A stretch of DNA of 45,369 nt from an uncultured Pelagibacteraceae bacterium. GTDB taxonomy: Bacteria > Pseudomonadota > Alphaproteobacteria > Pelagibacterales > Pelagibacteraceae. A program made the translations under genes and the position numbers. Position 1 is the first letter of the stretch, and each line of letters opens with the position of its first letter. Below the pieces are notes generated by a model, which was not told the DNA's origin, did not search any database, and saw only the letters and a list, made by a program, of their open reading frames with translations. The stretch spans positions 1-45,369 of the forward strand of contig CACHQZ010000005.1 in the NCBI GenBank assembly GCA_902582165.1, given 5' to 3'. Below, in pieces: positions 1-45,369 of the stretch.

Positions 1-1
1 A

Positions 2-778
2 AAAAAATTTGAGTATAAAGATAAAAATTTAAGATTTATCAAAGGAGATATAAATAATTATAGTCAAGTTAAAAAAGCAGTTAGAAAATGTATTTATGTT
101 TTTAATCTAGCTGGAATTTCTGATATTGGTGAGGCTTTAAAAGATCCTAAAGGAACTGTTAAAACTAACATACTTGGAACTGTGAATATATTAGAAGCCT
201 GTAAAGAATTTAAAATTAAAAAACATGTTTTTGCAAGTAGCATATATGTATTAAGTAGTCAGGGGGGGTTTTACAGAACTAGTAAATCAGCATGTGAATT
301 GTATATTCAAGAGTATAAAAAAAGATATAATTTGGACTTTACAATTATAAGGTATGGTTCAGTTTATGGAGAGAAAGCAAGTATAAAAAATGGAATTAGT
401 AAAATAATTTTTAATTATTTCAAAACTGGTAAATTGAAGTATTCAGGAACTAAAAATGCGATACGAAATTTCATACATGTTAAAGATGCAGCAAAATTGA
501 CCATAAAAACTTTATCTAAAAAATATACAAACTTTTCAGTTCTTATAACCGGCAACCAAAGTATAAAAATAAAAGATTTAATGAATTATTTAAAGAAAGA
601 ACTAGGAACGAAAAAAAAATTAGTATATAGCAACAAAACTGAGCTAGGGCACTACGATAAAAATCCTTACTCATATAAAAAGATAAAAAATAAAGTTCTT
701 AAATTTAAAGAGAAAATTAGTTTTTATAATAACATGGATATGTTAATTAACTATATTAAAAATGAGCAATTTAAATAA
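2..778 (+). CDS. NAD-dependent sugar epimerase/dehydratase (5' end outside window)
   Basis: Extended short-chain dehydrogenase of the nucleotide-sugar epimerase/dehydratase family. The frame is open from base 2, so the Rossmann glycine motif lies upstream of the window. The internal GTG at 182 is not the true start: the codons before it encode typical family sequence (a GDI segment, then NLAGISD and a KTNILGT helix). The SSIYV strand and the YRTSK catalytic Tyr/Lys motif follow. The C-terminal part is short and Lys-rich, and the stop overlaps the next gene by 17 nt. It probably makes or interconverts a nucleotide sugar for surface glycan. The exact substrate cannot be read from the sequence. 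Confidence 0.85.
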   Translation, partial: KKFEYKDKNLRFIKGDINNYSQVKKAVRKCIYVFNLAGISDIGEALKDPKGTVKTNILGTVNILEACKEFKIKKHVFASSIYVLSSQGGFYRTSKSACELYIQEYKKRYNLDFTIIRYGSVYGEKASIKNGISKIIFNYFKTGKLKYSGTKNAIRNFIHVKDAAKLTIKTLSKKYTNFSVLITGNQSIKIKDLMNYLKKELGTKKKLVYSNKTELGHYDKNPYSYKKIKNKVLKFKEKISFYNNMDMLINYIKNEQFK

Positions 779-1757
779 TTTAAAATTACAAAGAGTGGTA
801 ATGGAAGTCTTTGGAGGGTGTAACTATACGTGCCAAATGTGTCCACAATCTAATCCAGGAAGAGGTTCAAATTTTACAAGAAAAATGCCACTTAAAAATT
901 TTGAAAAAATTCTTGATGATTTAGTTCCAAAATACGGCTCACCTCAAATTAATCTTGAAGGAAGCGGCGAACCAACAATGGCTAAAGATTTAGATCTTTA
1001 CATTAAAGCAGTAAAAAAAAGAAATCTTAAGTGCTTCATGTACTGTAACGGAGCAAGACTTAAAGGGGATTTTATGAAGAAAGTTATCGATGCAGGTATA
1101 GATTTTATTAGAATTAGCGTTATAGGCTATAATAAAGAGTTATATAAAAAATGGATGAACGTAGATAACTTCGAACTTATTTTTGATAATATTAAAGAAT
1201 TAAAAAAATATATTTCAGAAAAAAAGAGCCTTTGCAAATTAAGTACATATCATTTGGTAACTAACAATAATGAGGTAAAACAAGAAATTGAAAGTTATAA
1301 ATCACAAGTAATAAATAAATTGGGTACAATCGGTTATATTTGGAAGATGCATAATTGGAGTGGTAATTATAATAATGAAAACCCTAGAGAAAAAACCGAA
1401 AGAAGAAGCTGTGGAAGACCTTTTGCACCGGAAATTACTATTAGAGCTGGAGGCGAAAAAGGAAGAAGCGCAGCGATAGTCCCATGTTGTCAAACTTTAG
1501 GCCCTCCTAATGAAGAAAAAAGTATTCTTGGTCATTTAGATAACGATAAGTTCGAAGATATTTATAAAGGTGAAAAATGGAGCAAGTTGAGGGAGGCACA
1601 TGAACAAAAGAAGTTTGATAGCATTGAATATTGTAAGAATTGTGATTTTTTATATAACGATCCAGAAGTGCTAGTCTGGAGCAATGATCCTAGCGCAAAA
1701 GTGAATCATATGCTTGGCACACAAGAAGATTTTATACTTACAAAATATTCAAGATAA
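762..1757 (+). CDS. Radical SAM protein with SPASM-like C-terminal cysteines
   Basis: A 331-residue radical SAM enzyme. Cys20, Cys24 and Cys27 form the CX3CX2C motif that binds the 4Fe-4S cluster and S-adenosylmethionine, and a GSGEP motif follows near residue 67. Additional cysteines at about 216, 241-242, 290 and 293 resemble a SPASM domain carrying an auxiliary iron-sulfur cluster. The chosen ATG overlaps the upstream gene by 17 nt; an ATG at 801, seven residues before the cluster motif, is possible but would leave a very short N-terminus. The gene sits among nucleotide-sugar and glycosyltransferase genes, so a radical modification of a glycan precursor is plausible. The substrate is unknown. 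Confidence 0.8.
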   Translation: MSNLNNLKLQRVVMEVFGGCNYTCQMCPQSNPGRGSNFTRKMPLKNFEKILDDLVPKYGSPQINLEGSGEPTMAKDLDLYIKAVKKRNLKCFMYCNGARLKGDFMKKVIDAGIDFIRISVIGYNKELYKKWMNVDNFELIFDNIKELKKYISEKKSLCKLSTYHLVTNNNEVKQEIESYKSQVINKLGTIGYIWKMHNWSGNYNNENPREKTERRSCGRPFAPEITIRAGGEKGRSAAIVPCCQTLGPPNEEKSILGHLDNDKFEDIYKGEKWSKLREAHEQKKFDSIEYCKNCDFLYNDPEVLVWSNDPSAKVNHMLGTQEDFILTKYSR

Positions 1758-1774
1758 AATCAAAATTTCAATAA

Positions 1775-3199
1775 ATGAATTTAAAGAGATTAAATTTGTT
1801 TAAAAATCTTGTTAAAAATAAAAATTTTTCACATATTTTTAAATCGATAAGAGTTTTGTATATGGTAAAAGTTCATCCTGAATACTTAAAAAAGGATAGA
1901 CTAGAATTTAAAACAATAATTAAAAAAATAACTATTAGATATTATAACTATATTAAAAATATTTTCTCATTTTCGTATTCTCAAAAATATAACAAATTAA
2001 AAAAAAAACGTATAATTGTAATTTCTCATTTATTAAATGAAAAAAGACTAAACAAAAAAGATTTTTACTTTGGTAATCTTGGTAAAATTTTAAAAAAAAA
2101 TAAAATTAGTCATCAATTTCTTTTAATAAACCATACCAAAAAAAATAGTATTTATTTAAATAATAAAATAAAGATTAGTAATAATATAGTCATCGATGAT
2201 TATTTAAATTTTTTAATGGAAATTAATATCTTTATTTTACAAATTAAAGAACTGTTTTTGATATTTCTAAGAATTAGAATAATAGGGTACTCCAACCTTA
2301 AAGAGATACTATTTTCTCTGTTTAGTAGTCAAACTAAAAATTCAATACGATTATATTTTTTGATGAATAAATATTTGGAAAAAATAAATCCTAAATTTTT
2401 GATATCAACATATGAAGGGTTTCCTTGGGAAAGACAGGTTTTCAAAGCTACAAAAGATTTTGATAAGAATATAAAAACAATAGGATATCAGAATATATTT
2501 TTAACAAGTAATTATAAATCGATTTTTTTAAGTCTAAAGGATGGCTTTGATCCTGATAGAATCTGGGTGCCTGGAGAGTTTCCAAAACATTTATTTGAAA
2601 AATCTGAGCTTAAAAATAAAAAAATATACATAGTTGGTAAATTAAAAAATGATAAAATTATTTTTAATCAAAAATATTTGAAAAAAAATCAAAAAACTAA
2701 CAAATGTCTTATCATCCCAGAAGGTATTTATTCTGAATGTTTAAAACTTTTTAAATTTTCTTATGAGTGTTCGTTATTAAATAAAAATCTTAAATTTATT
2801 TGGAGAGTTCATCCTGTTATCGATATAAAAAAAGTTTTATTTGAAATGAATCTCAATTTTGAAAGTTTGCCAAGAAATATAATTATTTCAAAAGAAAAAA
2901 ATATTTTAAAAGATATTTTCAAATCAAAGTTTGCGCTTTATCGGGGAAGCAATGCAATTATTACTGCAATTAAAACTGGGATAACACCGATTTATTTGGA
3001 TACTCTAAATGGGCCTAATATTGACTTATTAAGGTTATATAAAAAATATAATAATTATGTTAATAATCCAAAACAATTAGCTGATTTAATAATTAATAGT
3101 TCAAATATGAAAAAAACAAACATTGAAAAACTAAATAAATTTATTAATAAAAATGAATTTAAGATTAATGAAAAATTAATTTTAAATTCATTAAGGTAA
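1775..3199 (+). CDS. Unrecognised protein, surface-carbohydrate biosynthesis type
   Basis: A 474-residue, Lys/Ile/Asn-rich protein with no clear signal peptide. I do not recognise the family with certainty. Residues around 210-265 carry a YEGFPWERQ segment, then a GYQN strand and a DRIWVPGEF segment. This pattern recalls putative GT-B-like surface-carbohydrate proteins, in which a glutamate-containing YEG..W motif precedes a GYQH-like strand. A C-terminal segment with RGSNAIITAIKTG near residue 390 resembles the nucleotide-binding end of GT-B enzymes. It begins 17 nt after the radical SAM gene and ends 4 nt before the SIS gene, so it belongs to the same operon. A transferase acting on surface glycan is my inference. 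Confidence 0.45.
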   Translation: MNLKRLNLFKNLVKNKNFSHIFKSIRVLYMVKVHPEYLKKDRLEFKTIIKKITIRYYNYIKNIFSFSYSQKYNKLKKKRIIVISHLLNEKRLNKKDFYFGNLGKILKKNKISHQFLLINHTKKNSIYLNNKIKISNNIVIDDYLNFLMEINIFILQIKELFLIFLRIRIIGYSNLKEILFSLFSSQTKNSIRLYFLMNKYLEKINPKFLISTYEGFPWERQVFKATKDFDKNIKTIGYQNIFLTSNYKSIFLSLKDGFDPDRIWVPGEFPKHLFEKSELKNKKIYIVGKLKNDKIIFNQKYLKKNQKTNKCLIIPEGIYSECLKLFKFSYECSLLNKNLKFIWRVHPVIDIKKVLFEMNLNFESLPRNIIISKEKNILKDIFKSKFALYRGSNAIITAIKTGITPIYLDTLNGPNIDLLRLYKKYNNYVNNPKQLADLIINSSNMKKTNIEKLNKFINKNEFKINEKLILNSLR

Positions 3200-3203
3200 G
3201 ATT

Positions 3204-3773
3204 ATGGACGAAAAAAATTTTGTAGATAGTTATTTATCTGATCTCTCATCTTTAATTAAGCCACAAAAAGACCTAGTTGAGAAGTTAATTGATATAAAAA
3301 CAAAAATTCAAAACGTGCAAAGTGAGGGAAAGAAACTGTTAGTTTTTGGTAATGGAGGAAGTTCTGCTATTGCAAGCCACTTTAGCGTTGATATGACAAA
3401 AAATGCAAAAGTAAGATGTATTAATTGTAATGAGGCTGACTTAATAACTTGTTTTTCAAATGATTATGGTTATGAAAGATGGGTAGAGAAGGCAGTTGAG
3501 TTTTATGGTGACCAAGGAGATATGTTAATAATCATATCGTCAAGTGGAAAATCAAAAAATATTATTAACGGCTGTATGGCAGCTAAGAACAAAAAATTTA
3601 AATATATAGTCACATTAACTGGACACGAAAAAGATAGTCCAGTTTCGAAACTTGGTGATGTTAATTTGTGGGCTAATAGCAAAGCATATAATTTTATTGA
3701 AAATGCACATCAAATATGGCTCTTAACTATTGTAGATTTAATAATAGGCAAAAGAGAATATCCAGCTAACTAA
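3204..3773 (+). CDS. SIS-domain protein, GmhA-like sugar-phosphate isomerase
   Basis: A 189-residue SIS-domain protein resembling D-sedoheptulose-7-phosphate isomerase. The phosphate-binding GNGGSS lies at about 49-54 and SSSGKS at about 112-117. The C-terminal ENAHQIW helix keeps the histidine expected in GmhA. The glutamate of the GmhA helix after GNGGSA appears as Asp here (SVDMTKNAK), so activity as a true heptose isomerase is uncertain. The gene lies 4 nt after the preceding ORF and 7 nt before the CDP-glucose dehydratase. It may supply a heptose phosphate or another ketose/aldose phosphate for the glycan made by this locus. Confidence 0.75.
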   Translation: MDEKNFVDSYLSDLSSLIKPQKDLVEKLIDIKTKIQNVQSEGKKLLVFGNGGSSAIASHFSVDMTKNAKVRCINCNEADLITCFSNDYGYERWVEKAVEFYGDQGDMLIIISSSGKSKNIINGCMAAKNKKFKYIVTLTGHEKDSPVSKLGDVNLWANSKAYNFIENAHQIWLLTIVDLIIGKREYPAN

Positions 3774-3780
3774 TAAAAAA

Positions 3781-4854
3781 TTGTACTGTAAAAAATTCAA
3801 AAGTACTTACAAAAATTTGAAAGTTCTAGTAACCGGTTCAACTGGTTTTAAGGGCTCTTGGCTAAGTTTTTGGCTAAACAAACTTAACGCTAAAGTAATT
3901 GGTGTTGGTCTGAAACCTGAAAAAGATAATATTTTATTTAGCTCTCTAAAATTAAATAAAAAAATAAATCAACATTTTATAGATATTTGTGACTATAATA
4001 AATTGAGCTCAATAATACAAAAAGCTCGACCCGATATTATATTTCACTTAGCAGCACAATCAATTGTATCAGATAGTTATAAAGATCCTTTGCATACAAT
4101 TAAAACTAATACATTAGGTAGTACTAATTTATTGGAAATTGTAAAAAAGAATAAGTTGAAAAACTTAATCTATATTACGTCAGATAAATGTTATTTAAAT
4201 AATGGTGATAAATTTTCTTTTAACGAATTTGATAAATTAGGAGGTAATGACGTTTACTCCTCCTCTAAAGCAGCTGCAGAAACAATTTTTCACTCTTATT
4301 ACAATAGTTTTTTTAAAAAAGATTCTAAATATTTAAAAATGGCGACCGCAAGAGCAGGAAATGTTATTGGTGGAGGTGATTTTAAAAGAAACAGAATTAT
4401 TCCTGATTTATTTAAGTCAATAAAGTTTAAAAAAAAATTAATAATAAGAAATCCTAATTCCCTAAGACCTTGGCAACACGTTTTAGAACCTTTATCTGGT
4501 TACTTATTATTAGGTGAAAAAGTGTTATCAAATAATCTAAAAAATAATTTATATCCTAGCTGGAATTTTGGGCCAAATGTGAAAAATTGTAAAAGAGTTA
4601 TCGAAATCATAAAAAAATTTTATGAATATTTAGATATACCAAAAAAATATAAGATTTTAGGGAATAGTAAAATGAATGAAGCAAAAATTCTAAGGCTTAA
4701 TATAAATAAATCTAATCAAGAACTACTTTGGAAACCAAAATTAAACTTAGACCAATGCATTCGTTTAACAAGTAACTGGTACATTAATTATCTTATTAAT
4801 GAGGACGTTTTCAATATCACTAACGAACAAATTGAATTTTTTTCAGAAAAATGA
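3781..4854 (+). CDS. rfbG: CDP-glucose 4,6-dehydratase
   Basis: Converts CDP-glucose to CDP-4-keto-6-deoxyglucose, the branch point to CDP-linked deoxysugars. The extended SDR fold is clear. The NAD-binding GSTGFKGSW lies at about 19-27, in the GxxGFxGxW form typical of RfbG. Catalytic TSDK is at 133-136 and the YSSSK pair (Tyr159, Lys163) follows. A conserved NVIGGGDF block precedes the substrate-binding region. Length (357 aa) is normal for the family. The apparent start is TTG with no Shine-Dalgarno; a start nearer the Rossmann strand would also preserve the fold. It overlaps the next gene by 4 nt, and the matching cytidylyltransferase is two genes downstream. Confidence 0.88.
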   Translation: MYCKKFKSTYKNLKVLVTGSTGFKGSWLSFWLNKLNAKVIGVGLKPEKDNILFSSLKLNKKINQHFIDICDYNKLSSIIQKARPDIIFHLAAQSIVSDSYKDPLHTIKTNTLGSTNLLEIVKKNKLKNLIYITSDKCYLNNGDKFSFNEFDKLGGNDVYSSSKAAAETIFHSYYNSFFKKDSKYLKMATARAGNVIGGGDFKRNRIIPDLFKSIKFKKKLIIRNPNSLRPWQHVLEPLSGYLLLGEKVLSNNLKNNLYPSWNFGPNVKNCKRVIEIIKKFYEYLDIPKKYKILGNSKMNEAKILRLNINKSNQELLWKPKLNLDQCIRLTSNWYINYLINEDVFNITNEQIEFFSEK

Positions 4855-6071
4855 AATTTAGAAAAAAATGTAGAATTTGTTATGGCACTTTAAAGAAAAT
4901 AATTTCTTTTAACAAAATTAGTCTAGTTGGAGATTTTTCAAAGAGAAAAACGAATAAAACAAAATATCCTATATCTCTTAATTTTTGTAAAAAATGCAAA
5001 CATATTCAAATTGCAGAAATAATTAAACCTGAAAAGCTTTTTTCAAAATATTTATGGCAAACAGGCGTTTCAAAAACAAATATATTATTATTTGATGACT
5101 TAATAAAAGACTACGAAAATAAAATTAATAGTAATACTAAAGTATTAGAAGTTGCAAGTAATGACGGATCATTTCTGAATTATTTAGATAAAAAATTTAA
5201 TAATTTTATTGTAGGAATTGATCCTGCAAAAAACTTACAAAAAAGAAATAAAAATTTGATTCAAATCCCAGGTTTTTTCAATTTCACGGAAAGTAAAAAA
5301 ATTTTAGAAAAATTTGGTAAGTTTGATTTTATTTTTGCCAGAAATGTTGTGGCTCATGTTTCAAATCCTAATGAGATCTTCTCAGGGATAAAAAATATTA
5401 TCAAGAATGATGGTTATGCAATAATTGAAGTGCCCCATCTTTTACCAATATTAAAAAATTTACAATATGATAACGTTTTTCACGAACATCAGGGCTTCCA
5501 CTCAATAAAGTCTATATATGATTTATGTAAAAGAAATAAATTAATATTGTCAAAAGTAAAAATGATAAAATCACAAGGAGGTTCTATAAGGTGTGAAGTG
5601 AGAAAAAAAAATCATTTAAGAATTAAAAGAGCGAAAATCTCTAAATATATTTATAATGAAAGAAAAAACGGTTTATTTAACCAAAATTATCTTAAAGAAT
5701 ACAGCTTAAGGATATTAAAACACAAATCTAAATTAATAAATTTACTTAAAAAGATAAAATTAGAGGGTAAGAGAATATCAATTTATGGAGCCTCTGGAAA
5801 AGGCCAAGCTCTAATTCAATTTTGTAATATTGATAAAAAATTAATTGATAATATTTATGATATAAGTAAATTAAAACATAATAAATTTACACCTGGTACT
5901 AATTTAAAAATTTTAGACTCAAAAAGAATTAGAAAAGAAAAAAAAATTGATTTTCTTTTTTTATCATCTTGGAATCTTAAGAGGGAAATTATTCAGCAGG
6001 AAAAAAAATTTAAAAATAGAGGAGGGAAATTTATTATACCATTTCCAACCCCTAGAATTATTGTAAAATGA
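4851..6071 (+). CDS. Sugar C-methyltransferase-like SAM-dependent methyltransferase
   Basis: A 406-residue protein with the three-part layout of NDP-hexose C-methyltransferases of the TylC3 type. An N-terminal zinc module has Cys7/Cys10 and Cys46/Cys49. The SAM-binding motif I, EVASNDGSF, is near residues 100-108. A FHEHQGFHS segment near 210-218 matches the catalytic His/Tyr region of these enzymes, and a C-terminal Rossmann-like domain starts near GASGKGQ. The ATG overlaps the rfbG stop and its own stop overlaps the rfbF start. Being placed between rfbG and rfbF, it probably methylates a ring carbon of a CDP-4-keto-6-deoxysugar. That substrate is inferred from context. Confidence 0.75.
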   Translation: MKFRKKCRICYGTLKKIISFNKISLVGDFSKRKTNKTKYPISLNFCKKCKHIQIAEIIKPEKLFSKYLWQTGVSKTNILLFDDLIKDYENKINSNTKVLEVASNDGSFLNYLDKKFNNFIVGIDPAKNLQKRNKNLIQIPGFFNFTESKKILEKFGKFDFIFARNVVAHVSNPNEIFSGIKNIIKNDGYAIIEVPHLLPILKNLQYDNVFHEHQGFHSIKSIYDLCKRNKLILSKVKMIKSQGGSIRCEVRKKNHLRIKRAKISKYIYNERKNGLFNQNYLKEYSLRILKHKSKLINLLKKIKLEGKRISIYGASGKGQALIQFCNIDKKLIDNIYDISKLKHNKFTPGTNLKILDSKRIRKEKKIDFLFLSSWNLKREIIQQEKKFKNRGGKFIIPFPTPRIIVK

Positions 6072-6778
6072 AAGTAGTTATATTAGCGGGTGGTTTTGGA
6101 ACTAGATTATCAGAATATACTGAAACTATACCAAAACCAATGGTGCCTATTGGAAATATTCCCATAATACATCATATAATGAACATCTACGCTGGTTATG
6201 GGCACAAAGATTTTTATATCGCACTTGGTTACAAGGGAGAAATAATCAAAAATTATTTTAAAAAACAAATTAAAGATTGGAAAATTAATTTAATTGATAC
6301 TGGATCTAGTACTCTAACTGGAGGCAGAGTAAAAAGATTAAAAGAATATTTAGGTGAGGAAACTTTCTTTTTAACTTATGGCGATGGTGTTTCAGATATA
6401 AATATAAATTCTTTGTTAGAATTCCATAGGGCTCATAAAAAATCTATTACTATTTCAGCGGTTAAACCTCCAGCAAGATTTGGCTCATTAGTATTGGAAG
6501 AGTCCAAAATTATAAAATTTCAAGAAAAAGTTCAGCTTGAAAATAATTGGATTAATGGTGGTTTTTTTGTAGTTGAACCAAATTTTCTAAATCTTATAGA
6601 AAATGATCAGACTATATTAGAGCAAGACCCTATTCAAAAAGCTGTACAACAAAATGATATTAGAGCATTCAAGCATCATGGTTTTTGGCAGTGTATGGAT
6701 CACAAATCAGACAAAGATCTACTCGATAAAATGATCAAAGAAAAAAAAGCTTTATGGATAAAAAACAAAAGATCTTAG
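6068..6778 (+). CDS. rfbF: Glucose-1-phosphate cytidylyltransferase
   Basis: Makes CDP-glucose from CTP and glucose-1-phosphate, the first step of the CDP-deoxyhexose pathway. The nucleotidyltransferase signature GGFGTRLSE is at residues 8-16, with the substrate Lys in IPKPMVPIG at about 21-29. YGDGVSD near residue 106 carries the metal-binding aspartate. The length, 236 aa, is slightly under the usual 250-260, mostly at the C-terminus. Its start overlaps the methyltransferase stop (ATGA) and its 3' end overlaps the next SDR gene by 25 nt. This tight packing supports one transcript for the whole CDP-sugar set. Confidence 0.9.
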   Translation: MKVVILAGGFGTRLSEYTETIPKPMVPIGNIPIIHHIMNIYAGYGHKDFYIALGYKGEIIKNYFKKQIKDWKINLIDTGSSTLTGGRVKRLKEYLGEETFFLTYGDGVSDININSLLEFHRAHKKSITISAVKPPARFGSLVLEESKIIKFQEKVQLENNWINGGFFVVEPNFLNLIENDQTILEQDPIQKAVQQNDIRAFKHHGFWQCMDHKSDKDLLDKMIKEKKALWIKNKRS

Positions 6779-7659
6779 TAGTAGGTGGAACTGGTTTTTT
6801 AGGTAAACACATACTAAAAAAAAGTTTAAAATTAGGCTATTCGCCAACAAGTATTTCATTAAAAAAACTAACTAAAATAAAAAAAATAAAAGGAGTTGAC
6901 TATATAAATCTAGATATAAGAAAAAAAAAAGAATTTCGTAAAATTACAATAAAATTTGATTATGTTGTTAACGTCGGTGGATATGGAGGTATTAAAAAAA
7001 AATTTAATCCTTATGAAGGCTTAGAGAGCCAATATATCGGGCTTAAAAACTTAGCAGGATATTTTTTAAATAAAAAATTAAAAAAATTTGTTCAAATTGG
7101 ATCTTCTTTAGAGTATGGAAACAACAAAAGTCCTAACTTTGAAAAAATGGTGCCTAAATTACCTTTAACTGACTATGGAAAGGTAAAGCTAAAAGCAACT
7201 AATCATTTGAAATTCCTTCATCAATTTTACGATTTTCCCGTAGTTATATTGAGACTATATCAAGTTTATGGCCCTGGTCAGGATAAAAATAGATTGTTAG
7301 GATATTTGTTGAATTCAATAAAAAATAAAAAAATAATTAAAGTCTCAAAAGGAGATCAAATGAGAGATTTTCTTTATATATCTGACTTTATAGAAGCACT
7401 TTTTCGGTGTTTAAAAGAAAAAAAAACTGAAGGTGAAATCATCAATATTGGTCAAGGTTCGCCAATCAAAATTAAAACATTAATAAATAAAACAATGAGG
7501 TTTTTTTCAACAAAAAAAACTAGGATTAAATTTTCAATTAAAAATAGTGAGATTAAAACACTTTATCCATCAATTAATAAAGCAAAAAGATTAATTAGAT
7601 GGAAACCTAAAATTAAAATAGAAACAGGCCTTAGAAAATTATTTTCATTACATGCTTAA
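6754..7659 (+). CDS. NAD-dependent epimerase/reductase, probably CDP-4-keto-deoxysugar reductase
   Basis: A 301-residue extended SDR. GGTGFLG at residues 11-17 binds the cofactor. GSSLEYG near 116-122 and YGKVK (Tyr141, Lys145) form the catalytic site. LYQVYGPGQ near 165-174 is the usual family motif before the substrate loop. Because it directly follows rfbF and rfbG, I infer that it reduces or epimerises C4 of the CDP-4-keto sugar, like CDP-abequose or CDP-paratose synthases. Sequence alone cannot fix the stereochemistry. The start overlaps rfbF by 25 nt; no clear ribosome binding site is seen. Its stop overlaps the next gene by 8 nt. Confidence 0.75.
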   Translation: MDKKQKILVVGGTGFLGKHILKKSLKLGYSPTSISLKKLTKIKKIKGVDYINLDIRKKKEFRKITIKFDYVVNVGGYGGIKKKFNPYEGLESQYIGLKNLAGYFLNKKLKKFVQIGSSLEYGNNKSPNFEKMVPKLPLTDYGKVKLKATNHLKFLHQFYDFPVVILRLYQVYGPGQDKNRLLGYLLNSIKNKKIIKVSKGDQMRDFLYISDFIEALFRCLKEKKTEGEIINIGQGSPIKIKTLINKTMRFFSTKKTRIKFSIKNSEIKTLYPSINKAKRLIRWKPKIKIETGLRKLFSLHA

Positions 7660-8563
7660 CCCTCTAGTTAGTATAATTATGAATTGTTATAATGGTGAAA
7701 AATATCTTTCACGAGCATTAGAAAGCATAAAGAGACAAAAATACGAAAATTTTGAGTTAGTTTTTTTTGATAATCACTCTAATGATAAAAGTGAGGAAAT
7801 ATTCAAAAAATTCAATGATAGTAGGTTTAAATATTTCAAATCAGATAAACATAAAATTCTTTATGAAGCAAGAAACGATGCTTTAAAAAAATGTAACGGG
7901 AAATATATTTCATTTCTTGATACAGATGATTATTGGTTTGAAAATAAATTATTTTTACAAGTACCAATACTTGAAAAAAACCATAATATTGGATTAGTTT
8001 ACGGTAACTTTATAAAATATAATGTAAATAAATTTCTCTTTAAAAAAAAAAGTCTTAAAAGTAATCTTTTTCAATCAGGAAAAATAACTAAATCTTTAAT
8101 CAATAATTATTATATCGGTTTATTGACTGTAATAATAAGAAAAAGTTTTATGAGTGGTGATTTAGAATATTTTAATCCAAAATATAATTTGTTGTCAGAT
8201 TTTGATTATATTATCAGATTTTCCCAAAAACATAGTTTTGATTTTGTTAAGCAGAATATAGCTGTTTATACTCAACACGAAAATCAATTACAGTCTAAGT
8301 ATATATCTGTCCAAGCTGCTCAATTTGATCATTGGTATAAAATGAACATTTTAAATAAAAAATTATCTGAAAAAGAATATAATTTTAAAAATATTAAAGA
8401 AAAAAATAATTTTCTTAATTTTGTAGCCCAAATAAAAGAAAAAGATAAACTTAAACTATTTAAGGAAATTATTTTTTATTCTAATAACTTTTATAAAATA
8501 AAAATTATTTTATTAATTTTGCTTCCAGAAAAAATCTGTAAAAAAATATTTAGCTTAACCTAA
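7652..8563 (+). CDS. GT2-family glycosyltransferase
   Basis: A 303-residue inverting glycosyltransferase with a GT-A fold. The N-terminal strand PLVSIIMNCYNGEKYL is typical of family GT2. Asp40 in the FFDNHSND segment binds the nucleotide, and the DTDD metal-binding motif is at residues 90-93, followed by YWF. The C-terminal part lacks transmembrane helices apart from a hydrophobic stretch near the end (ILLILLPE). It overlaps the SDR gene by 8 nt and ends 2 nt before a second GT2 gene. It probably adds one sugar to a lipid-linked glycan in the cytoplasm. Donor and acceptor are unknown. Confidence 0.82.
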   Translation: MLNPLVSIIMNCYNGEKYLSRALESIKRQKYENFELVFFDNHSNDKSEEIFKKFNDSRFKYFKSDKHKILYEARNDALKKCNGKYISFLDTDDYWFENKLFLQVPILEKNHNIGLVYGNFIKYNVNKFLFKKKSLKSNLFQSGKITKSLINNYYIGLLTVIIRKSFMSGDLEYFNPKYNLLSDFDYIIRFSQKHSFDFVKQNIAVYTQHENQLQSKYISVQAAQFDHWYKMNILNKKLSEKEYNFKNIKEKNNFLNFVAQIKEKDKLKLFKEIIFYSNNFYKIKIILLILLPEKICKKIFSLT

Positions 8564-8565
8564 TT

Positions 8566-9330
8566 ATGAAATCAAATAAATATTCTGTCGATGTCATAAT
8601 ACCAAACTATAATAAAGGTAAATACCTTAAGCAATCAATATACACTGTATTAAATCAATCATTTAAAAAATGGAAATTATATATTATTGATGATAACTCT
8701 AGTGATCAATCAAATCAAATTTTAAAACAATTTAGAAATAAAAAAAAAATAAAAATTATAAATTTGAAAAAAAAAAGAGGACCCGGTAATGCAAGAAATT
8801 TGGGAATCTCAATCTCAAAATCAAAATACATAGCTTTTTTAGACTCCGATGATCTTTGGAGTAGAAATAAACTTAAAGATCAACTTTATTTTATGAATAA
8901 ATATTCCTATAAGATCAGTTACAGCGATTATGTGCCCTTCAAAGATAATGAAGAAAAAAAAAACAAAAGAAAAATTAAAGTTCAACCTTATTTTAGTTAT
9001 AAAAAATTTATTCATGATACATCATTAAGTATGAGCTCACTAATTATTGAAAGATCATTGACAAAAAAAATAAAATTTAGAAATTTGAATATCTGTGAGG
9101 ATTATTTATATAAGTGTGAAATATTAAAAAAAATTGGCAAAGCTTTTAAATGTAAAAATACCATGATGTACTATAGAATTTCCGATAACTCAATGCAAAG
9201 TAATAAAATCAAAAATATTGTTTGGGTATGGAAAATTAATAAAAATTATAATAAACTTAACTTTTTTCAAAATTTAAAATCTATATTCTTTATTTCTATT
9301 AATTCTTTAAAAAAATATGGATTTAAATAA
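8566..9330 (+). CDS. GT2-family glycosyltransferase
   Basis: A 254-residue GT2 enzyme and the last gene of the glycan block. VDVIIPNYNKGKYLK near the N-terminus and IIDDNSSDQS at about 40-49 mark the nucleotide site. GPGNARNLG at 72-80 and DSDD at 93-96 complete the GT-A core. It is shorter than many GT2 enzymes but has all the core motifs. It starts 2 nt after the previous GT2, and its stop lies only 9 nt before the tRNA-Val gene, with no hairpin terminator between. Transcription from the glycan operon could therefore continue into the tRNA. Confidence 0.82.
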   Translation: MKSNKYSVDVIIPNYNKGKYLKQSIYTVLNQSFKKWKLYIIDDNSSDQSNQILKQFRNKKKIKIINLKKKRGPGNARNLGISISKSKYIAFLDSDDLWSRNKLKDQLYFMNKYSYKISYSDYVPFKDNEEKKNKRKIKVQPYFSYKKFIHDTSLSMSSLIIERSLTKKIKFRNLNICEDYLYKCEILKKIGKAFKCKNTMMYYRISDNSMQSNKIKNIVWVWKINKNYNKLNFFQNLKSIFFISINSLKKYGFK

Positions 9331-9339
9331 TAAAATTTT

Positions 9340-9414
9340 GGGCGTGTAGTTCAGTGGTAGAACGCTACGTTGACATCGTAGAGGTCATAAGTTCAATTCT
9401 TATCACGCCCACCA
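9340..9414 (+). tRNA. tRNA-Val (GAC)
   Basis: A complete cloverleaf: 7-bp acceptor (GGGCGTG with CACGCCC), anticodon stem CTACG/CGTAG around loop TTGACAT (anticodon GAC, valine), and T arm ATAAG/CTTAT around TTCAATT. The CCA end is encoded at 9412-9414. It stands 9 nt after the last glycosyltransferase and 65 nt before the 5S gene. Confidence 0.95.
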
Positions 9415-9445
9415 CAAGACCCATTTAAGCTAGTTTTTTCAGCTA

Positions 9446-9474
9446 TTTACAATTTAAATTTAAAATATTATAAA
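9446..9474 (+). promoter_or_regulatory. Predicted sigma70 promoter of the 5S rRNA gene
   Basis: TTTACA at 9446-9451 and TATAAA at 9469-9474 are separated by exactly 17 nt. Each differs from the consensus hexamer by one base. The predicted start of transcription, about 6 nt after the -10 box, falls on the first base of the 5S gene (9480). This would let 5S be transcribed without the upstream rRNA genes. Confidence 0.7.
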
Positions 9475-9479
9475 CCCTT

Positions 9480-9595
9480 GCCTGGTAATTATTGCGAAGG
9501 GGCTACACCCGATCCCATTCCGAACTCGGAAGTTAAGTCCTTCAGCGCCGATGGTACTTTGTCTTAAGATATGGAAGAGTAGGACGTTGCCAGGC
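9480..9595 (+). rRNA. rrf: 5S ribosomal RNA
   Basis: About 116 nt. The terminal helix pairs GCCTGG at the 5' end with CCAGGC at the 3' end. The internal blocks CCCATTCCGAACTCGGAAGT and GCCGATGGTA are the strongly conserved 5S loops. No 16S or 23S gene is adjacent: the upstream side is tRNA-Val and glycan genes, as in SAR11 genomes where the hypervariable region splits 23S from 5S. Only 9 nt separate its end from the L36 start codon, with no separate terminator. Exact ends are good to within a few bases. Confidence 0.95.
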
Positions 9596-9604
9596 TTTTA
9601 AATT

Positions 9605-9730
9605 ATGAAAGTAGCAAGTTCTTTAAAATCGTTGAAAAAAAGAGATCTTAACTCTAAGCTAGTTAAACGTAGAGGAAAGCTATATATAATTAATAAAAAA
9701 AACCCAAAGTTTAAAGCTCGTCAAGGTTAA
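9605..9730 (+). CDS. rpmJ: 50S ribosomal protein L36, cysteine-free form
   Basis: A 41-residue basic protein beginning [14 protein letters not shown] and ending NPKFKARQG, which matches the long, zinc-free (C-minus) type of L36. None of the Cys/His zinc ligands of the classical form is present; the strand that carries them reads [11 protein letters not shown] here. It binds 23S rRNA in the large subunit. The ATG at 9605 lies 9 nt after the 5S gene and has no Shine-Dalgarno sequence. A stop at 9728 precedes the next small gene by 2 nt. Confidence 0.92.
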
Positions 9731-9732
9731 AG

Positions 9733-9843
9733 ATGAGTGATAACGATTTCAAAAAAACTTACAACGGTTTTACAAAGTTTGTACTTTGGGGAACAATTGC
9801 GGTAATTGCAATATTAGTAATATTAGCAATTACACTGCTCTAG
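9733..9843 (+). CDS. Short aa3-type cytochrome c oxidase subunit IV-like membrane protein
   Basis: A 36-residue protein with a polar N-terminus (MSDNDFKKTYNGF) and one transmembrane helix from about residue 17 to the end. The YNGFTKFVLWGTIAVIAIL pattern resembles bacterial aa3-type cytochrome oxidase subunit IV, a small protein often encoded just before pntA in Alphaproteobacteria. It starts 2 nt after rpmJ and ends 18 nt before pntAA. It probably sits in the inner membrane with the terminal oxidase. The family call rests on a short motif and gene order, so an unrelated small membrane protein is possible. Confidence 0.68.
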   Translation: MSDNDFKKTYNGFTKFVLWGTIAVIAILVILAITLL

Positions 9844-9861
9844 AATTTTAAAATTAAAACT

Positions 9862-10956
9862 ATGGTAGTCGGTTCAATTAAAGAAAATACTGCATTAGAA
9901 AAAAGAGTTTCTCTAACTCCTGAGTCAGCAAAAAATATCATTGGACTTGGATTAAAAGTGTGTGTTGAAAAAGGTTATGCACGTCACCTTGGAATTGAAG
10001 ACAAAGAATATAACGATATTGGAGTTGAGATAAAAGCATCATCAAAAGAAGTATTAAATTCAAGTGACTTAATTACAAGAGTAAATTGTCCCTCGGAAGA
10101 TGAAGTTGGAATGTTAAAAGATAATACAATTTTAATTGGAATGCTCAATCCATCAAATAATAAAAATCAAATCGATAAAATTATTAATAAAAAGATTAAG
10201 CCTTTTTCTTTAGAATTATTGCCTAGAATTACAAGAGCTCAATCAATGGACGTTTTATCTTCCCAATCTAATTTGGCTGGATATAGAGCAGTTGTTGATT
10301 GTGTTGCAGAATTTGAAAAAGCTGTACCTATGATGATGACAGCGGCTGGAACCGTTCCAGCAGCTAAAGTTTTGGTTATTGGAGCAGGTGTAGCAGGTTT
10401 ACAAGCTATCGCTACCGCTAAAAGATTAGGCGCGATTGTTTCAGCAACAGACGTTAGAGCAGCATCTAAAGAGCAAGTTGAAAGCTTAGGTGGTAAATTT
10501 TTAACAGTTGAACAAAACGAAGATATGGAAACTGCTGGTGGATACGCAAAAGAAACATCAGATGAGTATAAAAAAAAGCAAGCAGAAATGATGAAAGAAG
10601 CACTTAAAAAAAATGATATAGTTATATGTACAGCATTAATTCCTGGAAAACCTGCTCCAAGAATACTAACAGAGGATTTAGTTAAACTTTTGAAGCCTGG
10701 GTCAATCGTTTATGATTTGGCAGCAGAACAAGGAGGAAACTCTGCATTTTCAGAAGCAGGTAAAATTAATTCAGTAGATGGAATAAAAATAATAGGAGTT
10801 AAAAGTTTAATGAATAGCTTACCACTTACTGCTTCAAGCTTATATGCTAAAAACTTATTTAGTTTTATTCGTAACTTGTATAGTAAAGAGAAGAAAGATT
10901 TTAACATTAATTTAGAGGACGAAATAATAGAAAAATCATTAATCAAAAGAGTTTAA
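9862..10956 (+). CDS. pntAA: NAD(P) transhydrogenase subunit alpha, part 1 (soluble domain I)
   Basis: The NAD(H)-binding domain I of proton-translocating transhydrogenase, which uses the proton gradient to drive NADPH formation from NADH. The RAQSMDVLSSQ loop at about 125-135 and the Rossmann GAGVAG at 174-179 are hallmark motifs. A mobile-loop region containing EMMKEALK follows near 240. At 364 aa it is the split type, where the membrane part of alpha is a separate gene. Only 2 nt separate it from pntAB. No Shine-Dalgarno sequence precedes its ATG. Confidence 0.95.
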   Translation: MVVGSIKENTALEKRVSLTPESAKNIIGLGLKVCVEKGYARHLGIEDKEYNDIGVEIKASSKEVLNSSDLITRVNCPSEDEVGMLKDNTILIGMLNPSNNKNQIDKIINKKIKPFSLELLPRITRAQSMDVLSSQSNLAGYRAVVDCVAEFEKAVPMMMTAAGTVPAAKVLVIGAGVAGLQAIATAKRLGAIVSATDVRAASKEQVESLGGKFLTVEQNEDMETAGGYAKETSDEYKKKQAEMMKEALKKNDIVICTALIPGKPAPRILTEDLVKLLKPGSIVYDLAAEQGGNSAFSEAGKINSVDGIKIIGVKSLMNSLPLTASSLYAKNLFSFIRNLYSKEKKDFNINLEDEIIEKSLIKRV

Positions 10957-10958
10957 TT

Positions 10959-11270
10959 ATGGAAATAGACCCGTTTATATTTAGATTAAGCATTTTTATT
11001 TTATCGATTTTTATTGGTTACTATGTTGTATGGAGCGTAACTCCATCTCTTCATACTCCATTGATGTCAGTCACTAACGCTATTTCATCAGTTATTATTG
11101 TGGGTGCTATTATTGCAGCTTTAGCAGGAACTTCCGAAAGTATTTTTAATACGTCGAGTATTTTTGGATTTATAGCTATCATTTTAGCAGCAATAAATAT
11201 TTTTGGGGGCTTTTTAGTGACTCAAAGAATGCTTCAAATGTACAAAAAAAAAAAAGATAAAAAGAAATGA
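10959..11270 (+). CDS. pntAB: NAD(P) transhydrogenase subunit alpha, part 2 (membrane domain)
   Basis: A 103-residue inner-membrane protein with three hydrophobic segments, around residues 10-28, 42-60 and 66-86, the usual makeup of PntAB. The C-terminal tail is a lysine run encoded by 12 consecutive A residues (11244-11255). It forms part of the proton channel with PntB. The stop (TGA) overlaps the pntB ATG by 4 nt, which suggests translational coupling. Confidence 0.93.
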   Translation: MEIDPFIFRLSIFILSIFIGYYVVWSVTPSLHTPLMSVTNAISSVIIVGAIIAALAGTSESIFNTSSIFGFIAIILAAINIFGGFLVTQRMLQMYKKKKDKKK

Positions 11271-12670
11271 TCTCAGCTAACCTAGCAGCAATTTTTTATT
11301 TAGTATCTGGAATATTATTTATTCTTGCGCTTAGAGGATTATCGTCTCCAGATACATCTAGACAAGGAAACTACTTCGGAATTGCTGGAATGATAATTGC
11401 AATCGTAGTGACATTCCTATCAATTGGAAATTTTTCAACATCTCTAGTATACGTAGTTATATTTCTAGTAATCGGTGGAGCAATAGGCGCTTTTATAGCT
11501 TTTAAAATTCCGATGACTGCAATGCCAGAATTAGTGGCTGGTTTTCACAGTTTAGTAGGTTTAGCAGCAGTTTTTGTAGCGATCGCAGCCTTTTTAAATC
11601 CCGCAGCTTTTAATCTAGGAATTGTCGGTGACATAAAACTAGCTAGTCTTATTGAAATGTCTATTGGAGCAGCAGTAGGAGCGATAACTTTTTCAGGGTC
11701 TATAATAGCTTTTTTAAAGTTAAGAGGAATAATGTCTGGCGCTCCTATTACTTTTAATGGTCAGCACATTTTAAATTTGATACTTGGAATAGGTATATTT
11801 GTTTTAATTTTTTATCTATGTAAAACTCAATCTACAAATATTTTTTGGACTGTAATTATAATCTCATTTCTTGTCGGAGTTTTATTAATTATCCCTATAG
11901 GGGGTGCAGATATGCCTGTAGTAATTTCAATGCTTAATTCCTATTCTGGGTGGGCTGCAGCCGGCATAGGTTTTACATTAGAAAATACTGCTTTGATTAT
12001 AACAGGTGCGCTTGTCGGATCCTCAGGTGCAATACTTTCATATATAATGTGTAAAGCCATGAACAGATCTTTTGTAAGTGTAATTCTAGGTGGTTTTGGA
12101 GCAGACAATTCAGCTGATGATAAAAAAGAAAAGAAAGATCAAAAGCCAGTTAAAAGTGGTAACGCAGAAGATGCAGCTTTTTTAATGAAAAATGCCTCAT
12201 CTGTAATTATAGTTCCAGGGTACGGTATGGCCGTTGCTCAAGCTCAACACGCTCTTCGAGAGATGGTAGATAAATTAAAAAAAAATGACATTAAAGTTAC
12301 TTACGCTATTCACCCTGTAGCTGGAAGAATGCCTGGTCATATGAATGTTTTATTAGCTGAAGCAAATGTTCCTTATGATGAAGTTTTTGAATTAGAAGAT
12401 ATAAATAACGATTTTGCTAATTCTGATGTTGCATTTGTTATTGGAGCTAATGATGTAACAAATCCCGTAGCGAAAACAGACCCAAAAAGTCCAATATTTG
12501 GAATGCCAGTTCTTGATGTTGAAAAATGTAAATCTGTTTTATTTGTTAAAAGAAGTTTGTCACCAGGGTATGCGGGTATAGATAATGAACTCTTTTATAA
12601 GGATAATACGCTAATGTTGTTCGCAGATGCAAAAAAGATGACAGAAGACATAGTAAAAAATTTAGACTAA
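11267..12670 (+). CDS. pntB: NAD(P) transhydrogenase subunit beta
   Basis: A 467-residue protein with an N-terminal half of about eight or nine membrane helices (proton-conducting domain II) and a C-terminal NADP(H)-binding domain III. VPGYGMAVAQAQ at about 315-326 is the NADPH-binding loop, and HPVAGRMPGHMNV and GANDVTNPVA are further domain III signatures. The short charged linker (DDKKEKKDQK) before domain III is a hinge. It overlaps pntAB at the start, and the next ATG uses the last base of its stop codon. It completes the three-gene transhydrogenase. Confidence 0.95.
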   Translation: MISANLAAIFYLVSGILFILALRGLSSPDTSRQGNYFGIAGMIIAIVVTFLSIGNFSTSLVYVVIFLVIGGAIGAFIAFKIPMTAMPELVAGFHSLVGLAAVFVAIAAFLNPAAFNLGIVGDIKLASLIEMSIGAAVGAITFSGSIIAFLKLRGIMSGAPITFNGQHILNLILGIGIFVLIFYLCKTQSTNIFWTVIIISFLVGVLLIIPIGGADMPVVISMLNSYSGWAAAGIGFTLENTALIITGALVGSSGAILSYIMCKAMNRSFVSVILGGFGADNSADDKKEKKDQKPVKSGNAEDAAFLMKNASSVIIVPGYGMAVAQAQHALREMVDKLKKNDIKVTYAIHPVAGRMPGHMNVLLAEANVPYDEVFELEDINNDFANSDVAFVIGANDVTNPVAKTDPKSPIFGMPVLDVEKCKSVLFVKRSLSPGYAGIDNELFYKDNTLMLFADAKKMTEDIVKNLD

Positions 12671-13368
12671 TGAAAACAAAAATTTTTTGTGATATTGCAG
12701 ACTATAAGACAATTAAATTTTTTAATAATAAGTCTTTAGTTGATGGCTTTACAACCAATCCAAGTTTAATGCGATTAGCTGGAGCTAAAAATTACAAAAA
12801 TTATTCTATTAAAATTTTAAAGGTTTGCAAAAAAAAACCAATTTCTTTTGAAGTATTTGCAGATAATTCTAGAGACATGCTGAAACAAGCCTATGAAATT
12901 AACTCTTGGGGTAAAAATGTTTACGTAAAAATTCCAGTTGTAAATTCTAAAGGAGTTTTTACAGGACCGGTCATCAAAGAATTAAGTGATGAAGGAATTA
13001 AACTTAATATAACTGCAGTTTACACATTCGATCAAACTGAAAAAATTTTGAAAAAATTAAATAAAAAAACAAAATCAATAATTTCAATATTTGCAGGCAG
13101 AATGGCTGATAAAGGTAAAGACCCTCTTCCGATATTTAAAAAAAGCATATCTTTGACTAAGAAATATAAAAATATTGAAATTCTTTGGGCTAGTACGAGA
13201 GAAGCTTATAACTTTATTCAAGCAAAACAATTAAATTGTAATATAATTACAATGCCACCAAAAGTAATAAATCAAATTGCAGGATTCGGTAAGAGTTTCA
13301 AATCTATGACACTAGATACTGTAAAAGGTTTTTTAACAGATAGTAAAAAATCAAGATTCAGTCTTTAA
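12670..13368 (+). CDS. Transaldolase-like enzyme (TalC/fructose-6-phosphate aldolase family)
   Basis: A 232-residue TIM-barrel protein. The N-terminal CDIAD and GFTTNPSL match the transaldolase/F6P aldolase family, and Lys87 in VYVKIPV is the expected Schiff-base lysine. NITAVYTFDQ and SIFAGRMADKG follow, with WASTRE near residue 175. It is short like the TalC subfamily. It could close the non-oxidative pentose phosphate pathway with the transketolase encoded further right. Its ATG shares one base with the pntB stop. Its stop lies inside a TTAA shared with the convergent typA gene. Confidence 0.83.
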   Translation: MKTKIFCDIADYKTIKFFNNKSLVDGFTTNPSLMRLAGAKNYKNYSIKILKVCKKKPISFEVFADNSRDMLKQAYEINSWGKNVYVKIPVVNSKGVFTGPVIKELSDEGIKLNITAVYTFDQTEKILKKLNKKTKSIISIFAGRMADKGKDPLPIFKKSISLTKKYKNIEILWASTREAYNFIQAKQLNCNIITMPPKVINQIAGFGKSFKSMTLDTVKGFLTDSKKSRFSL

Positions 13369-15188
13369 GAAGCCTTGGCTCTTGATCGCCTTTTTCTTTC
13401 ATGAGGATCCAATATTAACTTTCTAAGTCTGCAAGATTTTGGAGTTATCTCTAAAGCTTCATCTGTATTAAGCATACTTAGCTGTTCGGCTATAGCTATC
13501 TTTCTTACTGGTGTTAAAACAACATTTTCATCAGTTCCCTGGGTCCTCATGTTTGTAAGTTTTTTCCCTTTTAAAACATTAATTTCTAAGTCACCACTTT
13601 TTGAAGAAAGGCCTACTATCATCCCTTCGTATACTGGATCATTATGTTTCACAAACATTTCACCTCGTGCTTGTAAATTAAAAATAGCAAAGGCAACTGC
13701 TTTGCCATTTTCCATGGAAATTAAAGCACCGTTTCTTCTTCCCTCCATTTCTCCGGTGTATTCTCCATAAGAGTGAAAAATTCTATTTATTACGCCAGTA
13801 CCTTTTGTTAATGTTAAAAATCTACTTGTGTAACCCATTAATCCCCTAGTTGGCGCATGAAATATCAATCTTTTTTTATTTTTTCCAGTATCCTTAAGAT
13901 CAATTAATTTACCCTTTCTCCTATTCATGGAGTCTATAATCTTTGATGAAAACTCTTCGTCTAAATCCATTGTTATTTCTTCGATAGGCTCCATTTTATT
14001 ACCTTGATCATCATTTCTTATTAAAACTTTTGGTGGGCTTACAGTCATTTCAAAACCCTCTCTTCGCATCTGTGTTAAAAGAATCTCTAACATCAACTCA
14101 CCTCTACCACTTATAACGAAAGCATCTTTATTTTCATTTTCCTCAAAGTTAATTCCAACGTTATTTTCAGCTTCCAAAATTAATCGATCCCTTATTTGAG
14201 TGCTTGTTAATTTTTTTCCTTCCGTCCCTGCTAAAGGAGAATTATTTACGGTAATTGTTATTGACATGGTAGGGGGGTCAATAGGGGTTGCATTAATTGG
14301 ATCGTTTATTTCTAAATCACAAATTGTATCAGCAACGTTAGCTTTTTCTAACCCTGCAATAATTACTATATCTCCAGCCTCACCTTGTTCGATTGGAACT
14401 TTTTTTGTTCCTTCATATCTAAATATTTTTGTAAGCCTTCCTTCATCAACTTTTTTTCCACTTAGATCTATGGCTTTAATTTGCTGATTTGCTTTTGCAG
14501 TCCCTTGAGCAATTCTTCCTACTAAGCTTCTTCCTAAAAAACTGTCGGCATAAAGGAGTGTAGAAAGCATAGCGAATGGTTTTGTTTTATCAAAAGTAGA
14601 TGGTTTAACATGGTCAATTATTAAATTTAATAAGGGTTGCAAATTTTCTCTTGGACCATCTATCTCTTTAGATGCCCAACCAGATCTTCCACTTGCGTAT
14701 AATACAGGAAAGTCTAATTGCTCCTCATTTGCATCAAGACTTACAAACAAGTCAAAAGTTTCATTTAATACTTCATTTGCTCTTTGATCCTGTTTATCAA
14801 GCTTATTAATTACCACAATCGGCTTCAGACCTTGCTTCAAAGCTTTAGATAATACAAATTTCGTTTGTGGCATTACTCCTTCGGCTGAGTCAATTAGCAA
14901 TAAAGCTCCATCAGCCATGTGTAAAACTCTCTCAACTTCAGCTGCAAAATCTCTGTGGCCTGGTGTATCAATAATATTAATTCTTGAGTTTTTCCAATTA
15001 ATCGAAGTAGGTTTTGCAAGAATTGTTATTCCTCTTTCTTTTTCTAGCTCTCCAGAATCCATTACTCTTTCTTCAACATTTTCATTTTGCCTAAAAGTTC
15101 CACTTTGTTTCATAAGATTATCAATCAAAGTGGTTTTTCCATGATCAACGTGAGCTATGATAGTAATATTTCTGATTGTGTCTGTCAT
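13365..15188 (-). CDS. typA: Ribosome-associated GTPase TypA/BipA
   Basis: A translational GTPase of 607 aa, the normal length. G1 is AHVDHGKTT near residues 12-20, followed by the ERGITI switch region, DTPGH and NKLD. The C-terminal TypA-specific domain includes the conserved GRGELMLEILL and APTRGLMGY blocks. It binds the ribosome and helps growth at low temperature or under stress. The ATG starts just 2 nt after the encoded CCA of the initiator tRNA, so there is no room for a ribosome binding site. Cleavage of the tRNA 3' end would leave an almost leaderless mRNA. Confidence 0.95.
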   Translation of the reverse strand: MTDTIRNITIIAHVDHGKTTLIDNLMKQSGTFRQNENVEERVMDSGELEKERGITILAKPTSINWKNSRINIIDTPGHRDFAAEVERVLHMADGALLLIDSAEGVMPQTKFVLSKALKQGLKPIVVINKLDKQDQRANEVLNETFDLFVSLDANEEQLDFPVLYASGRSGWASKEIDGPRENLQPLLNLIIDHVKPSTFDKTKPFAMLSTLLYADSFLGRSLVGRIAQGTAKANQQIKAIDLSGKKVDEGRLTKIFRYEGTKKVPIEQGEAGDIVIIAGLEKANVADTICDLEINDPINATPIDPPTMSITITVNNSPLAGTEGKKLTSTQIRDRLILEAENNVGINFEENENKDAFVISGRGELMLEILLTQMRREGFEMTVSPPKVLIRNDDQGNKMEPIEEITMDLDEEFSSKIIDSMNRRKGKLIDLKDTGKNKKRLIFHAPTRGLMGYTSRFLTLTKGTGVINRIFHSYGEYTGEMEGRRNGALISMENGKAVAFAIFNLQARGEMFVKHNDPVYEGMIVGLSSKSGDLEINVLKGKKLTNMRTQGTDENVVLTPVRKIAIAEQLSMLNTDEALEITPKSCRLRKLILDPHERKRRSRAKAS

Positions 15189-15190
15189 TT

Positions 15191-15267
<77 letters not shown>

Positions 15268-15272
15268 TTAAA

Positions 15273-15479
15273 TTATTTAGTTTTCTTTATATTTATAGCT
15301 TGAAGTTTATCTTTTTCTTCTTTTATATCGTAGTAAATTTTTTGTTCCTCTTTTAAAACTCTTAATTTTGAGTTTTCTAATTCAGAAACATGAAGAAAAA
15401 TATCTTTGCTTGTCTCGTCGTCTGTTATGAATCCGTAACCTTTTTTGGCGTTAAACCATTTCACTTTACCAGATGGCAT
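15273..15479 (-). CDS. Cold-shock domain protein
   Basis: A 68-residue single-domain cold-shock protein. GKVKWFNAKKGYGFI carries RNP1, and DIFLHVSEL carries RNP2. It binds single-stranded RNA as a chaperone. I chose the ATG at 15479 over the in-frame ATG at 15494 because AGAGGA stands 6 nt upstream and the domain begins directly with MPSGKVKW. It is followed 5 nt later by the initiator tRNA and preceded by rpsU. The group looks like a translation and cold-adaptation set. Confidence 0.92.
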   Translation of the reverse strand: MPSGKVKWFNAKKGYGFITDDETSKDIFLHVSELENSKLRVLKEEQKIYYDIKEEKDKLQAINIKKTK

Positions 15480-15485
15480 TGTCAG

Positions 15486-15491
15486 TCCTCT
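15486..15491 (-). promoter_or_regulatory. Ribosome binding site of the cold-shock gene
   Basis: AGAGGA on the minus strand, 6 nt before the ATG at 15479. It decides between two in-frame starts, because the upstream ATG at 15494 would place this site inside the coding sequence. Confidence 0.7.
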
Positions 15492-15501
15492 CATTATAAA
15501 A

Positions 15502-15696
15502 TTAATATCTATTTTTTAGTTTTTGGAGTTTTTTTATTCTTTTAATATTTTCTGTTTGAACTCTTTTTTTTCTCTCAGAGGGCTTTTCGTAGGTGCTTTT
15601 CATCTTCATAACTTTGAAGAATCCCTCTTTTTGAAGTTTCCTTTTTAAAACTCTTATAGCTTGTTCAACATTATTATCTTTTACGTCTATTTTAAT
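15502..15696 (-). CDS. rpsU: 30S ribosomal protein S21 with apparent ATT start
   Basis: A 64-residue basic protein. After the first codon it reads KIDVKDNNVEQAIRVLKRKL and continues with EGFFKVMKMKSTYEKPSERK, the classical S21 sequence. It acts near the mRNA entry/anti-Shine-Dalgarno region of the 30S subunit. No ATG, GTG or TTG exists between the upstream in-frame TAA and the conserved region. ATT at 15694-15696 lies 5 nt after a perfect GGAGG and is the best start; a CTG that overlaps the Shine-Dalgarno is the only alternative. It is followed by the cold-shock gene. Confidence 0.9.
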   Translation of the reverse strand: MKIDVKDNNVEQAIRVLKRKLQKEGFFKVMKMKSTYEKPSERKKRVQTENIKRIKKLQKLKNRY

Positions 15697-15701
15697 AAAT
15701 T

Positions 15702-15706
15702 CCTCC
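15702..15706 (-). promoter_or_regulatory. Ribosome binding site of rpsU
   Basis: GGAGG on the minus strand with a 5-nt spacer to the ATT codon at 15696. It is one of very few strong Shine-Dalgarno sequences in the window and it fixes the unusual start. Confidence 0.75.
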
Positions 15707-15720
15707 AGTTAACAACAAGC

Positions 15721-15749
15721 TAGTTATCATCAGAAACCTTTTTTGTCTA
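15721..15749 (-). promoter_or_regulatory. Possible promoter for rpsU-cspA-tRNA-typA
   Basis: On the minus strand, TAGACA (15744-15749) and TAACTA (15721-15726) are 17 nt apart. This lies in the 50-nt spacer between trcR and rpsU and would start transcription near 15714, just before the GGAGG. The -10 match is weak, so confidence is low. Confidence 0.35.
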
Positions 15750-16331
15750 TAGAGAAGCTGCTTGCGCCTTTTTTTCCTCTCTAAGTTTAGCTTTTTTCTC
15801 TCTCTCGACTCTTCTTTTAGCTTTTTCTAAACTTTTTTGGTAAGCATCCTGAGTACAAAGTGCCAATATTACAGGATCTCTAGCTTTTAAATTTGAAAAA
15901 TTCCAATAACTTCTTTTTCTTATTAAAGAAACTGTACCCTTAGTACTCCCCACGAGCTTTGAAATTTGACCATCAGTTAATTCTGGTGCATTTTTACAAA
16001 GCCACAAAATTGCATCTGGTCTGTCTTGACGTTTTGATAATGGAGTATATTTAGGTTTTTTTCTTTCTTTTACTTCAATTTCATCAAGCTTTTTTAGTAA
16101 ACTAAGCTTCTTTGAGGGATTTTGTGAACATTGTTCAATTTCCTCTCTAGATAGTTGACCAGCTAATATTGGGTTATAAGCTTTAATTCCTTTTGCAACA
16201 TCGCCATCCGCTATTCCTTTAACCTCTAGTTCATGTAAATTACAAAATTCAGCAATCTGTTTGAATGTTAATGTAGTATTTTCAACTAACCAAACAGCAG
16301 TTGCTTTTGGCATAAAAGGTGTATCTGTCAT
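15747..16331 (-). CDS. trcR: TrcR-like cell cycle transcriptional regulator (DUF1013)
   Basis: A 194-residue protein of the alphaproteobacterial DUF1013 family, named TrcR in Caulobacter. The N-terminal block PFMPKATAVWLVENTTLTF and the central RPDAILWLCKNAPELTD with the adjoining helix-turn-helix-like GSTKGTVSLIRKRSYWN are characteristic. The C-terminus is a charged helix of Lys/Arg/Glu. It is thought to bind DNA and act in cell-cycle gene control. It lies 3 nt after rpmE, in the same direction. The regulatory targets cannot be judged from this window. Confidence 0.87.
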   Translation of the reverse strand: MTDTPFMPKATAVWLVENTTLTFKQIAEFCNLHELEVKGIADGDVAKGIKAYNPILAGQLSREEIEQCSQNPSKKLSLLKKLDEIEVKERKKPKYTPLSKRQDRPDAILWLCKNAPELTDGQISKLVGSTKGTVSLIRKRSYWNFSNLKARDPVILALCTQDAYQKSLEKAKRRVEREKKAKLREEKKAQAASL

Positions 16332-16334
16332 AAT

Positions 16335-16559
16335 TTATTTCTTTAATCTTAGGTTGCTGAATTTCTTATTGTATTTACTTACTCTTCCTTTATCTAGAAT
16401 TTTTTGGGTTCCGCCAGTCCAAGCATAATGTGATTTTGGATCGATGTCCAATTTTAAAGTGTCGTTCTCTTTGCCCCAAGTAGATCTAGTCTCAAACTCT
16501 GACCCATCTGTCATTACTACTTTAATTTTATGATAATTTGGATGTAAATTTTTTTTCAT
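16335..16559 (-). CDS. rpmE: 50S ribosomal protein L31, cysteine-free form
   Basis: A 74-residue protein beginning [14 protein letters not shown], the standard L31 start. The frame is open further to a TTG at 16595 but those 12 residues ([12 protein letters not shown]) are unlike L31, so I chose 16559. The Cys residues of the zinc form are absent: the [11 protein letters not shown] and [11 protein letters not shown] segments take their place. This is the C-minus type common in Alphaproteobacteria. It is flanked by suhB upstream and trcR downstream with no sizeable spacers. Confidence 0.92.
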
Positions 16560-16587
16560 TTGCGGTGTTTTATAATAATAATTGTTT

Positions 16588-17388
16588 TTACTCAATATCT
16601 TTTTTTAAAATTAAACCTTTTAATTCTTCATGAATACTAGAGTTAGAGGCAATAACATTCCTTTTTAAAGGCAAGTCTGCATCATTCTCAAAAAAATCTA
16701 TAAATCCACCTGCTTCTTTTATAATTACCATACCTGCAGCAATATCCCAATAATTCAATTCTCTTTGCCAATATCCATCAAATCTTCCACAGGCAACATA
16801 AGCAATATCTAATGCAGCGCTTCCAAATTTTCTAACATTAGAAACTCGTTTAGAAATTTCAATGTATTCTGAAAAAATTTTATCTTTGATTTTACTAGCT
16901 TGCTTTGGTCCCCCAGTCACTATCAAAGCATCAGTAATTTTATTTTTTTTGGAAACTCTTATTCTAGAATTATTAAGATAAGCACCATTTCCTTTTTCTG
17001 CACAAAACATTTCATTAGTAATAGGATTAAAAATAACCCCACATTTGATTTCCCCTTCCTCTTCGTAACCTATCGAGATAGCAAATTGTGGTATACCATT
17101 TAAAAAGTTCATTGTTCCATCAATAGGATCAATAATCCATCTATTTTTATCGTTTGACTTATTAATATATCCAGTTTCTTCAGTTATTATTCCATAATCA
17201 GGATGTGCTTTATACAATTCGTCAATAATAATTTTTTCTGTTCTTTTATCAGCGGAAGAAACAAAATCACCTGGACCTTTAGTTGATACTTGTAAATTTT
17301 CTATTTCTCCAAAATCTCTAATCAAAAACTTAGAGGCTTTCATACAAGCCCTATTTATTAAATTTATTTGTGGAGAGTTTAATCTCAT
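16588..17388 (-). CDS. suhB: Inositol monophosphatase family protein (SuhB-like)
   Basis: A 266-residue Mg-dependent phosphatase. The metal-binding EE of ITEETGY is near residue 70, DPIDGTMNF near 87-95, and WDIAAGM near 218 completes the site. It hydrolyses inositol-1-phosphate or related phosphates; in Gammaproteobacteria SuhB also affects rRNA antitermination, a role not shown here. A TTG one codon upstream (17391) is possible, but the ATG at 17388 directly overlaps the efp stop (TGATG) and is preferred. Confidence 0.9.
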
Positions 17389-17951
17389 CAATTTACTCTT
17401 TTTACATATTCTAATGACCTTGTATCAATAATAATTTTTTCCCCACTCTCAATAAAAGGTGGTACATTAATTTTAATTCCACAATCTAAGACAGCAGGCT
17501 TATATGAGGAGGAGGCAGTTTGATTTTTAATAGCCGCATCAGTACTTTCAACTATACACTCGATTGTATTAGGAAGTTCCAACGAAATAGGTTTATCGTC
17601 CATAAAAGAAATTGATACTTCTAAATTTTCTTTTAAAAGTTTATATTTCTCTCCAGCAATAGTTTTTGAAAATTCGACCTGTTCAAAAGTTTTATTATCC
17701 ATAAAATGACAGTTTTCACCATCAATGTACAAAAAATTAAACTTTTTCTCATCGACCTCAGCCTTTTCAACAGTTTCATTAGATCTAAATCTCTCATTCA
17801 ACTTTGTACCCTTAACAATACTTTTTAATTCTACTTGGTTAAAAGCCCCACCCTTACCTGGTTTGACATGTTGAGTTTTAAGCACATTCCAATAGTCGTT
17901 CTTATGTTCTATTATCATTCCTGGTTTTATTTCAATAGCAGTTATTTTCAT
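17388..17951 (-). CDS. efp: Translation elongation factor P
   Basis: A 187-residue EF-P with the three-domain layout. The tip loop HVKPGKGGAF contains Lys33, the residue modified in lysine-type EF-Ps. The signature IDTRSLEYVKR is at the C-terminus and SLELPNTIECIV marks the second domain boundary. It relieves ribosome stalling at proline runs. The modification genes (epmA, epmB) are not in this window. It starts by overlapping the ThiE-like stop (4 nt) and overlaps suhB at its end. Confidence 0.95.
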   Translation of the reverse strand: MKITAIEIKPGMIIEHKNDYWNVLKTQHVKPGKGGAFNQVELKSIVKGTKLNERFRSNETVEKAEVDEKKFNFLYIDGENCHFMDNKTFEQVEFSKTIAGEKYKLLKENLEVSISFMDDKPISLELPNTIECIVESTDAAIKNQTASSSYKPAVLDCGIKINVPPFIESGEKIIIDTRSLEYVKRVN

Positions 17952-18550
17952 TTAAATTTTCTAATCGCTTGTTCCGGTTTTAGATTTGGGTTATCCCAAA
18001 TAAAACTTGATAATGCAATATATTTTGCTCCAGCATTCATTAATTTTTTGTAATTAATATTATTAATACCGCCAATTACGACAATTGGTTTTTTTATATT
18101 TTTTTTTGCCCATCTTAAAATACTTAAATTTGCTTTTTTGGCATTTGGTTTCAGTCTTGATTTAAAAAATGACCCAAAGGCAATATAATCTGCTTTATTA
18201 TTAATAGCATTACTTGCAAGGATTTTAGAATTATGACATGTAATCCCTAAGATTTTCCCTTTAAGTAATTTTCTTGCAATCTTAAAAGATCCATCGTGTT
18301 GACCCATATGACACCCATTAGCATTAGTTTTGGAAGTTAAAATAAAATAATCATTGATAATTAATTTGACTTTATGTTTATTTGTTATTTTTTTTATCTT
18401 TTGTGAGATATTGTAAAGTTTTTTTTGATTTACGTTTTTTAATCTAAGTTGGAAAAACTTAACATTTTTAACTGACAATACTTTATCTAAAACATCATAG
18501 AAACTTTGACTAACTTTGTTTGGTGAAATTAAGTAAACAAATCTCTTCAA
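17948..18550 (-). CDS. thiE: Thiamine-phosphate synthase family protein (ThiE-like)
   Basis: About 200 residues, TIM-barrel. The QLRLK pyrophosphate motif, LIINDY (metal site), CHMGQHD and GITCHN match ThiE, and PIVVIGGIN is the usual late barrel strand. The GPxFxTxTK loop is altered to GSFFKSRLKPN but keeps the lysine. It would join HMP pyrophosphate and thiazole phosphate to give thiamine phosphate. The open frame extends upstream to 18592 inside the aldolase gene; I chose the TTG at 18550, 5 nt after the aldolase stop, because the conserved strand begins there (KRFVYLISP). The symbol rests on motifs; TenI is an alternative. Confidence 0.75.
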   Translation of the reverse strand: MKRFVYLISPNKVSQSFYDVLDKVLSVKNVKFFQLRLKNVNQKKLYNISQKIKKITNKHKVKLIINDYFILTSKTNANGCHMGQHDGSFKIARKLLKGKILGITCHNSKILASNAINNKADYIAFGSFFKSRLKPNAKKANLSILRWAKKNIKKPIVVIGGINNINYKKLMNAGAKYIALSSFIWDNPNLKPEQAIRKFK

Positions 18551-18555
18551 AATTG

Positions 18556-19572
18556 CTAGGCCGCAAATTCTTTTTCTAAATCTTCTGACCACTCCCCTTT
18601 AGATGAAAGACCATTCATTCTAGCTCTATGGTTAAAAGCTTTTTGAATATTTTCTATATTTTCTTGATTTTTTCCGAACTCTTTTAACGCGCTTGCTTGC
18701 AATCCTCTTCCATACGAGAAAGTAATTAAAAAATTAGAATCGTTGATTTTATTAATTTCATTTAAGTTTTTACTAGCCTCTATTTCTGACTGCCCTCCAG
18801 ACAAAAAAGCTATGCTAGGCACATCAGCTGGAACATTTTTCCTCAAACAATCTAAAGTTTTATTAGCAATTTCCTTTGTGCTAGATTTATCTTTGCAACC
18901 TGAGCCGGGTATAACCATATTAGGTTTAAGTACAGTTCCTTTTAAATCAACTTTATGTATTTCGAGCTCATTATAACACTCGTTAAGCACATTCGTTGTA
19001 ACTTGGTAGCATTTGTCAATATTATGCGAACCGTCCATTAAAACTTCTGGTTCAATAATTGGTACCATTTTAGCCTCCTGCACTAAAGCAGCATATCTTG
19101 CTAATGCATGGGCATTGGACTTAATTGATTGAGAAGAAGGAGATTTATCTGTTATTTTATATACTGCCCTCCATTTTGTAAATCTTGCACCTAATTCGTA
19201 GTATTCTCTCAACCTTTCTCTCAAACCATCTAAACCTTCTGTTACAGTCTCATCAATAGATCCAGCTAATAGTTTAGCACCTTTGTCGACTTTTATACCA
19301 GGCACAGCTCCGTGTTTAGAAATTAGTTCTGGAATTGAAGGGCCTTGAGTAGTTTTTTGCCTAATTGTTTCATCAAATAAAATTACTCCGCCAATAAAAT
19401 CTTTCATAGCACTTGAATTAAAAAGAGTTTGTCTAAAACTTAGTCTATTTTTTTCTACATTTTCAACATTTATACTTTTAAATCTTTTAGCTATTGTTCC
19501 AGTACTTTCATCAGCTGCCAGAATACCTTTACCTTTAGCGCACATTTTTTTTGCAATTTCATTTAATGTCAT
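18556..19572 (-). CDS. Class I fructose-bisphosphate aldolase
   Basis: A 338-residue class I (Schiff-base) aldolase of the eukaryote-like type. ILAADESTGTI near 17-27, FTKWRAVYKI near 131-140, PIIEPEVL near 171-178 and VLKPNMVIPG near 214-223 (Lys216 as Schiff-base lysine) are all present. It splits fructose-1,6-bisphosphate into triose phosphates, or runs in reverse for gluconeogenesis. It lies 9 nt after pgk. No class II aldolase is present here. Confidence 0.95.
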   Translation of the reverse strand: MTLNEIAKKMCAKGKGILAADESTGTIAKRFKSINVENVEKNRLSFRQTLFNSSAMKDFIGGVILFDETIRQKTTQGPSIPELISKHGAVPGIKVDKGAKLLAGSIDETVTEGLDGLRERLREYYELGARFTKWRAVYKITDKSPSSQSIKSNAHALARYAALVQEAKMVPIIEPEVLMDGSHNIDKCYQVTTNVLNECYNELEIHKVDLKGTVLKPNMVIPGSGCKDKSSTKEIANKTLDCLRKNVPADVPSIAFLSGGQSEIEASKNLNEINKINDSNFLITFSYGRGLQASALKEFGKNQENIENIQKAFNHRARMNGLSSKGEWSEDLEKEFAA

Positions 19573-19581
19573 AGCGATTAT

Positions 19582-20772
19582 TTATTTTAAAACACTTATA
19601 CCAGGCAAGTCTTTTCCTTCTAAGAACTCTAAAAATGCCCCTCCTGCTGTTGATAAGTGTGAGAAAGAAAGTTTATTATTATATTTGTTTATTGCAGCTA
19701 GAGTGTCACCACCCCCAATCACAGATATTAAAGATTTTTTAGTAGTATTTTTAGAGATGATTTCTGCAATCGAAAAAGTACCCTTAGAAAAATTTTCATT
19801 TTCAAAATATCCAGCTGGCCCATTCCACAAAACCGTATTAGATTCGTTTATCTTTTTTTTTATATTTTTAATTGTGTTATCACCAATATCTAAAATTATT
19901 TCTTCATCATTCACTTCGTCAAGATTTTTATATTTACCTGTTCCATCATAATCTATACCCACAACACAATCCTCTGGTATTAGTATCTCACAATTACACA
20001 ACCCTGCTTTTTTATAGATATTATCAATTATCTTTTTTGTGTTATCCTCAATTAAAGATTTTCCAACTTTTAAATTTTTATAAACAAAAAAGTTATTGGC
20101 CATAGCTCCAACAATTATAAGATTATTAACTTTTTTTATGAGACTAGTAATAACATTAATTTTTGTTGAAATTTTAGATCCACCTAAAATGCAAGTGACT
20201 GGCTCTTTTTTATTTTTAATAATAAGGTTTATTGCTGTTATTTCCTTCTTTAATAATGGACCAGCATAACTTTTTTTTACAAAATTTGTGATATTATGTA
20301 TAGAAGCCTGTTTTCTATGAGAGCATGAAAATGCATCGTTAATGTAAAAATCTCCGAGTTCACCTAATCTTTTTGAAAATTCCTCATTATTTTCAGTTTC
20401 TTCTTTGAAGTATCTGATATTCTCAATTAGTATAACCTCACCTGCTTTGAGGTGGGAAAATTTTTCTTTTGTTTCATTATCGAGGTCTCCTTTAAAAAAA
20501 AATACATTAGTTTTAAGCGCATTTTTAAGATATCTATAAATTGGTATTAAGGACAATTCAGGAACCTTAACTCCTTTAGGACGACCTAAATGACTTATTA
20601 TTATTATTTTAGCTTTTTTTTCTATTAATCTTTTAATAAATGGCAAGCACAGTATAATTCTAGTATCATCAGTTATTTTTTGATCTTTTATTGGAACATT
20701 CAAATCCAATCTTAGAATAATTTTTTGGTTTTCAACTATTAGCTCATCAGGAAAGAAATTTATTTTATCCAT
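19582..20772 (-). CDS. pgk: Phosphoglycerate kinase
   Basis: A 396-residue monomeric kinase of normal length. The substrate site RLDLNVPIK and SHLGRPKG near the N-terminus, IENIRYFKEE near 120-130, and the nucleotide site with VIGGGDTLAA near the C-terminus are visible. It interconverts 1,3-bisphosphoglycerate and 3-phosphoglycerate. It starts 3 nt after the transketolase stop. The gap gene, usually between tkt and pgk in Alphaproteobacteria, is absent from this spot. Confidence 0.95.
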   Translation of the reverse strand: MDKINFFPDELIVENQKIILRLDLNVPIKDQKITDDTRIILCLPFIKRLIEKKAKIIIISHLGRPKGVKVPELSLIPIYRYLKNALKTNVFFFKGDLDNETKEKFSHLKAGEVILIENIRYFKEETENNEEFSKRLGELGDFYINDAFSCSHRKQASIHNITNFVKKSYAGPLLKKEITAINLIIKNKKEPVTCILGGSKISTKINVITSLIKKVNNLIIVGAMANNFFVYKNLKVGKSLIEDNTKKIIDNIYKKAGLCNCEILIPEDCVVGIDYDGTGKYKNLDEVNDEEIILDIGDNTIKNIKKKINESNTVLWNGPAGYFENENFSKGTFSIAEIISKNTTKKSLISVIGGGDTLAAINKYNNKLSFSHLSTAGGAFLEFLEGKDLPGISVLK

Positions 20773-20775
20773 TAA

Positions 20776-22758
20776 CTACTCTCTTAATTTTTTTTGGATA
20801 ATACCTGTAATATCTTCCTCTGATAATTTAAAATATTTGTATACTTCTTTATAAGGGGCGCTTTCTCCAAATTTGTTTATACCAAGATTAAGTCCTTTAT
20901 TCTTTATGTATTTTTTCCAAGACATTATATTCCCGGCTTCTATTGTCACAATTAATGAATTGTCCTCTAAAATATCTCTACGGTAATCTTCTGACTGTTT
21001 GTCAAAAAGCTCCATACATGGCATTGAAACTACTTTGGAATGAATATTATTTTCTTTAAGTCTTTCTTGAACTTTAAGAGCAAGTTCTACCTCTGTACCT
21101 GAAGCGACTATTGTTAGGTTACTTTCATGAGAGGTAATATTTACTACGTACGCACCTTTTTCACACTTATTCTCTTTTGTATTTGTTGGATTAATGTAAG
21201 GGACTTTTTGTCTTGATAACGCAATGACACTAGGTGTCCTATCGCTTTTTAATGCTATCTCCCAGCACTCCAAAGTTTCATTTATATCTGCAGGTCTAAA
21301 AACGTTTAAATTTGGAATTGCTCTAAGCCCAGTAAGCTGTTCAATAGGTTGGTGAGTTGGACCATCTTCTCCTAAACCTATTGAGTCATGAGAAAAAATG
21401 TATATTACTTTCAGACCCATCAAGGCAGACAATCTTATTGAAGGTTTACTATAGTCAGAAAAAATCAAAAAAGTTCCTCCATAAGGAATTATTCCCCCAT
21501 AAAGAGCTAGACCATTCATTATTGCTGACATACCGTGTTCTCTAACTCCGTAATGTATATAATTTCCATCGAAATTTTTTGAATTAATAATTTTTGAATT
21601 ATTAGTTTTAGTATTATTAGATCCGCTCAAGTCAGCAGAACCACCTATGAGTTGTGGGAGTAAAGCAGAAATACTTTCAATTGATGCCATAGAGCATTGC
21701 CGAGTAGCTAAGCTAGGCTTTAAGTCATAATATTTAGTTTTTTCTTTTTCAATTAAGTTTTCTAGGTTGCTCAAATTAGAATTTGTAAAATTTTTGTCTA
21801 AAACATTTTTATTTTTTGAATTCTTTTTATTAATTGTTTGTTGCCATTTTTTCTCCAATATTTCACCCCTTTTACCAATTTTTCTCCATTCATCTAAAAT
21901 TTCTTGAGGAATCTCAAACGGTTTATTTTTCCATTTAAGTTTTTTTCTTACTAGTTCGATTTCTTCATTACCAAGAGGAGAGCCGTGGGAAGAAGCCTTT
22001 CCAGATTTGTTTGGGGATCCAAAGCCAATTATAGTTTTACATGATATAATAGTAGGTTTATTCGATTTACATGCTTTTGAAATTGCTTTAGATATTTGTT
22101 TTTCATTGTGTCCATTTATATCTAAAAAGTTCCAACCATAGGCCTCAAATCTTTTTTTATAATTATCGGAAACACTCAAGGAAGTGGAACCATCAATAGA
22201 TATTTTATTATTATCAAAAAAAACTATTAAATTTTTTAATTTTAAATGTCCTGCTAAACTCATTACCTCATGACTAATTCCCTCCATAAAGTCTCCATCA
22301 CTAGCAATCACGTAAGTTTTATTATTAATAAAATTTGAACCAAATTTTTTTCTATAAATTTCTTCAGCAATAGCCATACCAACAGCATTACCTAAGCCTT
22401 GACCTAAAGGTCCAGTGGTTGTTTCAATTCCAGTTCCTTTTTTGTATTCCGGATGACCGGCACAAATACTTTTAAATTGTCTAAAATTTTTTATATCCTC
22501 TAGTGAAACCGATTTATAGCCTGTTAAATAAAGAAGTGAGTATAAAAGCATCGATCCATGTCCTGCTGATAAAATAAATCTATCTCTATTGATCCAATCA
22601 GGATTTTTAGGATTAAACCTCAGGTGGTATTTAAACAACACAGTAGCAACATCAGCCATTCCCATAGGCATACCAGGGTGACCAGAATTCGCTTTTTGCA
22701 CAGCATCGATTGATAAAAATCTTACTGCGTTTGATAATTGATTTAAATTAATGCTCAC
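20776..22758 (-). CDS. tkt: Transketolase
   Basis: A 660-residue thiamine-diphosphate enzyme of the pentose phosphate pathway. GHPGMPMG near residue 26, the thiamine-binding GDG...N motif (ASDGDFMEG to FDNNKISIDG, about 155-190) and the C-terminal EDGPTHQPIEQLTG (about 465) are all typical. It begins with GTG at 22758 and has no strong Shine-Dalgarno. It heads the minus-strand run that includes pgk and fba. The lone transaldolase-like gene at 12670 may be its partner. Confidence 0.95.
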   Translation of the reverse strand: MSINLNQLSNAVRFLSIDAVQKANSGHPGMPMGMADVATVLFKYHLRFNPKNPDWINRDRFILSAGHGSMLLYSLLYLTGYKSVSLEDIKNFRQFKSICAGHPEYKKGTGIETTTGPLGQGLGNAVGMAIAEEIYRKKFGSNFINNKTYVIASDGDFMEGISHEVMSLAGHLKLKNLIVFFDNNKISIDGSTSLSVSDNYKKRFEAYGWNFLDINGHNEKQISKAISKACKSNKPTIISCKTIIGFGSPNKSGKASSHGSPLGNEEIELVRKKLKWKNKPFEIPQEILDEWRKIGKRGEILEKKWQQTINKKNSKNKNVLDKNFTNSNLSNLENLIEKEKTKYYDLKPSLATRQCSMASIESISALLPQLIGGSADLSGSNNTKTNNSKIINSKNFDGNYIHYGVREHGMSAIMNGLALYGGIIPYGGTFLIFSDYSKPSIRLSALMGLKVIYIFSHDSIGLGEDGPTHQPIEQLTGLRAIPNLNVFRPADINETLECWEIALKSDRTPSVIALSRQKVPYINPTNTKENKCEKGAYVVNITSHESNLTIVASGTEVELALKVQERLKENNIHSKVVSMPCMELFDKQSEDYRRDILEDNSLIVTIEAGNIMSWKKYIKNKGLNLGINKFGESAPYKEVYKYFKLSEEDITGIIQKKLRE

Positions 22759-22767
22759 TTTTAATAA

Positions 22768-22796
22768 CCTATATAGACTTAAACTAAGTATATCAA
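22768..22796 (-). promoter_or_regulatory. Possible promoter for tkt-pgk-fba
   Basis: On the minus strand, TTGATA (22791-22796) and TATAGG (22768-22773) are 17 nt apart in the 57-nt divergent spacer. Predicted transcription starts 3-4 nt before the tkt GTG. The -10 hexamer is imperfect. Confidence 0.45.
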
Positions 22797-22801
22797 TATT
22801 A

Positions 22802-22810
22802 TGATATAAT
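22802..22810 (+). promoter_or_regulatory. Extended -10 promoter element for the zapA operon
   Basis: TGATATAAT at 22802-22810 is a perfect extended -10 (TGN plus TATAAT). The ATG at 22816 is only 5 nt after it, so the transcript would be leaderless or nearly so. No good -35 box is seen at 17 nt, which an extended -10 can tolerate. Confidence 0.6.
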
Positions 22811-22815
22811 ATTTT

Positions 22816-23139
22816 ATGAGTATAATTGAAAAAAAAGAAAAAAATTTAATTCAACTAATTGATAAATTAAATTCACTTTCACTTAGTTATTCACACCCGA
22901 CTTATGAAATTGAAAAAATTAAAACTGAAAAAAATGAAATATTGAGACAAAAAAATGAAATCGAAAATAAAAATCAAGTTTTACTAAGAGAACACAAATA
23001 TTTAAAAGATAAAATAAAGAGTTTACAAAATGAAGCTCAAAAGAGAGCAGAATTAGAAGATAATTTTAACAGGGAGTTAGACGAGCTAAATCAGGAAACT
23101 GAAAAATTAGTTTCAGATATTGAAAAATGGCAAATGTAA
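22816..23139 (+). CDS. Coiled-coil protein upstream of zapA (DUF4164-like)
   Basis: A 107-residue protein, almost entirely charged coiled coil, without a signal peptide or membrane helix. It resembles the small DUF4164-type proteins encoded immediately before zapA in Alphaproteobacteria. It overlaps zapA by 13 nt, which suggests co-translation and a possible role in division or Z-ring organisation. There is no catalytic motif, and sequence bias could mimic family similarity. Its predicted promoter would give a leaderless mRNA. Confidence 0.65.
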   Translation: MSIIEKKEKNLIQLIDKLNSLSLSYSHPTYEIEKIKTEKNEILRQKNEIENKNQVLLREHKYLKDKIKSLQNEAQKRAELEDNFNRELDELNQETEKLVSDIEKWQM

Positions 23140-23573
23140 ATATTAAATTTAATAATAAAGATTATTTGTTATCTTGCGACGATGGACAAGAGGAGTCCTT
23201 GAAAAAACTTACCCAGTTTTTAGACAGAAAATACTCTGAGCTTAAAGAAAAACTAGGTAATATCGGAGAAAATAAACTACTGCTAATTACTACTATAAAA
23301 TTAATTGATGAATATTTTGATTTAAAACAAAAAGTTACTCATCAAAAAAACAAATTAGATGAAATATCAAATAAATTTAGGGAAATAAGATCTTTGGCAA
23401 TAGAGTACAAAAAAGGCAAAGATATTGAGACGCAACAATTAAATAGTGAATTAGATAAATTTAAGGAAATGATTGAAAAAAATAATTCATTGTACGAGTC
23501 AATGCTAGATAAAACAACGCAGTCTCTAGAAAAAATAATCTCAAATACAGAGCATCTTTCTAAAATCCAATAG
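23127..23573 (+). CDS. zapA: Cell division protein ZapA
   Basis: A 148-residue protein with the ZapA N-terminal head (NVNIKFNNKDYLLSCDDGQEE) followed by a long coiled coil. LLITTIKLIDEYFDLKQ matches the helix that forms the ZapA dimer. It promotes bundling of FtsZ filaments at the Z ring. The C-terminal coiled coil is longer than in short ZapA proteins, as is usual in this class. The stop codon is directly followed by the next ATG, leaving no space for the 6S RNA gene found here in some bacteria. Confidence 0.85.
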   Translation: MANVNIKFNNKDYLLSCDDGQEESLKKLTQFLDRKYSELKEKLGNIGENKLLLITTIKLIDEYFDLKQKVTHQKNKLDEISNKFREIRSLAIEYKKGKDIETQQLNSELDKFKEMIEKNNSLYESMLDKTTQSLEKIISNTEHLSKIQ

Positions 23574-24122
23574 ATGGATAAAAGTTTATTAAGGAAAAAT
23601 TTTCTTTTAAAACGTAAGAAAAAATATTATGAGATTAATGAAAAATTTTTTAATCCTCTTTTTCAATTAATAAAGAAAAAATATAAGAGTAAAAAAATCA
23701 ACTTATCTCTTTACTATCCAACTTTTTCAGAGGTAAATGTTTTCGCTATTTTCAAAAATAAACAAGCATCTCATTTTAAATTTCTTCTTCCAATCATTGA
23801 ACAAAATAATTCGATGAATTTTCATAGATGGAAAATAGGAGATGTTTTGACAGTCAATAAATTTGGGATACCTGAGCCTTTAAGAACCAAATCAATAATA
23901 CCTGATATACTTTTAGTTCCTCTAATATCATTCGATAAGGCAAAAAATAGACTTGGTTATGGAAAGGGTTATTATGATCGTTTTTTGAATAGATATTTAG
24001 AAAGAAAAAAAAATATTTTAACAATCGGAGTTGCTTTTTACTTTCAAAAATATCATAAACTCCCAAAAACAAAAACAGATGTTCAATTAGACAAAATAAT
24101 AACTGAAAAGGGAATTTTTTGA
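23574..24122 (+). CDS. 5-formyltetrahydrofolate cyclo-ligase
   Basis: A 182-residue enzyme of the YgfA/MTHFS family that converts 5-formyl-THF to 5,10-methenyl-THF using ATP. The C-terminal signature LGYGKGYYDRFL at about 128-140 binds ATP. LVPLISFDKAKNR precedes it. The zapA to ygfA order is conserved in many Proteobacteria. Its ATG immediately follows the zapA stop, and its TGA overlaps the TTG start of the next gene. Confidence 0.9.
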   Translation: MDKSLLRKNFLLKRKKKYYEINEKFFNPLFQLIKKKYKSKKINLSLYYPTFSEVNVFAIFKNKQASHFKFLLPIIEQNNSMNFHRWKIGDVLTVNKFGIPEPLRTKSIIPDILLVPLISFDKAKNRLGYGKGYYDRFLNRYLERKKNILTIGVAFYFQKYHKLPKTKTDVQLDKIITEKGIF

Positions 24123-24928
24123 TAAAAATTTTAGTACTTGGTGATGTGATGGGTTTAGCTGGTCGTAAAGCTTTAAAAAAAAATCTAAAGAGCGTCCTTG
24201 ATCAAAATCAAATAGATTTTACAGTAATAAATGGAGAGAATGCTGCAGATGATGGAAAAGGTATTACCGAAGATATTGTTAAAGATTTTTTCTCATTAGG
24301 TATTGATGTAATTACTTCAGGAAATCATATTTGGGATAAAATGGAAACTTCTAAGTTTATTGATAAAGAAAATAGATTATTAAGACCTGCAAATTTGGTT
24401 GAAGGCTCTCCTGGCAGAGGACATGGAATTTTTTTAGATAAGAATAGAAAGTATAAAATTGGAGTGATAAACTTAATGGGAAATATTTTTATGAGAAAAA
24501 CAGATGATGTTTTTGTAACTGCAAAAAAAATTTGTAAAAACTTTACATTAAAACAAAATGTTGATTTCTTGATAGTTGACTTCCATGGAGAAATTACAAG
24601 TGAAAAAATGGCTATCGGGCATTTTTTCGATGGGATTTCAACTTGTGTAGTTGGTACTCACACGCATGTTCCGACCGCTGATACGCGGATTTTAGAAAAA
24701 GGTACAGCCTATCAAACAGATATCGGTATGTGCGGTGATTATAATTCTGTAATCGGAATGAATAAAGAAAATTCAATAAAAAAATTTTTTAAAGATAAAG
24801 ACGCAATTAAACATTTTCCCTCTGATGGAGAAGGAACCCTATCAGGTATTATAGTTGAAGCTTCAGAAAAAACAGGCTTAGCAAAAAAAGCAACTAGATT
24901 AATTTTAGGCGGGAACTTAGAGCGATAA
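24119..24928 (+). CDS. YmdB-family metallophosphoesterase
   Basis: A 269-residue phosphodiesterase of the TIGR00282/YmdB family. GDVMG near residue 8, NGENAADDGKG near 40, SGNHIWD near 66 and VGTHTHVPTADT near 180 supply the metal-binding residues. In Bacillus YmdB cleaves cyclic nucleotides or RNA; the role here is unknown. The start is TTG, overlapping the previous stop (TTGA), and it lies 2 nt before yebC. Confidence 0.88.
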   Translation: MIKILVLGDVMGLAGRKALKKNLKSVLDQNQIDFTVINGENAADDGKGITEDIVKDFFSLGIDVITSGNHIWDKMETSKFIDKENRLLRPANLVEGSPGRGHGIFLDKNRKYKIGVINLMGNIFMRKTDDVFVTAKKICKNFTLKQNVDFLIVDFHGEITSEKMAIGHFFDGISTCVVGTHTHVPTADTRILEKGTAYQTDIGMCGDYNSVIGMNKENSIKKFFKDKDAIKHFPSDGEGTLSGIIVEASEKTGLAKKATRLILGGNLER

Positions 24929-24930
24929 CA

Positions 24931-25662
24931 ATGGCAGGACATTCACATTGGGCTGGAATAAAACATAAAAAGGGAAGAGCAGATCAACAGCGAGCAAAAA
25001 TATTCTCTAAACTTTCCCGAGAGATTACTGTAGCTGCAAAATTAGGAGATAAAGATCCTGACATGAACCCAAGATTACGTTCAGCTGTTCAAGCAGCTAA
25101 ACAGGCTAATATGCCAAAAGATAATATATCAAGGGCAATTAATAAATCTGATTCTGTTAATGAAAAAAATTACGAAAATTTAAGGTACGAAGGTTTTGGC
25201 CCATTTAATACTGCACTCATAATTGAAACGCTAACAGACAATAAAAATAGATCTGCATCAAGTATAAGGACTATTTTACAAAAAAATGGTGGTCGTTTAG
25301 GAGAAACAGGATCAACCTCACATATGTTTGTAAATTGTGGCATTATCCAAATAGATAAAAATAATTTAAATGAAGAGGAAGTTTTTGAAGTGGCTATAAA
25401 TTCTGGAGCAAAAGATTGCACTCTTATTGGCGAATTGTACGAAGTAGTTACTCGAAAAGAGGATTTTTATAAAGTAAAAACTTTTATTGAAAAAAAAAAT
25501 TTTAGTTTAGCTTATTCTGCTATCGAGTGGCGAGCTCTTAATTATTTAGAATTAAATGTAACTCAAAAAGATAAAATAATTGAAATATTAGGCTTACTTG
25601 AACAATTAGATGATGTACAGAATATATTTTTAAATGTTAATTTACAAAAATTTGATAGATGA
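24931..25662 (+). CDS. yebC: YebC/PmpR/TACO1-family protein
   Basis: A 243-residue member of the YebC family. The N-terminal AGHSHWAGIKHKKGRADQQR and the GRLGETGSTSHMF block near 120-133 are diagnostic. Recent work links the family to translation of difficult proline-rich sequences, and older work to transcription. It overlaps the RuvC-like gene by 4 nt, in the order yebC-ruvC that is conserved in many bacteria. Confidence 0.95.
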   Translation: MAGHSHWAGIKHKKGRADQQRAKIFSKLSREITVAAKLGDKDPDMNPRLRSAVQAAKQANMPKDNISRAINKSDSVNEKNYENLRYEGFGPFNTALIIETLTDNKNRSASSIRTILQKNGGRLGETGSTSHMFVNCGIIQIDKNNLNEEEVFEVAINSGAKDCTLIGELYEVVTRKEDFYKVKTFIEKKNFSLAYSAIEWRALNYLELNVTQKDKIIEILGLLEQLDDVQNIFLNVNLQKFDR

Positions 25663-26150
25663 AAATTATTGGAATTGACCCTGGCTTAAGTGGAGCTATT
25701 GCGATTTTAAAGGAAAATAAGGTATTAGGTTTGTTTGACATTCCGGTAATGTCTGAGGGAAAAAAGAATAAAAGACAACTTAATAGTGCTCAACTCGTCA
25801 ATATCATTAGAGAAAATACTTTAAAAGATGACGAAGTTGTTGTGGTAGTAGAACAGGTAAACGCGATGCCAGGACAAGGTGTTACAAGCATGTTTAATTT
25901 TGGTCAAACATTTGGAGCTATAAAAGGTGTTTGCGCCGCTCTAAATCTTCCTATCTTTTTTGTAAGGCCTTCAAAATGGAAAAAACATTTTGAATTAATT
26001 AATTCCTCAAAAGACTCTAGCAGAACAAAAGCCATTGAAATGTATCCAAGTTTATCCAATGAACTTTCCAAAAAAAAAGATGTGAACAAATCAGACGCTA
26101 TATTAATAGCTAGATTTTATAGTGAGACCAAATTTAAAGAGATTAATTAA
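25659..26150 (+). CDS. RuvC-like Holliday junction resolvase family protein
   Basis: A 163-residue RNase H-fold nuclease candidate. Asp7 in GIDPG, Glu65 in VVVVEQV and Asp141/Asp146 in DVNKSDAILIA could form the catalytic acidic set. It is placed after yebC, where ruvC normally lies. The sequence differs from classical RuvC: the central AMPGQGVTSMFNFGQTFGAI block and RPSKWKK resemble phage-type RuvC-like proteins. ruvA and ruvB, which normally follow, are missing; tolQ starts 55 nt later. It may serve as the junction resolvase of this organism, or as a DNA repair nuclease. I leave the symbol blank because orthology is uncertain. Confidence 0.78.
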   Translation: MKIIGIDPGLSGAIAILKENKVLGLFDIPVMSEGKKNKRQLNSAQLVNIIRENTLKDDEVVVVVEQVNAMPGQGVTSMFNFGQTFGAIKGVCAALNLPIFFVRPSKWKKHFELINSSKDSSRTKAIEMYPSLSNELSKKKDVNKSDAILIARFYSETKFKEIN

Positions 26151-26152
26151 AT

Positions 26153-26164
26153 TTTGATATCAAA
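26153..26164. repeat. Perfect 12-nt palindrome before tolQ
   Basis: TTTGATATCAAA in the 55-nt spacer between the RuvC-like gene and tolQ. It could be a protein-binding site; in this A+T-rich DNA chance cannot be excluded. No poly-T follows, so it is not a terminator. Confidence 0.3.
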
Positions 26165-26205
26165 TACGCCAAATTCATGACACATTCTAAAAGTAATTAA
26201 CATTA

Positions 26206-26886
26206 ATGGAACAAGATATTGCTGCACAAGTAGTTGGTTTAGGTGGTTCAAGTGACTTCTCGCTTTTAAGTTTGTTTTTAAGAGCAGACTTTGTAGTAAA
26301 ATTTGTCATCATTTTATTGATTTTAAGTTCAATTTTTTCTTGGGCTTTAATTTTTGATAAATTTAAACTATTCAAATCAATAAATAAGTCCACAGATGAC
26401 TTTGAGAAAAAGTTCTGGAAAGCTAAATCTGCAGAAAGCTTCAATAATAATTTACCAGTTAATTCTAACGATCCAGCAACTTTAATTTTTAAAGCTGCAA
26501 TGACAGAACTTTTAAAGACCAAGAGACAGTCAGCTTCTGTGCAGTCAGCTAGAGTAGAGAGAATTCTTGAAATTGCTACAGATACTCAACAGAAGAAAGT
26601 TGAAAAAAATTTCACTTATTTAGCAACTATTGGATCAACCGCTCCATTCATTGGTTTATTTGGAACGGTATGGGGAATAATGAATTCTTTCCAATCAATT
26701 GCAATTTCAAGAAACACTAGCTTAGCTATTGTAGCGCCAGGTATCGCCGAGGCCTTATTTGCTACAGCATTGGGTTTGCTAGCTGCAATCCCAGCAGTAG
26801 TTGCATATAATAAATTTAACAGTGACTCTCAGAGATATTTTTCAAAGATTGAAAATTTTTCAAAAAGATTTCTATCAATAATTTAA
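26206..26886 (+). CDS. tolQ: Tol-Pal system protein TolQ
   Basis: A 226-residue inner-membrane proton-channel subunit of the MotA/TolQ/ExbB family. One hydrophobic segment lies near residues 28-46, and two more around 135-160 and 172-195. The third contains PGIAEALFATALGLLAAIPAV, the family signature. With TolR it energises TolA to constrict the outer membrane at division. It precedes tolR by 1 nt. The ybgC thioesterase gene that often precedes tolQ is not here. Confidence 0.95.
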   Translation: MEQDIAAQVVGLGGSSDFSLLSLFLRADFVVKFVIILLILSSIFSWALIFDKFKLFKSINKSTDDFEKKFWKAKSAESFNNNLPVNSNDPATLIFKAAMTELLKTKRQSASVQSARVERILEIATDTQQKKVEKNFTYLATIGSTAPFIGLFGTVWGIMNSFQSIAISRNTSLAIVAPGIAEALFATALGLLAAIPAVVAYNKFNSDSQRYFSKIENFSKRFLSII

Positions 26887-26887
26887 A

Positions 26888-27301
26888 ATGGCTTTTAAAT
26901 TTAATCGTTCACGAAAAGAACCAATGAGTGAAATTAACGTAACTCCATTTGTGGATGTTATGTTGGTGTTGCTAATAATTTTTATGGTTACAGCTCCATT
27001 ATTGACAGTTGGAGTTCAGGTAGATTTACCTGAGTCTTCAGCAGACTCTTTGCCTGATGATCAAGAGCCTTTAACTATTAGTATTAATTCTAAAGGAGAG
27101 ATTTATATTCAAGAACATCAAGTTACTTACCAAAAGATGATTCCAAAATTATTAGCAATAGCAAAAAATAGAACAGATACGAGAATATACGTTCGAGGAG
27201 ATAAAAATATTAATTATGGAAGAGTTTTAGAGGTTATGGGAACTTTATCAGGTTCTGGGTTTTCAAAAGTTGCCTTAATATCTGAACCATACAAGCAATA
27301 G
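26888..27301 (+). CDS. tolR: Tol-Pal system protein TolR
   Basis: A 137-residue protein with one membrane helix. Asp23 in NVTPFVDVMLVLLIIFMV is the conserved proton-pathway residue. The periplasmic domain follows, with YVRGDKNINYGRV near residue 110. It is the ExbD/TolR partner of TolQ. The spacing to tolA is 8 nt. Confidence 0.95.
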   Translation: MAFKFNRSRKEPMSEINVTPFVDVMLVLLIIFMVTAPLLTVGVQVDLPESSADSLPDDQEPLTISINSKGEIYIQEHQVTYQKMIPKLLAIAKNRTDTRIYVRGDKNINYGRVLEVMGTLSGSGFSKVALISEPYKQ

Positions 27302-27309
27302 GATGATAT

Positions 27310-28119
27310 ATGACAAGGAGTTTAATATTTTCATTAACATTTCACTCAATAATGATTTTACTAACTGCTCTGAGCTTACCTTTTATGATTAGAGAACCTA
27401 TAGAATTACCGCCAATTGTATCAGTAGAGCTAATACAGATCTCCGACAAAACTGTTATTCCCTACGCTCCAAAAGCTAGAAAAATAATTGAAGAAACAAA
27501 AAAAAAAGAGGAAGAAAGAGTTGTCTCAGAACAAGCGCCACCAGCTGCAAAAGCAAAAGAAAAGCCTGACAGGATTCCCCTACCTAATGATAATAAAGAA
27601 AAAAAACAATTAATTAAAAAAAAACAAAACCCCGAGGATATCAAACCTCAAATTAGACAATCATCAGAATTTGAAAAAAAAGAAATTATCGATACAAATC
27701 AAATAGCCGCTTTAATTGATAAGGCAAAAGAAATAGAAGCTATTGAACAAAAAAAAACAAATCAAATCACTCAAAGCAATCAAAAAAATACTTTTGCAAC
27801 TGGTCTAAGTTTATCTGAGGAAGATGCTTTGAGAGCCCAAATCTTTGGATGCTGGAGTATTCCTATAGGCTTGCCTTATGATGATAACCTCTTGGTAAGA
27901 ATTAAGTTAAATTTGAAAAAAGATGGAACAATTATGAAGTCAGAAATTTTAGATCATGAAAGAATGAATAGACCAGGGCAGAAATTTTATAAAGTACTTG
28001 CGGAGAGCGCTTTAAGAGCCGTAAGGTTATGTCAGCCGCTAAAAGTACCGCCAACTGGATATGAAAAATGGAAAGATTTACAGTTGAACTTTAATCCGGC
28101 TGAAATGTTAAAAGGTTGA
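27310..28119 (+). CDS. tolA: Tol-Pal system protein TolA
   Basis: A 269-residue protein with an N-terminal membrane anchor (residues about 7-25), a Lys/Glu-rich stalk from about 60 to 165, and a C-terminal periplasmic domain. The C-terminal domain holds the [13 protein letters not shown] strand and an [13 protein letters not shown] helix. It is shorter than E. coli TolA, mainly in the stalk. It spans the periplasm to link TolQR with Pal. It ends 1 nt before tolB. Confidence 0.87.
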
Positions 28120-28120
28120 A

Positions 28121-29458
28121 ATGAAAAAGTTTGTCTTAATATTAATATCAAGTTTAATTTTTATCTCTAAAGCTTATGCATTAATCCAAGTAGATATTAC
28201 TCGGGGAAATTTAGACCCTTTACCTATTGCAGTCTCTCCACTCCATGTTGATCCAAAGTCTGAAAAACAAGAGGATCTAAATGTTAGAGAGCTAGGAGAG
28301 GAAATATCTAAAATTATAGAAAAAAATTTTAAAAACACAGGACTATTTAATCCTCTTAAAAAAGAAGCTTTTGTTCAAAAGCCAGATATAGCTCATCTAA
28401 AACCAAGGTTTGAGGATTGGAGATTAATTAAAGCTCAAGCTCTGGTTACAGGTAAATTACTTGTTAACAAAGATAAATTAAAAGTTGAGTTTAGACTTTG
28501 GGATCTTACTGCAGCAAAAGAAATGGTTGCTTTGGCTTTTACAACAACTCCATCTAATTGGAGAAGAGTCGCTCATATAATTTCAGACAAAATTTATGAA
28601 AGATTGACTGGTGAAGAGGGATATTTCGACACTAGAATTATTTACGTTGCAGAAAGTGGTCCAAAAAATCAAAGAGTTAAAAAACTTGCGATAATGGATC
28701 AGGATGGATCAAATACTAAATATCTTACTTTAGGGAATGAATTGGTTTTAACTCCAAGATTCAATCCAACTAATCAAATGGTTACTTACATGTCTTATTT
28801 TAGAAACATGCCTCGAGTCTATTTGTTAGATATAGAAACAGGAACACAAGAGGTTGTAGGAAATTTTCCTGGTATGACTTTTGCACCGCGATTTTCACCT
28901 GATGGAAAAAAAATTATTATGAGTTTTGCAAAAGATGGTAATTCTGACATTTACACAATGGATTTAAACTCAAGAGTGGTAGAAAGAATTACAGAACACT
29001 CCTCAATTGACACTTCACCTTCATTTTCACCTGACGGAAAATTTATTGCCTTTAACTCTGATAGAAGTGGCTTACAGCAAATATATGTTATGAGAAGTGA
29101 CGGTAGTAATGTTAAGAGAGTAACTTTTGGTAAAGGAATTTACGGAACTCCAGTTTGGTCACCAAGGGGAGATTTAATAGCTTTCACGAAAATGCACAAA
29201 GGAAGATTTTATATTGGAGTAATGAGAGTTGATGGAACGGGAGAAAGATTATTGACAGAAAATTATTATCAAGAAGCACCTTCTTGGTCACCTAATGGAA
29301 GAGTATTAGTTTTTTATAGAGAAACTAAAGCTGGTGAGAAAGGAGAGGGGTTTTCAGCAAAACTATGGTCAATTGATATAACTGGTTATAATGAAAGGAG
29401 ACTTTCCACTAAAACCGACGCTTCAGACCCATCTTGGTCCTCATTATTATCAAAGTAA
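28121..29458 (+). CDS. tolB: Tol-Pal system beta-propeller protein TolB
   Basis: A 445-residue periplasmic protein with a Sec signal peptide (about residues 1-20, cleavage after AYA). An N-terminal domain binds TolA. A six-bladed beta-propeller of WD40-like TolB repeats then starts near residue 200, with repeated [17 protein letters not shown] and WSPxG segments. It binds Pal at the outer membrane. It lies at the end of tolQRAB, with pal 75 nt downstream. Confidence 0.95.
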
Positions 29459-29523
29459 GGTAAAATTTTATGTAAAATATGCTTGAAAACTTTCTAATAA
29501 TTTGAAATAACCACAATGAACCT

Positions 29524-29528
29524 AGGGG
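29524..29528 (+). promoter_or_regulatory. Ribosome binding site of pal
   Basis: AGGGG with a 5-nt spacer to the ATG at 29534. It supports this start over the upstream ATG at 29516, whose coding sequence would include the site. Confidence 0.65.
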
Positions 29529-29533
29529 AAAAA

Positions 29534-30010
29534 ATGACATTACAAAAGAATTTAAAAAACATATTACTCGTAATTTTTACGACATTGATACTTAGCGCAT
29601 GTTCGACAGCTAAAAAGTCAGGTGATATTGATGGAGATGTTTACACTGGAAAAGAAACAGTTGAGTATTTAGCATCTGGAGTTCCTGATAGAGTGTTTTT
29701 TGCAACAAACAAATCTTCTTTAACTACTGCCTCAAGAGCTACTTTAAGAAAACAAGCAACTTTCTTAAGAAAAAATAAAGATCTTAACGTTACTATAGAA
29801 GGTCACGCAGACGAGAGAGGAACTAGAGAATACAACTTAGCTTTAGGTGAAAGAAGAGCTAATGCTGCTAGAGATTATCTGATGACATACGGTATTTCAG
29901 GAAAAAGAATTTCTGTTATCAGTTACGGTAAGGAAAAACCTGTAAATCCAAAGTCTTCACCAATATCTTGGTCTCAAAATAGAAGATCAGTTACGGTTAA
30001 AGTAAATTAA
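29534..30010 (+). CDS. pal: Peptidoglycan-associated lipoprotein Pal
   Basis: A 158-residue outer-membrane lipoprotein. The lipobox LSAC places the lipidated Cys at residue 23 after a hydrophobic signal. The C-terminal OmpA-like domain (about 55-155) contains FFATNKSSL, TIEGHADERGTREYN and SYGKEKP, the peptidoglycan (diaminopimelate) binding signature. An ATG at 29516 would add six residues; 29534 is chosen because of its ribosome binding site and shorter signal. A strong terminator follows 12 nt downstream. Confidence 0.95.
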   Translation: MTLQKNLKNILLVIFTTLILSACSTAKKSGDIDGDVYTGKETVEYLASGVPDRVFFATNKSSLTTASRATLRKQATFLRKNKDLNVTIEGHADERGTREYNLALGERRANAARDYLMTYGISGKRISVISYGKEKPVNPKSSPISWSQNRRSVTVKVN

Positions 30011-30022
30011 TTAAGTTTTTTT

Positions 30023-30064
30023 AAGACCCTTTAATAAGCTATTTTATTAAAGGGTCTTTTTTTT
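30023..30064 (+). terminator. Rho-independent terminator after pal
   Basis: A perfect 15-bp stem pairs 30023-30037 with 30044-30058 around a 6-nt loop (GCTATT). The central AGACCC/GGGTCT is the GC-rich part and eight T residues run 30057-30064. It is the clearest intrinsic terminator in the window and separates pal from cpoB. Confidence 0.92.
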
Positions 30065-30088
30065 GCCATTATATAAAAATAAATATTA

Positions 30089-31063
30089 ATGATGTTGTAT
30101 TTATTAAATATAAGAACTTTTTTTGTTTACTTAGTAATTTGTTTGATCACATCTATAAATAATCTAAAAGCCGAGGAAGAAGAGATATATTTAAAATCAA
30201 TTTCAGATCAAATTCAAGTAATAACAAAAGATCTTAAAACTTTAGAGAAAGCTGTTTATCAGAAATCTGATTTAACGTCCTCAAATGCTTCAAGTTTAAT
30301 GAAGTCAGACGGTTTAAATGAAGATATTTTAACAAAACATTTGTTAAAATTAAATAAAATTGAAGATCAATTCAGACAACTTACAAATAAATTTGAGGAA
30401 GTAAATTTTAAATTGGATAAATTATCGACCAGAGTAACTAAAATTCAATCAGATAATCAACTTAGGTTCTCAGATTTAGAAAATACAAATGTTGAAACTC
30501 CTAAAAAAGAAAAAGTAATTTTACCAGGAACAAGCAAACCCCAAGATTTTGGTTCAACACCAGCTTATCAAACTTCCAATTTACCAAAACAACAAACAAT
30601 AAATTCAGTTGAAGCAGCTCAAACCGTGATCTCTGAAGAACCTAAACCAAAAGACTCATTATTACCTACAAACAAAAAACCCAAAGAACAGTATGAGTTT
30701 GCGGTAAGTTTTATGAAAATCGGTGATTATGAAACTGCTGAATTTGCTTTAAAAGAATTTATCGATACAAACAAAGATCATGATTTAGCAGGAAGTGCCC
30801 AGTACTGGTATGGCGAAACTTTTAGGATAAGACAATTGTATTCAGATGCTGCCACAGCTTACTTGGACGGTTATCAAAATTATCCAAAAAGCAAAAAAGC
30901 GCCAGACAATCTTTTAAAATTAGGAATAACTATGGTCAAACTTGGGGAAAAAGATCAAGGTTGTAAAATGATTTCAGGACTTAAAAAAGAATACCCAAAA
31001 GCAAGTAAGTCTGTGTTACAAAAAGCTCAGTATGAGCAAAAAAAATTCAAATGTAATTCTTAA
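30089..31063 (+). CDS. cpoB: Tol-Pal system protein CpoB (YbgF)
   Basis: A 324-residue periplasmic protein. A Sec signal peptide (about 1-28, cleavage near LKA|EE) precedes a coiled coil (about 40-135), a Pro/Gln-rich linker and a C-terminal TPR domain with YEFAVSFMKIGDYETAEFAL near 205. It links peptidoglycan synthesis with Tol-driven outer-membrane constriction. It begins 24 nt after the pal terminator, and a second Met at codon 2 may also start it. It overlaps tilS by 32 nt. Confidence 0.9.
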   Translation: MMLYLLNIRTFFVYLVICLITSINNLKAEEEEIYLKSISDQIQVITKDLKTLEKAVYQKSDLTSSNASSLMKSDGLNEDILTKHLLKLNKIEDQFRQLTNKFEEVNFKLDKLSTRVTKIQSDNQLRFSDLENTNVETPKKEKVILPGTSKPQDFGSTPAYQTSNLPKQQTINSVEAAQTVISEEPKPKDSLLPTNKKPKEQYEFAVSFMKIGDYETAEFALKEFIDTNKDHDLAGSAQYWYGETFRIRQLYSDAATAYLDGYQNYPKSKKAPDNLLKLGITMVKLGEKDQGCKMISGLKKEYPKASKSVLQKAQYEQKKFKCNS

Positions 31064-32054
31064 GAATTATTTTAAAGATTTTAAAGAATTACATGAAATA
31101 TATTTAAAATTTAAGATAAAATTAAAAAACTTCAAAAAAAAAACTTTTGTTGTTGCTGTTTCTGGAGGACCTGATAGTTTAGCTTTAGTTGCACTAACAA
31201 AATCTTTTCATTATGAAAATAAAACCAAATTCTTTTACGTTTTAATAAATCATAATATTAGAAAAAAATCTTCTCAAGAAGCTATCAAAGTTAAAAAACT
31301 GCTTTTTAAAAAAAAAATTAATTTAAATATAGTATCTAATCAGCAACTCATAAAAAAAAATATCCAAAGTGAAGCTAGAAATATTAGGTATAATTTATTA
31401 TTAAAATTTTGCAAAAAAAAGAAGATTAATAATTTAATCACAGCTCACAATTTAGAAGATCAGGTAGAGACTTTTTTTATAAGGCTTTCAAGAGGTAGTG
31501 GGCTGACAGGATTATCATCCATGAAACCAATTTATAAAATTAAACCAAATATAAAATTACATCGACCACTTCTAGATATAAAAAAGGTGCATTTAATAAA
31601 AATTAGTAGACTTATTTTTGGAAAATTTATTTCAGATCCTACAAATACTGATACTAAGTTTTTAAGACCAAAAATCAGAAATTTAAAAAAACCATTGGAG
31701 GCGAGCGGGATAGAATATACTCAAATCATAAAGTCTATTAAACACTTAGCGTCCAGTAAAGAAACATTAGAAAAATACTTCACCAAGGAATATAAAAATG
31801 TAGTTCAGAATTATAGAAATAATTTAATAATTATTGATATGAATAGATTTAAAAAGCTTAATCAAGAAATGAAAATAAAAGTAATTAATGCATCAATCAA
31901 AAAACTAAAAAACAATTACTACAACCCAAGGTCAAAAAAGGTAATAAATTTGATCAATAAACTTGAAAATAAAGCTGGTAATAAATTTACATTGGGTGGA
32001 TGCATATTTATCAAAAATAGCGAAAAATTAACGTTAACAAAAGAAAGACCTTAA
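31032..32054 (+). CDS. tilS: tRNA(Ile)-lysidine synthase
   Basis: A 340-residue PP-loop ATPase that converts C34 to lysidine in the anticodon of tRNA-Ile(CAT) so that it reads AUA. The P-loop SGGPDS is at about 44-49, followed by INHNIRKKS and TAHNLEDQVETFFIRLSRG. It is shorter than the E. coli protein and lacks most of the C-terminal extension. It overlaps cpoB by 32 nt; the first ATG is used, though one later start would shorten the overlap. The essential enzyme fits the low G+C, AUA-rich genome. Confidence 0.9.
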   Translation: MSKKNSNVILKNYFKDFKELHEIYLKFKIKLKNFKKKTFVVAVSGGPDSLALVALTKSFHYENKTKFFYVLINHNIRKKSSQEAIKVKKLLFKKKINLNIVSNQQLIKKNIQSEARNIRYNLLLKFCKKKKINNLITAHNLEDQVETFFIRLSRGSGLTGLSSMKPIYKIKPNIKLHRPLLDIKKVHLIKISRLIFGKFISDPTNTDTKFLRPKIRNLKKPLEASGIEYTQIIKSIKHLASSKETLEKYFTKEYKNVVQNYRNNLIIIDMNRFKKLNQEMKIKVINASIKKLKNNYYNPRSKKVINLINKLENKAGNKFTLGGCIFIKNSEKLTLTKERP

Positions 32055-32086
32055 AAAAAACCCTTAAAAGTTCTATTTTGTCTTAT

Positions 32087-32115
32087 TTACAACCTAATTT
32101 TTATTAGAATATACT
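32087..32115 (+). promoter_or_regulatory. Predicted sigma70 promoter of ftsH
   Basis: TTTACA (32087-32092) and TATACT (32110-32115) are 17 nt apart in the 94-nt spacer before ftsH. Each is one base off consensus. It would give a leader of about 27 nt. No heat-shock (RpoH) consensus is seen here. Confidence 0.65.
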
Positions 32116-32148
32116 TGTTAAATAATTTTAAATGACTATTTAGATATC

Positions 32149-34047
32149 ATGAATTTAAAAAATCTAGTTATGTGGGTGATAATAGTTCTACTTTCAGTAG
32201 GGCTATTCAATATGTTTCAAGACCCAAATAAATTGAATAATGAAAAAAATTCTCTTTCCTTTTCAAATTTTTTAAATGAAGTAGAGGCAGGTAGAGTTGT
32301 TGAAGTTAAGATTCAAGGAAATAATATAAACGGAGTATTAGCTGACGGTAAATCTTTCACAACTTATTCCCCAAATTACCCAGAGCTAGTAGATAAGCTT
32401 TCATCTAGCGGTGTAAGCATTGTGGCAACACCTACAGAGGATAAGATGCCTTCATTATTAGGAATTTTGTTATCATGGTTTCCAATGCTTCTTCTTATTG
32501 GTGTATGGATATTTTTTATGCGACAGATGCAAGGAGGAAAAGGCGGTGCTATGGGTTTTGGGAGATCTAAAGCTAAGCTACTTAATGAAGCTCAAGGAAA
32601 AGTTACTTTTAATGACGTGGCTGGTGTAGAGGAAGCCAAAGAAGAAGTTGAAGAAATAGTAGAATTTTTAAAAGATCCAAAAAAATTTAGTCGTTTAGGA
32701 GGAAAAATTCCAAAAGGCGCACTTTTAATAGGACCACCTGGAACAGGAAAAACATTATTAGCAAAAGCTATAGCAGGGGAAGCTAACGTTCCATTTTTCT
32801 CAATTTCAGGTTCTGATTTTGTTGAAATGTTTGTTGGGGTTGGTGCATCAAGAGTTAGGGATATGTTTGAACAAGGTAAAAAACATTCTCCATGCATAAT
32901 TTTTATAGACGAGATAGACGCAGTTGGAAGAAGTAGGGGCGCTGGACTAGGAGGTGGAAACGATGAGAGAGAACAAACACTTAACCAATTACTTGTTGAA
33001 ATGGATGGATTTGATACTAATGAGGGAATTATATTAATTGCAGCAACTAACAGGCCAGATGTTTTAGACCCAGCATTACTAAGACCTGGAAGATTTGATA
33101 GACAAGTTGTTGTTGGAAACCCCGATATAGTTGGTAGAGAGGCAATTTTAAAAGTTCATGTCAAGAAAATCAATATTAGTCCTGACGTTAAATTAAGAAC
33201 AATAGCTAGAGGAACACCTGGTTTTTCTGGAGCAGATTTAGCAAATTTAATAAATGAGTCAGCTCTTCTCGCCGCAAGAAAAAATAAAAGAGTTGTTACA
33301 ATGTCAGATGTAGAAGAGGCCAAAGATAAAGTAATGATGGGAGCCGAGAGAAGGTCAATGGTTATGTCCGAGGATGAAAAAAAACTAACTGCTTATCACG
33401 AAGGTGGACACGCAATTGTAGCACTGAACGAACAAGCATCAGACCCTATTCATAAGGCTACCATTATACCAAGAGGTAGAGCTCTCGGAATGGTAATGAG
33501 ATTGCCAGAGAGAGACCATTTATCAGTTTCAAGAGAAAAAATGCACGCCGATATTGCTGTAGCAATGGGTGGAAGAATAGCTGAGGAAATAATTTTTGGA
33601 CACGATAAAGTTACCTCTGGAGCTTCTTCAGATATTGATATGGTTACAAAAATGGCAAAAAATATGGTTACAAAATATGGTATGAGCACTGAGCTAGGAA
33701 CTGTTGCATACGGTGAAAATGAGGAAGAAGTTTTTTTAGGAAGGTCAGTTACTAAACAACAGAATATGTCAGAGGAAACAGCAAAAAAAATAGATGCTGA
33801 AGTAAAAAAAATCGTAGACAAAGGTTACGATAGAGCTAAGAAAATACTTAATGAAAAATTAGATGACCTTCATAAAATTGCTAAAGCTTTACTTGTTTAT
33901 GAAACTTTATCAGGTGATGAGATTAGAGATCTCATATTAAAGAATATTAAGCCAACAAGATCATTTAAAGAGGAAGATAGCGAGGATAACAATAAAGCCG
34001 CATCTGCTTTAGGATCACTAGGTTTGAAACCAAAACCTGTGATCTAA
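32149..34047 (+). CDS. ftsH: ATP-dependent zinc metalloprotease FtsH
   Basis: A 632-residue membrane AAA protease. Two membrane helices lie near 5-22 and 105-124, enclosing a periplasmic segment. The AAA module has Walker A GPPGTGKT (195-202), Walker [12 protein letters not shown] and the [22 protein letters not shown]. The zinc protease motif HEGGH is at 417-421. It degrades membrane proteins and regulators such as RpoH. It is the first gene after tilS with its own promoter, and folP begins 1 nt after its stop. Confidence 0.97.
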
Positions 34048-34048
34048 A

Positions 34049-35113
34049 ATGATAAAATATTACACAAGAGCGTGTAATTTTTATTACGGAAATCAAGCAC
34101 AAACACTAATCAAGAAAAAACACGCATTCCCATTATGTGGAAATAAAAATTTAGCATTCGATAGTGTCGAAATATACACAAGAAAAAATAATAAAGTATC
34201 AAGCAAAATTATATTGATAAAAGAAATTAAAAAACTCTCTAAAAATCAAAAAAAAAAGACTTTATCTGATTTAAAAAAAATTATATCAAAAAGAAAAAAT
34301 TTTTTAAAGTTTATAAATTTTTCTTCACCTTCTATTATGGGAATATTAAATTTAACTCCAGACAGTTTTTCGGATGGAGGGAAGTTTAATTCTAAAATAA
34401 AATCTTTGAAGCAGATTGATTATTTGATTAAAGCTGGTGCGAGAATTATTGATATTGGAGGTGAGTCTTCCAGACCAGGATCAAAACCCGTCAATGAAAA
34501 AACTGAGTGGAAAAGAGTAAATTTTATTATTAAGCATTTTAAAAAAAGATATAATAAGTATTGTTTATCTTTTGATACGAGAAAAACAAATTTAATGGTA
34601 AAAGGAATTAAGCATGGCGTAGATTTAATTAATGATGTTTCTGGTTTTGAATATGACAAATATTCTCTTAAAAAATTACAAGTTTACAAAATTTCAAAAG
34701 TTCTTCATCATATGCAGGGAACACCCCAAACAATGCAAATTAATCCTAGCTATAAAAACGTATTATTGGATATTTATGATTTTTTTGAAAAAAAAATTAA
34801 ATTAAACAAAGGAGATAAAAAATTTATTTTGGATCCAGGGATAGGATTTGGTAAAACTTTGAAACATAATTTGACTTTAATTACTAAAATTTCTTTGTTT
34901 CACAGCTTAGGATTGCCTATACTTGTTGGTACGTCGAGAAAAAGATTTATTGGTCAAATCTCTGGAAAATTTGACAGCAAGGAGAGATTAGGGGGCACTC
35001 TAGCTTCGGTAATTTATTTATTAATGCAAGGTGTTCAAATATTTAGGGTGCATAATGTTAGTGAAGTTAATCAAGGAATGATTGTTTTTAAAGAGTTTTT
35101 ATCAAAAAAATGA
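34049..35113 (+). CDS. folP: Dihydropteroate synthase with N-terminal extension
   Basis: A folate enzyme joining p-aminobenzoate with dihydropterin pyrophosphate. The catalytic GILNLTPDSFSDGG is at about 98-111, DIGGESSRPGS near 136, ILDPGIGFGKT near 260 and VGTSRKRFIG near 295. An extra ~90 residues precede the barrel; they are Lys-rich with no clear domain. The extension is probably real because no closer upstream start is evident. It overlaps glmM by 4 nt, as in the ftsH-folP-glmM order of many bacteria. Confidence 0.9.
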   Translation: MIKYYTRACNFYYGNQAQTLIKKKHAFPLCGNKNLAFDSVEIYTRKNNKVSSKIILIKEIKKLSKNQKKKTLSDLKKIISKRKNFLKFINFSSPSIMGILNLTPDSFSDGGKFNSKIKSLKQIDYLIKAGARIIDIGGESSRPGSKPVNEKTEWKRVNFIIKHFKKRYNKYCLSFDTRKTNLMVKGIKHGVDLINDVSGFEYDKYSLKKLQVYKISKVLHHMQGTPQTMQINPSYKNVLLDIYDFFEKKIKLNKGDKKFILDPGIGFGKTLKHNLTLITKISLFHSLGLPILVGTSRKRFIGQISGKFDSKERLGGTLASVIYLLMQGVQIFRVHNVSEVNQGMIVFKEFLSKK

Positions 35114-36441
35114 AAAATAAATATTTTGGTACTGATGGTATAAGAGGTACAGTAAATCAAGGGAACATTACTGGAGAAAAGTTTTTTAAATTTGGTTTGG
35201 CGTCAGGCACTTTTTTTAAAAATCAAAAGAAGAATAAACAAATCGCAATTATTGCTAAAGACACTCGTTTATCAGGATACACACTAGAACCTGCTTTGGT
35301 CTCTGGACTTGTCTCAGGAGGAATGCATGTTTTTACATTAGGCCCGCTTCCTACAAATGGATTAGCAATGTTGACTAAATCTATGAAAGCGAATATGGGG
35401 ATAATGATAACAGCTTCTCACAATCCTCACTATGATAATGGTTTAAAACTTTTTGGTCCCGATGGTATGAAACTTTCAGATAAAATTGAAAAAAAAATTG
35501 AAAAATTAATTGATGCCAAAAATACAAAACAACTCACAAATCCAAAGTTACTTGGTAGAGTAAAAAGATTAGAAGATGGAAATGATAAATACATTCGAAT
35601 TTTAAAAAATAATTTTCCAAAAAAATTTAATTTGAAAGGCATGAAAATTGTAATTGATTGTGCAAATGGCGCATCTTATAAAGCAGCACCCAAATTATTG
35701 AGGGATTTAGGGGCTAAAGTATACCCAATTGGAGTAAAACCTAACGGTTTTAATATTAATGAAAATTGTGGATCTACGAATCCTTCAAAAATAAGGTTAG
35801 CTGTAAGCAAATATAAAGCTCATATAGGCATTTCTTTTGATGGAGATGCAGATAGAGTTATTATGTGTGATGAAAGAGGAAAAATTATTGATGGAGATCA
35901 AATAATCGCGATGCTTGCGAATAGATGGAAAACAAAAAAAATTTTAAAAGGGGGAGTGGTTGGTACATTGATGTCTAATTATGGATTGGAAAAATTTTTG
36001 AAAAGACAGAATATAAAATTTTTAAGATCAAAAGTTGGAGATAGATATGTTAAAGAAAAAATGAAAAAATTAAATTTTAATTTAGGCGGTGAGCAATCTG
36101 GTCATATTATTCTTGGAAAATTTGCCACAACTGGAGATGGTTTATTAGTAGCACTTGAGGTTTTATTTTCTTTAAGAAAAAAAAGAAAAGCTAGCAAGTT
36201 ACTTAATGTTTTTAAGCCGTTGCCGCAAATATTAGAAAATATTGTAGTTAAGAATAAAGATATAATTAAAAGCAAAAAATGCAAAAAAGCAATTTCAGAT
36301 GCAAATAAATTAATTTCAGGACGAGGGAGAATATTAGTTAGAAAATCTGGCACTGAGCCGAAGATTAGAATTATGGCAGAGTCTTATGATAAAAAAATGA
36401 TTTTAAAATGTATAAAAATAATTGTAAAATCAATAAAATAA
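35110..36441 (+). CDS. glmM: Phosphoglucosamine mutase
   Basis: A 443-residue alpha-D-phosphohexomutase. The catalytic serine is Ser103 in TASHNPHYDNG. The metal-binding DGDADR lies near 245, the sugar-binding GGEQSGH near 327 and the phosphate loop RKSGTEPKIRIM near 415. It converts glucosamine-6-phosphate to glucosamine-1-phosphate for UDP-GlcNAc, hence peptidoglycan and LPS. It overlaps folP at its start and is followed after 1 nt by thiD. Confidence 0.95.
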   Translation: MKNKYFGTDGIRGTVNQGNITGEKFFKFGLASGTFFKNQKKNKQIAIIAKDTRLSGYTLEPALVSGLVSGGMHVFTLGPLPTNGLAMLTKSMKANMGIMITASHNPHYDNGLKLFGPDGMKLSDKIEKKIEKLIDAKNTKQLTNPKLLGRVKRLEDGNDKYIRILKNNFPKKFNLKGMKIVIDCANGASYKAAPKLLRDLGAKVYPIGVKPNGFNINENCGSTNPSKIRLAVSKYKAHIGISFDGDADRVIMCDERGKIIDGDQIIAMLANRWKTKKILKGGVVGTLMSNYGLEKFLKRQNIKFLRSKVGDRYVKEKMKKLNFNLGGEQSGHIILGKFATTGDGLLVALEVLFSLRKKRKASKLLNVFKPLPQILENIVVKNKDIIKSKKCKKAISDANKLISGRGRILVRKSGTEPKIRIMAESYDKKMILKCIKIIVKSIK

Positions 36442-36442
36442 A

Positions 36443-37255
36443 TTGAAACCTAAGTCTAAAATTTTAATAATTGCAGGATCAGATTCATCAGGTGGAGCTG
36501 GAATTCAAGCTGACATAAAGACAATAACATCTTTAGGTTCTTTTGCCATGACTGCAATTACAGCCGTTACTGCTCAAAATACTAAAGGTGTTAAATCTAT
36601 TATCTCTATCAAAACAAAAGAAATTGAAAATCAAATACTTTTTACCTCCGAAGATATCAAACCAGATGCTGTCAAAATAGGTATGCTTCATTCATCTAAT
36701 GTAATAAAAACTGTCATTAGATCTCTTAAATATATTAAAACTAAAAAAATTATTTTAGATCCAGTAATGGTTGCAAAAAGTGGAACCAAGTTAATTAATC
36801 AGGAAGGTATTAATTGTTTAAAAAATAAATTGATAAATAAAATATACATGATAACTCCGAACTTACCTGAGGCAGAGATATTAACTAATATTAAAATCAA
36901 AAATATAGAAGATATGAAAAAAGCCGCTAAAATTTTGCTTAATCATGGAGCTAAGAATGTTTTAATTAAAGGTGGGCATAAAAAAACAAAATTAGTACAA
37001 GACTTATTTTTAAATAAAAATGAAATAAAAATATTTTCTAATAAAAAGATATTAACAAAAAATACCCACGGAACAGGTTGTACACTTTCAAGTGCTATTA
37101 CAACATTTTTATCATGTGGAAAACCTGTAAAGAAATCTTGTGAGTTAGGAATTAAATATGTTAACCAAGCTATACGATCAAATTTAAATTACGGGAAAGG
37201 ACATGGTCCAATCAACCATCTGGTATCTATAAAAATTAATAAAGAATTTGATTAA
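36443..37255 (+). CDS. thiD: HMP/HMP-phosphate kinase
   Basis: A 270-residue ribokinase-fold enzyme that phosphorylates 4-amino-5-hydroxymethyl-2-methylpyrimidine twice for thiamine. ILIIAGSDSSGGAGIQADIK at the N-terminus binds the pyrimidine, and NTHGTGCTLSSAI near 210 carries the anion hole and catalytic Cys. The start is TTG, 1 nt after the glmM stop, with no ribosome binding site. It pairs functionally with the ThiE-like protein at 17948; no thiC or thiG is in the window. Confidence 0.92.
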   Translation: MKPKSKILIIAGSDSSGGAGIQADIKTITSLGSFAMTAITAVTAQNTKGVKSIISIKTKEIENQILFTSEDIKPDAVKIGMLHSSNVIKTVIRSLKYIKTKKIILDPVMVAKSGTKLINQEGINCLKNKLINKIYMITPNLPEAEILTNIKIKNIEDMKKAAKILLNHGAKNVLIKGGHKKTKLVQDLFLNKNEIKIFSNKKILTKNTHGTGCTLSSAITTFLSCGKPVKKSCELGIKYVNQAIRSNLNYGKGHGPINHLVSIKINKEFD

Positions 37256-38548
37256 ATGAAAAATGTTGTAGTTGTTGGCTCTCAATGGGGAGATGAAGGC
37301 AAAGGAAAAATTGTGGATTGGCTTTCTAGTGAGGCGGATGTTGTCGTACGCTTCCAAGGTGGCCATAATGCAGGTCATACTTTAGTTATAGGAAAGAAAA
37401 TATTTAAGTTGAGATTACTGCCATCAGGAATAGTAAGAGATGGAAAAATTTCTATACTTGGAAATGGCGTAGTAATAGATCCATGGGCTCTTTTAGATGA
37501 GATCAAAGAAATAAAAAAACAAGGCATAAATGTAAATCCTACAAATTTTATGATTTCAGAGTCATCTTCATTAATTCTACCGTTTCATCAGGAAATGGAT
37601 GAGATAAGAGAGGATACAGCTGGCAAAAAAAAAATTGGCACTACTAGAAGAGGAATAGGACCTTGCTATGAAGATAAAGTTGGCAGAAGATCTATTAGAG
37701 TGATGGATTTAAGATCTGAAAGTAACCTCGATAGTAGATTAGAAAATGTTCTTCTACACCATAATGCGATCAGAAAAGGTCTTAAAAAGAAAATTTTTAA
37801 AAAAGATGTACTCAAAAAAAAGTTATTAAAAATTGCACCAGAAATCCTAAAATTTGCAAAACCTATCTGGTATAAATTAGATGAGTTCAAAAAAGATAGA
37901 AAAAAAATTTTATTTGAGGGCGCACAAGGAGTACTTTTAGATGTCGACCATGGAACCTATCCATATGTTACTTCGTCAAACACTGTGCCCGCAATGGCAG
38001 CAACTGGTTCAGGCACTGGTCCAGGAAAAATTGATTATATTTTAGGTATTACTAAGGCTTATACTACTAGAGTTGGAGAAGGTCCATTTCCAACTGAACT
38101 AAAAAATAAAATCGGTAATACAATCGGAGAAAGGGGAAAAGAGTTTGGAACGGTAACTGCCAGAAAGAGAAGATGTGGTTGGTTTGATGGAATTTTAGTT
38201 AAACAAACAATTAAAATTTCGGGTATCGACGGAATAGCATTAACTAAATTAGATGTTTTAGATGAATTAGATGAAATTAAAATGTGTGTTGGATATACTT
38301 TGTATGGAAAAAAGCTAGATTATTTCCCAGCAGCTTCAGAAGATCAATTTAATATAAAACCTATTTACAAAATATTTCCAGGTTGGAAAAGTAAGACTCA
38401 AGGTATTAGAAATATAAAAGATCTCCCCGATAATGCGAGAAAATATATTTTCGCTTTGGAGGATTTTGTGGGTGCAAAAATTTCAAGCATTTCAACAAGC
38501 CCTGAAAGAGACGACACAATTTTGATTGAAGATCCGTTTAAAAATTAA
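37256..38548 (+). CDS. purA: Adenylosuccinate synthetase
   Basis: A 430-residue GTP-dependent enzyme of AMP synthesis. [11 protein letters not shown] at 8-18 is the active-site P-loop (Asp13, Lys16), GGHNAGHT follows near 39, and [11 protein letters not shown]-like, [11 protein letters not shown] and [16 protein letters not shown] blocks are present. Its ATG follows the thiD stop directly. Its stop lies within a TTAA that also holds the stop of rpoH on the other strand. Confidence 0.97.
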
Positions 38549-39441
38549 TTTGGTGGTAGCAAGTTTTTTGAGTTATTAGCATTTATCATTGATTTCTGGA
38601 GTTTTTCAAATGCTTTAGTTTCGATTTGCCTAATACGCTCACGGCTTATTTTAAATTTTTTACTCAGTTCCTCAAGAGTTTTTGGATTTTCAGTAAGTCT
38701 TCTTGCAATTATAATATCTTTCTCTCTTTCTGATAAAATTTTCATTGAACTTTCTAATAATTGTTTTTTATCTTCGAATTCTTGCTTTTGAGATATTAGA
38801 AGTTCTTGATCAAGACTGTCATCCACTAGCCAGTCTTGCCATTCATCTGTTTCACCACTTTTTATAGGATCATTTAGAGATTTTTCTTGCCCCATCATTC
38901 TTCTATTCATATTAACAACCTCATGAGAGTCGACATCTAACCTTTTTGAAATTTCTTTTACATGTTCATCTCTTAAGTCTCCATCTTGATCTGGTGCTAT
39001 TTGATTTTTTATCTTTTTTAAATTAAAGAAAAGTTTCTTTTGAGCAGTGGTAGTTCCCATTTTCACTAAGCTCCAAGATCTTAACACATATTCTTGAATT
39101 GAGGCTTTAATCCACCACATTGCATAAGTAGCTAGTCTAAATCCTTTATCTGGATTAAATTTTTTTACTGCCTGCATTAAACCTAAATTTCCCTCTGAAA
39201 TTAACTCGTTCAGAGGAAGCCCATAACCTCTATAACCCATTGCAATTTTAGCCACTAACCTCAAATGACTTGTAACAAGCTTGTGTGCTGACTGAAGATT
39301 ACCACTCTCTCTCCAATTCTTTGCTAACATATATTCTTCCTCAGCATCCAACATTGGAAATTTTTTAATCTGCGTAAGATAAACTGATAATCCTCCAATA
39401 GATGGGGAAGGCAAATTTGTAATTTTATTTTTTTCACTCAT
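38545..39441 (-). CDS. rpoH: Heat-shock sigma factor RpoH
   Basis: A 298-residue sigma-32-type factor. Region 2 holds [19 protein letters not shown] and [18 protein letters not shown]. The RpoH box [10 protein letters not shown] follows near 131-140, distinguishing it from the housekeeping factor. Region 4 has [19 protein letters not shown], a helix-turn-helix for the -35 box. It is cotranscribed 31 nt after rluD. Confidence 0.95.
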
Positions 39442-39472
39442 AAAAATAGATTTATATAGTTATCAATATATT

Positions 39473-40453
39473 TCAACCTTTGAAATTATTAAGAAAATTC
39501 AATATATTTTGAAAATGGTCAGGTAAATTTGAGTTAAATTTTACCCATTTATTAGTTCTTGGGTGAATAAATTCTAAAGTTTTCGCATGTAGTAATTGAC
39601 CACTCAATTCCGATATATAATTTAAAAATTTTTCATTGATCTTTTTGAATCTTAATTTTTTTTTCCCATATTTATCATCTCCGATAATAGAGGAGCCCTT
39701 GTACTCTAGGTGAACTCTTATTTGATGTGTTCTACCAGTTTCTAATTTACATTCGACTAAACTAACCTTAGGAACTTCATTTAGAACGAACGTTTTAAGA
39801 GTTTTATAATTTGTAATAGCTTTTTTCCCTTTATAATCACTTACTGACATAATCTGTCTTTTATAAAGATTTCTAGTAATAAATGTTTCAATTCTACCAC
39901 TTAATGGACGAATAACACCCCAAACTAAACATTGATAGATTCTTTTTAAAGAGTGATTCTCAAACTGCTCACTGAGTTTAAAATGAGAAAAATTATTTTT
40001 AGCAACAACTAACAATCCACTTGTATTTTTGTCTATTCTATGCACTATTCCAGGTCTTAAGCTACCATTTATAGAAGATAAATTATTACTATATTTATAT
40101 TTAAGAGCATTTACTAAAGTATTTTCTACATTTCCAGCACCAGGGTGCACAACCATTCCTATTGGTTTGTTAATTACAATAATATCATTATCTTCAAATA
40201 GAATATTTAAACTAATTCTATTAGGTACAATTTTGTTTGTTACTTTTTTTTGAAAATTAATATTAATTTGATCATTCATCCTAATTTTTGACGAAGGTGA
40301 ATAAATTATAATTTTATTAATTTTTACAAACCCATCTACTATCAATTTTTTTATATAGGTTCTTGAAATATTTGGTATTTTCTGAGTCAAAAATACATCA
40401 ATTCTTTTTAAATTTTCATCTTTATTTACAAAAAATTTCATTGAGTTATTCAT
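39473..40453 (-). CDS. rluD: RluD-type ribosomal large subunit pseudouridine synthase
   Basis: A 326-residue pseudouridine synthase. An N-terminal S4-like RNA-binding domain (about 15-75) includes DVFLTQKIPNISRTYIKKL. The catalytic block RPGIVHRIDKNTSGLLVVAK holds the nucleophilic Asp, and LETGRTHQIRVHLEY is motif III. It modifies helix 69 of 23S rRNA if it is RluD itself; RluC-like specificity is possible. A start at the second Met (codon 5, 40441) is equally plausible. Confidence 0.88.
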   Translation of the reverse strand: MNNSMKFFVNKDENLKRIDVFLTQKIPNISRTYIKKLIVDGFVKINKIIIYSPSSKIRMNDQININFQKKVTNKIVPNRISLNILFEDNDIIVINKPIGMVVHPGAGNVENTLVNALKYKYSNNLSSINGSLRPGIVHRIDKNTSGLLVVAKNNFSHFKLSEQFENHSLKRIYQCLVWGVIRPLSGRIETFITRNLYKRQIMSVSDYKGKKAITNYKTLKTFVLNEVPKVSLVECKLETGRTHQIRVHLEYKGSSIIGDDKYGKKKLRFKKINEKFLNYISELSGQLLHAKTLEFIHPRTNKWVKFNSNLPDHFQNILNFLNNFKG

Positions 40454-40477
40454 AAATTAATTTAAATTGATATCCAT

Positions 40478-40555
40478 GCGCCGGTAGCTTCAACTGGATA
40501 GAGCGCCGGATTTCGGCTCCGGAGGTTATGGGTTCGACTCCTATCCGGCGCACCA
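40478..40555 (+). tRNA. tRNA-Arg (TCG)
   Basis: A full cloverleaf. GCGCCGG pairs with CCGGCGC in the acceptor, CCGGA/TCCGG forms the anticodon stem around TTTCGGC (anticodon TCG, arginine CGA), and ATGGG/CCTAT the T stem (one G:T pair) around TTCGACT. CCA is encoded at 40553-40555. It lies 24 nt from rluD, on the opposite strand, and 4 nt from the glycosyltransferase stop. Confidence 0.94.
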
Positions 40556-40559
40556 ATTC

Positions 40560-41360
40560 TTAAATCAACCATTTTTTAAGTTTATCTTTATTTTCTAGAA
40601 TATAATTTGGGAAACTATTATCTAGACTTATCTTTTTTAAATTATGATTGCGTCCAAAAATATCTTCATTTTTTAATATTTTTTCCTCAATTTTTTTTTC
40701 ATTAAGAAAACCGTCATTATATTCTCCATGTGAAAAAGATTTAATTTTCATCAAAATTTTATTTGGACTTTGTAAAAATGAAAAGTGCCATCCGCCTTCA
40801 ATTATTTGCAAATCTCTTTTATCAATTCTCCAGAAAGGATATTTCTTAAATTTTAAATCTCTTAACTCTTGCATGGTAATTAAATTTTTTTTTTTTGTAA
40901 TTTTTGATCCAATCCAGCCACTTTCCTCTAAATTTTGTAAATTAATTTTGTACATAAACATTTTTTGTGAGAAGGCTATAAACTTTTTATTTTTTTTAAT
41001 TAAATTCATTTTTTTTAAATCTGGTATCTCGTCTGAGTCAGAGAGTATTATGTAATCATCTGGCAATGCATCTTTTAAACCATTAATTAAAAAGTTTCTT
41101 TGAAATTGCTCTATTGGCGACTCTCCCCCTTTGTGATTTTCAAAATCAATTCTCTCATCATAATTAGAAATTAGATATCTAATTTTACTTTTAAACTTTG
41201 GAAATTTATTTATATCGAAATTTAATTTTTTTTGATGACCCTGATGCGATTTATTGGACTCACAAATTATGAAGTAATCTACGTACTCATTTAATATATT
41301 TAGCCGTAGATCAACCATTTCATCCTCATTAAAATATTGAAAGCAATCGTAAATAGCCAT
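40560..41360 (-). CDS. GT17-family glycosyltransferase
   Basis: A 266-residue protein of glycosyltransferase family 17, whose animal members are the bisecting beta-1,4-GlcNAc transferases (GnT-III). IYDCFQYFNEDEMVDLRLN near the start, YFIICESNKSHQG near 29-41, ERIDFENHKGGESPIEQFQRN, the DSDEIPD motif near 107 and GGWHFSFL near 190 are characteristic. It has no membrane anchor. It probably modifies a surface glycan with GlcNAc or another sugar. It ends 4 nt from tRNA-Arg and overlaps the FkbM gene by 1 nt. Confidence 0.85.
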   Translation of the reverse strand: MAIYDCFQYFNEDEMVDLRLNILNEYVDYFIICESNKSHQGHQKKLNFDINKFPKFKSKIRYLISNYDERIDFENHKGGESPIEQFQRNFLINGLKDALPDDYIILSDSDEIPDLKKMNLIKKNKKFIAFSQKMFMYKINLQNLEESGWIGSKITKKKNLITMQELRDLKFKKYPFWRIDKRDLQIIEGGWHFSFLQSPNKILMKIKSFSHGEYNDGFLNEKKIEEKILKNEDIFGRNHNLKKISLDNSFPNYILENKDKLKKWLI

Positions 41361-42304
41361 TAATTAAAATATAAATCCTCAAAATCTTTTATTTTATCAA
41401 AATCAAGTTTTAATCTTAAGACTAGACTTTTAAGTAATTTTATTTGACCAAAAATTAACATCAAAGAAATAAAATTCTTATATGAATCATGTATAATTTT
41501 TTTTCCAGCCTCTGTTTCAAAATTTGGTATAAATATCATATCAGCCTCAGCAGGAATTCTTGTTATGTGTTTTCCAATACCTTTCAAATCAATCAAAATA
41601 TAGTCAAGTTTATAAAGGTAATTTACTAGCTCATTCCAGCTCGGAACTTTTTTATACATTGAAAAAAAATGTACCTCAATTTTTATTAGGAGAGGCTTAT
41701 ATTTTCCTAAACCTTTTAAAATTTCAAGCTCAGAACCCTGAGTATCAATTTTTAAATAATCTAAATTATCAATATTTTTTTCGTTTAAAATTTTTTCGAT
41801 TGTGTCACAGTGAATATCAACAGTTCTAGTTACTTTAAATTTTGAGAAATCTTTTAAGGGAATATCGTGCAAATCAAAATTTTTTTCATTTGGCTCAAAT
41901 ATTGATGAGCTACCAACCCTATTATCTAGTATATTCAATTGTTTTACCTCCTTTTTACTCCAAAGACCTTTGTTTATTAAATTGTTGTCATTAAGTTTAT
42001 TAGCTTCGTCAGTATTAGGCTCCACCAATATATTATTAAAAAACTTAATATATTTTTTTGAAAAAAAACCATCAGAATTAAAACCTCCTTGAGCCCCAAC
42101 ATCTAATGCAAAAAGTTTTTTTGAATTTAATAGGCTTTCAATTATTGGAGAAAAATTATGGTTAGAATTACTAAAGTATGACTTCTCTTGTAAATAATTA
42201 ATTACTCTTCTATTTACTCTGAGACTTATAAATATTTTAAAAATAATTGGTAGTATAATCTTAATAACACTTCTATAGAACTTAAAAAATATTTTATTTA
42301 ACAT
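41360..42304 (-). CDS. FkbM-family methyltransferase
   Basis: A 314-residue SAM-dependent O-methyltransferase. LFALDVGAQGGFNSDGFF near residue 70 is motif I, ILVEPN near 94 motif II, and LDYLKIDTQGSELEILKGL near 180 the FkbM signature (acidic metal or substrate site). The N-terminus has a hydrophobic helix (about 5-28) that may be an anchor. Its position between a GT17 enzyme and an oxygenase suggests methylation of a surface glycan. The acceptor is unknown. Confidence 0.85.
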   Translation of the reverse strand: MLNKIFFKFYRSVIKIILPIIFKIFISLRVNRRVINYLQEKSYFSNSNHNFSPIIESLLNSKKLFALDVGAQGGFNSDGFFSKKYIKFFNNILVEPNTDEANKLNDNNLINKGLWSKKEVKQLNILDNRVGSSSIFEPNEKNFDLHDIPLKDFSKFKVTRTVDIHCDTIEKILNEKNIDNLDYLKIDTQGSELEILKGLGKYKPLLIKIEVHFFSMYKKVPSWNELVNYLYKLDYILIDLKGIGKHITRIPAEADMIFIPNFETEAGKKIIHDSYKNFISLMLIFGQIKLLKSLVLRLKLDFDKIKDFEDLYFN

Positions 42305-42317
42305 ATGTAAGGTAATA

Positions 42318-43025
42318 CTACTTCTTTGTAAAAGTAGTAAGACCTAATTTTTTTCCCTCAATAACTGAGGAAGAGCAGTGTAAATTAGATCTATCAAAGA
42401 TAAGCATTGATCCAACCTCCCACTCATAAATAAGCTCAATCTCAAGGCCTGTGAGATTCTCTAACTTTTCGTGTTTAAGGAATTTTTCATGAAGATTTTT
42501 ATCAAATGGCTTGTCTCCAAACATCCCAATATGTTCTGAGGACCTTTTATTTTGACCGTATTTTAAATCTTTTTTTTTAAGCTCATCTTCGTCCGTGGTA
42601 AAATTAGTTGATTGACCATAATATCTATTTTTAAATATTACTGTACTGCCAACTGGAGTTAGTGGAATTAATGTTTGTTTAAAAATAAGATCATCAAGAT
42701 TAAATCCCCCGTCTATATGCAAACCGATAGGATTATAACTTTCTTGAAACAAACCTAATATATCTCTTCCATCGTCAGTTTTTAAATTATCATATTTGAA
42801 ATCCCCTATTTCTTGTCTCACTCGACTATAATAAATTTTTTCTACCTCACTGCCGTAATCATTAAGCCACCTTTTTTTAATTACGTTTTGTTTTTTATTA
42901 TGAACTGTAATAGGTAATTCTTTATAAAGGTTTTGAAATTTTTCAATTTGTTGCATATCAAAACAATTCTTAACAACCAAAGGTTTTCCCTCATTTTTTT
43001 TTATTATTTCTATTTTTCTTTGCAT
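42318..43025 (-). CDS. 2OG-Fe(II) oxygenase-like protein
   Basis: About 235 residues. GLHIDGGFNLDD supplies a HxD pair (His103, Asp105 with this start) and DRSNLHCSSS near the end the distal His (about 216), consistent with a non-heme iron site of the 2-oxoglutarate oxygenase/phytanoyl-CoA-type fold. A basic residue that could hold 2-oxoglutarate follows (EGKKLGLTTF). The ATG at 43025 is just after the permease stop; a GTG at 43034 would add three residues. It probably hydroxylates a sugar, lipid or small molecule. Substrate unknown. Confidence 0.68.
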   Translation of the reverse strand: MQRKIEIIKKNEGKPLVVKNCFDMQQIEKFQNLYKELPITVHNKKQNVIKKRWLNDYGSEVEKIYYSRVRQEIGDFKYDNLKTDDGRDILGLFQESYNPIGLHIDGGFNLDDLIFKQTLIPLTPVGSTVIFKNRYYGQSTNFTTDEDELKKKDLKYGQNKRSSEHIGMFGDKPFDKNLHEKFLKHEKLENLTGLEIELIYEWEVGSMLIFDRSNLHCSSSVIEGKKLGLTTFTKK

Positions 43026-43026
43026 A

Positions 43027-43818
43027 CTATTCACCCATATTCATTAAAGTTCCTCTTTTTTTTGCTCCAAAATAAGAGAAGTAAAAAATTATCACACCAA
43101 AAACAAAGTATATAACAGATATAGCAATTGATTTTATTATATTTAAATAATTAACCGTGTTATTCATTAAAATACTTCTCATTTCTTCGAAAATATGTAC
43201 CAAAGGCAGTGCTTCTGCAATGATTTGAAGAGTAGTTGGTAATATTTCTATAGGATAATATATACATCCTAAAGGTGCTAAAAAAAATAAGCTAGCCCAT
43301 GCGATATTTTCAAATGATGGTCCATATCTTAATAAGCCAGATGTGACTAACAGACCGAGAGTAACTCCAAATAGATATAGAGCGAGTAAAAGAAAAATTA
43401 GCGGTACACCCAAGTTAAGAACTGAAACACCAAATAAAGGTATAGCAATTAAGACAGCAGGCACAAGACCAATTAAAGTTCTTAAAATAGCAGTGAGTGT
43501 TAATGCCGTTATTATTTCTCTAATTTTGATTGGTGCAATAAATAAATTTGTGAAATTTCTACTCCATATTTCTTCAAGGAACATCATATTAAAACTTATA
43601 CTAGCTCTAAATAAAAAATCGTATAAAATTGCCGCTGTAAGTATCACACCTACTGTATTATTATAATATTCTGAATTTAAAGTAAAAAATTTAGATATGA
43701 AGCCCCATAAAAAGATTTGCACAGTAGGCCAATAAATCAAATCCAAAACTCTTGGAAAAGAGTTCATGATCAAATATAGATGTCTTAAACCTAAAGCATA
43801 AATTTTATTAAAATTCAT
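43027..43818 (-). CDS. ABC-2 type transporter permease
   Basis: A 263-residue inner-membrane protein with six hydrophobic segments, matching the ABC-2 permease fold (NodJ/polysaccharide exporter type). The LFIAPIKIREI motif near 90-100 is the coupling loop, and LGVTLGLLVTSGLLRYGPSFENIAW near 150-172 is the family signature block. It pairs with the ATPase encoded just upstream (11-nt overlap). It may export a glycolipid, or a drug; the neighbours favour a surface component. Confidence 0.85.
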   Translation of the reverse strand: MNFNKIYALGLRHLYLIMNSFPRVLDLIYWPTVQIFLWGFISKFFTLNSEYYNNTVGVILTAAILYDFLFRASISFNMMFLEEIWSRNFTNLFIAPIKIREIITALTLTAILRTLIGLVPAVLIAIPLFGVSVLNLGVPLIFLLLALYLFGVTLGLLVTSGLLRYGPSFENIAWASLFFLAPLGCIYYPIEILPTTLQIIAEALPLVHIFEEMRSILMNNTVNYLNIIKSIAISVIYFVFGVIIFYFSYFGAKKRGTLMNMGE

Positions 43819-44539
43819 CTTGGCTCCTTGCTAATTTTAAAAAAGTTTCCTCTAAGTTATTTCTTCCATGCTTTTTAATTAAGTCTACACAAGTGCCTTG
43901 ATCAATAATTTTCCCTTTTCTCATCATAATTATACTGTCACAAAGTCTTTCTACCTCACTCATATTATGAGAGGCCAATAAAACTGTTACTTTATTTTTT
44001 GATTTGTATTCTTGAATATAGCTTCTTATGAAATCTCCAATATCAGGATCTAAACTTGCTGTTGGTTCATCAAGAAGAAGAATTTCTGGTTTATTAATTA
44101 AAGATTTAGCCAGAGAAACTCTGTTTTTTTGACCTGACGAAAGCTCACCTGTCTTTCTTTCAAAAAATTCCTTTATTTCTAAGTCATTTGAAATTTCATG
44201 TATTCTTTTTTTTAAATCTTTAATTCCGTACAATCTTCCATATATCTCGAGATTTTGTCTTACAGTTAATTTTTTTGGTAACTCAACATACGGAGATGCA
44301 AAATTAAATCTTTTCAATATCTCATCTCTTCCAAAAGAGTTTAAATTTTTATTTTCTATCAAAATTTCACCACTTGATGGAGTAACAAGTCCTAACATCA
44401 TTCCTATAGTTGTAGTTTTTCCACAGCCATTAGGGCCAAGCAAGCCGATAGTTTTGTCTTTCTCTAAATGAAAATTGATTTTATCTACCGCTAGGTATTT
44501 GTTATAAATTTTACTTAAATTCTTAATTTCAATAAACAT
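43808..44539 (-). CDS. ABC transporter ATP-binding protein
   Basis: A 243-residue ATPase. Walker A GPNGCGKTT is near residues 34-42, the signature motif is LSSGQ (usually LSGGQ), and Walker B is ILLLDEPTASLDP with H-loop ASHNMSEVERL. The length and motif layout fit NodI/CcmA-type ATPases that pair with ABC-2 permeases. Its ATG overlaps the stop of the Sua5 gene (TAATG), which may indicate coupling. Confidence 0.93.
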   Translation of the reverse strand: MFIEIKNLSKIYNKYLAVDKINFHLEKDKTIGLLGPNGCGKTTTIGMMLGLVTPSSGEILIENKNLNSFGRDEILKRFNFASPYVELPKKLTVRQNLEIYGRLYGIKDLKKRIHEISNDLEIKEFFERKTGELSSGQKNRVSLAKSLINKPEILLLDEPTASLDPDIGDFIRSYIQEYKSKNKVTVLLASHNMSEVERLCDSIIMMRKGKIIDQGTCVDLIKKHGRNNLEETFLKLARSQDEF

Positions 44540-45369
44540 TATTTTGATGCTCTTAATAACCGATCATTAATAGCTAATCCAGGACCACGATTAGGTATTT
44601 TATCTATAAAAATTTTTTTATACCCCTTTTTTTTTATTTTTCTTAATATTTTATACAAATTAGCCGCAGCTTCCCTCAAGTTCGCTTTTTTGCTTAAATT
44701 AAAATAATTTTGATTACTGTTATGTTTTCTTCCAAATACAATGTAAGCATGATTAAGTTTAGAGGGTTTTCCTTTAAAAATAATTGGTATTCCAGGTGAA
44801 TAGTGTTTTTTCATCATACCTGGAGATTTTATTTTAGAATTTCTTTTTGATGATAGAGTTATTTTCAGAAAATCTTTTATTTCGTTCGAGCTTATTATTC
44901 CAGGCCTGAGTATTTTAGGTTTTCCAGTTAAATCAATTACAGTCGACTCAATTCCAATTTTAGATTTACCGCCATTTATTATAATTTTTAATTTTTTTTT
45001 AAAATCTTCAAACACATCTTGAGCACTTACAGGACTAACGCCCGATGCAATATTTGCACTTGGCATAGCTAAAGGAAAATTTAAAAGTTTAAGTATGGTC
45101 TTAGCTATTCTATTACTTGGAAATCTAATTGCTACAGTATTTAAATTAGCTGTAACTAAAGAATTAATTTTTGATTTTGTATTTTTTTTCAAAATAAAAG
45201 TTAAAGGGCCTGGACAAAATTTTTTATAAAGTTTAAAAAAGTTCTTATCTAAAATAACGTCTTTGTTTGCTTCTTTATAATTATTATAATGAACTATTAA
45301 CGGATTAATTTTTGGTCTTTTTTTTAATTTAAAAATTTTTTTTACTGCTTTTCCTGAATAAGCATTTCC
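44539..45369 (-). CDS. L-threonylcarbamoyladenylate synthase, Sua5 type (5' end outside window)
   Basis: Makes threonylcarbamoyl-AMP, the precursor of t6A37 in ANN-reading tRNAs. The frame is open to the window edge, where residues corresponding to SGKAVKKIFKLKKRP and NPLIVHY of the YrdC domain are seen, so the ATG at 45192 is not the start. CPGPLTFIL, IAVRFPS-like and AMPSANIASGVSP are the core signatures, and a C-terminal Sua5 domain with KSPGMMKKHYSPGIPI follows. The missing part is only the first ~30 residues. Confidence 0.9.
   Translation of the reverse strand, partial: GNAYSGKAVKKIFKLKKRPKINPLIVHYNNYKEANKDVILDKNFFKLYKKFCPGPLTFILKKNTKSKINSLVTANLNTVAIRFPSNRIAKTILKLLNFPLAMPSANIASGVSPVSAQDVFEDFKKKLKIIINGGKSKIGIESTVIDLTGKPKILRPGIISSNEIKDFLKITLSSKRNSKIKSPGMMKKHYSPGIPIIFKGKPSKLNHAYIVFGRKHNSNQNYFNLSKKANLREAAANLYKILRKIKKKGYKKIFIDKIPNRGPGLAINDRLLRASK

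Follow-up and report, generated by a model that had tools for sequence, protein, structure and literature searches.

The best explanation of the comparative data taken as a whole, and one that we consider probable, is that the 5S rRNA gene of SAR11 bacteria is an independent transcription unit with its own promoter. A sigma-70-type promoter sequence (TTTACW-N17-TATAAR in the genus studied here, with related hexamers and spacers of 16–17 nt in its relatives) is fixed 5–6 nt before helix I of the 5S rRNA, and RNA polymerase would start on the first G of this helix, giving a 5' end that would thus need either no trimming or the removal of a single base. Transcription would run on into the ribosomal protein gene rpmJ, or in some relatives into a sugar epimerase gene and then rpmJ, and a cut, perhaps by RNase E, would free the 3' end of the 5S and leave about 10 nt of leader on the rpmJ mRNA. 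The promoter would have arisen, or been taken over, once the 5S gene lay at the rpmJ end of a surface-glycan island, apart from the 16S and 23S genes.

The window, a stretch of 45,369 nt from an uncultured Pelagibacteraceae bacterium (assembly GCA_902582165.1, contig CACHQZ010000005.1, positions 1–45,369), carries all features of the locus on its plus strand. As the initial annotation had proposed, it contains a stand-alone 5S gene with tRNA-Val and glycan genes upstream: a family-2 glycosyltransferase gene (8566–9330; Pfam PF00535, E=2.5e-33), the final gene of the HVR2 surface-glycan island ahead of the tRNA, is followed by tRNA-Val(gac) (9340–9414) and then by the 5S rRNA gene (9480–9597). 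The Rfam model RF00001 matched positions 9481–9595 with 92.4 bits, and G9480 was taken as the first base of helix I because it can pair with C9595; the two gene ends, 9480 and 9597, are those that we presume by analogy with the E. coli 5S. The 5' end of the mature SAR11 5S used here is thus a predicted position, drawn from the Rfam model and from E. coli, in which the 5S starts one base further out. This locus holds the sole 5S copy detected in the genome (954 kb, 84.8% complete), and no 23S rRNA gene was detected in the same 84.8%-complete assembly.

Ahead of the 5S gene lie the −35 hexamer TTTACA (9446–9451), a 17-nt spacer (9452–9468) and the −10 hexamer TATAAA (9469–9474), each hexamer matching the sigma-70 consensus (TTGACA and TATAAT) at five of six positions. 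Five nucleotides (9475–9479) separate TATAAA from the helix-I G at 9480, which follows a T and is the putative transcription start; these coordinates agree with the claim that TTTACA-N17-TATAAA ends 5 nt before the gene. Sigma-70 transcripts usually start at a purine some 6–7 bp downstream of the −10 hexamer, and a distance of five nucleotides, though within the usual range, is among the shortest. On the other side, rpmJ (bL36; 9605–9730; PF00444), detected in one copy in the genome, begins 9 nt beyond C9595, where the Rfam match to the 5S ends. In agreement with the claim, nothing terminator-like was found in positions 8500–10600, and so neither between tRNA-Val and 5S nor between 5S and rpmJ. 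Beyond rpmJ, a 36-aa ORF resembling subunit IV of aa3-type cytochrome oxidase (COX4_pro_2; 9733–9843; PF07835, E=3.8e-10) precedes the transhydrogenase genes pntAA (9862–10956), pntAB (10959–11270) and pntB (11267–12670), which are covered by PF01262, PF12769 and PF02233. Gaps between ORFs do not exceed 18 nt from rpmJ through pntB, and pntAA-pntAB-pntB (9862–12670) may form the distal portion of the 5S transcript. The available text of PMC2704228 places a structured 'pntA element' RNA at the rpmJ-pntA position in Ca. P. ubique; at the corresponding position of the window (9733–9843), no Rfam match passed the gathering threshold.

The sequence evidence that this putative promoter is more than a chance match is its positional conservation in relatives, not the window alone. 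A local scan returned 10 promoter-like sites in the window against 10.7 in shuffled sequences, and TTTACA-N17-TATAAA was missing from its list because the last base of its −10 hexamer is not a T; a generic promoter score of 9.39 for the site was little different from the mean of 8.7 that shuffled genus spacers gave. Neither the scan nor the scorer singles the site out, and both were dropped as evidence for it. TTTACW-N17-TATAAR occurred four times on the forward strand and zero times on the reverse strand of the 954-kb genome, against five and three for the motif read backwards, and is thus rare without being enriched. The generic scorer counts against the site in relatives as well, its best site within 150 nt upstream ending at the 5S position in only 56/105 loci of the genus, 19/58 of a related genus (g3) and 3/7 of the rest, with about 3% in shuffled sequences. 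At the 28 tRNA genes of the genome the best-scoring site ended 5–8 nt upstream in no case, which suggests, with the generic scorer being a weak test, that stable RNA genes of this genome do not share the 5S spacing as a rule. An AGCT-N9-AGCT inverted repeat between tRNA-Val and the −35 hexamer was considered as a terminator or conserved element and rejected, with repeats of at least 4 bp and two GC pairs present in 10% of the 106 loci compared with 5% of shuffles.

Conservation of both hexamers and of their spacing in relatives had been set beforehand as the test on which the proposed promoter could fall, and both were found to be conserved. The genus sample consisted of 106 5S loci (104 of 151 genomes, plus two more; duplicates L112 and L127, of L046 and L070, were omitted); 47 of the 151 genomes gave no 5S match, and among the 12 genomes of at least 90% completeness 11 had a 5S. 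Fewer than 500 nt were available upstream in five loci (L104, 73 nt; L061, 311 nt; L097, 188 nt; L021, 44 nt; L098, 175 nt). The exact motif TTTACW-N17-TATAAR was present in 98/106 loci, at −35 relative to the first base of the Rfam model in 84 and at −36 in 14, and nowhere else within up to 500 nt upstream; shuffled sequences contained it at the −35 place 0.0 times on average. The eight remaining loci deviate, for example with TATACA, TATATA or TATAAC as the −10 or TAGACA as the −35. Under a relaxed rule all 106 loci passed, compared with 10% of shuffles, each with a spacer of 17 nt and with the −35 hexamer at its fixed offset from the 5S. The −10 hexamer, TATAAR in most loci, lies 5 nt from the helix-I G in 90 and 6 nt in 16, and the G at the putative start is invariant (106/106). 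The comparison thus shows a constrained, promoter-like element held at a fixed distance from the 5S gene. Similarity of this kind might also come, with no selection on a promoter, from common descent or from recombination that exchanged DNA around the rRNA flank, and PMC2217521, in the text available, had proposed that HVR2 recombines at its rRNA flanks. We regard such an origin as extremely improbable, as the hexamers were kept while neighbouring columns and most of the spacer lost similarity: in the column profile the A-rich 3' part of the spacer (about 9461–9467 in the window) is moderately conserved, and the rest of it, like the columns beyond −45, is mostly low in information. The same profile is shared by 60 representatives of less than 65% identity, of which 43 have the exact motif at −35.

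For the other genera of the family, 65 of the 104 available loci were examined, namely the best-scoring automatically found loci together with a hand-made list picked before the sequences were read. The relaxed rule was passed by 56/65 of these (50/58 in g3 and 6/7 in g2, g4, g5 and g6) and failed by nine, compared with 11–13% of shuffles passing, and spacers in the passing loci measured 16 or 17 nt, inside the 16–18 nt expected of sigma-70 promoters. Ten g3 loci (L126, L129, L162, L163, L180, L181, L184–L186, L188) have a helix I of GCCGG/CCGGC instead of GCCTGG/CCAGGC; the change is compensated and shifts the first G one base inward. Their −10 hexamers stay in place, and the first base of the helix is still a G after a pyrimidine.

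These distances also bear on where transcription would begin. The promoter could be real and yet start transcription a few bases to either side of the mature end, or it could serve mainly the rpmJ-pnt genes with the 5S supplied partly by other routes, so that normal 5' trimming would persist. Bacterial RNA polymerase can vary its start site over several bases, which counts in favour of such an offset, as does the closeness of rpmJ, whose start 8–19 nt after the 5S leaves no room there for a promoter of its own. We nonetheless judge it unlikely, given a −10 to helix-I distance of 5–6 nt in 106/106 genus loci and of 5–7 nt in the 56 others that pass, a distance kept even in lineages whose altered helix I displaces the first G by one base, and given the invariant G at the start place in the genus.

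A scan of public genomes, one per species, for the promoter pattern followed by a 5S returned at least 118 stretches, which are a sample. Among the 118 matches listed, 115 are filed as Pelagibacteraceae, Pelagibacterales or Pelagibacter, and the core octamer of the 5S follows the pattern in 111, the exact octamer being missing from L342 and from six matches with Pelagibacteraceae titles. L342, from Niastella populi, lies away from any 5S and was discarded as a chance match. SCGC AAA280-P20, an alphaproteobacterial single cell (L301), is among the matches listed and has a 5S motif after the promoter pattern. On contig NZIV01000077.1 (L302, positions 500–1300), from a MAG filed under Candidatus Neomarinimicrobiota, a glycosyltransferase-like end, tRNA-Val, 5S, rpmJ and a pntA-like start could be read by eye; the contig is probably SAR11-like and misbinned.

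Among 24 genomes of the Pelagibacteraceae, 17 have 16S and 5S on one contig, and in 15 of these the 5S lies 27–83 kb downstream on the same strand; the distance in G163 is about 84 kb if the record is circular. A full-length 23S adjoins the 16S, 24–57 kb from the 5S, in six of the nine family genomes searched for 23S. G167 is unlike the other single-contig genomes of the family, with its 16S at 171497–172971 on the minus strand of contig C1 and its 5S at 608354–608468 on the plus strand, about 437 kb apart; this 5S (L115) keeps TTTACA-N16-TATAAC and rpmJ, and an assembly error is possible.

Immediately upstream of the 5S, the nearest call in the genus is a same-strand tRNA-Val in 59/106 loci, a same-strand ORF in 32 and an opposite-strand ORF in 12, with no call in three; strands were assigned from mechanically called ORFs (100 aa or longer), of which some lie more than 300 nt away. 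The promoter site is kept in all 106, including the 47 without a detected tRNA-Val (two of which have less than 150 nt upstream) and the 12 with an opposite-strand neighbour. With a same-strand upstream neighbour in most loci, read-through from upstream could add to the 5S supply. Carried further, the 5S might be excised altogether from a longer tRNA-Val or glycan-operon transcript, with the conserved AU-rich sequence acting as a nuclease or processing signal; the frequent same-strand neighbours, and the absence of a terminator-like site between tRNA-Val and 5S in the window, speak for this. The sequence, however, has two blocks, spaced as in a promoter, on either side of a middle that has largely diverged, and it is kept without a detected tRNA-Val, beside opposite-strand neighbours and in G167 with its distant 16S on the other strand, while the 5S flanks have no stem joining them. 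Excision from an upstream transcript is on these grounds a distinctly unlikely origin of the 5S, and we retain a promoter at the 5S itself as the preferred reading.

The missing stem stands out against a sister family of the same order (f2), in which the operon is intact: 23S follows 16S and 5S follows 23S by 90–97 nt in 8/8 genomes. The 5S flanks of f2 form a duplex with a mean of −13.1 kcal/mol, compared with −3.4 kcal/mol when shuffled, and of −9.1 kcal/mol or stronger in 16/16 loci; 13 of the 15 stem positions have standard pairs in at least 15 of the 16 sequences, and four show changes on both sides. None of the 16 f2 loci has a promoter by the relaxed rule, compared with 9% of shuffles. 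Flank pairing in the Pelagibacteraceae (105, 58 and 7 loci) averages −1.6, −1.7 and −1.9 kcal/mol against −1.9, −2.4 and −2.2 kcal/mol for shuffles, a pattern that shows no precursor stem and indicates that the processing stem has been lost. The intact operon therefore goes with a stem and no promoter sequence, and the split operon with a promoter sequence and no stem.

Gene order in the two families suggests how the split came about. In f2, rpmJ lies 54–78 kb downstream of the rrn operon on the same strand in 7/7 single-contig genomes (G154, G173, G177, G179, G181, G184, G187); it is on another contig in six others and was not found in two of the 14 genomes searched. A tRNA-Val(gac) directly precedes the rpmJ region in 12/12, and in the Pelagibacteraceae the 5S adjoins rpmJ or lies about 1 kb before it in 15/17 single-contig genomes. 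Both families therefore share a common frame of rrn, glycan island, tRNA-Val and rpmJ, and they differ in the end at which the 5S is found. This order, with the f2 island genes viewed in part as the starts of sugar-nucleotide genes after the 5S, suggests that the 5S crossed an existing island, leaving the rrn end for the rpmJ end, a course that we favour over one in which the island was inserted into the operon. At the spot occupied by the 5S in Pelagibacteraceae, between tRNA-Val(gac) and rpmJ, f2 loci L367–L378 have a conserved basic ORF of 42–45 aa (MKKPNKIREARLNKKRSKKNN...); it begins 53–57 nt after the tRNA in 11/12, and the AT-rich stretch before it looks promoter-like by eye in some.

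Downstream of the 5S, the link to rpmJ seen in the window proved general in the genus, with rpmJ 8–19 nt after the 5S in 105/106 loci; the exception, L103, is a partial 5S at a contig end, where no downstream gene can be read. Gaps of this size leave no space for a terminator or for a separate rpmJ promoter. In the other genera a same-strand CDS follows at 6–69 nt in 63/65 loci (rpmJ in 33, an NAD-dependent epimerase type in 29 and another gene in one), so that coupling to a downstream CDS is near-universal at 168/171 family loci. Run-on into the downstream gene is proposed because nearly all loci lack room for a terminator after the 5S. The 29 loci in which an NAD-dependent sugar epimerase gene starts shortly after the 5S (e.g. 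L107, L111, L116) probably have a glycan gene on the 5S transcript, and in genomes with the intervening epimerase rpmJ follows about 0.9–1 kb further on (e.g. G155, G157, G159, G163, G165, G271). In L169 and L178 an opposite-strand, glycosyltransferase-like frame lies within about 10 nt of the 5S and no same-strand CDS is nearby; run-on into an mRNA is therefore not universal, and another way of ending or cutting the 5S transcript must operate at these two loci. RNase E/G was found in all 20 genomes checked, which rules out that its loss accompanied the split operon, and rpmJ was single-copy in the same number of genomes checked (20/20). The neighbours seen here are in line with those given for metagenomes in the available text of PMC2704228, where mostly 5S or rmlB directly precedes the pntA motif, and where rpmJ precedes pntA in 'Ca. 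P. ubique'.

The 16S gene of the genus carries a visibly different promoter sequence. Upstream of the 16S, 9/9 loci show TTGMYW-N16-TAWAAC, a pattern written after the sequences had been viewed, and the leader is about 210 nt long. The sigma-70-type hexamers are common to both units, but the 5S differs in its TTTACW-N17-TATAAR form, its low-GC discriminator and its predicted lack of a leader: GC content over 8 nt of the discriminator is 62–88% in the nine 16S promoters and averages 38% in the 106 5S loci. Stringent control in E. coli is associated with a GC-rich discriminator. The 5S site lacks the GC-rich discriminator of stringently controlled rRNA operon promoters, and the 5S may have escaped control of the stringent type.

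A stand-alone 5S in SAR11 is already known. The split operon was published in 2007 (PMC2217521, 'split ribosomal RNA operons'), and PMC3815206 gives the operon as split in other SAR11 and intact in HIMB59; for genomospecies Ib.4 a relocated island is reported, the 5S being found elsewhere (PMC11898729). These accounts and PMC4053759 concern the same locus as ours, the operon being split around the HVR2/O-chain cluster with the sole 5S on one side of the island and 16S-23S on the other. As available, they treat gene order and variability, without mention of a promoter for the 5S, of the loss of a processing stem or of a unit joining 5S and rpmJ, and the word 'promoter' occurs zero times in the main text of PMC11898729. 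Our literature search, which barely covered subscription journals and left out bioRxiv preprints, returned no description of these three features in SAR11; as far as we found, it is new that a promoter sequence is conserved at the predicted mature 5' end, that the stem is lost and that the 5S is coupled to rpmJ. The 5S genes of Leptospira and of TACK archaea (PMC3037291, PMC8339473) likewise lie apart from 16S-23S and are expected to be transcribed alone, but they belong to other lineages, the archaea with different promoter machinery, and the available text of those papers does not state the transcript starts; a paper on Leptospira start sites, as available, gives the 5S without a position (PMC5243855). 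A looser parallel, and an analogy only, is offered by the eukaryotic 5S genes, which are likewise separate genes whose transcripts, made by RNA polymerase III, begin at the mature 5' end, but from an internal promoter and with unrelated machinery.

Cells are usually thought to balance 16S, 23S and 5S rRNA through one common precursor. Tentatively, and with slightly less than even confidence, we propose that in SAR11 a leaderless 5S has replaced the operon-linked, precursor-processed form: such a 5S would keep its 5' triphosphate in ribosomes, the same promoter would, by way of one cut after the 5S, feed the sole L36 gene found and possibly the transhydrogenase genes, and the supply of 5S and L36 would be set by a promoter type unlike that of 16S-23S. 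SAR11, among the most abundant bacteria on Earth, would then have dropped the one-precursor linkage for its 5S, and the comparison records both a loss, that of the stem, and a gain, that of the promoter sequence. The family would thus offer a clean natural test of rRNA stoichiometry without this linkage, of the need for 5S 5' processing, and of an rRNA and a ribosomal-protein mRNA sharing one transcript, with a ready prediction for SAR11 isolates that can be tested in culture.
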